Assembly: GCF_017355915.2 (NCBI RefSeq) | Contig: NZ_JAFEUV020000023.1 | Location: 1 to 48,148, forward strand | Origin: Telluribacter roseus | GTDB taxonomy: Bacteria > Bacteroidota > Bacteroidia > Cytophagales > Spirosomataceae | Direction: 5' to 3' | DNA length: 48,148 nt | Part shown: piece by piece, positions 1 to 48,148 of the stretch | Layout: the number at the start of each line of letters is the position of its first letter | Numbering within the stretch: position 1 is the stretch's first letter | Notes under the pieces: generated by a model | What the model saw: only the letters and a program-made list of their open reading frames with translations | Databases searched by the model: none | What the model was told of the DNA's origin: nothing | Position numbers and translations under genes: made by a program

Positions 1-141
1 TGCGGTCAGAAACAAGATCATTCACCTGATATTCGCCCTGATAAAAAATCAGACAACCTACCAGAACAACTTGCATTTGTCATAGAAATCAGCCTGACAC
101 ATCTAATCGCATACTTTATGACTCTATTCACTTATCAATAA
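1..141 (+). CDS. Possible 3' end of a gene cut by the window edge (hypothetical)
   Basis: A reading frame is open from base 1 to a TAA at 139-141 and encodes 46 residues beginning CGQKQDHS. A leading Cys followed by a hydrophilic stretch would fit the mature start of a lipoprotein, but the upstream sequence is not available and the frame could be open by chance. No family is recognised. Confidence 0.2.
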   Translation, partial: CGQKQDHSPDIRPDKKSDNLPEQLAFVIEISLTHLIAYFMTLFTYQ

Positions 142-167
142 TAAGGTTTTCATCTAGTCTCTATAAA

Positions 168-800
168 ATGCCTCGTACTATTGCCTATTTACGTGTATCG
201 ACTCTGGACCAGGACCTGGAAAAGAACAAAGCCGACATCCTGCACCTAGCCAAAGAAAAAATCTAGAAAAGGTCGAATTTGTGCCGCGGCGGCGGACCGC
301 AGGAAAAGGTGTCAGGTAAGGTCGCCTGGCGCAGCCGCAAAATTGGACCGCTTCTCGAAGAGCTAAAAAAGGGAGATGTGATCCTGCTTAGTGAGTTTTC
401 AAGACTAGGAAGGTCGATGCTCGAATGCATGGAGATCATTTCCATCGCCATGCAAAAGGGCATCAGGATCTATACCGTCAAAGGAGCCTGGCAGCTCGAC
501 GACTCCATCCAAAGCAAAGTGATGGCCATGGTTTTCTCGATGGCCTCTGAAATAGAAAGGGACCTGATTAGTAAGCGAACCAGAGAGTCACTGGCAGCAA
601 AGAAACTATCCGGGGTAAAATTAGGTCGTCCTACGGGTCCGGGGAAAAGTAAGCTGGACCAGCACAGGCCAGAGATCGAAGCCTTGCTACTGAATGGTTC
701 AAGTCAGAAGTACATTGCTGACCGTTACCGCATCACAGAAGCTACACTGTCAAATTGGATCAAAAAGAATGGTATCAAAAAATACAAAAGAGCTGCTTGA
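168..800 (+). pseudogene. Serine recombinase (resolvase/invertase family), disrupted near the N-terminus
   Basis: The frame starts at ATG 168 with the resolvase N-terminus (MPRTIAYLRVSTLDQD, catalytic Ser in YLRVS). It hits TAG at 264-266 and resumes in the same frame with VSGKVAWRSRK, SRLGRSMLECMEI and MASEIERDLISKRT, ending in a C-terminal HTH (YRITEATLSNWIKKN). Between the two parts the +1 frame (260-283) reads NLEKVEFV, which is what the family has at this place. So one A was apparently lost from the A-run at 256-261, and a second change before 303 restores the frame. The stop falls inside the catalytic domain, so a normal product is unlikely. A downstream TTG at 279 would give a protein lacking the catalytic serine. 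Sequencing error in the homopolymer is the alternative. Confidence 0.75.
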
Positions 801-873
801 CATTAATTAATGAAACCTTAGCTGCAGATGGGACACCGTTTATTCGGTCGATTTTCAGGACGTGACATTGGAT

Positions 874-1104
874 CTAAGCCGCATTTAACTCACGAACATG
901 AAGAATTTCCCTATTGGTTGCCGAGCGTACTTGCCTGCTCTCTAACGTCTCCACAGCTACGGTATCGCCATTCAAAGCAAAGAACTCTACTTCATAGCCC
1001 TCTCCCTCATTATATATTTCAACAACTACACCAACATCCCCCTTTCTTAACTCGGTACCGGGTATGTCCTCAGTCAGAATAATTCGTTCAAACTCTTTTA
1101 TCAT
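874..1104 (-). CDS. DUF4926-like small protein (possible antitoxin or immunity partner)
   Basis: The 76-residue protein (starts MIKEFERIILTED) carries the pattern LRKGDVGVVVEIY...YEVEFFALNGDTVAVETL, which I recognise as the DUF4926 type, a small beta-barrel-like fold. Its ATG overlaps the TGA of the upstream DUF6883 gene (bases 1101-1104), so the two are translationally coupled in one minus-strand operon. The size, pairing and order suggest a two-component toxin/antitoxin or toxin/immunity module. That role is inference: the family has no proven biochemical function that I can cite. Confidence 0.7.
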   Translation of the reverse strand: MIKEFERIILTEDIPGTELRKGDVGVVVEIYNEGEGYEVEFFALNGDTVAVETLESRQVRSATNREILHVRELNAA

Positions 1105-1439
1105 AACGTTAAAGGATAAGCGGTTATCAATTTTGGCTGCTTCGAACTAGCGGTTATTATCCACACTGTCCGCAGGTTAAAACGGAAAGAATCTACCCCT
1201 TCTACCTGCCCCTCTATAATGTATTTAGTACCAAACCTCGTTTGCTCCGTTTTCGCTACCTGATGTACCTGGGCATGGTTTAGTAAAAACGCTTTAAACT
1301 CGGCAATGTTATCTAACCTAAATCCCGCTTTCAAAAATAAACTAGCTTTGCTTCTGCCGTCCGGATGCTCCAGATTGAGCAGATAACCGGTTATTTTAGT
1401 ATCTTCTACAAAGGCGTTTTCTCGACTTGGCATATACAT
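1101..1439 (-). CDS. DUF6883-like protein, coupled to DUF4926
   Basis: This 112-residue protein has features typical of DUF6883: LNLEHPDGRSKASLF near the start, then FGTKYIIEGQVEG and VWIITASSKQPKLITAYP at the end. That last segment resembles the end of small nuclease- or toxin-like domains found at the tips of polymorphic toxins. Two Met codons lie at residues 1 and 3, and the second (ATG at 1433) may be the true start. The gene overlaps the DUF4926 gene by four bases (ATGA). I recall these two domains as frequent neighbours, which supports a functional pair. Enzymatic activity is not evident from the sequence. Confidence 0.65.
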   Translation of the reverse strand: MYMPSRENAFVEDTKITGYLLNLEHPDGRSKASLFLKAGFRLDNIAEFKAFLLNHAQVHQVAKTEQTRFGTKYIIEGQVEGVDSFRFNLRTVWIITASSKQPKLITAYPLTL

Positions 1440-1763
1440 ATGCGAAATGTAGGCTAGTAGCAGGTAAAAAACAAATAAGCTTGCTGCATAGGTTTCCCTT
1501 CATCCAGCATAAAGTAGATTGCCTCGATCCACACTCAACGTAAAACCTATTAACTAATACGACCATCAGGTATAGTACATCTTCCTCGCACAGACACTAA
1601 CCTTAACAAAGATAGCTTTCCCAGTTCCGATATCATCAAAGCCTGATTTTTATCCAGCCATCAGCCCCTGTCATTGGAATATTTTTATGGTACAGCTGAC
1701 ACTCCTTGTTGCCCAAAACAACAGGCATAAAAATGCTGCCCCATTGTTGCCCCAAGATAAGAA
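1440..1763. other. Intergenic gap, chromosomal side of the left attachment site
   Basis: I see no convincing gene. The part next to 1440 should hold the promoter of the minus-strand DUF6883/DUF4926 operon; a TAcaTTTc element read on the minus strand near 1445-1455 resembles a -7 box. The rest is low-information sequence that originally lay downstream of the tRNA-Arg gene. Confidence 0.4.
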
Positions 1764-1798
1764 AAAAGCCCCGCAAGTAGCTAACTTACAGGGCTTTT
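1764..1798 (-). terminator. Hairpin terminator next to the left attachment site
   Basis: AAAAGCCC (1764-1771) pairs with GGGCTTTT (1791-1798), with inner AAGT/ACTT pairs. Read on the minus strand the stem is followed by a T-run. It lies where the terminator of the original tRNA-Arg gene would have been before the island inserted. Confidence 0.6.
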
Positions 1799-1810
1799 AT
1801 GGTATTATTG

Positions 1811-1856
1811 GTGATCCCGACACGATTCGAACGTGTGACCGTCTGCTTAGAAGGCA
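1811..1856 (-). repeat. Left 46-bp attachment-site repeat (partial tRNA-Arg copy)
   Basis: These 46 bases are identical to 21207-21252, which is the 3' part of the intact tRNA-Arg(TCT) gene from the CCA-side end through the T-arm to the anticodon stem. Beyond 1856 the sequence (TGAGCCAC) no longer matches the tRNA. This is the displaced 3' end left by integration of the island. Confidence 0.93.
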
Positions 1857-1897
1857 TGAGCCACACCATTTTATCTACTTTCGGTCTTTTATAAATC

Positions 1898-1919
1898 GTT
1901 ATACTTATGGCTGTATAAC
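1898..1919. promoter_or_regulatory. Inverted repeat between the left att site and the integrase
   Basis: GTTATAC (1898-1904) is repeated in inverted form as GTATAAC (1913-1919) with an 8-bp spacer. It lies about 100 bp before the integrase start, a position suited to binding by the integrase, the excisionase or a repressor. The role is inferred. Confidence 0.35.
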
Positions 1920-1983
1920 AGTTATTTACAAGCATACCCTTTATCTCCCTCTATTGCTTTTATGCCTTAAATCAATACATTTG

Positions 1984-2008
1984 TAATGCACAATGCAATG
2001 CACGTAAG
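1984..2008 (+). promoter_or_regulatory. Candidate integrase arm-type sites, left arm
   Basis: The segment holds TAATGCA (1984-1990) followed by TGCAATGCACGTAAG (1994-2008) immediately before the integrase start codon. A near-identical set (TAATGCAATGC and TGCAATGCACATAAAG) is present at 21133-21163, just inside the other end of the island. Matching short repeats inside both ends of a tyrosine-recombinase element are typical of arm-type binding sites. Confidence 0.45.
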
Positions 2009-2018
2009 TTAAGGCTCC

Positions 2019-3407
2019 ATGAAAACAGCAACTGTTACTCTCTTCCACGATAAAAGGCGTGGTGACAATTCCATAAAGCTTTACCTGACATTCGAACGTA
2101 AGCAGCGGTTATACAGCACAGGGTTTAAAGCAGACCTCTCTACCTGGAAGCGACTTAAGGACAATGAGGAGAGAGAACGTCCAGACGGTAAAATCAAGGA
2201 TGAAGAGTTTTTGCACCTTTGGGCCGCACTTTGGAACCGCCCCGACAAATACGACAAAAGTAAGGCGCTGGGATTGGTTCACATTGCCCGCGATATAGCC
2301 AGCCAGTTAGGTCCGAATTTTACCCATGAGAAGTTTAAAGAACTGCTGGATAACTATGGCAAGGTGAAGGTAGCCGACGCCAACGACTTGATAGCAGCAT
2401 TGCGAACAAAGGGCGAACGGCTGAAGTCAGCAGGACAAATTAGCAATGGGACCATTTACGAACTAGTAGCTAAGTCAATCAACCGTTTTTTGTCTACTCT
2501 TGATCGTGACGACAGAAAGGAATTAGGGCTTCCTCTGCTCCCAACCAAAACCTCTAATGAGCTTCCTACTTTACAATTTCAGCACATTACTAAAGACTTT
2601 CTGACCCTCTATGAGCAATGGATGCTTGTAGAGGGGAAAGCCCCACATAGTCCCAAAAAAGCAGCCACCGGAGCCAGTCCTACTACCATTAGTATCTACT
2701 GCCGGGCCCTTAGAGCAGTTTTCAATGATGCCCTGGAGGCGCATACAATTAAGCCAGAAGAGTACCCCTTTGGAAGGAATAAATACATCATACCTGCCGC
2801 TAAGAACATCAAAAAGGCTCTATCTAAAGAAGAGGTACGCAGGCTTATCAGCTATCAGTGCATGCCTGGAATGGAGCAGCGGGGGCGTGATCTATGGGTC
2901 TTCTCCTACTTCAGCAATGGTATGAATATCGCTGACATTTGCAGGTTACGGTGGAAGGATATAGACTTTAAGGAGCAAACACTAACCTTCATACGTCAAA
3001 AGACCTCTCATAGCAGGAAGACTGATCAGACCAAAGTTAAAGTAGTACTCAATCCAGAAACGTTGGCTATCCTGGAGAGATGGGGGTCAAGTCCTAAGAC
3101 CTCAAAGGGCTACGTCTTTCCATTCATTAGGGAAGGTATGACTCCCGATCAGCACCATAACGCCATCAAACAAGTCACAAAGATGACGAACAAGTATGTC
3201 AAGCGAATAGCACAGGCTGTGGGTATCACAGCTGATATAACCAGCTACTATGCCCGACATTCTTTTGCTACTATATTGTTGCAATCAGAGGCCCCGCTAG
3301 CCTTTATATCCCAATCCTTGGGGCATACCAACATCAAGACTACAGAGTCCTATCTTGGTAGCTTTGATGACGAAAAGACCAAGAAGTACCTAGAGGCGCT
3401 ACTGTAG
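2019..3407 (+). CDS. Tyrosine recombinase, island integrase
   Basis: The 462-residue protein has the layout of Bacteroidota tyrosine integrases: an N-terminal arm-binding domain (residues 1-90), a SAM-like core-binding domain (about 185-245) and a catalytic domain (about 265-462). Visible catalytic residues are Lys328, Arg413 in YYARHSFAT, His436 in SLGH and the nucleophile Tyr445 in TTESYLG. At the usual Arg-I site the sequence is NGMNIADI, lacking the arginine, as in several integrases of this phylum such as IntDOT. The start ATG follows the putative arm sites directly. Its position beside the left att repeat makes it the enzyme that inserted the island into tRNA-Arg. Confidence 0.93.
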   Translation: MKTATVTLFHDKRRGDNSIKLYLTFERKQRLYSTGFKADLSTWKRLKDNEERERPDGKIKDEEFLHLWAALWNRPDKYDKSKALGLVHIARDIASQLGPNFTHEKFKELLDNYGKVKVADANDLIAALRTKGERLKSAGQISNGTIYELVAKSINRFLSTLDRDDRKELGLPLLPTKTSNELPTLQFQHITKDFLTLYEQWMLVEGKAPHSPKKAATGASPTTISIYCRALRAVFNDALEAHTIKPEEYPFGRNKYIIPAAKNIKKALSKEEVRRLISYQCMPGMEQRGRDLWVFSYFSNGMNIADICRLRWKDIDFKEQTLTFIRQKTSHSRKTDQTKVKVVLNPETLAILERWGSSPKTSKGYVFPFIREGMTPDQHHNAIKQVTKMTNKYVKRIAQAVGITADITSYYARHSFATILLQSEAPLAFISQSLGHTNIKTTESYLGSFDDEKTKKYLEALL

Positions 3408-3463
3408 CAAAGTTGTTCTAAAGATCTATCTATCGAAACTTAACTACTCTCTTAAGGCATACA

Positions 3464-4414
3464 ATGAATTACAAATCCTCTTACTTTGAACAGCTTACAC
3501 AAGAAGCTACAACCATTGAGTTAGATTACGTTGATTATGACCGCTGGGGAGAGCCAGAGTATGATGAGGATGAGGATGAGGATGAGGAGGACTATACTCC
3601 AGAGGTACTAATAAGAGCAAGCAGATATTGTTCAAGAAAGGATGATAATATTAACGGCTATGATGTATTTATTAACGCCATTGCACAACATACATTGAGT
3701 GAGTTGACTCTACTCCCAGATGAGGTAGTAAAGAGGGTTATCCAGCGACTACAGCAGATAGATGAGCGTATTAATGATGCCTGGAAGATTCTTTTTGAAC
3801 ATTGGGATCGATGGAGTAAAAACAGTTTTAGCTCCTTAGACTTTGAATGGAAGTTTTTCCACTTCTTCAATATACCTATTACCCGTTCAACCGGAGCCTA
3901 TGATGATCCTCATTTTGAGAAGGGGAGGACAACCGACAGCTTTTTTTGGGATTTACACGATGCCATGATGTATAAACAGGGGGCGGTAAAGTGGTTGATT
4001 TGGTATCTTAAAGAGCAAACGGGATTAAGCCACGAGGAAGACGAAACGGATCCAAGAAACAGTGAGCAACCCAGTCCTGATAAGAGCAAGGTTGAGCAAG
4101 GCCCGCAGAACCAACACGTTTTCGCTCTACTCTGCTTGTACATTGGAGATGAAAAAAGAGAATCTCTAGCGGAAGAATACGGGGTAAATTTAAGTCCAAA
4201 GCAAGTGCAAATAATAGACTACTATCGTACATCCTTGGCTACCGAAAGGACAGGAGAAGGGGAAGGATATGCAAATAGAAAACCAAGCACTAGAAAAAAA
4301 GACTTTGAGAAAGTCATCAAAATAATAGAATCCAGGGGGGATGTTGAAGCGTTAAAGAGGGTTGAAAATGAGTATTCTATGTTTTTAGAAACCCTAGCTT
4401 TAGGAGAAAGATAA
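3464..4414 (+). CDS. Hypothetical protein with an acidic N-terminal segment
   Basis: The 316-residue protein is soluble, with a run of Asp and Glu at about residues 32-43 (EPEYDEDEDEDEEDY). No enzymatic motif is visible. The C-terminal third (KQVQIIDYYRTSL, then RKPSTRKKDFEKVIKIIESRG) resembles, from memory, accessory proteins that often sit between integrase and excisionase genes in Bacteroidota mobile elements. It follows the integrase by 56 bp in the same direction and precedes the repeat cluster at 4428. A regulatory or DNA-binding role is possible but unproven. Confidence 0.7.
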   Translation: MNYKSSYFEQLTQEATTIELDYVDYDRWGEPEYDEDEDEDEEDYTPEVLIRASRYCSRKDDNINGYDVFINAIAQHTLSELTLLPDEVVKRVIQRLQQIDERINDAWKILFEHWDRWSKNSFSSLDFEWKFFHFFNIPITRSTGAYDDPHFEKGRTTDSFFWDLHDAMMYKQGAVKWLIWYLKEQTGLSHEEDETDPRNSEQPSPDKSKVEQGPQNQHVFALLCLYIGDEKRESLAEEYGVNLSPKQVQIIDYYRTSLATERTGEGEGYANRKPSTRKKDFEKVIKIIESRGDVEALKRVENEYSMFLETLALGER

Positions 4415-4427
4415 AGATTTATAAATA

Positions 4428-4459
4428 GTATCCGGATGAATCTGGATGAATCCGGATAC
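4428..4459. promoter_or_regulatory. Dyad built of three 10-bp repeats upstream of the excisionase gene
   Basis: GTATCCGGAT (4428-4437) and ATCCGGATAC (4450-4459) form perfect 10-bp inverted arms around a 12-bp spacer. The same stretch is three tandem near-repeats: TCCGGATGAA, TCTGGATGAA, TCCGGATACC. No T-run follows, so an operator or recombination-directionality site is more likely than a terminator. Confidence 0.5.
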
Positions 4460-4508
4460 CCCTTATTGGGTGTTGCACCTTTGCTTTATCACTAATCAGA
4501 CAAAGCAA

Positions 4509-4823
4509 ATGCAAAAAACCACATTATCATTTGATCAACTTCCTTGCGCTATCCATCAGATAGGCGAAAGGCTGGACAGCATGGAGCTACTACTGAGCGC
4601 TCTACTGAACGGCACTCAACCCACCGCCACCAAAGCCCCAGATGATTACGTAGGGGTAAAGGATGCCGCGTCAATCCTTAACGTATCACAACAGACAGTT
4701 TACCAGAACATCCGTAAAATACCGCACGTTAAGCGGTTTGGTAAGCTATACTTCAAGCGTTCCGAGCTTATAGCTTACCTAGAAGAAGGGGCCACTCTAA
4801 ATAAGAAAGGAGGTAAGCAATGA
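4509..4823 (+). CDS. Excisionase-like helix-turn-helix protein
   Basis: I chose ATG 4509 (MQKTTLSFDQL), 63 bp inside the longer frame, giving 104 residues. Residues about 44-97 (DDYVGVKDAASILNVSQQTVYQNI...GKLYFKRSELIAYLEEG) form a MerR-like helix-turn-helix/wing of the HTH_17/excisionase type. Such proteins bind the element arms and bias the integrase towards excision, and may also regulate transcription. The stop overlaps the next start by four bases (ATGA), so it is coupled to the 4820 gene and probably co-transcribed with the replication genes. Confidence 0.85.
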   Translation: MQKTTLSFDQLPCAIHQIGERLDSMELLLSALLNGTQPTATKAPDDYVGVKDAASILNVSQQTVYQNIRKIPHVKRFGKLYFKRSELIAYLEEGATLNKKGGKQ

Positions 4824-5122
4824 TGACGCCGAATCACCAACAGCCTACCCCCGAACAAGGACCTAGTAAAGATAAGCATTTTGCCTCACAACTTCATAAG
4901 GTAAACGCTCATTTAAAAATAGCCCCCGCATCCCGCTTCATGGTCGCCGTTGACACCGGCATACCAATTCAAAATGTCTGCCGGTACGTAAAGATGTTAG
5001 CCGATCATAATAACGTAGCCGTTGCCAAGAAAGCTAAATGTAAAATATCAGGCGAATGGGTTGAGTTTCTGACCACCGACCCTACCAAGTTCCCAACCTC
5101 CAACCAAACCTCCCTCTTCTAA
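4820..5122 (+). CDS. Small hypothetical protein of the replication operon
   Basis: The 100-residue soluble protein (KVNAHLKIAPASRFMVAVDTG, NVCRYVKMLADHNNVAVAKKAKC) looks like a small winged-helix or HTH fold: IQNVCRYVKML could be a recognition helix and the KISGEWVEFLTT end a wing. It overlaps the excisionase-like gene by four bases and ends one base before the ATPase gene, so it belongs to the same operon. Function is not known; a regulator or replication accessory factor would fit. Confidence 0.75.
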   Translation: MMTPNHQQPTPEQGPSKDKHFASQLHKVNAHLKIAPASRFMVAVDTGIPIQNVCRYVKMLADHNNVAVAKKAKCKISGEWVEFLTTDPTKFPTSNQTSLF

Positions 5123-5123
5123 T

Positions 5124-6326
5124 ATGGAACTTAGACCTGATTTTAACTTCGACGCTGACGGAATTGGCCAGGCCATTCATCGGGAATCAATTAATCATCA
5201 AGAAGGCTTTACCTCATCATCTCACATATCAAGTGAAGCCCCTGAACAGCAGACACACAATGACGCTGTACTGAAGCTCCTGGAATCGGTAAGAATAGAC
5301 CCATCAGAGCCTCTTGTACCGCCGCCGGTCTGTTTAGAAATGGTTGGCGGAGACTTTACCGCTACGGTAGCCACATTGGGCAATTTCAGTCTAACGATAG
5401 GAAAGGCCAAGAGTAGGAAAACATTTAGTGTATCTATTGCTGTGGCTGCTGCAACCTGTAATGGAACTATGCTTGGTGTGATCCGTGGCAACTTCCCTCC
5501 TGATAAAAGAAAAGTGCTATATTTCGACACAGAGCAGGGTAAGTACCATGTACAGAAGTGTATAAAGCGTATCTGTGAGCTATCAGGGAATTTACAACCT
5601 GACAACCTCCTAGTGTATAGTTTACGCAAGTTTAAACCTGCCGAACGCATGGAGATGATAGGGGCCGCTATCTATAATACCGATGGTGTAGGGCTAGTGG
5701 TCATTGATGGAGTAAGGGACCTGCTAACCTCTATCAATGATGAGGACCAGGCTACAGCTATGGCAAGCAATCTTCTCCGATGGACTGAAGAGCGAGAAAT
5801 ACACATCCTTTGTGTACTACATCAAAACAAGGGAGATAACAACGCCAGAGGGCACATTGGGACAGAGCTGGTGAACAAGGCTGAAACCGTACTATCTGTG
5901 CAAAAGTCCGAAGAGGATAAGGATATTTCAATCGTTCAGGCGGAGTATTGCCGGGATAGAGAGCCGGAGCCTTTTGCCTTCGAAGTGGACGAGTACGGCA
6001 TGCCACGAATTGCGGAGAACTGGCAGATTAGGACCAATAAGAAGCCTAACAGTATTGGTATCGATGAAATAGAAGATTGGCGTCTCTATCAGCTGATGAC
6101 TGATTCTTTCGCGGGGGCAGATAAGCTCTCCTATTCGGATCTTGTCAGAAGGGTTAAACTATCTTTCAAGAGCCAATTCGGAAAGAGTATCGGCGATAAT
6201 AAGACGAAGGATATAGTAGTCTATGCCAAAACCCATGATTGGGTATATCAGGAGAAAGAAAAGGCCCCCTACAAGTTGGGGAGGTTTAATTCTGACACCT
6301 CAGATTCTGCAATAGTCACGGTTTAG
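5124..6326 (+). CDS. RepA-like RecA-fold ATPase (AAA_25 type)
   Basis: The 400-residue protein contains a RecA-fold ATPase core. It has Walker A at residues 93-100 (GKAKSRKT), an EQGK motif after strand 2 (YFDTEQGKYH) and Walker B at 191-196 (LVVIDG). A VLHQNKG-type loop follows at about 232, and AATCNGT/ARGHIGTELVNKAETVL matches the RSF1010-RepA/AAA_25 group. These hexameric ATPases act as replicative helicases or helicase-like loaders on plasmids and integrative elements. It starts one base after the preceding gene and is followed by the iteron cluster and the primase gene. Together they form a self-contained replication module for the excised island. Confidence 0.85.
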   Translation: MELRPDFNFDADGIGQAIHRESINHQEGFTSSSHISSEAPEQQTHNDAVLKLLESVRIDPSEPLVPPPVCLEMVGGDFTATVATLGNFSLTIGKAKSRKTFSVSIAVAAATCNGTMLGVIRGNFPPDKRKVLYFDTEQGKYHVQKCIKRICELSGNLQPDNLLVYSLRKFKPAERMEMIGAAIYNTDGVGLVVIDGVRDLLTSINDEDQATAMASNLLRWTEEREIHILCVLHQNKGDNNARGHIGTELVNKAETVLSVQKSEEDKDISIVQAEYCRDREPEPFAFEVDEYGMPRIAENWQIRTNKKPNSIGIDEIEDWRLYQLMTDSFAGADKLSYSDLVRRVKLSFKSQFGKSIGDNKTKDIVVYAKTHDWVYQEKEKAPYKLGRFNSDTSDSAIVTV

Positions 6327-6407
6327 TTTAACGCCTATACATAGGCGTATAAACTGATAAACCTTGATGTGACATAGGTTTAGTAAACCGGTTTAAACCG
6401 TAAACCG
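6319..6407. other. Candidate replication origin: TAAACCG repeats and palindromes
   Basis: Between the ATPase and primase genes, TAAACCG occurs directly at 6384, 6394 and 6401, and inverted (CGGTTTA) at 6319 and 6389. Overlapping palindromes TAAACCGGTTTA (6384-6395) and CGGTTTAAACCG (6389-6400) result, and a separate dyad ACGCCTAT-AC-ATAGGCGT lies at 6331-6348. Repeats of this kind beside rep/primase genes are typical of origins. An operator for the primase gene is the alternative. Confidence 0.5.
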
Positions 6408-6484
6408 TCTTCCCTCCAAGCTCCCAACCACTATTACTCTTCACGGGTGGAATCGGGTAGTAGATAATCAATAACACTCTTCTA

Positions 6485-7933
6485 ATGGAACCCCAATACC
6501 GATTCAAGTTAAAGCAATACAAGACTCCAAGCGACAGAACAACATGCCCCAGCTGCGGATCTAGACATACCCTTTCACCATACATTGATACGCATACAGA
6601 TGAGCTCCTACCGGATGAGTATGGCCGGTGCAACCGGGAGGCAAATTGCGGCTATCATCTGAATCCGTACAGTGATGGGTACTCCAAGATGATCTACGAG
6701 AAAGAAAGAGGCATGAATGTAGCTTGGACGCCACAAAAGCCCCTTATGGCACCTCGTGCGCCTACGGCTCAGGTTGATATTCCTGCCGATCTATTCAAAG
6801 CCAGCCTCACCGGATTTGAGAAGAATCAATTTATATCCTTTCTCCTGAAACGTTTCCCGGCTGAGGTAGTGAACCAGCTCATTACGGATTACTACATAGG
6901 TGTATCAAGCCGTTGGGAGGGTGCTACAGTCTTTTGGTTTATAAACGCTATAGGCCAGGTAAGGGCGGGGCAGATAAAGCACTTTGATAGTTTAGGTCAT
7001 ACTAGTGAATACATAGACGGAGAGGGGAAGAAAAGGAAGTGTACCACATGGGTCCATAGTGTTTTAAGCTATCGGTTTAAGAAGCAGGGTAAAGCGTTGC
7101 CCGACTGGCTAGAAGCTTACCAGGAGCAAGAAAAGCGGGTTAACTGCCTGTATGGAGAACACCTATTGAAAAGACATCCATCAAGGCCCATCGCATTGTT
7201 TGAAGCGCCAAAGACAGCCATAATTGCTACCCCCTTCTTTCCCGATTATCTATGCCTTGCAACGGGGAGCCTCTCGTATCTTACTAAGGATAGACTGCAA
7301 GCATTGACGGGTAGAAACGTTGTGCTGTTTCCGGATTTGTCTAAGGATGGAAAAGCGTTTGCCGAATGGGTTGAAAAGTCCCGAACGCTTGCTGATATGG
7401 CTAATTTTCGGGTTTCTGACTTGTTAGAAAGGAATGCGACTGATGAGGAACGGGAGAAAGGGCTTGATTTGGCGGATTACCTGGTAAGACTCGACTACCA
7501 TAAATATGTTTCGGCGGAGCCTCCTCAGCCAACTCCTAATAACGTAAGCAGCAGGCCCGAAATAGAGCCACTGGAGCATCGTACAGTGTCAGATGAAGGA
7601 AAGGGTGCCACAACCAATAATAACGCAGCAGAAAGCGATAGAAGCCCCTTTGATAACATACCAGACCCACCCACATCAGCGCAAAGAACAGGTATATCAC
7701 CTTACCCTACCAACTACAATCGAGCTATCATTGCAGATGTACTTGACAACCCGCACAACTACACAACTGGCGAAGCCCTTTATACAATCCTACATAGAGT
7801 GTTTGACAAAGGGGGGATTACTACCCACGCTGTTTATGACTACTACAAAGCTTTAGAGCATCCAGAACCCGAAGCCGCAACCTTTGCCGCGTTAAGGAGC
7901 TTTAAGAAGTGGTGGAATTGGAGGAGTAGGTAA
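6485..7933 (+). CDS. Primase-like protein: zinc finger plus Toprim-like domain (DUF6371 type)
   Basis: The 482-residue protein opens with a CHC2-like zinc-binding motif: Cys21, Cys24, Cys49, Cys55 and His58 (CPSCGS ... GRCNREANCGYH). The middle part has Toprim-like signatures, LFEAPKTAIIA for the conserved Glu and VVLFPDLSKDGKA for the acidic pair. This matches the DUF6371-type proteins of Bacteroidota mobile elements that I remember as primase-like. The C-terminal 100 residues are unlike the rest and may contact the ATPase. It probably primes DNA synthesis at the adjacent repeat cluster, working with the ATPase encoded upstream. Confidence 0.8.
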   Translation: MEPQYRFKLKQYKTPSDRTTCPSCGSRHTLSPYIDTHTDELLPDEYGRCNREANCGYHLNPYSDGYSKMIYEKERGMNVAWTPQKPLMAPRAPTAQVDIPADLFKASLTGFEKNQFISFLLKRFPAEVVNQLITDYYIGVSSRWEGATVFWFINAIGQVRAGQIKHFDSLGHTSEYIDGEGKKRKCTTWVHSVLSYRFKKQGKALPDWLEAYQEQEKRVNCLYGEHLLKRHPSRPIALFEAPKTAIIATPFFPDYLCLATGSLSYLTKDRLQALTGRNVVLFPDLSKDGKAFAEWVEKSRTLADMANFRVSDLLERNATDEEREKGLDLADYLVRLDYHKYVSAEPPQPTPNNVSSRPEIEPLEHRTVSDEGKGATTNNNAAESDRSPFDNIPDPPTSAQRTGISPYPTNYNRAIIADVLDNPHNYTTGEALYTILHRVFDKGGITTHAVYDYYKALEHPEPEAATFAALRSFKKWWNWRSR

Positions 7934-7990
7934 GACTTGATTATTGCATAGTAAGGGTGCAAGTCCAGCTTCCCAAAGTCTTCTTAATTC

Positions 7991-8016
7991 AATGGGAAAT
8001 CAATCCCATTCGTTTT
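7991..8016 (+). terminator. Terminator of the integration/replication operon
   Basis: AATGGGA (7991-7997) pairs with TCCCATT (8004-8010), followed by CGTTTTTT. It closes the rightward run of genes that ends at 7933. Confidence 0.7.
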
Positions 8017-8619
8017 TTACATCTCCCGCTCAATTTTCTCTACAAACCAAGTTAGTATTGAATTAGTAAGGGTCGCATTTGTCTCTTCTCCCCACTTGGG
8101 ATTTAAGTCCTTGTCAACGTCTACAGTTAGTATCTCTTCTTGCTCAAGGGAATAATAAAGTTGTAAATCCTCAGAGAAGCCCATTGTCTCCTTTGTCTTA
8201 TCTGAAATATTGTAATAAACGTCTAGTTCAAATGTATAGTAGCGAATTTCAATTAGATTTTCTTTATGGAGGTACTCAACTGTTATACCACCATGTTCTT
8301 CTTCCTTATTATAAGCTTTCAAGATCAACTCTATTTCAACTTTAAAAGCCTCGCTGGTAATACAAATTGTGTCATTCCACTTTCTATAATCGCCGTCTAT
8401 GTTTCTAAACCTACCTTTAAAGGTAAAATAGTCAATCTTAAAATTTATACCCGACGCCTTCAAGCCCTCAATTCTCTCTTTCAGAAATTTAAATAAGTTA
8501 TCAAATAGTTTGTACTGAAAGCCCTTCTCTTGTAAAAAGGCTTTCCTTTTATCTTCTAGCCCTCTAGCATCAGCAACAGATTTTAGTCTGTTAAACAATT
8601 GGTCACTATTGTTCTCCAT
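8017..8619 (-). CDS. Hypothetical protein
   Basis: The gene lies alone on the minus strand. I chose ATG 8619 (MENNSDQLFNRLK), giving 200 residues; an upstream ATG at 8661 would add 14 residues. The protein is soluble, charged and rich in aromatic residues, for example FKIDYFTFKGRFRN and IEIRYYTFELDVYYNIS. It appears to have a helical start and a beta-rich middle. No known motif was recognised. It is AT-rich compared with the replication genes and may be a separate cargo gene; its stop lies right at the T-run of the convergent terminator. Confidence 0.6.
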   Translation of the reverse strand: MENNSDQLFNRLKSVADARGLEDKRKAFLQEKGFQYKLFDNLFKFLKERIEGLKASGINFKIDYFTFKGRFRNIDGDYRKWNDTICITSEAFKVEIELILKAYNKEEEHGGITVEYLHKENLIEIRYYTFELDVYYNISDKTKETMGFSEDLQLYYSLEQEEILTVDVDKDLNPKWGEETNATLTNSILTWFVEKIEREM

Positions 8620-8941
8620 TCCATTTGATGATAAGTTATAAAACAAGTAAGCTCCTATCAATCTATGATTAATTAATAAATCGCGCTTTATATTGGATAG
8701 ATTAAAGTAGTTAAAAGGTGGTTGTCTTTAATTTATCCTTAATATTATCTTTCAAAAGAGAAGGGCGGTCTAAACTCGTATCCACCCTTACTAAAAGTAG
8801 AAATAACACTATGTGCCCAAACACAATGAGTTTTCTATGAAAATCACGTACAAACAGCACGTTATATTGATTTTTAACAAAGAGTTATTAAAAAGGAGAG
8901 AGCTTTGTAAACATCTCTACTTCCTAAAAAAGCGCTAACCT

Positions 8942-9163
8942 ATGGCCGACTACTGTTCAGAGTGTACCCCATTTGACTATCCAGATATTGACCTGGCACG
9001 GATAGCCCTAGATCTAAGCCCGGGCAGGTCTGAAAGCTTTATCTGTGAAGGCTGTAATAACAGAGCGGTGTATAAAGACGAGGAAGGGCGGCTCTACCTT
9101 GCTAAGCAAGAGCAAGGCCAAGTAAAGCTACACCCTACCACTATTGAGCAGCTAATCAAGTAG
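8942..9163 (+). CDS. Small protein with two CxxC pairs
   Basis: The 73-residue protein has Cys5-x2-Cys8 near the start and Cys35-x2-Cys38 (FICEGCNNRAVYKDEEGRLYLAK). This is the spacing of a zinc ribbon or a small four-cysteine zinc-binding fold. A 280-bp AT-rich region precedes it and presumably carries its promoter. Function is unknown; small zinc-binding proteins of this kind on mobile elements often bind nucleic acid or act as anti-defence or regulatory peptides, but nothing here decides between those. Confidence 0.6.
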   Translation: MADYCSECTPFDYPDIDLARIALDLSPGRSESFICEGCNNRAVYKDEEGRLYLAKQEQGQVKLHPTTIEQLIK

Positions 9164-9221
9164 CGCTTACCTCAGCTGAATATTAGACGACTTTGATACA
9201 AGAGTAGCGCGAGCATTTAGG

Positions 9222-9791
9222 CTACTTTACCAGTTCAGTGATCTTATACTCAAATAATCCAGTAGAGCGTATCTGCTGCGCAATCAAGAGTTGCGCTTTC
9301 CTTAGATCCTCCGTGGTATTTCTTTCAACTCCTTCTATAACGTCAACATTTAGAGCGTTCAAATTGACATTGATTTTAGTTTTATTCTCACCTAGCTTCC
9401 TTACCCTTATACTTGCCACTCCCGTTAGAGAGGTAGGATAGATGCGATCCCCAAATGTCCAAATTGATACAGTTGGCAACACAACTAGAGCGTTAGGGTT
9501 CTCTAATTTCCCTAGTCTATCTTCAAAGGTAAAGTCATTTATCAGTGAACTTCGCTCAGAAACTACAAGTCCATTCTCTTTATCAATGAACCGGATAGGG
9601 AATCCACTTTGAGCTAGTACATCTACTACGTTGTTCCAAACCTCCTCAAAAGGCTTATCAGTAATAACTACATAGGGCTCTTCCAGATGCTTACCCTTTA
9701 ATGCGGTATGCTTAAGCGTAGAAGCTGGAGCACAGCTTTTTAGAACAAAAGCGATAGTAATGACAGATAAAGCTAGTATAGTGCGTCTCAT
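9222..9791 (-). CDS. Predicted lipoprotein of unknown function
   Basis: A type II signal peptide is clear: MRRTILALSVITIAFVLKSC with lipobox LKSC and Cys20 as the lipidated residue. The mature 170-residue part contains DKPFEEVWNNVVDVLAQSG...IRFIDKENGLVVSERSSL, which resembles the fold of small outer-membrane lipoproteins of the BamC/DUF-type. It then has a conserved-looking SIWTFGDRIYPTSLTGVASIRV stretch. The protein should sit in the periplasm or on the outer membrane. It lies downstream of the Ig-repeat gene on the same strand, separated by the long palindrome at 9891-10039. Confidence 0.7.
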   Translation of the reverse strand: MRRTILALSVITIAFVLKSCAPASTLKHTALKGKHLEEPYVVITDKPFEEVWNNVVDVLAQSGFPIRFIDKENGLVVSERSSLINDFTFEDRLGKLENPNALVVLPTVSIWTFGDRIYPTSLTGVASIRVRKLGENKTKINVNLNALNVDVIEGVERNTTEDLRKAQLLIAQQIRSTGLFEYKITELVK

Positions 9792-9890
9792 AGGCTTTTT
9801 CTTTCAAGGTTAATGGATAGCCCCGACTGATGCAAGAAAGTTTATCCTACGGTCTGCCTGCTTTGCATGTAGCATACCCCCCCTATTGTA

Positions 9891-10039
9891 TTTTGACACG
9901 ATGTACGCGAGGCTAAGGCTGCGGTATACGCCCCGACTTCCTTGAACTTTTGATGCCCCCCTGGGGGAGGGGTGGGTGAAATGTCTAAGCCAGTTCCGAT
10001 GTATACCGTAGCCCCATCCCCACGCGTATCGTGTCAAAA
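9891..10039. repeat. 149-bp imperfect palindrome with a G/C-rich core (MITE-like or RNA hairpin)
   Basis: The two ends are near-perfect inverted copies. TTTTGACACGA (9891-9901) matches the complement of 10029-10039. After a 2-base bulge TACGCG pairs, and GGCTGCGGTATAC (9917-9929) matches the complement of about 10002-10014 with one mismatch. The centre has a second hairpin, CCCCC-CT-GGGGG, near 9956-9967. I see no open reading frame and no clear target-site duplication. It lies downstream of the Ig-repeat gene and upstream of the lipoprotein gene. Confidence 0.65.
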
Positions 10040-10173
10040 CTCAGTACCTATTTTTTTAAGTAACCCTTATCTACATAAAAGGGTACTACTAGGATAAGGC
10101 TAGAAGTTCAGTTCCACTTAATGTATACTACCGGGAGTAACCTCATGTTTATTGTAATAAAATTCAGGAGGGG

Positions 10174-12003
10174 TTAGTTTAAAATCACCTTCCGAATACC
10201 ATTGAACAACTTATTCTTAATTTTAACCACATAAACTCCAGATGGCATTCCTTCTAACTGAAATGGTACTACTATACTTTGCTGAGTAGTAGCAACAACC
10301 TGTTTTTGTCCTACTACCTTACCAGATGGATTTACTAACTCTATTTCTATTGGGCCGGAAGTATTGTGAATAGATACTAAGATCTGATCATTTGTTGGAT
10401 TTGGATAAAGTACGATGAAAGTGCTTACAGCCGGATCATTTGAAGTAATGATAAAGCTGTATGCCTCGGACATCGCACTTGCACATCCATCTTGCGTTAC
10501 TTGTACAGTATACAGCCCCGATTGTACTGGTGTAAACTCAGCCGAGGTAGCTCCGGTAATAACAGTACCATCTAAGAACCACTGATTACTCGCAGCAGCG
10601 CTGGATATAAGCTTCATATCCCCACTGGCAGTTATGCTTGGCTTACCAGGCAGAGGTTTGACTACTACTTGTTTGGATTCTGATATAGCCTTACATCCTA
10701 GTGCATCCATTGTCTCGACTGTATAGCTTCCATTACTCTCAGCTTGATAATAATTAATATTAGCTCCTGGAACAGCCGTCCCATTGCGATACCATTGGTA
10801 GCTTGATAAGGATGTGCTGTTGCTTTGAGCCGATAGCTTCACACCTTCTCCCTCACAAATAGTTGTGCTTCCCTCTGCAAGTAGGCTTATCTTGTAAGGT
10901 GGGGCAATCACTATCTCATCTGATATCTTACTACAACCTACACTGTTAGTAGCTTTCACTACATAGGTGCCGCCTTCAGTTACAATTAGATTAGCTGCAC
11001 CTGCATTGGGTATTTGCTGGCCGTTCCTGTACCACTCATAACGGCTAATGGATGAAGAGGCTAAAGCTTTCAGCTCAACCGTTTTACCCTGGCATATTGC
11101 ATTGAAAGTAGGAGGGATAATAGAAACATTTAGAGAAGAATTCAACTGAATATACTGCTCATCTGATCGCTTTGTACACCCGTTAGAATCTTTGACCTGA
11201 ACAGCATAGCTACCAGTCACACTTGCTGTATACGTCCTGGCAGTAGCATTATCGATAAGAGTGCCATTTCTAAACCACTGATAGGTATATCCATCACCAG
11301 TATTTGCCAATAGCTCAACACTTTGCCCCTCACACAATTCCTTAGTACCATTAGCAGTGAAACTGACATCCATCTCACAAGTATTTATGATGAAAGAATG
11401 AATTGCTTCCCTACTTCCACCACAGGCCCTACCAAAGTAAATGCCACGTACAAAGATAGAGCGTTGACCTGTACCTGAGTAAATGTGCTGAGCTTCGGAC
11501 GAATGGCCTGGACCAATATAGCTTTTTCTCATTCCATCGTTCCACCAGACTTCTATTTGATCATATTGTCTGGCAATACTGTCACTAATGAGAGTTACTT
11601 TTACCATACCACCGGCAAGAACACTTACCTGTACATTTGGAGGTGTTGTATCCAATACCTTTACTCCTTTACAAGCAGTAAATCCTCCTCCATTAGCACT
11701 TCCCATTAGCAGGATTGTATAGTACCCTGGCTTTGTATAGGTATAGGTAGTGGATTTAGTAGAAGCCGGATTAAAACCTCCCTGATAGTTAAAAGCCCAA
11801 GTTTGAAGTTTGGGGTCTGAACCTTTAGTAGTATCCCCTACAGTAACTGTTAGTGGAGCACAGCCCACTTCAGGAAACACAGTAAAGCCCCCCCTTTGAG
11901 CTCCATATTCACACAAATCTTGAGCCTTCCCTTCAAATGGCACCAATAGTCCAACTAACAAAGTGATAGCTCCTAAAAGTAATATATCAAAAACAACCTT
12001 CAT
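10174..12003 (-). CDS. Secreted multi-Ig-domain protein with T9SS type A sorting domain
   Basis: I chose ATG 12003 (MKVVFDILLLGAITLLVGLL), which gives a standard signal peptide cut near GKAQ; the open frame extends 15 codons upstream. The order is a PKD-like domain (about residues 30-115), a linking segment, and four Ig-like repeats between about 215 and 530. Each repeat has a W-x-x-(N/D)-G core (WFRNG, WYRNG, WYRNG, WFLDG). The last 75 residues are a type IX secretion/gliding C-terminal sorting domain (VLYPNPTNDQILVSI ... GVYVVKI). The product should be exported by the host T9SS and stay at the surface or be released, probably as an adhesin or binding protein. It is cargo of the island. Confidence 0.88.
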   Translation of the reverse strand: MKVVFDILLLGAITLLVGLLVPFEGKAQDLCEYGAQRGGFTVFPEVGCAPLTVTVGDTTKGSDPKLQTWAFNYQGGFNPASTKSTTYTYTKPGYYTILLMGSANGGGFTACKGVKVLDTTPPNVQVSVLAGGMVKVTLISDSIARQYDQIEVWWNDGMRKSYIGPGHSSEAQHIYSGTGQRSIFVRGIYFGRACGGSREAIHSFIINTCEMDVSFTANGTKELCEGQSVELLANTGDGYTYQWFRNGTLIDNATARTYTASVTGSYAVQVKDSNGCTKRSDEQYIQLNSSLNVSIIPPTFNAICQGKTVELKALASSSISRYEWYRNGQQIPNAGAANLIVTEGGTYVVKATNSVGCSKISDEIVIAPPYKISLLAEGSTTICEGEGVKLSAQSNSTSLSSYQWYRNGTAVPGANINYYQAESNGSYTVETMDALGCKAISESKQVVVKPLPGKPSITASGDMKLISSAAASNQWFLDGTVITGATSAEFTPVQSGLYTVQVTQDGCASAMSEAYSFIITSNDPAVSTFIVLYPNPTNDQILVSIHNTSGPIEIELVNPSGKVVGQKQVVATTQQSIVVPFQLEGMPSGVYVVKIKNKLFNGIRKVILN

Positions 12004-12194
12004 TTTGCTTTTAATGTCAATGGTAGGGGAAAGCACCAAGTGAAGCAAAAAATTTTATCTAACGGTCACTAATACTCAAGGTATCCCGTCTACCGTATGA
12101 AATTACCCTTCCATGTAATGACTTGAAGTTTCATACCCTATCAGTCCGTACTTTGGGCTATCAAAAAAAAGATTGGACGAGGTAGGGTAGGGGC

Positions 12195-12224
12195 TTGGAA
12201 TCTTGAGCGAAACCTTTAGTTTTG
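12195..12224 (+). promoter_or_regulatory. Bacteroidota-type promoter upstream of the structured RNA
   Basis: TAGTTTTG (12217-12224) fits the -7 consensus TAnnTTTG, and TTG at 12195-12197 lies 19 bases upstream, as expected for the -33 element. Transcription should begin around 12230. Confidence 0.55.
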
Positions 12225-12250
12225 TAACGCACAAGAATTCCAAAGGACAT
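12225..12250 (+). repeat. Leader repeat, copy 1
   Basis: TAACGCACAAGAATTCCAAAG followed by GACAT is an imperfect copy of 12414-12439. In both copies the repeat directly follows a -7-like box. Copy 2 leads into a start codon; copy 1 leads into the structured RNA. Confidence 0.65.
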
Positions 12251-12380
12251 AGATTAGCGCTTCCCTATTCTGCAAAGATATAGATGGACGGTGCGTTGAT
12301 CCCGTGCATACGTTGTAATGGCGTAGGCGTACCACCTTTGGAGGTATTGTGCGACGGGCATAGTCAACGCACCGTCTTTT
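12230..12380 (+). ncRNA. Candidate structured RNA with multi-helix junction and terminator-like end
   Basis: GACGGTGCGTTGA (12287-12299) pairs perfectly with TCAACGCACCGTC (12364-12376) over 13 bp, and the 3' strand runs into TTTTTAT. Inside, CCCGT (12301-12305) pairs with ACGGG (12354-12358) and GCA with TGC. Two hairpins then fit: TACG/CGTA (12309-12312 with 12322-12325) and TACC-a-CC/GG-a-GGTA (12330-12346). This gives a closing stem with a branched head. It has its own promoter and no sensible reading frame. I do not recognise an RNA family. A long terminator or a leader of the next gene are alternatives. Confidence 0.6.
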
Positions 12381-12382
12381 TA

Positions 12383-12412
12383 TTTGGCTATTCTGGTGAA
12401 TAGATATATTGT
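12383..12412 (+). promoter_or_regulatory. Second promoter, for the 12437 gene
   Basis: TTTG (12383-12386) and TATATTGT (12405-12412), 18 bases apart, resemble the -33 and -7 elements. The leader that follows (12414-12436) is a repeat of the leader of the structured RNA, so promoter and leader appear to have been duplicated together. Confidence 0.45.
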
Positions 12413-12413
12413 T

Positions 12414-12439
12414 TAACGCACAAACAATCCAAAGCAATG
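12414..12439 (+). repeat. Leader repeat, copy 2, running into the start codon
   Basis: TAACGCACAAACAATCCAAAG then CAATG; the final ATG is the start of the 12437 gene. The heptamer AACGCAC inside it (12415-12421) is the complement of GTGCGTT (12292-12298) in the closing stem of the upstream RNA, so the two could pair. Confidence 0.6.
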
Positions 12440-12727
12440 TCAAGCAACAAGCCCTCATTACCCCCACAGGGAGTACTATCTCCCGTCGCCTCCAATCCTG
12501 ATGCAGTTCAGGCGCTTATCAACGAGTACTTCAGCTACTCCGGCAGTTCTCAAATGACTGAGGAAGGACTATGGCAAATGTTCTCCGGTTGTATTTCTAA
12601 TTCAGACACTCCAACGGACGCCACGCAGAACGCGAATCTTGCCTTCGTCTACCGGCAGCTCCTAGACCTTATTAAGAGCTTGGAGCCGTACTACGTCAAC
12701 AAGCGTTTGTGCCTGCCTAGTAACTAG
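12437..12727 (+). CDS. Small hypothetical protein downstream of the RNA locus
   Basis: The 96-residue soluble protein has a Pro/Ser-rich start, a central ALINEYFSYSGSSQMTEEGLWQMFSGC segment and a helical end (LAFVYRQLLDLIKSLEPYYVNKRLC). No known domain was recognised. The start ATG sits at the end of the leader repeat. It is followed after about 90 bp by the second recombinase-like gene in the same direction, so the two may be co-transcribed. Both could be controlled by pairing between the upstream RNA and the leader. Confidence 0.6.
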   Translation: MSSNKPSLPPQGVLSPVASNPDAVQALINEYFSYSGSSQMTEEGLWQMFSGCISNSDTPTDATQNANLAFVYRQLLDLIKSLEPYYVNKRLCLPSN

Positions 12728-12814
12728 TCATCGCCTACTTCTTATTATCATTTTATCCCATCATTCACTTTGCTGGAGCGGGTCTACTATGCCCAGCCGA
12801 AACTACTTATTGTT

Positions 12815-14212
12815 ATGAATACCAATATAAAATCACCAATCAAGCTGCTTTTTTGGAAACTAGAGGGAGATGTAACCCTACGTATAACCATAGACGGTGT
12901 AGTTGCCAATATGAAGATACCTAAAAACCTCCGAGATCAGATTAGCTACATGCACGGGCTCAACTGGATGGGAGGTAAGGAGCTCTACCAGGGGCCGGGA
13001 GCTATGAAGATCAACGCGGCGCTATGGGAGATGAAACAGGGCGCAAAAGTCGCCTATGGGACGCTTAACGGCTACGGCGTTAGTCCATCATCCAAGATGG
13101 TAAAAGAGTTCTACAGAGGGCTTGAAAAGGGGCTTTATAGCGACGATTCCAAGGGAGTAGCCAAGTATCTAAAGCAGGGGCGACTTGTAGGAGGTAAACG
13201 TGCTCTTATTGACCTTTTGAAGTGGTACAAGGATAACTCTGTAAGGCTGGAGCCTGGCACAAAGAGCACCCGGCAAACCTACATCAATAACATTGAGAAG
13301 TTTCTGGCGACCGTCGGCAAGCCTGAGTTACCCGCTGACAGTTTCAATAGAGCTATGATGAAGCGTTTTGTTGACTGGATGAGAAATAAGGGGAAAAAGC
13401 CTTTAAAGGACTCGTACATTAATGAGAATATAGTATTCATCAAGTCAGCAATGAAAGAAGGCTATGACCGCGAGTTCATACACGAAAACCTTATAGCTAA
13501 CTTTGCCTTTAAGTTCACCCGCGACGTACATACTGATCACCTGACAATAGATCAACTTCAATGGTTGCGGTCTACTGACTTCACCAAGCCTACGGGATTC
13601 ATGCCGGGGGTTGAGGAGCCATTAGAGCCGCTGAAAGGCCCGGCTGTTCCCTGTTACGGAGAGAAAATGCAGGTAGTGGTGGATCTGATGATACTATGCT
13701 GTTACACAGCCTTCCATTATTGTGACCGGGAAGGGCTACAGGATGAACACTACTCCTTCTGGAGGAACAACTACTGGATAGAGAAAGTACGGCGCAAGAC
13801 CAAGCGGCATAAGGCTAAAGCAATGATAAAGCTACGTCCGGAAGCAATAGCGATTATTGAGAAGTACGGCGGGTTGTCTAATCTGCCTCGGCTCCCCTAC
13901 CGGACGAATGCCAACTACCTAATCAAGCTCGGTCAACTAATGGGGCTGCCTTACACACTTACCACAGGGATAGGGCGCAATACCTTTGCCTATCAATGCC
14001 TGAATATCTGGGGCCACTCCCTAGGAGTTACGGCTACTATGATGGGGTTAAAGTCCGTTAACACCATCTGTAAGTATGCCGAGGTAGAGAAGGAAGGGGT
14101 TGATAGGGAGGTTAATTATGAGAACGTAGGGCTGTATTCTGGCCCCCAGGTTGTACAGCAATGCAAGCCCGTTGTACATGGGATTTTCAGGGTTTTCAGG
14201 ACAGGCGCTTAA
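12815..14212 (+). CDS. Divergent tyrosine recombinase-like protein lacking both catalytic histidines
   Basis: I chose ATG 12815 (MNTNIKSPIKLLFW), giving 465 residues; the frame is open further upstream. A SAM-like core-binding domain (TRQTYINNIEKFLATVG ... INENIVFIKSAMKEG) is followed by a catalytic-type domain. CCYTAFHYCDREGL corresponds to the Arg-I box of Bacteroidota integrases, RRKTKRHKAKAMIKL to the Lys box, GRNTFAY to the HxxR box and MGLKSVNTICKYAEV to the LGH/Tyr box. Arg, Lys and Tyr are present, but the His of HxxR and of LGH are Gly and Leu. It may be an impaired or specialised recombinase, or a DNA-binding protein derived from one. It converges on the tape-measure gene. Confidence 0.75.
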   Translation: MNTNIKSPIKLLFWKLEGDVTLRITIDGVVANMKIPKNLRDQISYMHGLNWMGGKELYQGPGAMKINAALWEMKQGAKVAYGTLNGYGVSPSSKMVKEFYRGLEKGLYSDDSKGVAKYLKQGRLVGGKRALIDLLKWYKDNSVRLEPGTKSTRQTYINNIEKFLATVGKPELPADSFNRAMMKRFVDWMRNKGKKPLKDSYINENIVFIKSAMKEGYDREFIHENLIANFAFKFTRDVHTDHLTIDQLQWLRSTDFTKPTGFMPGVEEPLEPLKGPAVPCYGEKMQVVVDLMILCCYTAFHYCDREGLQDEHYSFWRNNYWIEKVRRKTKRHKAKAMIKLRPEAIAIIEKYGGLSNLPRLPYRTNANYLIKLGQLMGLPYTLTTGIGRNTFAYQCLNIWGHSLGVTATMMGLKSVNTICKYAEVEKEGVDREVNYENVGLYSGPQVVQQCKPVVHGIFRVFRTGA

Positions 14213-14236
14213 GTCAGACATAATGTAGGCGTAAAG

Positions 14237-14268
14237 AAGGGGCAGAAGTTCTTAACCTCTGCCCCTTT
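14237..14268. terminator. Bidirectional terminator between the recombinase-like and tape-measure genes
   Basis: AAGGGGCAGA (14237-14246) and TCTGCCCCTT (14258-14267) form a perfect 10-bp stem, with T-rich sequence after it (TTTGTTTC). It separates two convergent genes. Confidence 0.7.
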
Positions 14269-14318
14269 GTTTCAATAGCAGGGTAGACTGCCCTAAGCCT
14301 ACCCACAGCCGCTTACCG

Positions 14319-16664
14319 TCAGCCGATGGCCGCTTTTGTGCGCCTGGTTCTATTGAGTACTATCTCCAGGTCAGAGCCTGAGATACGGGTAGTCAGCTCG
14401 CCTATACCATCCCCACCTTTGCTATATTTTCTAATGGACTCCCTCAGCGACCTATCCACCTTGCTATAAGGGGCAATTATCTCATTATCAAATCGGGCAT
14501 TAGGGTTATCTCCTACCCTGGCTAACATCTCGGAGCCAACCATACCACCCTCAGCGAAAGCGGGAACGTTCATTTTGGAGTTAATACTTTGCTGCACATT
14601 AGCTTTCAGGGCGGCACCTAGGGCAACGAGTCCCACCCCAGCTACAACAGCTGTTATGGGATCTTTTATAATAGATTGCAGGGCTTTTCCTGCCGTACCA
14701 AAGGCAATCATAGATTTACCTATTTGAGTAGCAAGATCGCCGAGTATAGAGCCAAACATACGGGGCAGGTCGGCCAAAGAAGAAACACCGGCAATCATAC
14801 CGCCGATCCATTCGCCCATGCCTACTGCCATGCTGTATTTGGCGTTATCCCAAGCACGGGTAATGTCAGCGTTGAGGCTGGCAACTCTGCCTACTTGCTT
14901 CTCATACACGTCTACCGCTTGTTTTATTCCTGGTAGGTTGCTGGCGGTGCTCATCATTGAATCAGCGCGTCCTTGAAGTTTGCCTAATTCCGGTGCTCCG
15001 AAATTCATCTGCATACCCTTCAACCGCTCTACGTTCAGTCCGGCCACTACCCCGAATAGCTTCTTATACTCGCTTATAACGCCCTTCAATGCCTCCTGCT
15101 CTTTGTGCCACTCCATCGCCTGGTTAATCTTCTTCATTTCCTTCTGAGCGGACGACACGAACTCCATAGCTTTACCCAGATCCTCTACCCCCTCGCTAGC
15201 AGACTTACCTACCGAACCTCCGCTGTCACCCACTGGCGCGCTGAGAGCCTTCGTTATCTCCTTGAACTCTTTCATGGAGTCGGGTACAGTAAATTTGATA
15301 CTCTTCGCTAGTTTATCAACTCCGTCAATAGCTTTCCCTACACCGTCGGCAAGAGCATCAAAACCTATGGCTCTATTGAAGGTAGCGAACATCCCGAGGG
15401 TAGCGCGAATAAAGCCGCTAAGAGTATCTATCATTAGGTTAGCCGCTGACTTGAGCGTATTAGCTAGGGATTGACCAAAGGCTTTCCAGTCCCCTTTAAT
15501 TAGGTTCGTAACAGTGCCAAATAAGCCCGTCAGGACGCCAAGCGCACTCTTAGCGATGCTTTTCATTGAGTCCCAGGCTCCGGAGCTTACAAGGGCTTTT
15601 TTAACGCTATCCCAATGATAGATGATAGCGGCGACGGCTACTCCTATTGCGGCTCCTACGGCTAGCACCGGCGCACTAATCAGACCTAGCCCGGTTGTTA
15701 GTAGAGGAACCATCTTAACCACAGCGCCAAGTCCTGCCAATAGCGGACCCGCAGCAGCGGCCACCCCGCCCAAGACAAAGATAGTCTTTTGTGTTTCGGG
15801 GCTTAAGCCTTTGAATTTTGAAGTAAGGCTCTCCATACTCTCGGCTATACTGTTAATGATGCCGCTGATGTTAAAGGACTTTTCCAGGCTCTCTCCAAAA
15901 GATGCCATAGAGAATTGTGCGGAATCCTTTATCTTCTCCAGCGCCATACCCGCACCCCCGGCGACCGGAGGAATCTTTTCGAGTTCAGCTACTAATCCTT
16001 CCACCACCTTCGTAGCTCCTATCTTCGTGAGCTCTGCGCCCTCGGCGGTGCCAAAAGCATCAATAAGCGCCTTCCTGACTTGTGGAATACGGTTCGCCAT
16101 TTCCTTTACATCGGCGGCAGATACCGTATTGGTACTGATCATTTGTTGTACGTTGGCGAGAGCGGGGTTTAGGTCGGTGGATGACTTACCCGCAGCCGTT
16201 AATGCGTTGGCAAAGGCTTTGATGGTCTTCTGTGCTTTGTCAGATGCCATTTCTACCGAACGCAGCGCTAGAAGTGAAGAGGCAGCACCTTCAATGCTGA
16301 TGTTAGGAAGTTGCGCTAACTTCTTAACCGTTTCCAAAGATTCGCCGTACTGGTTTAAGCCTATTTGTAGCTTTTCCAGGTTGGCGAACTCTTTGTAAGC
16401 CTGGCCCGATCCGAAGATCATAGGCAGGGTAGCAAAAGCGGACATTTTAGCTCCTATTCCTTGAATGTCATCGCCAAGCCTACCAAGCCCGGCTTTGAAC
16501 ACCTTGGCTTCGTTATCGGCTCTACGGAAGGAATCGGTTAGTTGGGAGTTGACTTGTACGGTAAGCGTACTGATTTGAGCGGAGACTTGAGAAATACCCC
16601 GTAAGAAGCCTGATATATCGGCTCCTAGTCGGATATTAGCAGCTCCAACACCGGCTGCAGACAT
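14319..16664 (-). CDS. Phage tail tape-measure protein, isolated
   Basis: The 781-residue protein has the tape-measure N-terminal domain (about residues 60-280; AYKEFANLEKLQIGLNQYGES, DVKEMANRIPQVRKAL). A long hydrophobic Gly/Ala-rich block (about 292-350) follows, then a helical coiled-coil-like centre. The end carries a second hydrophobic segment (TAVVAGVGLVALGAAL) and the typical FAEGGMVG...VGDNPNARFDNEII. In tailed phages this protein sets tail length and is ejected with the DNA; at about 1.5 angstrom per residue it would span roughly 117 nm. The frame is intact. No tail tube, chaperone, baseplate, capsid or terminase gene is nearby, which is unusual: in phages it lies within a tail operon. 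Confidence 0.9.
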   Translation of the reverse strand: MSAAGVGAANIRLGADISGFLRGISQVSAQISTLTVQVNSQLTDSFRRADNEAKVFKAGLGRLGDDIQGIGAKMSAFATLPMIFGSGQAYKEFANLEKLQIGLNQYGESLETVKKLAQLPNISIEGAASSLLALRSVEMASDKAQKTIKAFANALTAAGKSSTDLNPALANVQQMISTNTVSAADVKEMANRIPQVRKALIDAFGTAEGAELTKIGATKVVEGLVAELEKIPPVAGGAGMALEKIKDSAQFSMASFGESLEKSFNISGIINSIAESMESLTSKFKGLSPETQKTIFVLGGVAAAAGPLLAGLGAVVKMVPLLTTGLGLISAPVLAVGAAIGVAVAAIIYHWDSVKKALVSSGAWDSMKSIAKSALGVLTGLFGTVTNLIKGDWKAFGQSLANTLKSAANLMIDTLSGFIRATLGMFATFNRAIGFDALADGVGKAIDGVDKLAKSIKFTVPDSMKEFKEITKALSAPVGDSGGSVGKSASEGVEDLGKAMEFVSSAQKEMKKINQAMEWHKEQEALKGVISEYKKLFGVVAGLNVERLKGMQMNFGAPELGKLQGRADSMMSTASNLPGIKQAVDVYEKQVGRVASLNADITRAWDNAKYSMAVGMGEWIGGMIAGVSSLADLPRMFGSILGDLATQIGKSMIAFGTAGKALQSIIKDPITAVVAGVGLVALGAALKANVQQSINSKMNVPAFAEGGMVGSEMLARVGDNPNARFDNEIIAPYSKVDRSLRESIRKYSKGGDGIGELTTRISGSDLEIVLNRTRRTKAAIG

Positions 16665-16746
16665 GGCTAGTAGATTTAATCTTTCAGAGGGCTAATAGTG
16701 GGCCGAAACCCATAGGGGAAGATACAAAATTTTACCTCAGTTTCCT

Positions 16747-16787
16747 AATAATCGTAGATAAATTATCTACTAAGTGCTATGATTATT
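16747..16787. promoter_or_regulatory. Nested dyad in the divergent promoter region of the tape-measure gene
   Basis: GTAGATAA-A-TTATCTAC (16754-16770) is a perfect 8-bp inverted repeat. It is itself flanked by AATAATC (16747-16753) and its complement GATTATT (16781-16787). It lies between the leftward tape-measure gene and the rightward 16833 gene, so a repressor bound here could control both. Confidence 0.5.
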
Positions 16788-16832
16788 AGATGTTTTTTAT
16801 TATATTGTAGGTATACACCTGCAGCACCAGAA

Positions 16833-17090
16833 ATGACGAATACACCCAAAAAACAGTCAGAACTTAAGGAGCTAAACCTACTCCTGGTTATACGTGAAAT
16901 GGGGCTTGAAGAGCTAGTAGCCCGCTACATTCATTCACAGACCGGACATAGGGTAGAAGTAGCAGACCTCCCGGATGAAGTGTTTAGCGCTGTGATAACT
17001 CTAAGGGAGGCTATACAGCGAAACCAGCCTGAAAGCGTGGATCTGTGGGAAGAGATGCTAGATAAGCTTATAGATACAGACGAGTACTAA
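16833..17090 (+). CDS. Small hypothetical protein, divergent from the tape-measure gene
   Basis: I chose ATG 16833 (MTNTPKKQSELKELN) rather than the first Met 54 bp upstream, which would lie close to the dyad. The 85-residue product is acidic and helical (LLLVIREMGLEELVARYIHSQTG, EEMLDKLIDTDEY). It has no signal peptide and no recognised domain. It leads a small rightward operon with the nuclease and the MqsA-like gene. Confidence 0.6.
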   Translation: MTNTPKKQSELKELNLLLVIREMGLEELVARYIHSQTGHRVEVADLPDEVFSAVITLREAIQRNQPESVDLWEEMLDKLIDTDEY

Positions 17091-17127
17091 CCCTTACTTG
17101 TATACGTAACCCGAACGATAAGCAGCC

Positions 17128-17631
17128 CTGACACCCTCCATCTACCTACCTCGGCTCAATGCTCTGAAAGAAGAGTATAACGCAGCCAAATATCCCCACG
17201 TAGCCCAGACTAGAGGCTTCTACGCCAAGAAATACAAGGATACCTCAGCCAATGCCCTGACGGCCGCAATAGTGGCTTATCTGACCCTTACCGGCGGCTA
17301 CGCTACCCGTCAGCAATCGATGGGAGTAAAGCGCAAAGTAAAAGGCCGGGAGATATGGACACCAGGCACAACCAAACGGGGCGCAGCTGACATTAACGCG
17401 ATGTTTCAGGGCAGATCCTTACAGGTAGAGGTAAAGTACGGGAAAGACCGCCTGAGCGATAAGCAGAAAGCCACAACTGCCCAGATTGCCCGGGCCGGTG
17501 GAGTGTACCTGGTGGCTAAGTCCTTTGATCACTTCATAGAACAGTTTCAGAAGGCGTTCGCCCTGGCTGATAATGAGCTATTCGTGTTGCGCTGCCCTAT
17601 CGAAGAGGAGGAGGCAAAACTGAGTTTTTAG
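17128..17631 (+). CDS. VRR-NUC-like PD-(D/E)xK nuclease with unclear start codon
   Basis: The C-terminal part holds the nuclease core: KRGAADINAMFQGRSLQVEVKYGKDRLSDKQ contains the D...EVK triad and the following S-x-x-Q typical of VRR-NUC/Holliday-junction-type nucleases. The first usable ATG/GTG is GTG 17272, but the frame is open back to 17122, and the upstream residues look coding (YLPRLNALKEEYNAAKYPHV, GFYAKKYKD). CTG 17128 (LTPSIYLPRL) would give 168 residues. Either a rare CTG start is used, or an ATG was lost by mutation. Phage relatives act in DNA recombination or packaging; the role here is unknown. Confidence 0.7.
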   Translation: MTPSIYLPRLNALKEEYNAAKYPHVAQTRGFYAKKYKDTSANALTAAIVAYLTLTGGYATRQQSMGVKRKVKGREIWTPGTTKRGAADINAMFQGRSLQVEVKYGKDRLSDKQKATTAQIARAGGVYLVAKSFDHFIEQFQKAFALADNELFVLRCPIEEEEAKLSF

Positions 17632-17663
17632 GTGTGTTTCTCAAAAAAGCGTATTGATGTAAG

Positions 17664-17879
17664 ATGAAACCTATTGCAAGTCCTTACACAGGCCAAGAGA
17701 TGCCCGTAAAGAGCCGGGAACAGGCCATTACCTTCCGGGGCAAACAGTTTACCGCCCCGCGCTACTACTACCTCTGCGAAACTACCGGCGAGGAGTTTAC
17801 CACAGCAGAACTTGACGAGATGAACCTACAGGAGATATACAGCGGAGCCATCCCTGATCCTGACCTGATAAGCGCCTAA
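17664..17879 (+). CDS. MqsA N-terminal-domain-like small protein
   Basis: The 71-residue protein (SPYTGQEMPV ... RYYYLCETTGEEFTTAELDEMNLQEIY) matches the pattern of the N-terminal domain of MqsA/YgiT-type antitoxins. However, it has only one cysteine (Cys38), so the usual zinc site is absent, and there is no C-terminal HTH domain. No partner toxin gene is adjacent. It lies 32 bp after the nuclease gene and probably shares its transcript, ending at the terminator at 17905. It may be a solo regulator or a toxin-binding remnant; its family assignment rests on pattern memory. Confidence 0.6.
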   Translation: MKPIASPYTGQEMPVKSREQAITFRGKQFTAPRYYYLCETTGEEFTTAELDEMNLQEIYSGAIPDPDLISA

Positions 17880-17904
17880 ATTGCCGTTGACCATGCGTTT
17901 TTAG

Positions 17905-17940
17905 ATTCCCTGTGGGTGTTACCTATGGGGAATTTTGTTT
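17905..17940 (+). terminator. Terminator after the nuclease/MqsA-like operon
   Basis: ATTCCC (17905-17910) pairs with GGGAAT (17928-17933), with an inner GGT/ACC pair, followed by TTTTGTTT. Confidence 0.55.
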
Positions 17941-18055
17941 ATAGGCTGCAAGAGTGAATGAAACACGTCCTTTACAGAGATTTGCATTGACATATTATTA
18001 TGAAAAGAGGATATTTAAGCGTTTTTAAGAAGGCAACCCCTGATCAGAGCACACT

Positions 18056-18907
18056 ATGAACCCTATACAGAAGAAAGCAAAGGAGATATTAAAGGCTAAG
18101 GAGCAAGCAAAAAGGAAGCAGGACGAGCGGAAACAGGTACTAGAGCAGAAATACATTGCCGAACAGCTCAGAAAGCGAACTAAAGAGTTCGAAGAAGCTT
18201 TTTCATCCGTTTTGCCTTTACTAAGGGAGGGCGGCATAAGCTATAAGCTGTTCTTCAAGACGCCACCAATAGCTAGCAACGGATTTTATGTAACCTTTGT
18301 AGGTAATGAGCGTTCTGTCAAGATGGATTTTAGGGATAAAGAGCGGTATCGTTTTGAGTTTACACCTCATGTTACTGCACTTGAGCTGCTTGAGGCAAAG
18401 AGTGCCTATAGTAATTATCCAGCGGAAGATTTGGTGCTCTATTTATCTAAGGAGCTGTTTGAGAATGAATCTCTTCTTCCATCTTCTACAACTTCAAAGC
18501 AGAAAGAGACGGATTGGGACTTCATAAGGGCTTTATGTCCTGAATTTAACAATTCAACTGATCTTGAGCAACTTCGAGACTCCCTAGAGCTTATTATAAG
18601 CGTATCACAGCAAAAGCAGATTAATGAAGAAGACCGCTTGCACAAGTTCTGGCAAGAGACTTTTGAGAAGGACCCGCATAAGCTAACTCTATACTTCATT
18701 ACAACCTTCTACAAGACTCACCTTGCTTCGATCAAAAATCTACTAGAGCGCCAAAGCATAGCACTTACACTGGATGCCCCTGATTTACTTAAGCTGCTGA
18801 TCGAGTGCCGGGATTCACTTGGGGTAATCCTTAGCCCAGGTAGCTCTGAGAAGGATTTTGAGCTATTCAACAGGCTGAGTTTGACGATTAAGAAGCATAC
18901 TTCCTAG
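18056..18907 (+). CDS. Hypothetical protein with N-terminal coiled coil
   Basis: The first 50 of 283 residues are Lys/Glu/Gln-rich and predicted to form a charged helix or coiled coil (KKAKEILKAKEQAKRKQDER). The rest is soluble, with a beta-like middle (FYVTFVGNERSVKMDFRDKERYRF) and a helical end. There is no signal peptide and no known motif. It stands alone after the terminator at 17905 and is followed by a convergent gene on the minus strand. Function unknown. Confidence 0.6.
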   Translation: MNPIQKKAKEILKAKEQAKRKQDERKQVLEQKYIAEQLRKRTKEFEEAFSSVLPLLREGGISYKLFFKTPPIASNGFYVTFVGNERSVKMDFRDKERYRFEFTPHVTALELLEAKSAYSNYPAEDLVLYLSKELFENESLLPSSTTSKQKETDWDFIRALCPEFNNSTDLEQLRDSLELIISVSQQKQINEEDRLHKFWQETFEKDPHKLTLYFITTFYKTHLASIKNLLERQSIALTLDAPDLLKLLIECRDSLGVILSPGSSEKDFELFNRLSLTIKKHTS

Positions 18908-18941
18908 TTTAAAGCTTTTTATTATCTCTAAGCCAAGGTAA

Positions 18942-19376
18942 CTATAGGATGGCCCGCCAAAGTAAGAAAATGATTATTGCAAAGAGACCAATAACAAGGA
19001 TTAAGCGTATAAATGAAGTTAGAAGGATAGGCATAGCAATATAAGGCTCATTGTTGATTAGCCACCTAAAAAAGCCGTCTCCCTTCTTTCGAGGCAAGCC
19101 ATTTTCAGTTATAGAGTCCATGCAGTCCCCGAGAAGTTCTATCATCAACTCTTTGTTTCGGCTATACTGAGCTTTTGTATAATCCCAATCATCCAATGGC
19201 CCCTTATCAACTGACAGAGGTGCATTGGAGACAGAGTAGTATTCTATGGACGTATCGCCAAAGACCTCTTTAACTAGCGAAACAGTTCTTTCTTTCCAGC
19301 TAATTGGCTCCAAGTTTGGGAAGTAAAGCTGTTTGCGCTGATCGTTCAGCAACTCGTATGCCTTCTTACTATTCAT
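18942..19376 (-). CDS. Hypothetical protein with C-terminal membrane anchor
   Basis: The 144-residue protein has a soluble N-terminal part (about 105 residues: SKKAYELLNDQRKQLYFPNLEP) and ends in a long hydrophobic stretch (LLTSFIRLILVIGLFAIIIF). That stretch should form one membrane span with the N-terminus in the cytoplasm. No domain was recognised. The stop is only 34 bp from the convergent 18056 gene. Tail-anchored small proteins of this shape are found among anti-phage and phage-exclusion effectors, but nothing in the sequence shows such a role. Confidence 0.55.
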   Translation of the reverse strand: MNSKKAYELLNDQRKQLYFPNLEPISWKERTVSLVKEVFGDTSIEYYSVSNAPLSVDKGPLDDWDYTKAQYSRNKELMIELLGDCMDSITENGLPRKKGDGFFRWLINNEPYIAMPILLTSFIRLILVIGLFAIIIFLLWRAIL

Positions 19377-19412
19377 TCTAAGCTTAATGGCTTGAGATAC
19401 ACTAGATATATT

Positions 19413-19640
19413 TCATTTCCATTGCTTGACCAATTCTTTCACCTTCTGCACTCCTATATCAGTTAGTATACAGGTGTCTATCCTTCCATCCTTCATCCGG
19501 CAGCACGAAACGAAACCTATTTCCTCCAACACATCCATTCCTTCCTGAAAGATGGGTTGCATTGGCTCCATGAAATCAGATCGGCTCAAGGCGGAACGAT
19601 GCATAAAGAATGCTAGAAGGTGAGTGAGGTTGTGCGACAT
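19413..19640 (-). CDS. Small hypothetical protein, winged-helix-like
   Basis: The 75-residue protein (EGMDVLEEIGFVSCCRMKDGRIDTCILTDIGVQKVKELVKQ) has the helix-wing-helix pattern of a small winged-helix regulator, in which TDIGVQKVKEL would be the last helix. It lies 36 bp upstream of the membrane-anchored 18942 gene on the same strand, so the two probably form one transcript. The identification as a regulator is only a fold guess. Confidence 0.5.
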   Translation of the reverse strand: MSHNLTHLLAFFMHRSALSRSDFMEPMQPIFQEGMDVLEEIGFVSCCRMKDGRIDTCILTDIGVQKVKELVKQWK

Positions 19641-19806
19641 GAATTTAATGGCCTGTAATTGGAATACAATCTATTGATATACTGCAATAAGAGTATTTGA
19701 ATTTGAGATCTTGCTTAATACATTTGCGCAGTTACGGACAGTAGTCCAATCCGCTAACGCCTTTCCTCAATTAATTTTAACCACTTAATCACACTATCAC
19801 TACTCT

Positions 19807-20130
19807 ATGAAAAAGCTATTGTTATTTGTTCTTCTGCTGACTGCTACTGTGTCCACGTTTACCAGTCAAGATGCCTATGCTCAACGTCAAGCACCTGTTG
19901 AAGTTGGTAATGTTCCTCCTGCGGTCAAAGCTGCCTATGACGCAGTAACACAACCTTTAATCCAATTTATGGAAGGTTCACCTATGGGACTTACCTATAG
20001 TGGGACTATTTGGTCTGTTGATAAAGGAGTATTCACTGGAGCATTAGTGTTTATTGATATGTATGGGGAAAGAGTTGTATTTCCTACAAACACCTGGTTT
20101 TCACCCAAAGGGGTTCAAATTGCTCGTTAA
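19807..20130 (+). CDS. Small secreted protein of unknown function
   Basis: The 107-residue protein has a clear Sec signal peptide (MKKLLLFVLLLTATVSTFTS, cut near DAYAQ). The mature part of about 80 residues (VPPAVKAAYDAVTQPLIQFMEGSPMGLTYSG, VFIDMYGERVVFPT) is beta-rich at the end. It should be periplasmic or secreted. It stands as a single gene with its own terminator (20158-20200) and converges on the endonuclease gene. No family was recognised. Confidence 0.6.
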   Translation: MKKLLLFVLLLTATVSTFTSQDAYAQRQAPVEVGNVPPAVKAAYDAVTQPLIQFMEGSPMGLTYSGTIWSVDKGVFTGALVFIDMYGERVVFPTNTWFSPKGVQIAR

Positions 20131-20157
20131 GTAGTTTTATAAAATTATACCCCGTAT

Positions 20158-20200
20158 AAGAGGTAGGGAAGCAAAGGACAAGCTGCTCTACCTCTTTCAA
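20158..20200 (+). terminator. Terminator after the small secreted protein
   Basis: AAGAGGTAG (20158-20166) pairs with CTACCTCTT (20188-20196), followed by TCAATTT. The 21-base loop is long and the T-run is weak; it may also serve the convergent endonuclease gene. Confidence 0.45.
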
Positions 20201-20231
20201 TTTACAAAGATGTTTTACTTCTTTTGAATGT

Positions 20232-21104
20232 CTACTCTGCCTGGAAAGCCTCAAAATCAAGTTGTAAGACCGAGGTAGCCGGATTGAAATGAACCGCCCT
20301 CAGTCTATCCCTTACCTGCTGAGGCAGATTTGTAAAGAATCTTGCGCCTGTTACCTTCTCTATATCCTCTGGTGTAGTGATAAAGTCTGTCCACTTCTTG
20401 TTGTCTACCAGCCCCTGCCGGTTCGGCATATCTACCGCAATGACAGGGGTATTAGCGCTAACCTGCTCAATGCCTCCTCCCCCAGGAATAGCCACTATAA
20501 CCTTATAGTTGTGTAGAGATACATTAATGCCATTGCGAATAGTGGTTGCTGTCCCTGCGCTACCTTCTCCGCCTGTCCCATAAGTACCGGCTATTATGTA
20601 AAGCCGATAATCTTTCTGTGCTAAACTTCGGCAGAACTCCTCCAGCTGCGCCCATGACTCCCTATTTAGCGCCGGAGCTTGGGGAATAATGTTTGTCATC
20701 AGGAAGGTTGCTGCATTAGCCTCATCAGAGCTTGTACGGTCTGCCGAAGGGCAAAGGTGGCCCCTGTCGAAGCCGCTGCCTGTATAGTCGCTTGTTACGG
20801 CCTTATACCATCCACCTGGCAATGCTGGATCAGGCCGGAAATTATCTTGCCGGTCACTACTACCTAGCCACTCCTTAGACAGCTCCCAGGCCACCCAATT
20901 CGCATGCCTCTTCGTCCGGTTGTAAGAAATCGCAAATTCTTCCTTCAACATCAAAAAATTTTCAGCAGAAGTAGTGTCAGCCTTCGCATTTGTGGGGTTG
21001 CCTAAGCTTAAATGTATACTCTCAGCAATGGGCGTAGGTGCTGTTGTTTCTTTACATCCTGCCGTAATCCACAGCAGCAGAATAATGCTTAAATACCTCC
21101 TCAT
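20232..21104 (-). CDS. DNA/RNA non-specific endonuclease, predicted lipoprotein
   Basis: I chose ATG 21104 (MRRYLSIILLLWITAGC), giving 290 residues and a lipobox ITAGC; a GTG at 21131 is the upstream alternative. The domain is of the NUC1/NucA-type beta-beta-alpha-metal nucleases. The motif DRGHLCPSADRT contains the catalytic His, and TNIIPQAPALNRESWAQLE has the metal-binding Asn and the conserved W. As a lipoprotein it should sit in the periplasm or on the outer membrane, where such enzymes degrade incoming or environmental DNA and RNA. It is the last gene of the island before the att repeat. Confidence 0.88.
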   Translation of the reverse strand: MRRYLSIILLLWITAGCKETTAPTPIAESIHLSLGNPTNAKADTTSAENFLMLKEEFAISYNRTKRHANWVAWELSKEWLGSSDRQDNFRPDPALPGGWYKAVTSDYTGSGFDRGHLCPSADRTSSDEANAATFLMTNIIPQAPALNRESWAQLEEFCRSLAQKDYRLYIIAGTYGTGGEGSAGTATTIRNGINVSLHNYKVIVAIPGGGGIEQVSANTPVIAVDMPNRQGLVDNKKWTDFITTPEDIEKVTGARFFTNLPQQVRDRLRAVHFNPATSVLQLDFEAFQAE

Positions 21105-21132
21105 AACACGCTTATTTGAGCTTATAACCACC

Positions 21133-21163
21133 TAATGCAATGCGCTTTGCAATGCACATAAAG
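21133..21163. promoter_or_regulatory. Candidate integrase arm-type sites, right arm
   Basis: TAATGCAATGC (21133-21143) and TGCAATGCACATAAAG (21148-21163) match the left-arm set at 1984-2008, 44 bp inside the right att repeat. Arm repeats at both ends fit binding by the island integrase. Confidence 0.45.
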
Positions 21164-21167
21164 AAAA

Positions 21168-21197
21168 AGCCACTCACGATTCTACACGTAAGTGGCT
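21168..21197 (-). terminator. Island-borne terminator for tRNA-Arg
   Basis: AGCCACT (21168-21174) pairs with AGTGGCT (21191-21197). Read on the minus strand the hairpin is followed by TTTTTCTTT. It lies 10 bp past the 3' end of the tRNA and replaces the original terminator, now displaced to 1764-1798. Confidence 0.6.
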
Positions 21198-21206
21198 GAT
21201 TATTAA

Positions 21207-21252
21207 GTGATCCCGACACGATTCGAACGTGTGACCGTCTGCTTAGAAGGCA
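21207..21252 (-). repeat. Right 46-bp attachment-site repeat, within tRNA-Arg
   Basis: Identical to 1811-1856. It covers the tRNA from its 3' end to the anticodon stem. The crossover must have taken place inside this segment, so the 3' part of the present tRNA was supplied by the island. Confidence 0.93.
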
Positions 21253-21281
21253 GATGCTCTATCCAGCTGAGCTACGGGACC
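21208..21281 (-). tRNA. tRNA-Arg (anticodon TCT)
   Basis: Read on the minus strand the 74-nt sequence folds as a cloverleaf. The acceptor arm GGTCCCG pairs with CGGGATC. The D-arm is GCTC...GAGC, and the anticodon arm TCTGC-CTTCTAA-GCAGA carries anticodon TCT. The T-arm is ACACG-TTCGAAT-CGTGT. CCA is not encoded. It is the integration target of the island. Confidence 0.95.
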
Positions 21282-21601
21282 CCGTTGAGCGTTTTGACAT
21301 CCTGAGTAAGGAAACAAGACGACTTAACTGCGCACAAAAGTAATACATAAAATGGATTTTGAAAATTTAAAAGCCGCTTAGAAGGGGATAAATCTATCTT
21401 TTTGATCTAAAAGAAACTCATAAGCAAGCTAAAACGGCGTGAAACTTATGGTGTTACAAAGCTTCACGTATACATAATTCTTTTGCTGATTTATGCCGAC
21501 AGGCAGATCCTGCGTTTCAGTAGATTGTAAAATCTGGCTGCTTTGTTCTTATTTCCAGATTCATCCATTTCTGAAAGTACTCCTGCCTTAAGCTTTTGGA
21601 T
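21282..21601. other. Intergenic gap: tRNA promoter and sigma-gene upstream region
   Basis: Apart from the tRNA promoter at 21335-21342, the region holds a weak hairpin CGTGAA/TTCACG near 21440-21465 and no convincing gene. The promoter of the rightward ECF sigma gene should lie in its right half, but I cannot place it. Confidence 0.35.
21335..21342 (-). promoter_or_regulatory. -7 box of the tRNA-Arg promoter
   Basis: Read on the minus strand the bases are TACTTTTG, an exact fit to the Bacteroidota -7 consensus TAnnTTTG. The 5' end of the tRNA is about 50 bases downstream, leaving room for a short leader. Confidence 0.5.
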
Positions 21602-22201
21602 ATGCCCTACCTTACCGCTCTGAAACAGGAAAGTGAGATTTTGCTGCAGGTCTCTCAGGGGAGCGAAAGGGCATTTGCTATGCTTTTCCATCACTACCAT
21701 CAGCGCTTAGGGGTTCATATTTACAGAATCACTAAGTCGGAAGAACTGGCCGAGGAAGTAGTTCAGGACGTCTTCATGAAAATATGGCTGAACAGGGAAC
21801 TGCTGACGGACATTGATAATTTCCCGGTTTACCTGTATGTAATCTCTAAAAACGCTGCACTTAACTGTCTTAAAAAGGTTGCCAGAGAAAAAGTAAGGAC
21901 TGTTGACCTGGACTTGATTCCTGATGCAGCCTATGCCCCCGAAACGAGCGATGAGGATTACCGCTACCTGCTCATTGATGAAGCCATTGATCGTTTGCCC
22001 TCCCAACAGCGGCAGGTGTATCTGCTCAGTCGTCATGAGCGTCTGCCCTATTCGGAGGTAGCGGCCCGAATGAGTATCTCGAAAGAAACCGTCAAGAAAT
22101 ATCTCCAAATTGCAACAGAATCTATCTCTTCGTATATCCGTAATCGCTTATTGGTAAGTACTTTGGCTATTATGGATTTTTTCTTTCAAAATTATTCATA
22201 A
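21602..22201 (+). CDS. ECF RNA polymerase sigma factor, FecI-like Bacteroidota family
   Basis: The start is ATG 21602 (MPYLTALKQES). The protein of 199 residues has sigma region 2 at about 20-65 (AFAMLFHHYHQRL, AEEVVQDVFMKIW) and region 4 at about 125-170 (LPSQQRQVYLLSRHERLPYSEVAARMSISKETVKKYL). This is the sigma-70-like type 1 family expanded in Bacteroidota. It precedes the FecR-type anti-sigma gene by about 65 bp and the SusC gene with an STN domain. The expected circuit is: ligand bound by SusC, signal passed to the anti-sigma factor, sigma released, and the uptake operon transcribed. Confidence 0.93.
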   Translation: MPYLTALKQESEILLQVSQGSERAFAMLFHHYHQRLGVHIYRITKSEELAEEVVQDVFMKIWLNRELLTDIDNFPVYLYVISKNAALNCLKKVAREKVRTVDLDLIPDAAYAPETSDEDYRYLLIDEAIDRLPSQQRQVYLLSRHERLPYSEVAARMSISKETVKKYLQIATESISSYIRNRLLVSTLAIMDFFFQNYS

Positions 22202-22265
22202 TCTATACCCCCTTTTGCACATCCCTGATTGTCCTATTGGCAGAGTTCGTCAATAATCTTAATGT

Positions 22266-23450
22266 ATGGACAATCCAGAAAGCCGACTACACCTACTGTT
22301 CGACCGCTACTATCAGGGTACTGCCACTGCTCAGGAAAAAGAGGAGCTGATGGCTTTGGTGCGTACGGGAGAGTTTGATGCGCTTCTGGAGGAGTACCTT
22401 CAAGAGAAATGGGCACAGTCTGCGGAGGGAGAGGAGCTGTTCGCTGAGGTGAAAAGTAATTCCATATTGAATTCCATCCTGGAACATCCCCAACAGGAAG
22501 ATAGGGGTGAAGCAAAGATTTTCAAACTCAACTGGATGCAGTATGCCGCCGCCGCCGTCATCATCCTAACCGGCTTTGGCGTCTGGTATAGCTTTGAAAA
22601 TAGTCAGGAGAATGAAAGGGTTCAGCCACAAATCGTAGAAAGTAGCAGCATCAGGCCGGGGGGCAACAAAGCCTTGCTCACACTGGCTGATGGCTCAGCC
22701 ATCGCGTTGGATCAGGTACAACAAGGCGTTTTGGCCAGGCAGGGCGATGTCGAGATCAGTAAGCAGCAGGACGGCATCGTGGTGTATAGTGCCAAATCAG
22801 CCTCTAAGTCTACTGCTACCGGAATAAATACGCTCACAACGCCCAAAGGAGGGCAGTACGAGATACTGTTGCCCGATGGCAGCAAGGTATGGCTCAATGC
22901 ATCCTCCTCCATTCGTTTTCCATCTCTTTTTGCGGCTACCGAACGTAGGGTTGAAATCACTGGTGAAGCCTATTTTGAGGTAGCAAAAGATAGGAGCAAG
23001 CCTTTCCGGGTCAGGTTTAACGATTCGGAAGTACTGGTACTTGGGACCAGCTTTAATATCATGGCCTATCCCGACGAAGAAACCTCGAAGACCACGCTGG
23101 TCGAAGGCTCCGTTTCGATCAGCAATGTTCACCAGCAAGCGAAGCTTGTGCCTGGGCAGCAGGCGGCTGTACTATCAACGGGGCAGATCAGAACCAGGTA
23201 CATTCCGGTGGATGAAGCCGTGGCCTGGCGAAAGGGGATGTTTCATTTCAAAAATGCCGGTGTGGAAGAAGTGGCAAGGCAGCTAGCCCGATGGTACGAT
23301 GTCGACATTGAGTACCAGGGCCAGGTACCGGTGAAGCAATTTACCGGCAGCGTTTCCCGTCAGGTAGAGCTTTCAGAACTGGTAGGAATGCTACGGTACG
23401 CAGGAGTGAACTGTCGGATTCAGGACAAAAAAATCATAATTAGTCCGTAG
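22266..23450 (+). CDS. FecR-family anti-sigma factor (FecR plus DUF4974)
   Basis: The 394-residue inner-membrane protein has a cytoplasmic N-terminus that would bind the sigma factor and one membrane span at about residues 90-110 (MQYAAAAVIILTGFGVWYS). Its periplasmic FecR domain shows TPKGGQYEILLPDGSKVWLNA and GEAYFEVAKD...PFRV, and the C-terminus is DUF4974 (EEVARQLARWYDVDIEYQG). It receives the signal from the STN domain of the neighbouring SusC protein. Confidence 0.93.
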   Translation: MDNPESRLHLLFDRYYQGTATAQEKEELMALVRTGEFDALLEEYLQEKWAQSAEGEELFAEVKSNSILNSILEHPQQEDRGEAKIFKLNWMQYAAAAVIILTGFGVWYSFENSQENERVQPQIVESSSIRPGGNKALLTLADGSAIALDQVQQGVLARQGDVEISKQQDGIVVYSAKSASKSTATGINTLTTPKGGQYEILLPDGSKVWLNASSSIRFPSLFAATERRVEITGEAYFEVAKDRSKPFRVRFNDSEVLVLGTSFNIMAYPDEETSKTTLVEGSVSISNVHQQAKLVPGQQAAVLSTGQIRTRYIPVDEAVAWRKGMFHFKNAGVEEVARQLARWYDVDIEYQGQVPVKQFTGSVSRQVELSELVGMLRYAGVNCRIQDKKIIISP

Positions 23451-23551
23451 AACGGTATATACAGCACAAAACACTAACTAAACCTAAACCCTTGATCTTA
23501 TGACACCAATTCTGCACCCACCCCCTTGAAACTCCTACGCCAAAAACAAAA

Positions 23552-23577
23552 AGGGAAAATGCGCCAACATTTTCCCT
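23552..23577. promoter_or_regulatory. Hairpin between the anti-sigma and SusC genes
   Basis: AGGGAAAATG (23552-23561) and CATTTTCCCT (23568-23577) form a perfect 10-bp stem with a 6-base loop, 68 bp before the SusC start. No T-run follows on the plus strand, but A-rich sequence precedes it. It could be a leader structure of the SusC transcript or a partial terminator. Confidence 0.5.
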
Positions 23578-23644
23578 GATGTTCAGGCATGCCACCGAGC
23601 TTCTCTCACAAAGTCAATTAGCTACTCCTAAACCTTACAAATTT

Positions 23645-26600
23645 ATGAAAATAAACTTCTTACCCTGCCACGCAGGGCATAGGCAGTCCTATTTTGCAGC
23701 AAAAATTTTGATTGTCATGACCAGGATAATGCTTTTGCTCGTCATTACCCTCACGCACGTTACGGCGGATGGATTCAGTCAAAAGGTGTCCATCAATGCC
23801 AAGGACGCTCCTTTGGAAAATGTCCTTAAGACTATTGAAAAGCAGACCAACTATTTCTTCCTGTACGACAAGCTGGACCTGCCCGAAGCTCAGAAAGTAT
23901 CGGTACGCGTCAAAAATGCGAACATTGACCAGGTACTGAGCGCACTTTTCAGAGATATGCCCGTGTCTTACAAGATCTTTAATCAGAATATTGTCCTGAA
24001 GAAAGTGGTAAGAAACCAGGCTCAGGAAATGGTGATGCCGCTGAAACTACCTGAGAGCAAACCCGCTATACAACTGAACTACCGGGAAGTCGAGACCCCT
24101 CCCCAAAACCTGGACCGGCTGATCCGCGGGAAGGTGACGGACGAGAATAGCGCTCCTTTTCCGGGTGTCAGCATTCTCGTAAAACACTCACAGATAGGAA
24201 CTACGTCAGATTCCAATGGAGAATTCAGGTTAAATGTACCGGACGGAGTACTTCAGGGCGGTGAGTTGGTGGTCATAGCCAGTTTTGTAGGGTATAAAAC
24301 CCAGGAAATAGCTGTCGGTAACAGACAGGAAATCAACTTCGGAATGTCCGTAGACACCAAGTCGCTCAACGACGTGGTAGTAGTAGGCTATGGTACCCAG
24401 AACAAGAGCAGCATCACCGGCTCGGTAGCCTCTTTACCCATGAAGGCTATTGAAAACCAGCCGATAACCAGTCTGGATCAGGCACTGGGAGGACAGATAG
24501 CGGGCGTAAATGTGGCGCAGACTAAAGGCGCTCCCGGCGGGGGGGTATCCGTGCGGGTAAGAGGCACGGGATCGATCGGTGCGGGCAATGAGCCACTATA
24601 TGTCATTGATGGTTTTCCGGTTTCCGGAGATTTCAACAGTACATTTAATCCACTTTCGACGATTAATCCCAACGATATTGAGTCGATTGAAATATTAAAA
24701 GATGCTTCGGCCGCGGCCATTTACGGATCAAGGGGAAGCAATGGGGTAGTGCTGGTAACCACAAAGCGGGGTAAGTCCGGCAAATCTACGATCCAGTTTG
24801 ATACGTACTACGGGTTGCAGCAGGTGGCGAATAAAATCGAAATGCTCAACGCCCGGGAGTATGCTGAGTTCAACACCGAAGCCCGCAATAATGCCTGGGT
24901 AGATCGTGGTGGTAAAGCTACGGACCCGAACAGCGTGCGCCCGGCAAACCTGCAAATCCCCGAGATGTTCATGAACCCCGAATCATTGGGGAAAGGTACT
25001 GATTGGCAGGATGAAGTGTTCCGTACGGCTCCCATTCAGAATTACCAGTTGTCGGTTTCAGGAGGCAATGACAAAACCCAACTGTTTGTATCAGGGGCCT
25101 ACTTCAAGCAGGATGGCATTGTGATGAATACAGGTTTTGACCGTTATTCGGCCAGAATCAACCTCGATCACAGAGTGTCCCAGCCCATCAAGATAGGGAT
25201 GAATCTGTCTCCTTCGTTCGCGTCCAACAAGCTGCTGCCCGTCGAGGATCAGGTTTTTTCAGGAGGTATTCTGGGATCGGCGCTTTCCATGCCACCTACT
25301 GTGCCGGTTTACAATCCGGACGGCTCCTTTACGACCTTGCTGGGGCCATCTCCCTATAATATCGGGGTGATCGACAATCCGGTCGCGATTGCCAGCAAGA
25401 TTAAAGATAACAAGACGGTTTTCCGGACCTTAGGTACTGTTTACGCGGAGATTGACATACTGGCGGGGTTGAAGTTCCGGACTTCTTTCGGGCTTGATTA
25501 CTCAGATGCCCGCCAAAGCGCCTACTACCCATCTGATTTGGGCTTCTTTGGGGTGCCTGCTCCCGTGCAGGCACGGGCCAACGCGAGCACGGGTCGTGAC
25601 CTCAACTGGCTCAACGAAAACATACTGAGCTACAAGAAAACCTTCGGAGGGAAACACGAACTGGACGTACTGGGTGGCTTTACCTCTCAAAAAGCCAAGT
25701 ACGAAGCTATGGCGCTGGCGGCCACCAATTTCCCGACCGACCTGGTAATGACGCTGAACGCGGGACAGGTGACGAGCGGCGGGACAGGTATATCGGAATG
25801 GTCGCTGCTATCGTATCTGGGAAGGGTCAACTACACCTTTGCCAACAAGTACCTGCTTTCTGCGACCTTTCGGCGGGATGGTTCATCGCGATTTGGGGCC
25901 CGGAATAAATGGGGAACGTTTCCTTCGGCTTCGGTAGGCTGGTATCTTTCAGAAGAAGCCTTCATGAAGGGGCAGAACCTTATTACCGACATGAAGCTAA
26001 GGGCCAGTTACGGGCTAGCCGGGAATAACACGATTGGTAATTACAACCACATCGGACTGCTCTCGAACCGCCGCTACAGCTTCGGTGAAGGTACCGGTAG
26101 CGTGGCGTATGGGCTATATCCAACTTCCATTACGAATGAGTACCTGGGATGGGAAATGATGCAGCAGTTTGACATTGGCCTTGATTTTGGCGTGCTGAGA
26201 AACCGGCTGATGTTCACCGTCGATTACTACAATAAGAATACTACCGACTTACTTCTGAACGTACCAGTACCCGCTTCGACCGGCTATGAAAGTGCACTTC
26301 AGAATATCGGAAAGCTCAACAATCGGGGCTGGGAGTTTAGTGTCAGCTCCAAGAACTTTACCGGAGCCTTCAAATGGTCAACCAACTTTAATATTTCATT
26401 TAATAAGAATGAAGTAAAGGCTCTGGGTCCATCCGGAAAACCCATTATCTCAAGAAGCCCCTCATTCAGCCCCAATACACACATTACCCGCATCGGCTCT
26501 CCCATCGGTAGCTTCTGGGGTTACGAAGCAATCGGTGTATACCAATCCGAAGAAGACGTGAAGACTAGTCCTGCCGTGCAGGGGGCTTCCGGATCTCGTC

Positions 26601-27187
26601 CCGGGGATCTTAAATTCAGAGATATTGATGGCGATGGGGTCATTACCCCCAACGACGTAACCATAATAGGGGACAACATACCTGACTTCTTCTACGGCAT
26701 CACCAACAATTTCAGCTACGCCCGATTCAATCTGAGCATTCTGGCCGACGGGGTAGAAGGTATTCAATTGCTGAATGGGTCCAGAAGAAACATCGGCCTG
26801 GTACATGGCAGTTACAGCCGTAAAGATGTACTGGGAAGATGGCAGTCGCCCGAAAAGCCCGGCGATGGTCGTACGCCGAGAGCCAATACAGTAGCCACGG
26901 GAGGCAATGTAAGCTATGTATCGAGCCTGCTCGTGGAGGATGCTTCGTTTTTCCGGATCAGGAATATCAACCTGCGGTACTCGCTGCCTGAACGAGCTTC
27001 CAAAGCCTTGTTTGTCCAGCAGGCCAGCATCAGCCTCTCGGTTCAAAACGCCCTGACCTTTACCAAGTACCTGGGGTACAATCCCGAGCAGAGCCTGAAC
27101 GGAAGCAGCTCACTGACGCCCGGTGTCGACTTTAACGGCTACCCGCTGGCACGTACCTACACGCTTGGATTGAACCTGACCTTTTAA
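23645..27187 (+). CDS. SusC/RagA-type TonB-linked outer-membrane transporter with STN domain
   Basis: I chose ATG 23645 (MKINFLPCHAGHRQ), giving 1180 residues with a signal segment ending near DGFSQ. The order is STN secretin/TonB short N-terminal domain (about residues 45-115), CarboxypepD_reg-like domain (RGKVTDENSAPFPGVSILV), plug domain with VVVVGYGTQ and SIEILKDASAAAIYGSRGSNGVVLVTTKRG, then the beta-barrel. Such proteins import oligosaccharides or peptides with a SusD partner, and the STN domain signals to FecR. SusD follows 20 bp downstream. Confidence 0.95.
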   Translation: MKINFLPCHAGHRQSYFAAKILIVMTRIMLLLVITLTHVTADGFSQKVSINAKDAPLENVLKTIEKQTNYFFLYDKLDLPEAQKVSVRVKNANIDQVLSALFRDMPVSYKIFNQNIVLKKVVRNQAQEMVMPLKLPESKPAIQLNYREVETPPQNLDRLIRGKVTDENSAPFPGVSILVKHSQIGTTSDSNGEFRLNVPDGVLQGGELVVIASFVGYKTQEIAVGNRQEINFGMSVDTKSLNDVVVVGYGTQNKSSITGSVASLPMKAIENQPITSLDQALGGQIAGVNVAQTKGAPGGGVSVRVRGTGSIGAGNEPLYVIDGFPVSGDFNSTFNPLSTINPNDIESIEILKDASAAAIYGSRGSNGVVLVTTKRGKSGKSTIQFDTYYGLQQVANKIEMLNAREYAEFNTEARNNAWVDRGGKATDPNSVRPANLQIPEMFMNPESLGKGTDWQDEVFRTAPIQNYQLSVSGGNDKTQLFVSGAYFKQDGIVMNTGFDRYSARINLDHRVSQPIKIGMNLSPSFASNKLLPVEDQVFSGGILGSALSMPPTVPVYNPDGSFTTLLGPSPYNIGVIDNPVAIASKIKDNKTVFRTLGTVYAEIDILAGLKFRTSFGLDYSDARQSAYYPSDLGFFGVPAPVQARANASTGRDLNWLNENILSYKKTFGGKHELDVLGGFTSQKAKYEAMALAATNFPTDLVMTLNAGQVTSGGTGISEWSLLSYLGRVNYTFANKYLLSATFRRDGSSRFGARNKWGTFPSASVGWYLSEEAFMKGQNLITDMKLRASYGLAGNNTIGNYNHIGLLSNRRYSFGEGTGSVAYGLYPTSITNEYLGWEMMQQFDIGLDFGVLRNRLMFTVDYYNKNTTDLLLNVPVPASTGYESALQNIGKLNNRGWEFSVSSKNFTGAFKWSTNFNISFNKNEVKALGPSGKPIISRSPSFSPNTHITRIGSPIGSFWGYEAIGVYQSEEDVKTSPAVQGASGSRPGDLKFRDIDGDGVITPNDVTIIGDNIPDFFYGITNNFSYARFNLSILADGVEGIQLLNGSRRNIGLVHGSYSRKDVLGRWQSPEKPGDGRTPRANTVATGGNVSYVSSLLVEDASFFRIRNINLRYSLPERASKALFVQQASISLSVQNALTFTKYLGYNPEQSLNGSSSLTPGVDFNGYPLARTYTLGLNLTF

Positions 27188-27207
27188 CCTAACCCGATCA
27201 ACTCGCT

Positions 27208-28650
27208 ATGAAACTACATACCTATATATACGTCATCTTTATGGTGATGCTAACCAGTTGCTCTGACTTCCTGGACCTGTCGCCTAAGGATGCTGCCAAC
27301 GTGAGCAACTTTTACAGGAACGCGTCGGATATGCAGGCTGCGGTCAACGCCGCCTACGGAATGCTCGCCTCCGCGGGTGAATATGGCTACGCCTATTACA
27401 ATGTAGCGGAGGTACGCTCTGACAATACCATGAACTGGGAGGGCGGGGGCAACCTGCCCGATGCCGAGCTGGATCAGTTCAAAATGTCTACCACCAACGA
27501 AATTATCCGCCTTATGTGGATCGATACGTACAGAGGCATCCTGGCCTGCAACGCCGTACTCGATCATATTGACGGTGCGCAGATGGATCAGGCACTTCGC
27601 GAAAGATTTATCGGGGAAGCCAAGTTCCTGCGTGCGCTCAAGTACTTCAATCTGGTGCGGACTTTTGGCGATGTACCTCTGGTACTGTCGGAGACCAAGT
27701 CAGTCAATGAGGGCTACAACCAGACACGGGTGGCAAAGGAGGAAGTATATAAGCAGATCATCGCAGACTTGATAGACGCCGCACAAAGGCTTCCAACTAC
27801 CTACACCGGAAATGACGTAGGCAGAGCCACCCAAGGAGCCGCCAAAGCCTTACTCGGAAAGGTGTACCTGACAACGGGTGACTATGCAAAGGCAAGAGAC
27901 ATCCTAAAGGAAGTAATCACTCAGGGTACTTACAGACTTCTCGATGATTATGCCGCCTTGTGGCTGGTAGCCAACGCCAACAACCAGGAGTCTATTTTTG
28001 AGGTACAGTTCAAGAAAGGCGGTACGGGGACCGGTAGTAATTTTTATAACAACTTCGCACCCCGTAACTCGGGAAGCTCGGTTGCCAAGATTGGCTTTGC
28101 CGGCGGCAGAAACCTCCCAACCTCCGACATGGTGGCGGCCTATGAGCCGGGTGACATCAGAAAAGCGGCTTCGCTCTCGCTGGGTTATACCAATCAGGCG
28201 GGTGTTTTTGTCGCGGATCCTTATACGCTCAAATACCACGATGGTACGCCCTTTTCAGAAGGCGACGCGGATAATAACTGGGTGGTACTCCGGTACGCCG
28301 ATGTACTCCTGATGTACGCCGAAGCCCTCAATGAAACCAATAATGGACCTACGGCCGAAGCGTACGAGGCCATCAATGCGGTAAGGAAACGAGCAAAGTT
28401 AGCGGCCTTGCCTGAGGGCTTATCCAAGTTGGCTTTCGCGCAGGCTATTGAGCACGAGCGCCAGGTGGAGCTGGCTTTTGAAGGTCATCGCTGGTTTGAT
28501 CTTGTCCGTACCGGTAAGGCAGTCACGGTCATGAACCAGCATTTCCAGGCTCCCGTCGTGAAAGAACACAATACGGTTTTCCCAATTCCCCAAACCCAGG
28601 TTGATGTAAATCCGCAGGGCATCAAGCAAAACCCAGGGTATACGTTCTGA
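27208..28650 (+). CDS. SusD/RagB-type nutrient-binding lipoprotein
   Basis: The 480-residue protein has a lipoprotein signal (MLTSCSDFLDLSPKD, Cys in LTSC). SusD-like domains follow: the helical TPR-type body with LRALKYFNLVRTFGDVPLV and the C-terminal part AFEGHRWFDLVRTGKA, FPIPQTQVDVNPQGIKQNPGY. It caps the SusC barrel and binds the ligand on the cell surface. It lies between SusC and the carboxypeptidase with gaps of about 20-25 bp, so one transcript is expected. Confidence 0.95.
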   Translation: MKLHTYIYVIFMVMLTSCSDFLDLSPKDAANVSNFYRNASDMQAAVNAAYGMLASAGEYGYAYYNVAEVRSDNTMNWEGGGNLPDAELDQFKMSTTNEIIRLMWIDTYRGILACNAVLDHIDGAQMDQALRERFIGEAKFLRALKYFNLVRTFGDVPLVLSETKSVNEGYNQTRVAKEEVYKQIIADLIDAAQRLPTTYTGNDVGRATQGAAKALLGKVYLTTGDYAKARDILKEVITQGTYRLLDDYAALWLVANANNQESIFEVQFKKGGTGTGSNFYNNFAPRNSGSSVAKIGFAGGRNLPTSDMVAAYEPGDIRKAASLSLGYTNQAGVFVADPYTLKYHDGTPFSEGDADNNWVVLRYADVLLMYAEALNETNNGPTAEAYEAINAVRKRAKLAALPEGLSKLAFAQAIEHERQVELAFEGHRWFDLVRTGKAVTVMNQHFQAPVVKEHNTVFPIPQTQVDVNPQGIKQNPGYTF

Positions 28651-28674
28651 CTCTCATCTTAAATAGATCTACTT

Positions 28675-29940
28675 ATGTACTCAAATACACTTGTGCGAAC
28701 ACTGCTAGTTCTTTTTACATCCATACAGGTAAGCCTTGCTAACCCGGCCAAGACATCAGCAGTATGGCAGTCGGTGAAAGCGGATAGTATCATTGCGCCA
28801 CAAGTATTCGTCAATACCGGGTTTGAAAATGCGTCACCTATGAACTGGGAAATAGACTCGGCTGGCAGAATCGTTGGTAGTCTGGTGTATGATCGCGAGC
28901 GCTTTTCACGAAATCGGGCGAACGGTCACTGGCATTTCAAAGTAGAGGCCCCGGTTGGCAGAGAGGTGGTCATTATTCTGCAGAATTTTGACAACATATG
29001 GAATAACATGCATGCCAGCCAGGTATCCAAACGCTCACACGCTGTCATCTCCTTTGACAATCAGACCTGGGTAAGTACCCCCGGTGAGCTGCTGCCGGGT
29101 AACCGGTTGCAGATAAAGGTGAAGATGAATGCGCCCAGCGTATACATTGCCAGCGTAGAACCCTACCGGATCAGTGACCTGGACCGGTTCCTGACCAGGA
29201 TAAAAAGCAATAAACTCGTGACCGTTACCGAAATAGGTAAGACTTCGGAGGGGCGGCCCCTGGAAATCATCAAGGTTGGAAATGAGAAAGCTCCCAGAAG
29301 GGTGTTCCTGCGGGCAAGGGCACACGCTTTCGAGTCTGGCGGGAACTGGACGGTAGAGGGCCTGGTGCAGCGCTTGTTACAAAATGACGAGGAGACAAAA
29401 CGACACCTGCAAAGGTACTGTGTGTACATCATGCCGATGGCTAATAAGGATGGGGTAGCCCGGGGCAAAACGCGCTTCAACAGCAACGGCTACGACCTGA
29501 ACCGCAAGTGGGATAAGCCGGCCGACTCGCTCATTGCTCCGGAAAACTACTACCTGGAGAAGTGGCTGAGCAAGATGATCAGAGAAAACAAGAAGCCGGA
29601 TCTGGCCATTGACTTGCACAACGACGCGGGCGGGAATTTGCACATAAGCCGGCCGGACGGAGATATCACTACTTACCTGGCCAACATGGAAAAGCTGGAT
29701 GGGCTCTTGCGGAAGCATACCTGGTACACCGAAGGCTCCACCAAGCCCAGTTTCCGGAATCCGGGTACGCTGGGGGAGGGCTTTATGGATCGGTTTGGAA
29801 TTGAAGCACTCGTGTATGAGCTGAACTACGAATGGGTGGAGGGACTCAAAAAAGTACCTTTGGGCGCCGACTGGGTGTCGCTGGGAGGTATGCTTCCGAA
29901 GGTGTTTTACGATTATTTTGAAACTCCACAAGCGCGATGA
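28675..29940 (+). CDS. M14-family zinc carboxypeptidase, secreted
   Basis: The 421-residue protein has a signal peptide (LLVLFTSIQVSLA), an N-terminal beta domain (residues 40-165) and an M14 catalytic domain. Zinc ligands His217 and Glu220 are in AHAFESGGN and His315 in AIDLHNDAG, with general base Glu382 in ALVYELNYEW. NSNGYDLNRKW is the conserved substrate-side motif. It would cleave peptides or peptide-like amide bonds in the periplasm or outside. It overlaps the next gene by 4 bases (ATGA) and belongs to the SusCD operon, which suggests that the imported nutrient is peptide-linked or glycopeptide-like. Confidence 0.88.
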   Translation: MYSNTLVRTLLVLFTSIQVSLANPAKTSAVWQSVKADSIIAPQVFVNTGFENASPMNWEIDSAGRIVGSLVYDRERFSRNRANGHWHFKVEAPVGREVVIILQNFDNIWNNMHASQVSKRSHAVISFDNQTWVSTPGELLPGNRLQIKVKMNAPSVYIASVEPYRISDLDRFLTRIKSNKLVTVTEIGKTSEGRPLEIIKVGNEKAPRRVFLRARAHAFESGGNWTVEGLVQRLLQNDEETKRHLQRYCVYIMPMANKDGVARGKTRFNSNGYDLNRKWDKPADSLIAPENYYLEKWLSKMIRENKKPDLAIDLHNDAGGNLHISRPDGDITTYLANMEKLDGLLRKHTWYTEGSTKPSFRNPGTLGEGFMDRFGIEALVYELNYEWVEGLKKVPLGADWVSLGGMLPKVFYDYFETPQAR

Positions 29941-31457
29941 ATAACCTGTTGTATGGGCTGGCGTGGATTCTGGTACTAGCGCTGTTGCTTAGTATGTCTG
30001 TTGGGCATCAGCGGGCCAGTAACCTTCCATCCGTTGACTCAACACTTTCGGAAACATACGAACTGGATTCGACGGTACTGACACTAAGTACCGTTGCTTC
30101 CAATCTGAATGCAACCTGGGACATGGCCTGGGGACCCGACAACTGGATCTGGTTTACGGATCAGGATGGTAAGGTTAGCCGACTTAATCCAGAGACCGGG
30201 CAGATCATCGAGCTCCTACAGATCCAGGACTATTACCGGAAAAGGCTGGGGCTTATGAGTATGGTACTTCATCCGGATTTTGAAAGCCATCCGCAGGTAT
30301 TCATCAATTACAGTCATATCCAGAGTGACTCGTCCATTGTGTCCAGACTGGTTCGGTACACCTACGACGGCAAGCGCCTTGTCAACCCTTTGCTCCTTTA
30401 TCAGATACCGGGCTATCTGGGTCATAATGGATCACGACTGGTAATCAGCCAGAACCGGAAGATACTTTGGGCAACGGGTGATCTGAAACAAAAGGAAACC
30501 GTCCAGAACCCAACCTATCCGAATGGAAAAGTACTTCGCCTCAATCTTGATGGTACCATTCCGAAGGATAACCCGTACCCTGGTAGTCCGGTCTGGAGCA
30601 TGGGCTTTCGGGTACCGCAGGGCCTTACGTATACCGTCAACGGTAATCTGTTCATTGCTGAGCATGGCGATGCCACCGATGATGAAGTGAATCTAGTTAC
30701 TAAAAGGGCTAGCTACGGCTGGCCCTATATTGCCGGATTTTGCGATCAACCCGACGAACAGGGGAATTGCCCGGATTCGGCGGTGGCCCCCGTTAAAGCC
30801 TGGACGCCTACGATTGCTCCGGCGGGTATGGACTATTATAATGGAACTATCCCAGAATGGAAAAACGCCCTGTTGCTGACAACGCTAAAAGATCAGAGCC
30901 TGCGCGTCCTGCATCTGGATGCCAGGCAGGAAAAAATAATTAGCGAGAGCGTTGTATTCAGCGGGAAATATGGCAGGCTGCGGGATGTATGTGTTTCGCC
31001 CGCGGGTGACATATATATATCCACCAGCAACCGCGACTGGAATCCGCCCGCCAGCTTCCCCATCAAGACCGACGACCGCATCATTCGCATTCGTAAGTCA
31101 GGTACAATACCGCAGTCAATGCAGACTGCAAAAGTGCAAAGCCAGGCCGGGACCAGCAATGCCGCTTCCCTGTATCAAAGCTATTGCGAGTCCTGTCATA
31201 AAGGAGACGGTAGGGGTGTGGCTGGTTCTTTTCCCTCACTGGTCACTTCTACCAGACTAGCCGGAGAGAAAAGTACTTTGATCAAATTTTTACTAAAAGG
31301 CTCTCAGTCATCTGCCGGAGAAGCTATGCCAGCTTTTAGTTTTTTGAGTGATGTCCAGCTCGCGGCCATTAGCTCCTACGCCAGGGACAAATTTGCGAAA
31401 GGAGCGCCGGGGGTAAGTGCTGATGAAGTCGCCAGGGCCAGAAAATCGAGCAAGTAA
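29937..31457 (+). CDS. PQQ-type sugar dehydrogenase (sorbosone/glucose) fused to cytochrome c
   Basis: The 506-residue protein has an N-terminal signal or anchor segment and a six-bladed beta-propeller of the glucose/sorbosone dehydrogenase type (about residues 50-390; VLHPDFESHPQVFINY, NGKVLRLNLDGTIP, SMGFRVPQGLTY). It then carries a C-terminal class I cytochrome c with CESCH (Cys417, Cys420, His421) and likely distal Met464 in EAMPAFSF. Electrons from sugar oxidation would pass within the polypeptide to the haem. It is the last gene of the operon. Confidence 0.88.
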   Translation: MNNLLYGLAWILVLALLLSMSVGHQRASNLPSVDSTLSETYELDSTVLTLSTVASNLNATWDMAWGPDNWIWFTDQDGKVSRLNPETGQIIELLQIQDYYRKRLGLMSMVLHPDFESHPQVFINYSHIQSDSSIVSRLVRYTYDGKRLVNPLLLYQIPGYLGHNGSRLVISQNRKILWATGDLKQKETVQNPTYPNGKVLRLNLDGTIPKDNPYPGSPVWSMGFRVPQGLTYTVNGNLFIAEHGDATDDEVNLVTKRASYGWPYIAGFCDQPDEQGNCPDSAVAPVKAWTPTIAPAGMDYYNGTIPEWKNALLLTTLKDQSLRVLHLDARQEKIISESVVFSGKYGRLRDVCVSPAGDIYISTSNRDWNPPASFPIKTDDRIIRIRKSGTIPQSMQTAKVQSQAGTSNAASLYQSYCESCHKGDGRGVAGSFPSLVTSTRLAGEKSTLIKFLLKGSQSSAGEAMPAFSFLSDVQLAAISSYARDKFAKGAPGVSADEVARARKSSK

Positions 31458-31859
31458 ATCATTATAGTTTGATTGCCTAATCTCATTAGGTACAAGTAGT
31501 AACTGACATCAGATCGAGATACTTTGCCCCGTCCAGATACAGATTGACAACTTTACTGATTGAAATATACTTCTAACTTTTCTGTATCTCTTGTTGGGTC
31601 TCCTCCTGCTATACCACTTACTGCTTTCACCTACTTTCTTCCGCTCTTTCTGATAACCCGGCTGACTAAATTCAGCCGGGTTTTTATAAAATTACTGGTG
31701 ACCAATAACTTTGTGAGGAACGTGAGGATCCTCTTATTCATCCCATTTTCGGCCTGGTTCACATCATGTTTTCATTTGGCTTAAATTACCATAGTATTCT
31801 TGCCGCAGGAACTATCGCATAGCTACATAGCCTGAGACCAAACCATTATCAACTGAGCC
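31458..31859. other. Intergenic gap after the uptake operon
   Basis: It contains a small hairpin CCTAAT/ATTAGG at 31478-31492, the terminator at 31655-31686 and the upstream region of the ABC permease gene. I see no convincing gene; the frame at 31560 is short and lacks coding character. Confidence 0.4.
31655..31686 (+). terminator. Terminator upstream of the ABC permease gene
   Basis: AACCCGGCTGA (31655-31665) pairs perfectly with TCAGCCGGGTT (31672-31682), followed by TTTATAAA. It lies about 200 bp after the dehydrogenase gene and insulates the permease gene. Confidence 0.7.
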
Positions 31860-34283
31860 ATGATCGAAAGCTACATCAAAACATCGAGACGTAACTTAAT
31901 GCGCAACAAGCTGTTCTCGTTCATCAATATTGTTGGACTGGCCATCAGTATGTCAGTTGGGTTACTGCTGATCGCGTTCGTACTCGACCTGCGTTCGTAC
32001 GACAGGTTCCACATTGATGGGGAGCGGATCTATCGCATCACCAGCGTACTGACCTCGAATGATGACCGAGGCAAATTTGCAACCACATCCATAAAGGCCG
32101 GAAAACTAATCCGCGAGAAAGTAACGGGCATCGAAGAAGTGGCTATTATGCGCAGTGGCTTTTCGCAGGACGCGAAGATTGGCGATAATATTCTTCCTAT
32201 CAAGGGCTTCTGGGCGGACCCATCACTGTTCAGGATCTTTACATTTCCGATGCTGGAAGGCAATCCCGCCACGGCACTAAAAGATCCTTACTCGATCGTT
32301 CTCACGGAGACGGCAGCCAAAAAGCTATTTGGAAGCGTAGATGCACTGGGCAAGGTGATCAAAGTCGATACACTCGATTATCAGGTGACGGGTGTGATGA
32401 AGGATGTTCCCTTCTTTTCGCACATCAACTTTGAAGCGCTCGTATCGCTGTCAACGGCCGAGCAGTTCAACAGAAACAACAACGACTTTGGAAAATGGAC
32501 AAGTATGGCGTCGAATTACGTGTACCTCCGGCTTCCTCCAACTACCGACATTGCTTCCATTCAGTCGCAGCTTGATGCCATTGCCAGGGAGGAAAATCTC
32601 GCCGAAGTGGCCACTAGGATCCAACTCGAGCTTCTGCCTTTGTATGATATTGTAGTCGGAGAAACGTTCCGTGGTTCCGAGGGGGGACCTGGCTCTGTGG
32701 GTCCTCATGTGCCTACAGTTGTGCTTTGGATACTCGGTGGGCTTGCATTCGTTGTGATTCTCTCTGCATGCTTCAACTATACCAATCTTTCGATGGCGCG
32801 AGCCATGCGCCGCTTTAAGGAAGTAGGTCTTCGCAAAGCAATCGGTGCCGGCAAGAGCCAGGTATGGCAACAGTTTCTGGCGGAGGCGATCATGATTTCC
32901 CTGGCAGCCCTTCTTCTTTCATTCTTCCTCTTTCTCGTATTGCGACCGCAACTGATCAACCTGGCTCCGGAGATGCAGCGCACGGTGAAGCTCGAGCTTA
33001 CCCCATTAATGATCGTAGTCTTTATCGTCTTTTCGGTCACCGTAGGTGTTATGGCCGGGTTGATGCCTGCTCTATTCTTTACGAAAGTCAGCGCGATCAG
33101 TGCGCTCAGGAATGTGTCCTCGGTAAAAGTATACAAACACGTAACCCTCAGACGCGCCTTGGTGGTGATTCAGTACACGCTCACCCTGATCTTTATCACA
33201 ACAACCGCCATTGGTTATGTGCAATATAAAAACATACTCGCCTTTGACCTGGGATTCCGCACCGAAAACATCCTGAACATTGACATGCAGGGTAATAAGC
33301 CTGATGCGCTTATTAAGGAACTGAGCGAGATGCCGGAAGTAACGGCGCTATCGCGGTCATTAATCATCACCGGCGTTGGGAATTACTGGGGTGGATTTAT
33401 GAAATACAGGGACTCGCGCGACTCTGCCCTGGTCATGACCAACCACGTTGATGAAAACTACCTGTCCCTGCATGAATACAAGCTCATTGCCGGGGGGGAT
33501 TTTAAGGCACGACCCTCTACATCCGCATCCGCCACAGAAGTAATCGTTAACCAGCAAGTCTTAAAGCTATTCAATATAAGTACTAACAACCCTGAAAAAG
33601 CAATCGGGGAAGAAATCATATTCAGTAATCCGCAGGGACATGGACGGAAGATGACAATTGTTGGAGTCATGAAAGACTTCCACTACGGAAAGGTCGAGAA
33701 CCTCGTCGGACCGGTAGCATTCCTGCCCTGGACACCCGAAGACAAGACAATTATCAATGTTAAAATACAAAGTACCGACATGCTGGCCACCATAGCCAGG
33801 ATCGAGTCTGCATGGAAGAAGATCGATCGTGTTCATCCATTCCAGGCTAAATTTTATGACGAATCAATAGAAGAGGCATACAGCGAGTTTTCCTCCATGA
33901 TCAAGATCATTGGCTTTCTTTCATTCCTCGCCATTTCTATCGCATCAATGGGATTGTTCGGAATGGTAGTATTCACAACTGAAACAAGACTAAAAGAGAT
34001 CAGCATCCGCAAGGTGATGGGTGCAAGCTCTGCCAACCTGATCTACTTATTGAGCCGCGGCTTTCTCGTACTGCTGTCGATATCGGCACTCATCGCTCTG
34101 CCTGTGACGTACCTCTTCTTCGAAAAGGTGGTACTCACCAATTTTCCCTATCACACACCCGTACAGGTCACTGAGTTGTTGGTCGGTCTGCTGGCGGTAT
34201 TACTGATCGCATTCGTTATGATCGGGTCGCAGACGCTGAAGGCAACCAGAAGTAATCCGGTGGAAGTCCTGAAGAGCGAATAG
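31860..34283 (+). CDS. ABC transporter permease, MacB/FtsX type
   Basis: The 807-residue protein has the double layout usual in Bacteroidota. There is an N-terminal span (LFSFINIVGLAISMSVGLLL) and a MacB-type periplasmic domain (DRFHIDGERIYRITS...TLDYQVTGVMKDVP). Then come FtsX segments with SMARAMRRFKEVGLRKAIGAGKSQV, a second periplasmic domain, and a C-terminal FtsX half (LKEISIRKVMGASSANLI). Such mechanotransmission permeases move lipoproteins, peptides or antibiotics. No ATPase gene is adjacent, so it must use one encoded elsewhere. It stands alone. Confidence 0.92.
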   Translation: MIESYIKTSRRNLMRNKLFSFINIVGLAISMSVGLLLIAFVLDLRSYDRFHIDGERIYRITSVLTSNDDRGKFATTSIKAGKLIREKVTGIEEVAIMRSGFSQDAKIGDNILPIKGFWADPSLFRIFTFPMLEGNPATALKDPYSIVLTETAAKKLFGSVDALGKVIKVDTLDYQVTGVMKDVPFFSHINFEALVSLSTAEQFNRNNNDFGKWTSMASNYVYLRLPPTTDIASIQSQLDAIAREENLAEVATRIQLELLPLYDIVVGETFRGSEGGPGSVGPHVPTVVLWILGGLAFVVILSACFNYTNLSMARAMRRFKEVGLRKAIGAGKSQVWQQFLAEAIMISLAALLLSFFLFLVLRPQLINLAPEMQRTVKLELTPLMIVVFIVFSVTVGVMAGLMPALFFTKVSAISALRNVSSVKVYKHVTLRRALVVIQYTLTLIFITTTAIGYVQYKNILAFDLGFRTENILNIDMQGNKPDALIKELSEMPEVTALSRSLIITGVGNYWGGFMKYRDSRDSALVMTNHVDENYLSLHEYKLIAGGDFKARPSTSASATEVIVNQQVLKLFNISTNNPEKAIGEEIIFSNPQGHGRKMTIVGVMKDFHYGKVENLVGPVAFLPWTPEDKTIINVKIQSTDMLATIARIESAWKKIDRVHPFQAKFYDESIEEAYSEFSSMIKIIGFLSFLAISIASMGLFGMVVFTTETRLKEISIRKVMGASSANLIYLLSRGFLVLLSISALIALPVTYLFFEKVVLTNFPYHTPVQVTELLVGLLAVLLIAFVMIGSQTLKATRSNPVEVLKSE

Positions 34284-35058
34284 GGGCTACTCCTTACCCC
34301 TAATTGGACCTGCTTCTGCTAAATCTCTTTCTGAAAATCATGCTATGGTATATCCTGAAATTGGTGGGGGACCTGTGTACTTACAACTTTAACAAAGCAC
34401 CTGGTATAGTTCGGCCAGTTTGAAAACTGACGTACCCATGGGTACCTTGGCCGTGGGTAGCTGGAAAAACCCAAACAAAAGAGTCAGTAGCTACAAGCCA
34501 CTGACTCTCCATAGTACACACACACAAACTATATTTATGAAAGACCTAAGATCTCCTCATGCTACACCTGGTAGCAACCACAATGCCAAGTATATTATGA
34601 GTTACAAAAAGTAGTATAACTACTACGTATAGTACAACGTACCTATATATACGTAGTAAGCAACTTAGTTAACAATCAGTAATAACTTTTAGCTGTACTT
34701 CTACTCGAGGCTGCTGTGTAAAAATATTTTCTTAAAATGATTATGTAACCATTGGCAAAAATGGCATGGTTTGTGCATGACGTGTATGGGTATCTATATA
34801 GGCGATAGTCTGTATAAGTACTTGCGCCTACTATACATGTCTATCTACTCTGTGATAAAAGACAAAGGTACTGCTGGCCTGTTGGCTCTCTTCACCGGAG
34901 AGCTTGGCATTCATTATTTAAGACCTTCAATGGCAGATATAGTATGGAGCCTCTCGATTGCTGGGTGCAGGTACTACCAGGCTGTCAATACAGGATTTGC
35001 ATCGCGTTTAAGAATAAGAAATAGCATAAGTCAGAAGTTTAACCATTACACCCTCCCC
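34284..35058. other. Long intergenic region with two inverted repeats
   Basis: GAGTCAGT/ACTGACTC (34481-34488 with 34500-34507) forms an 8-bp hairpin whose minus-strand reading is followed by TTTTGTTT. TACTACGTAT/ATACGTAGTA (34621-34630 with 34649-34658) forms a second with an 18-base loop, in a region rich in GTA/TAC steps. Reading frames here are short and lack coding character; the long frame into the 35059 gene is open by chance in my view. Confidence 0.4.
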
Positions 35059-35310
35059 ATGAAAGCATTAAAAATTTGCGCCAAAGTCGTCGCTGTTAAC
35101 ATTATTACCCTCTGTACTGTAGGGGCTTTGCCTGCTATTCTTGCCGGTATGGTAGGCTTGGGTATAGCAGCCCTGGTGGTTCAGGTCGTCCTGATCTGGC
35201 TGATCATGGGCAGACCACGCTTCTGGAAAAAGAGGGAAGTACAGTACATTGCCGCTCCATCTACCCCCGAAGTAAGCCTTAGTTTATTGAGCCAGTCAGT
35301 TATTGAGTAA
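35059..35310 (+). CDS. Small membrane protein, hypothetical
   Basis: I chose ATG 35059 (MKALKICAKVVAVN), giving 83 residues with two adjacent hydrophobic segments (IITLCTVGALPAILAGMVGLGIA and ALVVQVVLIWLIMG) and a basic turn RPRFWKKRE. Upstream ATGs in the same frame would add 74 or 96 residues, but that part lacks coding character. It probably lies in the inner membrane. No family was recognised. It is followed by the strong terminator at 35410-35452. Confidence 0.4.
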   Translation: MKALKICAKVVAVNIITLCTVGALPAILAGMVGLGIAALVVQVVLIWLIMGRPRFWKKREVQYIAAPSTPEVSLSLLSQSVIE

Positions 35311-35409
35311 AGTATAAGTAGGCTGCCCTCACCTCTGGTGGAGAGTACCAGGTAGTATACCCATACGCTGGGATAAGAGAAGACCATTTTAAAGTATAAA
35401 AATTATATC

Positions 35410-35452
35410 AAAAAGGTATAAGCCGCTTATGTACTGCGGCTTATACCTTTTT
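35410..35452. terminator. Strong bidirectional terminator
   Basis: A perfect 17-bp stem, AAAAAGGTATAAGCCGC (35410-35426) with GCGGCTTATACCTTTTT (35436-35452), and T-runs in both reading directions. Confidence 0.85.
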
Positions 35453-35830
35453 TTACTTTAGCCTGTCGTAACAAGTAAGTTATTTACGCAAGTACATACA
35501 CCATTTTAGCTCCTGCCAGTCTGATTGCAGTGGTAGATTTCGTAGATGCGGGCTAGTAGGTAGGTAAGTATAACTCTGAGCGACTCGCTTTTAAGATAAT
35601 TAATGTATCGGTGAAGGAGCTAAGTTGGCTGGTAATACAGGTTTGGGTGAAGGAGAGCAGTTGGGGCCACCGGGGCTCCTTCATAGCCTGCTTACAATCT
35701 GAAGAGCCAGCCTACCATGCGCATTGATACCCAGTGCGAGGTAATTAACAACCGGTACAGCCAGGAGCTGACCATGTGGCAATCCATCGGAAAATTTGAG
35801 TACCTAAACTACCTATATTCAACTATTACC
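35453..35830. other. Upstream region of the rhamnosidase gene
   Basis: I see no gene here. The reading frame of the rhamnosidase extends back to 35717, but the signal peptide starts at 35831, so most of this stretch should hold its promoter and leader. I could not place a clear -7 box. Confidence 0.35.
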
Positions 35831-38263
35831 ATGCGAGTTCAGATACAACTTATCGTTACGCTCTGTATTGCGGCTGCATTATGGTTGCCGGGGCCGCTGT
35901 TGGCTCAGCAGCTCAGTGCTGACCTGATGCAGAAGCCCTGGAAAGCCCAGTGGATCACCGGCCCTGGTCAGCCCATCAACCAGTATACCGCTACCTCCGA
36001 CCTTAGCCTTAGGGACTATGGCGTCTACAAGTTCTGGAAAACCATTGAGCTGGCAACCAAACCGGCTTCGTTTGTCATTCATGTATCGGCGGACAACCGG
36101 TACAAGCTCTTTGTCAACGGAAAGCAGGTATCTCAAGGGCCTGCCCGCGGCGATCTCTACTTCTGGAATTTCGAGACGGTGGACCTGGCTCCATACCTCC
36201 AGGCGGGCACAAATACCGTGGCGGCGGTGGTATGGAACGATGGCCGCCTGAAACCGGAAGCCCAGATCTCGTACCTGACCGCTTTTATTCTTCAGGGTAA
36301 CACGGCTGCCGAAGAAGTACTGAATACCAATAACAGCTGGAAGACCATCAGGGACGAGAGCTACCAGCCTTTAGCAGTACGCGTGCCGGGGTATTATGTG
36401 GCCGGACCGGCCGAACTGGTGGATATGACCAAACACGTGAAGGACTGGTATAAGGCAGGCTTTAACGACAGAAATTGGGTAAAAGCGCGGATGATCGGGC
36501 CGGGCCTCACCAAAGACGCTGCCGTCAATTCCACCGGCTGGATGCTGGTACCGTCACCTATACCGCCCATGGAAATGACCACGCAACGGCTGGTGGCTAC
36601 GCGCCAGGCCGAAGGGGTACAGGTACCTGCCAGCTTTCCGGCTACCCGAACCAGAGTAACTATACCGGCCAATACCAGGGCCACGCTCCTGCTGGACCAG
36701 GGCGAGCTGACCAACGCCTATCCGACGCTGGTATACAGTGGGGGACGGGATGCTACATTGTCAATGGGCTACGCCGAAGCCCTTTATGAAGGCAGGCCCA
36801 ACCTCCGGATGGGAATGCCCGCGAAGGGCAATCGAAACGAAGTAGAGGGTAAGACCTTTATTGGCAAGGCAGACAGTCTGCTATCGGACGGATCGGCTAA
36901 TCAGGAGTACACCCCACTCTGGTGGCGCACCTACCGGTACATACGCTTGGCGGTAAATACAAAAGCCGACCCGCTGGTCATTGAAGACCTGTACGGTACT
37001 TTTACGGGGTATCCTTTTGAGGTACAGGCCAGGCTCCAGACCCCTAACCCCGAGATGAAGCAAATGCTCGACATTGGCTGGCGGACGGCCCGTCTCTGCG
37101 CCTTTGAGACCTATATGGACTGTCCCTACTACGAGCAGTTGCAGTACATCGGCGATGCCCGCATACAGGCGCTGGTATCCATGTACTACGCCGGAGATGA
37201 CCGGCTGGCTCGATACGGCCTGACCCTCATGGATCACTCCCGTATCCCCGAAGGTATTACGCTGAGCAGGTACCCGACCGATCTGCATCAGCAGATCCCG
37301 ACGTTTTCGCTCTGGTGGGTGGCCATGCTCCACGACTACTACATGTACCGGCCCGACGCCCAGTTTATCAAAGACAAGCTGCCTGGTGCCCGTCAGGTAC
37401 TATCCTTCTTTGAGCGCTATCAGCAAGCCGATGGATCATTGAAGAATGTACCCTACTGGGTGTTTACCGACTGGTCGGAGGGCAAGGGCTGGGACTTCGG
37501 GATGGCGCCTACCGGTAAAAATGGCGAATCGGCCGTACTGGATATGCAGTTGCTGTGGACGTACCAGTTGGCCGCCGACCTGGAAAACAGGCTGGGCCTT
37601 AAGGACCTGGCCAGCCAGTACCTGAGCCGGGCCGAACAGCTTGAAAAGACCATCCAGCGCAAGTACTGGAATGCCAGCCGCAGCTTGTTTGCCGATACTG
37701 AAACCAAAGATACCTACTCCCAGCACGCCAATTCATTGGCTATCCTGGCGGGGGTAACCTCAGCCGAGCAGGCTACAGCCGTAGCCCAAAAGTTGCTGAC
37801 AGATACAACGCTGGCTCCGGCATCCATCTACTTCAAGTACTACCTCCACCAGGCCCTGACCAAAGCGGGTAGGGGCAATGACTACCTGAACTGGCTGGAC
37901 AAGTGGCGCGAAAACATGGCGATGGGCCTCACTACCTGGGCCGAAACCTCGGACGTAAGTACCACCCGCTCAGACTGCCACGCCTGGGGATCAAGCCCCA
38001 ATATTGAATTCTTCCGTACCATTCTGGGCATCGAAAGTGACGCGCCCGGCTTCTCCAGAGTCAGGATTACGCCGCATTTGGGGGCAATCGATGACATCAG
38101 CGGAGAAATTCCGCATCCCAATGGCAAGGTAGCTGTCAATTACAAGGTACAGCAGGGGAGGCTACGGGCAGAAATCAATCTGCCCGAAAAGACAGCTGGT
38201 AGTTTTGTCTGGAAAGGCAAGACGCATCCTCTGAAGTCAGGGAAGAATTCACTCTCCCTTTAA
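35831..38263 (+). CDS. GH78 alpha-L-rhamnosidase-like glycoside hydrolase, secreted
   Basis: I chose ATG 35831 (MRVQIQLIVTLCIAAALW), which puts the signal peptide (cut near LLAQQ) at the N-terminus; the product is 810 residues. N-terminal beta domains carry the rhamnosidase-N pattern (ADNRYKLFVNGKQVSQGPARGD). They are followed by the (alpha/alpha)6 barrel with DCPYYEQLQYIGD, the counterpart of the GH78 acid motif, and TWAETSD...SDCHAWGSSP near the end. It should remove terminal alpha-L-rhamnose from glycans. The sulfatase gene follows at 183 bp. Confidence 0.85.
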   Translation: MRVQIQLIVTLCIAAALWLPGPLLAQQLSADLMQKPWKAQWITGPGQPINQYTATSDLSLRDYGVYKFWKTIELATKPASFVIHVSADNRYKLFVNGKQVSQGPARGDLYFWNFETVDLAPYLQAGTNTVAAVVWNDGRLKPEAQISYLTAFILQGNTAAEEVLNTNNSWKTIRDESYQPLAVRVPGYYVAGPAELVDMTKHVKDWYKAGFNDRNWVKARMIGPGLTKDAAVNSTGWMLVPSPIPPMEMTTQRLVATRQAEGVQVPASFPATRTRVTIPANTRATLLLDQGELTNAYPTLVYSGGRDATLSMGYAEALYEGRPNLRMGMPAKGNRNEVEGKTFIGKADSLLSDGSANQEYTPLWWRTYRYIRLAVNTKADPLVIEDLYGTFTGYPFEVQARLQTPNPEMKQMLDIGWRTARLCAFETYMDCPYYEQLQYIGDARIQALVSMYYAGDDRLARYGLTLMDHSRIPEGITLSRYPTDLHQQIPTFSLWWVAMLHDYYMYRPDAQFIKDKLPGARQVLSFFERYQQADGSLKNVPYWVFTDWSEGKGWDFGMAPTGKNGESAVLDMQLLWTYQLAADLENRLGLKDLASQYLSRAEQLEKTIQRKYWNASRSLFADTETKDTYSQHANSLAILAGVTSAEQATAVAQKLLTDTTLAPASIYFKYYLHQALTKAGRGNDYLNWLDKWRENMAMGLTTWAETSDVSTTRSDCHAWGSSPNIEFFRTILGIESDAPGFSRVRITPHLGAIDDISGEIPHPNGKVAVNYKVQQGRLRAEINLPEKTAGSFVWKGKTHPLKSGKNSLSL

Positions 38264-38446
38264 AATATAGTTTTACGGAGGATAATTTGATTTTTAATGC
38301 GATGTGTTGACAATGCTTATAAATAAATTAGCTAACATTGTGTGGAGATAACGCATTGGCTATAAGCTGTTCAAGTTCTCTCCGTACGTCTCTCCACTTA
38401 ATGATGTAACAATTTTATTACCTACCCTTAATTTCGTAGTACTTAC

Positions 38447-40168
38447 ATGAAAAAACCGATAGCTTATGGACTAGGGCTTAGTGTACTGGCACTAGCCATT
38501 CTACTGGTCATTGCACCGGGCTTCAAACCCAGGCCACCGGCTCCCAACCACCGAGCGTCGGCGCGGCCCAACATCATTTTCATCATGTCAGATGATCATG
38601 CGTATCAGGCTATCTCGGCCTATGATAACCGCCTGATCCAGACGCCCAACATTGATAGAATTGCCAAAAAAGGCATGCTCTTTACCCAGGCCAGTGTCAC
38701 CAACTCGATCTGCGCCCCTTCCCGCGCTACCATCCTGACGGGCAAGCACTCGCACATCAACGGCAAGGTCGACAACCACTTCCCCTTCGACACGACCAAC
38801 ATCACCTTCCCGCAGATCCTTCAGCAGGCCGGCTACCAGACGGCCATGTTCGGCAAGCTGCACTTTGGCAACAACCCCAAAGGGTTTGATCAGTTTAAGA
38901 TCCTGCCTGATCAGGGCGCGTACTACAACCCTGACTTCATCACCAAGAAGGAGGGCAACATCAAGGTCGATGGCTACGTGACAGATATCATTACGGACAT
39001 GACGCTGGACTGGCTGCAGAAAGAGCGTAAGAAGGACCAGCCTTTTATGCTGATGTACCTGCACAAGGCTCCCCACCGCTCGTGGCTGATGGCCGAGCGC
39101 CATCTGGAAGAGTTCACCAACAGGACCTTCCCCGAGCCGGAGACGCTGTTTGATGATTATTCGGGTCGGGCTCACGCTGCCTCCGAAGCCGAAATGAGCA
39201 TCCTGCACCACATGGCATGGGCGGGAGACAACAAAGTCTTCCCTGAGGTGATGGATGAACTGAGTATTCCAGAGATTGGATTTGACAAACGCCGTTATAA
39301 AGCGGAGATGAGTCGTTTAAGTCCTTCACAGGCCGCAAACTTTAAGAAGGCTTATTCTAAAATCAACGAGGACTTCAGGAAGAAGTACCTTACCATGTCC
39401 GAAAAGGACAAGATGAGGTGGAAGTACCAGCGCTATATGCAGGATTACCTGGGTACGATCAAGGCGGTGGATGAGAATGTAGGGCGTCTGCTGGACTACC
39501 TGGAAGCGAACAACCTGATGGAGAACACCATCATCGTCTATACCTCCGACCAGGGCTTCTACCTGGGCGAGCATGGCTGGTTTGACAAGCGCTTTATCTA
39601 CGACGAGTCGTTCAAGACACCGCTGCTGGTGGCGTGGCCGGGCAAGACCAAGCCAGGTACCCGCTCGGATGAACTGGTGCAGAACCTTGATTTTGCCCAG
39701 ACATTCCTGGATGCGGCCGGCGTAAAAGCACCAGCAGATATGCAGGGCGAGAGCATGGTGCCGCTGCTGACGGGCAAGACCAACAAGATGAAGAGGGATG
39801 CCGTCTACTACCACTACTACGAGTACCCGGCCGAGCACATGGTCAACCGCCACTACGCCGTAGTGACCAAGGATTACAAGCTGATCCACTACTACTATGC
39901 GGATGATCAGTGGGAGTTGATCGACCGTAAGAAGGACCCCAAGGAGATGAAGAACGTGTATGATGATCCGGCTTATGCCAAGGTCAAGAAAGAGCTGCAT
40001 GCCAAGCTGGAGCAGCTGCGGAAGCAGTACAAAGACAGTGACCAGCTCAGCCAGGGGTATGTAGACAGGCTGATGGAAGATGCCAGCAACGGAAAAGTGT
40101 TTGGTGTGAGCAAAGAGAAAGTGCAGGAGATCAGGGACAGACGTGCCAAGACCGTGGGTAAGCGATAA
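38447..40168 (+). CDS. Sulfatase (family S1, formylglycine-type)
   Basis: The 573-residue protein has an N-terminal signal or anchor helix (LGLSVLALAILLVIAPG). The sulfatase core shows metal-binding Asp49-Asp50 (IMSDDHAYQ) and the Cys-type formylglycine motif C-A-P-S-R with Cys89, followed by TILTGKHSHING. A later metal site is YTSDQGFYLGEHGW. The Cys must be oxidised by a maturation enzyme encoded elsewhere. With the rhamnosidase upstream it points to degradation of sulfated, rhamnose-containing polysaccharide such as ulvan-like glycans; that substrate is inference. DUF4976-like C-terminus. Confidence 0.92.
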   Translation: MKKPIAYGLGLSVLALAILLVIAPGFKPRPPAPNHRASARPNIIFIMSDDHAYQAISAYDNRLIQTPNIDRIAKKGMLFTQASVTNSICAPSRATILTGKHSHINGKVDNHFPFDTTNITFPQILQQAGYQTAMFGKLHFGNNPKGFDQFKILPDQGAYYNPDFITKKEGNIKVDGYVTDIITDMTLDWLQKERKKDQPFMLMYLHKAPHRSWLMAERHLEEFTNRTFPEPETLFDDYSGRAHAASEAEMSILHHMAWAGDNKVFPEVMDELSIPEIGFDKRRYKAEMSRLSPSQAANFKKAYSKINEDFRKKYLTMSEKDKMRWKYQRYMQDYLGTIKAVDENVGRLLDYLEANNLMENTIIVYTSDQGFYLGEHGWFDKRFIYDESFKTPLLVAWPGKTKPGTRSDELVQNLDFAQTFLDAAGVKAPADMQGESMVPLLTGKTNKMKRDAVYYHYYEYPAEHMVNRHYAVVTKDYKLIHYYYADDQWELIDRKKDPKEMKNVYDDPAYAKVKKELHAKLEQLRKQYKDSDQLSQGYVDRLMEDASNGKVFGVSKEKVQEIRDRRAKTVGKR

Positions 40169-40195
40169 TCCTAAAGGTTGATTAGTACTTCAATT

Positions 40196-40230
40196 AAAAG
40201 AGTCCTGCTTCACAAGCAGGACTCTTTTTT
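40196..40230 (+). terminator. Terminator of the sulfatase gene
   Basis: AGAGTCCTGCTT (40199-40210) and AAGCAGGACTCT (40214-40225) form a perfect 12-bp stem with a 3-base loop, followed by TTTTT. Confidence 0.85.
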
Positions 40231-40418
40231 ATATATAAAAGGTCTTTCCAGCCACTGGGTAATCCTTTGGGAGGTAGGAGCAGGCAAGCCGCTGCATCCG
40301 TACAGGTAGCGCCTGAATCATAAATTTAACAAACCATAGTACTGATGCGGAAGTTTGATCAAGAGATAGGTACCCTTTGGATGGTACTGTATTTTGGAAC
40401 TTTGACTAATAAACTTCT

Positions 40419-41225
40419 ATGGCACAGACAGAAAACCGTTACGCCCTGATCACTGGTGCTACCAGCGGCATTGGCTACGAGCTGGCAAAACTTTTTGCCG
40501 CGGATGGCTACAACCTGATCATGGTAGCTCGTACGGAAACAGATTTACAGCAGCGGAAACAGGAGTTTACACAGCAGTACAGTGTAGATGTAATTACCAT
40601 TGCCAAGGACCTGTTTCAGCCCAATGCAGCGTTCGAATTGTATGATGAAGTGAAAAGCAGGAATATAGTAGTGAATGTACTGGTAAATGATGCCGCACAG
40701 GGACAGTACGGGCTTTTTGTGGAGCAGGATATCCATCGTTTACTCGAAATCATACAGCTCAATGTTGCCTCCTTTACGGCGCTTACGCACCTGTTCCTGA
40801 AAGACATGGTAGCCCGTAACGAAGGTAAGATACTGCAGCTGGCTTCTATTGCCTCTCAGCTGCCGGGACCCTGGCAGGCGGTATACCATGGTACCAAAGC
40901 CTACGTACTTTCGTTGACCGAAGCTCTGATCAGTGAGTTAAAAGACACCGGAGTTACACTTACGGCTCTACAACCGGGAGCTACCGATACCGACTTTTTT
41001 AACAAAGCCGACATGCAGGATTCCAAAATACTGGATACCAAGTTATCGGATCCGGCCAAAGTAGCGAAGGATGGGTACGAGGCCCTCATGAGCGGTGATG
41101 ACAAGGTAGTTTCAGGATTGAAGAATAAGGTAATGGTAGGTATGAGTAATATAATGCCAGAGTCCACCGTAGCTGAGCAAATGAACAAGATGCAGGAGCC
41201 ACGGGATGAAGATAAGGACAACTAA
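40419..41225 (+). CDS. Short-chain dehydrogenase/reductase
   Basis: The 268-residue protein has the classical SDR signatures: the cofactor motif TGATSGIG at residues 12-19, an NDAAQG-type NAG motif near 90, and the catalytic Ser143, Tyr156 and Lys160 (YHGTK). Arg38 after strand 2 favours NADPH. The substrate cannot be told from the sequence. The gene stands alone between two terminators. Confidence 0.92.
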   Translation: MAQTENRYALITGATSGIGYELAKLFAADGYNLIMVARTETDLQQRKQEFTQQYSVDVITIAKDLFQPNAAFELYDEVKSRNIVVNVLVNDAAQGQYGLFVEQDIHRLLEIIQLNVASFTALTHLFLKDMVARNEGKILQLASIASQLPGPWQAVYHGTKAYVLSLTEALISELKDTGVTLTALQPGATDTDFFNKADMQDSKILDTKLSDPAKVAKDGYEALMSGDDKVVSGLKNKVMVGMSNIMPESTVAEQMNKMQEPRDEDKDN

Positions 41226-41230
41226 TCATA

Positions 41231-41270
41231 CGTAAAAAAAGCCCTCCGCCAGGAGGGCTTTTTTTACGTC
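41231..41270. terminator. Bidirectional terminator after the SDR gene
   Basis: An 18-bp perfect stem, ACGTAAAAAAAGCCCTCC (41231-41248) with its complement (41253-41270), and a 4-base loop. T-runs in both directions are part of the stem. Confidence 0.9.
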
Positions 41271-41392
41271 TATACACCGTTATTAGTCTGTAATAAATTC
41301 AGTAAGAGTCATTTTTGTTTTAAGTAACTATCGATTTACTACAAACACTTACCCTGTGGAGCTGTTATAGGTGAATACTTAACTTATGGTAC

Positions 41393-42391
41393 ATGTTCAT
41401 TGTCAGTCAGCCCACAGTAGCTATTATCTTTTGTCTGATCACTATGCTATTTTGGGGATCATGGACCAACGGTCAAAAAATCGTTACCCAATCGGCCCCT
41501 TTGACCATATTTTACAGGGATTATGTCTACGGCATCGTACTAGTCTCAGTTCTCCTGGCTTTTACGCTGGGTAGTCTGGGAGAAGAAGGACGTCCCTTTC
41601 TGGAAGACATTCGCCAGGCTGACCTCAGGAACATCTTATTAGCGGTAGCTGGAGGTATCATATTCAACATCGGGAATACGCTCTTAACCGTAAGTATATT
41701 ATTGGCCGGACTGGCGATAGCCATGCCGGTAGGTACTGGTCTGTCGTTAGCCCTGGGGTTGGTTGTCAACTATCTGGCCGAGCCTGGCGGTAAGCTGCCT
41801 TTTTTGGCTACTGGAGGTGGATTGGTCCTGGTAGCCATTGTGCTAAGTTCGATTGCCTATAAGCTGAAAGGTCAGGAAGCGTCTTCATCCGAAAGCCACA
41901 AGGGCCTGTGGATCGCTTTGGCAGCCGGTCTCACACTGGGTTTCTTCTTTGTGGTTATTTCCAGCTCTTTAGCTAAAGAGCTGGCCCAGCCGGAAGCAAA
42001 GTTACTAACACCTTATACCGGTTTGCTCTTGTTTGCACTAGGTGTTGGCATCAGTAATCCACTTATCGAAAGGCTCGTGCGGCACTTTAAGCTCGCGGAT
42101 TCAGAAGATAAAACTGCATACAAAGAAGTACCTTTAAAGCTACACGGCATTGGATTGGCTAGCGGAGTCATATGGGGCATAGGCATGATCACCCTTCTGC
42201 TAGGATCACCTGAAGCGGGCGAAGCCGTATCGTTCGGGCTCAGCCAGGGGGCTACTATTATCGCGGTTCTATGGGGCTTATTTGCCTGGGCTGAATTTAA
42301 GGACGCTCCAAAGAAAGCCATTCGCCTCCTGTGGCTGATGGGATTCACCTATGTGGCGGGTCTTGTACTTATCGTACTGGCGCGGGGATAG
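41393..42391 (+). CDS. GRP-family (EamA-like) sugar transporter
   Basis: The 332-residue protein is almost wholly hydrophobic, with about ten membrane spans. It opens with AIIFCLITMLFWGSWTNGQK and contains IIFNIGNTLLTVSILLAGLAIAMPVGTGLSLALGL, typical of the glucose/ribose porter group of the drug/metabolite transporter superfamily. The middle loop (AYKLKGQEASSSESHK) would lie in the cytoplasm. It most likely imports a monosaccharide with proton symport. It converges on the DUF4249/TonB operon with a gap of about 30 bp. Confidence 0.82.
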   Translation: MFIVSQPTVAIIFCLITMLFWGSWTNGQKIVTQSAPLTIFYRDYVYGIVLVSVLLAFTLGSLGEEGRPFLEDIRQADLRNILLAVAGGIIFNIGNTLLTVSILLAGLAIAMPVGTGLSLALGLVVNYLAEPGGKLPFLATGGGLVLVAIVLSSIAYKLKGQEASSSESHKGLWIALAAGLTLGFFFVVISSSLAKELAQPEAKLLTPYTGLLLFALGVGISNPLIERLVRHFKLADSEDKTAYKEVPLKLHGIGLASGVIWGIGMITLLLGSPEAGEAVSFGLSQGATIIAVLWGLFAWAEFKDAPKKAIRLLWLMGFTYVAGLVLIVLARG

Positions 42392-42422
42392 CTGGTAACC
42401 GTACGCCCGGCAGGTGGTACTA

Positions 42423-43517
42423 TCAGGGTCTGACTACTCGCACACTCTGATTATAGGAAGCAAAAACACCCAGCCCGCCCGTGACGTTGGTGTAAATCAG
42501 GGCTGGCTCCGAAAAAGGATTATCGTCCTGTGCCTGCACGCTGCGGTGAAACCGGTAGTAGTGGGAGTCGGTATTCAGAAGCAAAAGATAGAGGCCCTTA
42601 CTAACGGGGCCACGCCTGGGCTTGACGGGATTATTCACCAATGATTCAACGTACTGTGCATTTACCCTGGGCTTACGGCCCTGCGGCGAGGAAAATTGAG
42701 TACCGTCCAGATTCGTGTCGTTCTGAAAAGCCCCGCTACTAAAGGCATCGGTCCACCTGAAATAGGACCGTCCCACCTTACGCGTTTCCCGGGTGGTTTG
42801 TAAAATGGAGTCTACATTGACCTCTGAGTACTCAAAAAGCTCATAGGCTCTCACCCGGTAGTAGTTTTCTTTGCCGGCGATGTCATTCCACCTGAAACTC
42901 AGCCGAAGAGTGGTGTCGCGGCCTGTGAAACTGGTGATGAGGGTAGTGTCGAGGGTATAGTTTGTAATAGGTACCTGATCCGGGGGAATGGTACAACTGG
43001 CTTGTAAGCTACGTTTTCCATCGGTAACGGTAAGTGAATAGGTCATGCCTGCCTTGATCGGGAAACGTTGGACTGGTAGTGAATAGACCTGCTCCCGGGA
43101 GTCGTAGGGTAGGGTAACACTCGTAGCCCCGTCACTAATCACCACGGTAGCAGTGGCAAAACTATCGATGTTGTTGACTACCGTATCTCCATCCGAAATG
43201 ACTAATGAAGTACCCGGCGAACTACTATACTCACTGAACAGCGGATAGGTCTGGCTCACCTTCACCCTAATAATTGTGTCCTGTGGGGAGATGAAAGAAA
43301 AAACGGTCAGTTGTGATTCCGTCCTGGGAAGTTTGGACTCGGGTATGGTATTGACCAGCGTCTCGCAGGACGACATCCCCATCAGTAGCAGGAACAGAAT
43401 ACCTACCAGGCTGTGGCTCATGTACAGACGGAATTGAGGCCGCAGATGGCCCGCCTTGGCGGCTCTTCCCTGTGCGGGTAGCATTGTGGTAAAGGTAGCT
43501 TTTATGGTTGGTATCAT
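42423..43517 (-). CDS. DUF4249 lipoprotein
   Basis: I used ATG 43517 (MIPTIKATFTTML); ATGs at 43484 and 43421 are possible, and the last one (MSHSLVGILFLLLMGMSSC) starts right before the lipoprotein signal. After the lipobox (MSSC) the protein has the DUF4249 pattern: an Ig-like N-terminal half (LTVFSFISPQDTIIRVKVSQTYP) and a beta-rich C-terminal half. Members are usually encoded right after a TonB-dependent receptor, as here, and are thought to be its surface-exposed partner, by analogy with SusD. Confidence 0.85.
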   Translation of the reverse strand: MIPTIKATFTTMLPAQGRAAKAGHLRPQFRLYMSHSLVGILFLLLMGMSSCETLVNTIPESKLPRTESQLTVFSFISPQDTIIRVKVSQTYPLFSEYSSSPGTSLVISDGDTVVNNIDSFATATVVISDGATSVTLPYDSREQVYSLPVQRFPIKAGMTYSLTVTDGKRSLQASCTIPPDQVPITNYTLDTTLITSFTGRDTTLRLSFRWNDIAGKENYYRVRAYELFEYSEVNVDSILQTTRETRKVGRSYFRWTDAFSSGAFQNDTNLDGTQFSSPQGRKPRVNAQYVESLVNNPVKPRRGPVSKGLYLLLLNTDSHYYRFHRSVQAQDDNPFSEPALIYTNVTGGLGVFASYNQSVRVVRP

Positions 43518-43558
43518 AACCTTATCTGGGCTCTTGTCGTGTCGGTTTGGGTACTTTC

Positions 43559-45955
43559 TCAAAACTTAAAGTTGTAGCTAACAGAAGGTAGTAAGGGAAA
43601 CAGCGAGTAACGCTTCAGTACCATCCGGGTTTTAGTTTGTCCCTTAGAATCGGTCGTAGGTTCAGAGTCAATGTTGTAAAAAAACGGATTACGACGGTTG
43701 TACGCATTGTATAGCCCAAATTCCCAGGTACGTTCGTGGCGTTTCATCTTCTTATGTAGCTGTATCGCCAGATCGAGGCGGTGGTAGGGCTCCGCCCGGA
43801 AACTGTTTTTGGCCCCGTACTCATTGACCGGTATACCAAACCAATTCATCTGGTTCCGGGGCGTGGTAGCATTGTCGGGGTAGGCGTTGTATTGCGACAG
43901 AGGTACCGTCAGGGCGTTGCCAGTACCATATACCCAGGTGCCCGACAGGGTCACGCGTTTGCTGAGTTCGTAAATACCAACCACCGATATATCGTGACGG
44001 CGGTCGTAGCGGGGGAAGAAGATTTCGCCGAAGTTAAGCTCAGGAAACTGCCACTTGGTCCAGGAAAGCGTGTAGCCAACCCAGCCAGAAAACCGGCCGG
44101 TCTTTTTGTGGATCAGAAATTCAGTACCGTACGACCACCCGCGCCCGGCGGTAATGTTATCCTCCCAGCTTAATTCGTTGGCATTCTCTCCGCTCAGACT
44201 CAGGAAAGAGGCTCCTTCCTTATAGTTAAGGATGTTATTCATGTTTTTGTAGTACCCTTCCAGCGTTAGGGTCAGAGCGGGCTTCTCGAGGTCTTTGGCC
44301 AGGCCCACGGCTACCTGTTGCGACTGCTGAGGTGCTACGCGGTCGGTGGTAGGTACCCACAGGTCGGTAGGTAGTCCGAGCCCGGTATTGGACAGCAGGT
44401 GCACGTACTGGTTCATCTGCGCGTAAGACGCTTTTAACGAAAAGTCCTGCGCCAGTCGCAGGGCCGCCGAAAATCGGGGTTCGGGGCGGATGTAGTTTTT
44501 AGTCTCGGTTTTGAAAGAACTCAACCGCAAACCTATATTCATCTTAAGAGCGTCGAAAGGCTGCCAGGTGTCCTCCGCATACAGTCCGCTCTCTACTGTA
44601 TTGACGGGTTTTACCGAGCGCTCGATCGCCTGATTGAGGAAAGACCCCTGGATCGCAACGGCCGAAGGTACAAATTGGTGGAGAGTCACCTGAGCCCCGA
44701 ACTTGATGGCATGACCGGAGGCAGGGTAGTAGTCGAAGTCAGTCTTGATGCCGTAGTCACGGATCCGGGAGTCGTAGCGTAGGCTAAATTCATTGGCTAC
44801 GCTACCATCTTCGTTTTTGTTCTTGATGTTGCTGTGGATCCCGAATACAAAATTGCTGGCAATAACCGAGGTATTGGAAAAGAGCTTTTGTCCGAACAGG
44901 TGATTCCAGCGAAGGGTAGCCGTGGTATTTCCCCAGTTCAGGCCGTTTTGTGAGTCTGTATCAGGGCCGGCTTCGTTGACATAAAACCGGTCACGTCCAA
45001 AGTACCCGCTGAGGTATAGTTTATCCTTTTGCCCCAGATCATAGTTGACTTTAGCGTTCAGATCGTAGAAGTAGTACCCGGGGCTGACCTTGTTTTCTTC
45101 GTTTCTCTGCTGTGAGGCAATGAGCGGCGCGGCCAGTGCATCAATGTACGTACGCCGTCCCGATACCAGAAAAGAAGATTTTCCCTTGACCAGCGGTCCT
45201 TCCAGCGTCAGGCGCGAAGAAATAATACCGATGCCGCCCTCGCCGTGCAGTTTGTCCTTACTGCCCTCCTTCATATTCATATCCAGTACCGACGACAACC
45301 GCCCTCCGTACCGAGCCGGAAAACCACCCTTCGTCAGCTCGACGCTTTTGAGCGCATCGCTGTTAAAAATAGAGAAGAAGCCGAATAAATGATTGGCATT
45401 GTATACCACCGCATCGTCTAGGATAATGAGGTTCTGATCCGGTCCGCCGCCTCGCACGTACAGCCCCGTCTGTCCTTCCGATCCTTTCTGTACACCCGGC
45501 ATCAGCTGCAGTACTTTGAGTACATCCTTTTCCCCGAAGAAAGCCGGGATCTTCTTGATTTGCTGAATGGGTACTTCCACCTGGCTCATCTGGGCCGAGC
45601 GACTACTGTAATCATCCTGTCTGCGCGCCGAAATGGTCACTTCTTCCAGTTGGTTGACACTGGTAAGCAGTACATCAATCCGGGTATTTTCGGTTAGGTA
45701 CAGGTTCCGCACGGTTTGCTGGTAGCCTACGTAGGAATAAACCAGTCGAATACTATCATGGGCGGGCAGGGTAAGCGAGTAAAAACCGTAGGTATTGGTC
45801 ACTACCCCGTAGGCTGTACCTGACACGTAAACATTCACCCCCGGCAACTGTTCCTGGCTGCCCATTTCTTTCACAAAGCCACTGATGGTAACCTTGTCCT
45901 GGGCCACCGCTATCAGGGACAAGCATATGAGCAGGCACGTAAAACTTAGACGCAT
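43559..45955 (-). CDS. TonB-dependent receptor with CarboxypepD_reg domain
   Basis: The 798-residue protein has a signal peptide (LICLSLIAVAQDK), an N-terminal CarboxypepD_reg-like domain (ISGFVKEMGSQEQLPGVNVYVSGTAYG) and a plug domain (IKKIPAFFGEKDVLKVLQLMPGV, LYVRGGGPDQNLIILDDAVVYN). A beta-barrel follows and ends in SVSYNFKF, an aromatic C-terminus. There is no STN domain, so it is not a transducer. Its partner is the DUF4249 lipoprotein directly downstream. The ligand is unknown. Confidence 0.93.
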   Translation of the reverse strand: MRLSFTCLLICLSLIAVAQDKVTISGFVKEMGSQEQLPGVNVYVSGTAYGVVTNTYGFYSLTLPAHDSIRLVYSYVGYQQTVRNLYLTENTRIDVLLTSVNQLEEVTISARRQDDYSSRSAQMSQVEVPIQQIKKIPAFFGEKDVLKVLQLMPGVQKGSEGQTGLYVRGGGPDQNLIILDDAVVYNANHLFGFFSIFNSDALKSVELTKGGFPARYGGRLSSVLDMNMKEGSKDKLHGEGGIGIISSRLTLEGPLVKGKSSFLVSGRRTYIDALAAPLIASQQRNEENKVSPGYYFYDLNAKVNYDLGQKDKLYLSGYFGRDRFYVNEAGPDTDSQNGLNWGNTTATLRWNHLFGQKLFSNTSVIASNFVFGIHSNIKNKNEDGSVANEFSLRYDSRIRDYGIKTDFDYYPASGHAIKFGAQVTLHQFVPSAVAIQGSFLNQAIERSVKPVNTVESGLYAEDTWQPFDALKMNIGLRLSSFKTETKNYIRPEPRFSAALRLAQDFSLKASYAQMNQYVHLLSNTGLGLPTDLWVPTTDRVAPQQSQQVAVGLAKDLEKPALTLTLEGYYKNMNNILNYKEGASFLSLSGENANELSWEDNITAGRGWSYGTEFLIHKKTGRFSGWVGYTLSWTKWQFPELNFGEIFFPRYDRRHDISVVGIYELSKRVTLSGTWVYGTGNALTVPLSQYNAYPDNATTPRNQMNWFGIPVNEYGAKNSFRAEPYHRLDLAIQLHKKMKRHERTWEFGLYNAYNRRNPFFYNIDSEPTTDSKGQTKTRMVLKRYSLFPLLPSVSYNFKF

Positions 45956-46394
45956 AAGCCGGGGGTTGTTTTGATTGATACGAATATAGCCAGGTACTTC
46001 TTTTGTTAGAAAGTACTTTGTTTTTCAAAGTAAAGGTGGAAATAGTAGTTAAACAAGGGCTTCATAAATAATTAATAGTAGGTTGTTGACCCACAGGTTT
46101 CATATGAGGTCAGGAGGAGAAGCTTTAACGTACTTGTACTCTTAAACATAATAGTCTATGTGTAAAATGTTTTGGAAAGTTATGTTGATCCAAATGGGGG
46201 TATTTAAAATGGGTGATTATAAGGCTTGGGACAATGCTAAACTATCTTGAATGACTGGGAGATGTGCCGGGTAGGGGATACTATGGCTTCGCAATAAACC
46301 GACGAGTCCTGCCATTGTAGTTGAACATGGCAGGACTCGTCGGAAAAAAGCTTCAAACTCTTTAACTGTCTGGTTAGGTCGGGACCATTTCAGA
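45956..46394. other. Intergenic gap between TonB receptor and hydrolase
   Basis: It holds the promoter region of the TonB receptor operon on the minus strand next to 45956 and the perfect hairpin at 46299-46343. I see no gene. Confidence 0.4.
46299..46343 (-). terminator. 17-bp hairpin after the hydrolase gene
   Basis: CCGACGAGTCCTGCCAT (46299-46315) and its complement (46327-46343) are perfect arms around an 11-base loop. On the minus strand the sequence after the stem is TTTATTG, a short T-run. It lies about 50 bp beyond the stop of the minus-strand hydrolase gene. Confidence 0.65.
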
Positions 46395-47291
46395 TTAAGG
46401 CATATTCTTTTTCTCGACCGTCCATCCCGGTGACTGAGCAAGCCCGGCGGGATTACCGCTAAACATTTTACCTGCTTCACGATCCCCTTTCAACTGCCAT
46501 TTGTACCAATGGGTCGCCACCCTCGCAAATTCGCCACCATGCGGTTTACTGTATGTACCGCCATGCCCTACGTCCATATTACCTACAAAAACAGGCACGT
46601 GGTTTATCTGTTTATAATCATCCATGCCATTATTATAAGCTATATCCGATGGGCCGCCTAAAAGATAGAGTGTAGGGGTGTGTATCTTCTTTAACTGATC
46701 TTTACCAAGCTGAGGCATTCCGGGCATCCTGTTGTTAGATGGATTGACAAAAATACCACTGTTGCAAACAACGGTGGTGGTGATTCTTGGATCGCCGGCG
46801 ACCTCGAGAGTTTGCAGACCCCCACAGGACATGCCGCTCACGGCGATTTTTGATAAATCTATTTTGTTATAGTATGGACTTTTCTTGTCATTATTCTGTG
46901 CGGTGGCCCAATCAATGGCATCCAACAATTGGGTAGATTTTGAGCGATCCTTTACCTGTTCACCAGTCTCCCTGGGCATTACACCAACGGCAATGACCAG
47001 AAAACCATGGGAAGCTACCTCATTCAAGAAGTTGACATGCTCCCAAGGTGAATTGTAACATGCACCATTCCCCCAAGTAATGACCGGCAACTTATCCTTT
47101 TTGCCAAATGCACTCATATCTTTTGGTCTGAAGATGGTGTGCGTTGGCAGGGAAGCCTCCGTCATCATAATGGCAGGGTGCTTACCCGTTCCTCCATCTT
47201 CAACAACTCTTGAACTTACTTCCTGTGCCCATGATGCATGTAGTGAAATAAATAGGGCCAAAGCCAGTACTATGAAATTTGATTTTTTCAT
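46395..47291 (-). CDS. Secreted alpha/beta hydrolase (dienelactone hydrolase/polyester hydrolase-like)
   Basis: The 298-residue protein has a signal peptide (IVLALALFISLHASWAQ). The alpha/beta-hydrolase core has an oxyanion-side WGNGACYN, nucleophile Ser155 in GMSCG, then Asp216 (GPSDIAYN) and His243 (VGHGG) as the likely triad. The layout is of the PET-hydrolase/dienelactone-hydrolase-like secreted esterases. Its natural substrate is unknown; ester bonds of plant or algal polymers would fit the neighbouring glycan genes. Confidence 0.82.
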   Translation of the reverse strand: MKKSNFIVLALALFISLHASWAQEVSSRVVEDGGTGKHPAIMMTEASLPTHTIFRPKDMSAFGKKDKLPVITWGNGACYNSPWEHVNFLNEVASHGFLVIAVGVMPRETGEQVKDRSKSTQLLDAIDWATAQNNDKKSPYYNKIDLSKIAVSGMSCGGLQTLEVAGDPRITTTVVCNSGIFVNPSNNRMPGMPQLGKDQLKKIHTPTLYLLGGPSDIAYNNGMDDYKQINHVPVFVGNMDVGHGGTYSKPHGGEFARVATHWYKWQLKGDREAGKMFSGNPAGLAQSPGWTVEKKNMP

Positions 47292-47623
47292 TTAGCTCAT
47301 GTATTTAGTTTATGTTATCAATTTGGATTTCAGCTACAATGTACTGCTTGAGTCTGGAAAACTGCTTTGACTAGTTATTGGCGGGAGGCAATCTACTGAA
47401 AGAGAAGCCAGGCTGCTAATAGAACTCTAAAAGTATGAAATCTTAGCGTACTACTATTCCTAAAACATTACAGATCAAATGCCAGCCGGTACTTTGCATG
47501 GTACTTCAGGTAAGTAGGAGGGGAAGCAGCCGGCATATATTTAAAGGGTATCCTCATCAACTGAATTACCTGACCTTCGTTTCTATTAATAATGAGCGTA
47601 TCAACGCTATAAACTATAGGGAT
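47292..47623. other. Intergenic gap before the last small gene
   Basis: It contains the promoter side of the minus-strand hydrolase gene next to 47292. The open frame from 47498 to 47623 lacks coding character, and I take the downstream Met as the start of the next gene. Nothing else stands out. Confidence 0.35.
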
Positions 47624-47821
47624 ATGAAGGTTAGATCATTTATCATAATCAAAGTTTTGATAGGCGGATTCTCCGCTTGGGCAGGCGCCCAATCTACGGC
47701 GGATAGTACTCGGACCAAGATAGCTCCCCCAGTTGAAAAGAAGTACCAGGCGAGAGCACCGCAAACACAACCTTTCGGAGCAGCAGCTTTTAGACCATCC
47801 AGGCAGACTACCTTGCGCTAG
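47624..47821 (+). CDS. Small secreted or periplasmic protein, hypothetical
   Basis: I chose ATG 47624 (MKVRSFIIIKVLIGGFSAWAGAQ), which gives 65 residues with a signal peptide cut near AGAQ. The short mature part is rich in Lys, Pro, Thr and Gln (KIAPPVEKKYQARAPQTQP) and shows no domain. The frame is open 42 codons upstream. It may be a real small exported protein or a remnant. Confidence 0.4.
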   Translation: MKVRSFIIIKVLIGGFSAWAGAQSTADSTRTKIAPPVEKKYQARAPQTQPFGAAAFRPSRQTTLR

Positions 47822-48148
47822 TCTTTATGGGAATGAGCTGCCCTAAAACGACTGCGAGTAGAGGCGGAAATAACACCCATGTTATCTTCCCGATCCTCTG
47901 GCGATATAGGACCTCTACAAAATCTTCATATTAAGGAGGAACTTCAAGAAGAGGTAGAAGTGTTCTATATAAGATCCCACTGACAAAGCCAAGGCCGTTC
48001 CTTTATGAGGAAAGACTATCTACAAAATCTTTCTGTACTTAGGAACTTTACGAAGAGTAACTGCTGTTATACTTCTGGTCCCGCTACTAAATCGGGGCCC
48101 TTTCTTTTAACAATAAGAAAGTCCTATAAAACTTCCCGAGCATAGGAA
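47822..48148. other. Right edge: imperfect repeat pair and a terminator-like hairpin
   Basis: CTACAAAATCTTCATATTAA (from 47915, continuing to 47953) is an imperfect copy of 48020-48057, which starts CTACAAAATCTTTCTG; both end with GGAACTT followed by GAAGAG. GGTCCCG (48077-48083) pairs with CGGGGCC (48093-48099) before a T-rich tail, giving a likely terminator. No gene is seen. Confidence 0.35.

Follow-up and report, generated by a model that had tools for sequence, protein, structure and literature searches.

The rewiring known from phage satellites concerns capsids and packaging. PICIs and SaPIs are islands of 10–20 kb with an integrase, replication genes and the gene for the terminase small subunit (TerS), which known satellites use for packaging. 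The cf-PICIs make their own capsids. The tape-measure protein (TMP) is the ruler of the phage tail and also has a part in DNA entry.

Closest to the locus described here are the PLE satellites of Vibrio cholerae, which, as presented in the accessible part of a 2026 report, make chimeric tails with their own TMP (PMC12987554). According to the same text, the PLE TMP enters the satellite virions and the phage TMP is excluded, deletion of tmp lowers transduction by 96 to 99.9%, and putative tmp genes are also present in PLE-like elements and cf-PICIs (legend of Extended Data Fig. 10). A satellite acting on the tail, which the sequence-only reading of our locus had put forward as a new mode, thus has a precedent. 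The PICMIs of Vibrionaceae resemble the islands considered below in being small satellites without capsid-remodelling genes; the abstract of their description makes no mention of a TMP (PMC10803314). The Tai tail-assembly inhibitors (PMC11364771) and an assembly-inhibition protein (PMC10884400) are likewise directed, from mobile elements, at the assembly of tails or virions and, as characterized in the available portions of these papers, differ from an island TMP in being inhibitors. PMC12324425 is unrelated as far as its accessible text goes. By title and abstract, searches of the open-licence PubMed Central literature yielded no description of tail-pirating Bacteroidota satellites with the TMP as the sole or main structural gene.

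We analysed positions 1–48,148 of contig NZ_JAFEUV020000023.1 of Telluribacter roseus (GCF_017355915.2), hereafter the window (48,148 nucleotides). It contains a tRNA-bounded element, as had been proposed from the letters: 19.4 kb at a tRNA-Arg gene, between two exact copies of a 46-bp repeat (Table 1). A same-genus genome (G001) carries one copy of this tRNA end in 20 kb, and 72 columns across attL align at 86% while the DNA beyond differs; this may be an empty integration site and is weak evidence for insertion. A serine resolvase gene (PF00239, 279–800) lies just beyond the left att repeat and comes perhaps from another mobile element. A nested second island around the second recombinase-like gene was also considered and rejected, the sole other repeat (18 nt, AT-rich, one mismatch, at 10217 and 19771) resembling chance.

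Table 1. Features of the window island and its borders.
Feature	Coordinates	Strand	Evidence or remark
Left att repeat (46 bp of the tRNA-Arg 3' part)	1811..1856		Exact repeat of 21207–21252
Tyrosine integrase	2019..3407	+	PF00589 E 2.7e-22, PF13102
316-aa protein, no family match	3464..4414	+	Position only
Excisionase-like HTH protein	4446..4823	+	TIGR01764 22.3 bits, under cut-off 28.8
AAA_25 ATPase (RepA-like)	5124..6326	+	PF13481 E 1.9e-13
DUF6371 primase with zinc ribbon	6485..7933	+	PF19898 E 7.3e-46, PF21957
Ig/PKD surface protein with secretion-system sorting domain, probably cargo	10174..12048	-	PF19081, PF18962
Second tyrosine-recombinase-like gene	12770..14212	+	PF13102 E 3.3e-8, phrog_1 E 3.2e-12
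Terminator-like hairpin	14237..14267		14-nt arms, 93% complementary; separates the convergent recombinase and TMP genes
Tape-measure protein (TMP), 781 aa	14319..16664	-	ORF calling, TIGR02675, PF20155, PHROG profiles
Nested dyads, operator-like (putative function)	16745..16789		In front of the TMP gene
Small helical protein, divergent from the TMP gene	16779..17090	+	No TAC or TerS recognised
VRR-NUC-like nuclease, start unsure	17272..17631	+	phrog_93 E 8.9e-8
283-aa protein	18056..18907	+	No match to families scanned
Non-specific DNA/RNA endonuclease, probably cargo	20232..21131	-	PF01223 E 5.1e-55
tRNA-Arg(tct), right att repeat at 21207–21252	21207..21281	-	tRNA search and repeat search

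The island had been described as having its own integrase, excisionase and replication genes. The integrase and the replication genes stand, the latter identified as an AAA_25 protein and a DUF6371 primase, and the excisionase match stays under its curated cut-off; the excisionase-like gene has BLAST relatives in 28 of the 84 other loci compared. Genes of 316–381 aa occupy the same position behind the integrase in four other islands (L027, L028, L091 and L102). The VRR-NUC-like frame, when read from 17143, matches PF08774 at 21.2 bits, under the cut-off of 23.8, and the matches of the 624-aa Ig/PKD protein to Hoc-like and tail families stem from its Ig repeats alone. Single-sequence structure models were obtained for the protein at 12437–12727 (pLDDT 50) and for the small protein divergent from the TMP gene (85 residues, pLDDT 73); the latter had no fold match at E ≤ 0.001. 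The endonuclease has relatives in two DUF6371 regions, L044 (53%) and L072 (47%).

The 781-codon TMP frame runs without interruption, as originally read. Its product matches TIGR02675 (tape_meas_nterm) with 31.9 bits, above the curated cut-off of 21.35, and PF20155 (TMP_3) with 40.7 bits (E 2.7e-10), slightly below the cut-off of 41; nine of its ten PHROG matches are labelled tail length tape measure protein, eight of those at E ≤ 1.1e-7. The terminator behind the gene and the dyads in front of it, both noticed earlier, were confirmed as a hairpin with arms at 14237–14250/14254–14267 and as nested dyads at 16745–16757/16777–16789 and 16754–16761/16763–16770. Used as a direct query, the protein found no relatives in viral contigs, phages or plasmids; relatives appeared in the whole-genome search.

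No further head or tail gene was found among the nine other window proteins compared with PHROGs or among those scanned with Pfam and NCBIfam, in agreement with the claim of a lone structural gene; the scan applies to the window apart from five small ORFs (8942, 9810, 12216, 18942 and 19413; 73–144 aa), of which 18942 was covered by PADLOC. Neither the Pfam nor the PHROG scans recognised capsid, portal or terminase genes of the cf-PICI type in the window, and it lacks the marks of a prophage remnant, namely several structural genes and broken frames, its one structural gene being intact. Features expected of a satellite are present in the island: an integrase, its own replication genes, att repeats and an incomplete structural set. 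When ten window ORFs were aligned by hhalign with prophage proteins, among them six TerS and three from the chaperone position, neither a TerS nor a chaperone emerged. Since this TerS alignment failed to detect the TerS of L021, which PHROGs recognise, a divergent TerS in the window is possible.

Profile searches of the host genome found no second TMP, no PF03354 terminase and no PF03592 or PF05119 TerS; no resident helper of that type was thus seen, which would leave an external helper or one of a different type. The single match to relaxase PF03432 lies on contig C21, and the island on C23. Two further DUF6371 elements of this genome, L033 (G000:C10) and L043 (G000:C3), carry no TMP by profile.

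The sequence-only reading had proposed a search for the same gene set in other islands, and the set does recur. Among 99 genomes, comprising the own genome and relatives, the TMP had matches in 11, the own included. Seven of the ten others contain a tail operon with common neighbours, and three (L019, L021 and L027) show the window architecture, with an integrase, replication genes including a DUF6371-type primase, and a TMP, other tail relatives being absent by BLAST. Of 390 genomes from the order, 83 carry DUF6371 itself. We examined 74 DUF6371 places, having set aside those already in the set, two at contig ends and the bottom of the list (long or fragmentary frames, weaker scores); the TMP profile found L028, L053 and L085 among them, and most regions had no recognised TMP. 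A Pfam census combined with the ORF list added L091. The best 80 of 202 primase loci on viral contigs and the best 80 of at least 582 on named genome contigs added L102, L111, L133 and L183, with L246 and L197 repeating L019 and L053. At least 12 distinct loci with primase and TMP are thus known, the window included. Three similar islands with a TMP and no DUF6371 match in that stretch (L275, L276 and L277) bring the total to 15; the L277 TMP is 100% identical to that of L085 over 1370 residues. Named strains with such islands are Spirosoma panaciterrae DSM 21099, Spirosoma endophyticum DSM 26130 and Xanthocytophaga flavus YF14B1.

Among the islands searched for them, repeats of tRNA ends were found in three besides the window. 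The clearest example, L091, spans 13.5 kb at a tRNA-Val gene and is flanked by 50-bp repeats; besides the primase and a 1545-aa TMP (PF20155, 78.1 bits), it encodes an integrase, a 360-aa protein without assigned function, an HTH protein, an AAA_25 ATPase and some small proteins. In L021, the tRNA-Leu end recurs as a 15-bp repeat 20 kb away, and in L085 a distance of 36 kb separates the 48-bp repeats, which belong to a tRNA-Arg gene; in L027, L028, L053 and L183, no convincing repeats were found. The TMP gene stands apart from the backbone on the opposite strand in the window and in L183 and follows the primase on the same strand in L021 and L091.

TerS was recognised in seven of the 15 islands: L019 (PF03592, E 3.4e-32), L021 (phrog_83, E 6.3e-7), L053 (E 9.8e-25), L183 (E 7.3e-35), L102 (phrog_51, E 1.1e-37), L276 (E 2.2e-19) and L275 (PF03592, E 4.0e-30). 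Among the ORFs scanned, which are a part of the total, none was recognised in the window, L027, L028, L085, L091, L111, L133 or L277. TerS also occurs without a TMP in other DUF6371 islands (L032, L038 and L073, and L041 with an internal stop). L053 also encodes an HNH protein, and two further proteins of it are homologues of the prophage genes that directly precede the TMP (hhalign 97.6 and 98.3); L019 has one weaker homologue of this kind (hhalign 66). We call these chaperones by their gene position in prophages, a label with no family match behind it.

None of the sister islands examined has the full set of remaining head and tail genes, the finding that would have pointed to prophage decay. 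A further terminase, head or virion gene is present in four of the 15 (L133, L276, L085 and L277), L085 and L277 having a match to a virion structural protein, and L019 has a weak and short baseplate/endolysin match adjoining the TMP. In L276 (1–6600, G137:C42), TerS and a head protease of HK97 type accompany a TMP truncated at the contig end, with an integrase nearby and other head genes unseen; in L133 (3810–12640, IMGVR_UViG_3300039305_000015), a primase, a terminase large subunit match and a TMP are present, with no portal or capsid recognised. Two loci outside the set should also be noted. L301 (2606–11130, G337:C1) has a MuA-like transposase (phrog_310, E 3.7e-33), a TMP and a tail-like 160-aa gene, with no head genes recognised, and is perhaps a transposable satellite; L278 (2766–11077, G125:C18) has an integrase and a 540-aa TMP, lacks the shared structural neighbours and may be a lone TMP.

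Both families are present in 33 of 390 genomes, and seven TMP places (six without the window) are found 15 kb or less from a DUF6371 place, as against 0.35 expected, an estimate that treats positions as independent, uses hand-entered per-genome counts and includes the window, our starting point. For each of 14 islands, the ORFs lying no more than 10 kb from the TMP include zero to three with relatives in TMP loci elsewhere that were treated as prophages. Those of the window are the excisionase-like and recombinase-like genes and one gene outside the island. As controls, 20 TMP loci at a distance from DUF6371 were picked by hand and not at random; 15 of them share at least five neighbours and the other five share 0, 0, 2, 2 and 3. 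L282 and L294 are the two that share nothing with others, and L282, on visual inspection, resembles a complete phage region.

A tree of 41 TMPs (709 columns) comprised 14 from islands and 27 others, L282 being left out; the 27 were taken as a group, without an individual check as full prophages, and two of them, L278 and L301, look nearly lone. At least ten changes between island and other are required, eight of them forced by well-supported branches; shuffled labels need 11.9 changes on average, and 81 of 500 shuffles need as few. The island TMPs are thus hardly clustered and are scattered among the others, a distribution that points to repeated capture. The sister of the window TMP, with full support, is that of L300 (G290:C9), a prophage complete by BLAST relatives (terminases, portal, protease, capsid, connectors, tail tube and a large protein behind the TMP). 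The two share 318 of 762 aligned residues (42%), and 155 of 240 over residues 61–300.

Within pairs of related islands, conservation of the backbone and of the TMP diverges. L019 and L021 are 95% identical in the primase/helicase and 93% in DUF6371, but only 31% in the TMP; L019 and L275 are 89% identical in a 284-aa protein and 75% in TerS, but only 28% in the TMP. Backbone proteins with 89–95% identity next to TMPs with 28–31% identity indicate that the TMP behaves as an exchangeable module.

The idea that the island sets a chosen tail length is not supported: the nearest TMP, from the prophage, has 778 aa compared with 781 in the window, and island TMPs span 604–1545 aa, others 551–1664. 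The near-equal length of the window and prophage TMPs suggests replacement at unchanged length. Shortening as a rule was rejected; L053 (604 aa, sister L018 901 aa) fits it and the window contradicts it.

Starting from the TMP gene, the island borders, the recurrent association of backbone and TMP, often with TerS, and the repeated capture and exchange of TMPs, all shown here, we consider it probable that the island is a satellite-like integrative element carried by a tailed helper phage, with its own TMP replacing that of the helper in chimeric tails. A satellite acting on the tail, without the length choice and the novelty first attached to it, is thus the best-supported reading, given that the set recurs in islands, three more of which have tRNA-end repeats, that TerS accompanies the TMP in seven of 15, and that the sister islands examined lack a full head and tail set at this position. 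The element would integrate at tRNA-Arg by its integrase, replicate by its own ATPase/primase module and, after helper induction, be packaged and travel in the particles of the helper. The island TMP would be incorporated into the helper tail in place of the helper TMP, carrying, by analogy with PLE, helper tube proteins on the helper tail tip, while the remaining tail, head and packaging proteins would be supplied by the helper. The gain may be escape from anti-TMP factors, an advantage for island particles or altered DNA entry. The helper is probably a phage with HK97-type head genes, because the nearest TMP sits in a prophage with such genes. Four points count against a chimeric-tail satellite: TerS is unrecognised among the scanned ORFs of the window and seven other islands, no resident helper of the expected type was seen in the host genome, the TMP is on the strand opposite to the primase module, and a relaxase near the primase in two DUF6371 regions shows that the backbone is not exclusive to satellites.

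A defensive role would also fit those islands in which no TerS was recognised, among them the window and L091. In this role the TMP would serve as a decoy, tying up the chaperones, tube or tail-tip proteins of phages that enter the cell; their tails would fail, the host population would be protected, and island particles would not need the protein. The known tail-assembly inhibitors cited above, however, are not full-length TMPs, whereas full length and the repeated exchange of whole TMPs are more in keeping with a functional structural component; the TerS genes found with the TMP in seven of 15 islands indicate packaging, and ten window proteins had no match in PADLOC. We regard this role as unlikely. 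Still less do we favour an integrative element moved by conjugation or otherwise, with the TMP as a passenger or the stranded gene of a former satellite. Two DUF6371 regions (G313 and G299) have a relaxase gene at about 10 kb or less from the primase, which indicates that the backbone serves other life styles besides satellites; this would agree with such an element, as would the lack of a recognised TMP in most of the 74 regions and the large cargo genes of the window. The co-location far above the estimate and the intact TMP frames speak against it, and a search of 65 genomes gave no PF03432 match close to the primase of their TMP islands (L183, L102, L111 and L133 lie outside this search).

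Decay of a prophage to a residue that has lost its other structural genes appears very improbable. The extra virion-type genes (terminase large subunit in L133, head protease in L276, virion protein in L085 and its near-copy in L277) could be read in this way, and five of the 20 control loci also share few genes with prophage loci. Yet the TMP frames are intact, the islands have an integrase–replication backbone in common, 14 of them share zero to three neighbours with prophages as against at least five in 15 of the 20 hand-picked controls, and survival of the identical single gene through many independent decays is not to be expected.

Compared with PICIs and SaPIs, as described in the sources available in part, the Bacteroidota islands are alike in their 10–20 kb, integrase and replication genes and, in seven of 15, TerS; they differ in carrying a TMP and not capsid-remodelling genes, and the window lacks a recognised TerS. 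To our knowledge, the DUF6371 primase family is unrelated to the primases of PICIs and SaPIs. The window island also differs from cf-PICIs in having no capsid gene. The likeness to PLE, as far as the accessible text describes it, consists in an integrated satellite with its own TMP, for which the other tail proteins come from the helper (and would do so in Bacteroidota), and in a partner chaperone beside the TMP, probably present in L053 and L019. The phylum and the backbone are different, many unrelated TMPs have been captured by the Bacteroidota islands, and the PLE helper is the contractile phage ICP1, in contrast to a helper that probably has HK97-type genes. No chaperone is recognised in the window, which, with L091, seems to be among several islands that manage with the TMP alone, without a PLE-type chaperone.

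Taken together, the islands may, as a tentative proposal, represent a satellite lineage of Bacteroidota specialised on the tail, in which independently captured and swapped TMPs would fit the element to its helper or to an entry block of the host. If the tactic of the PLEs also operates in a further phylum and with an unlike backbone, the TMP being captured and exchanged repeatedly, tail piracy would be a general strategy, and the named islands in Spirosoma and Xanthocytophaga strains make it testable.
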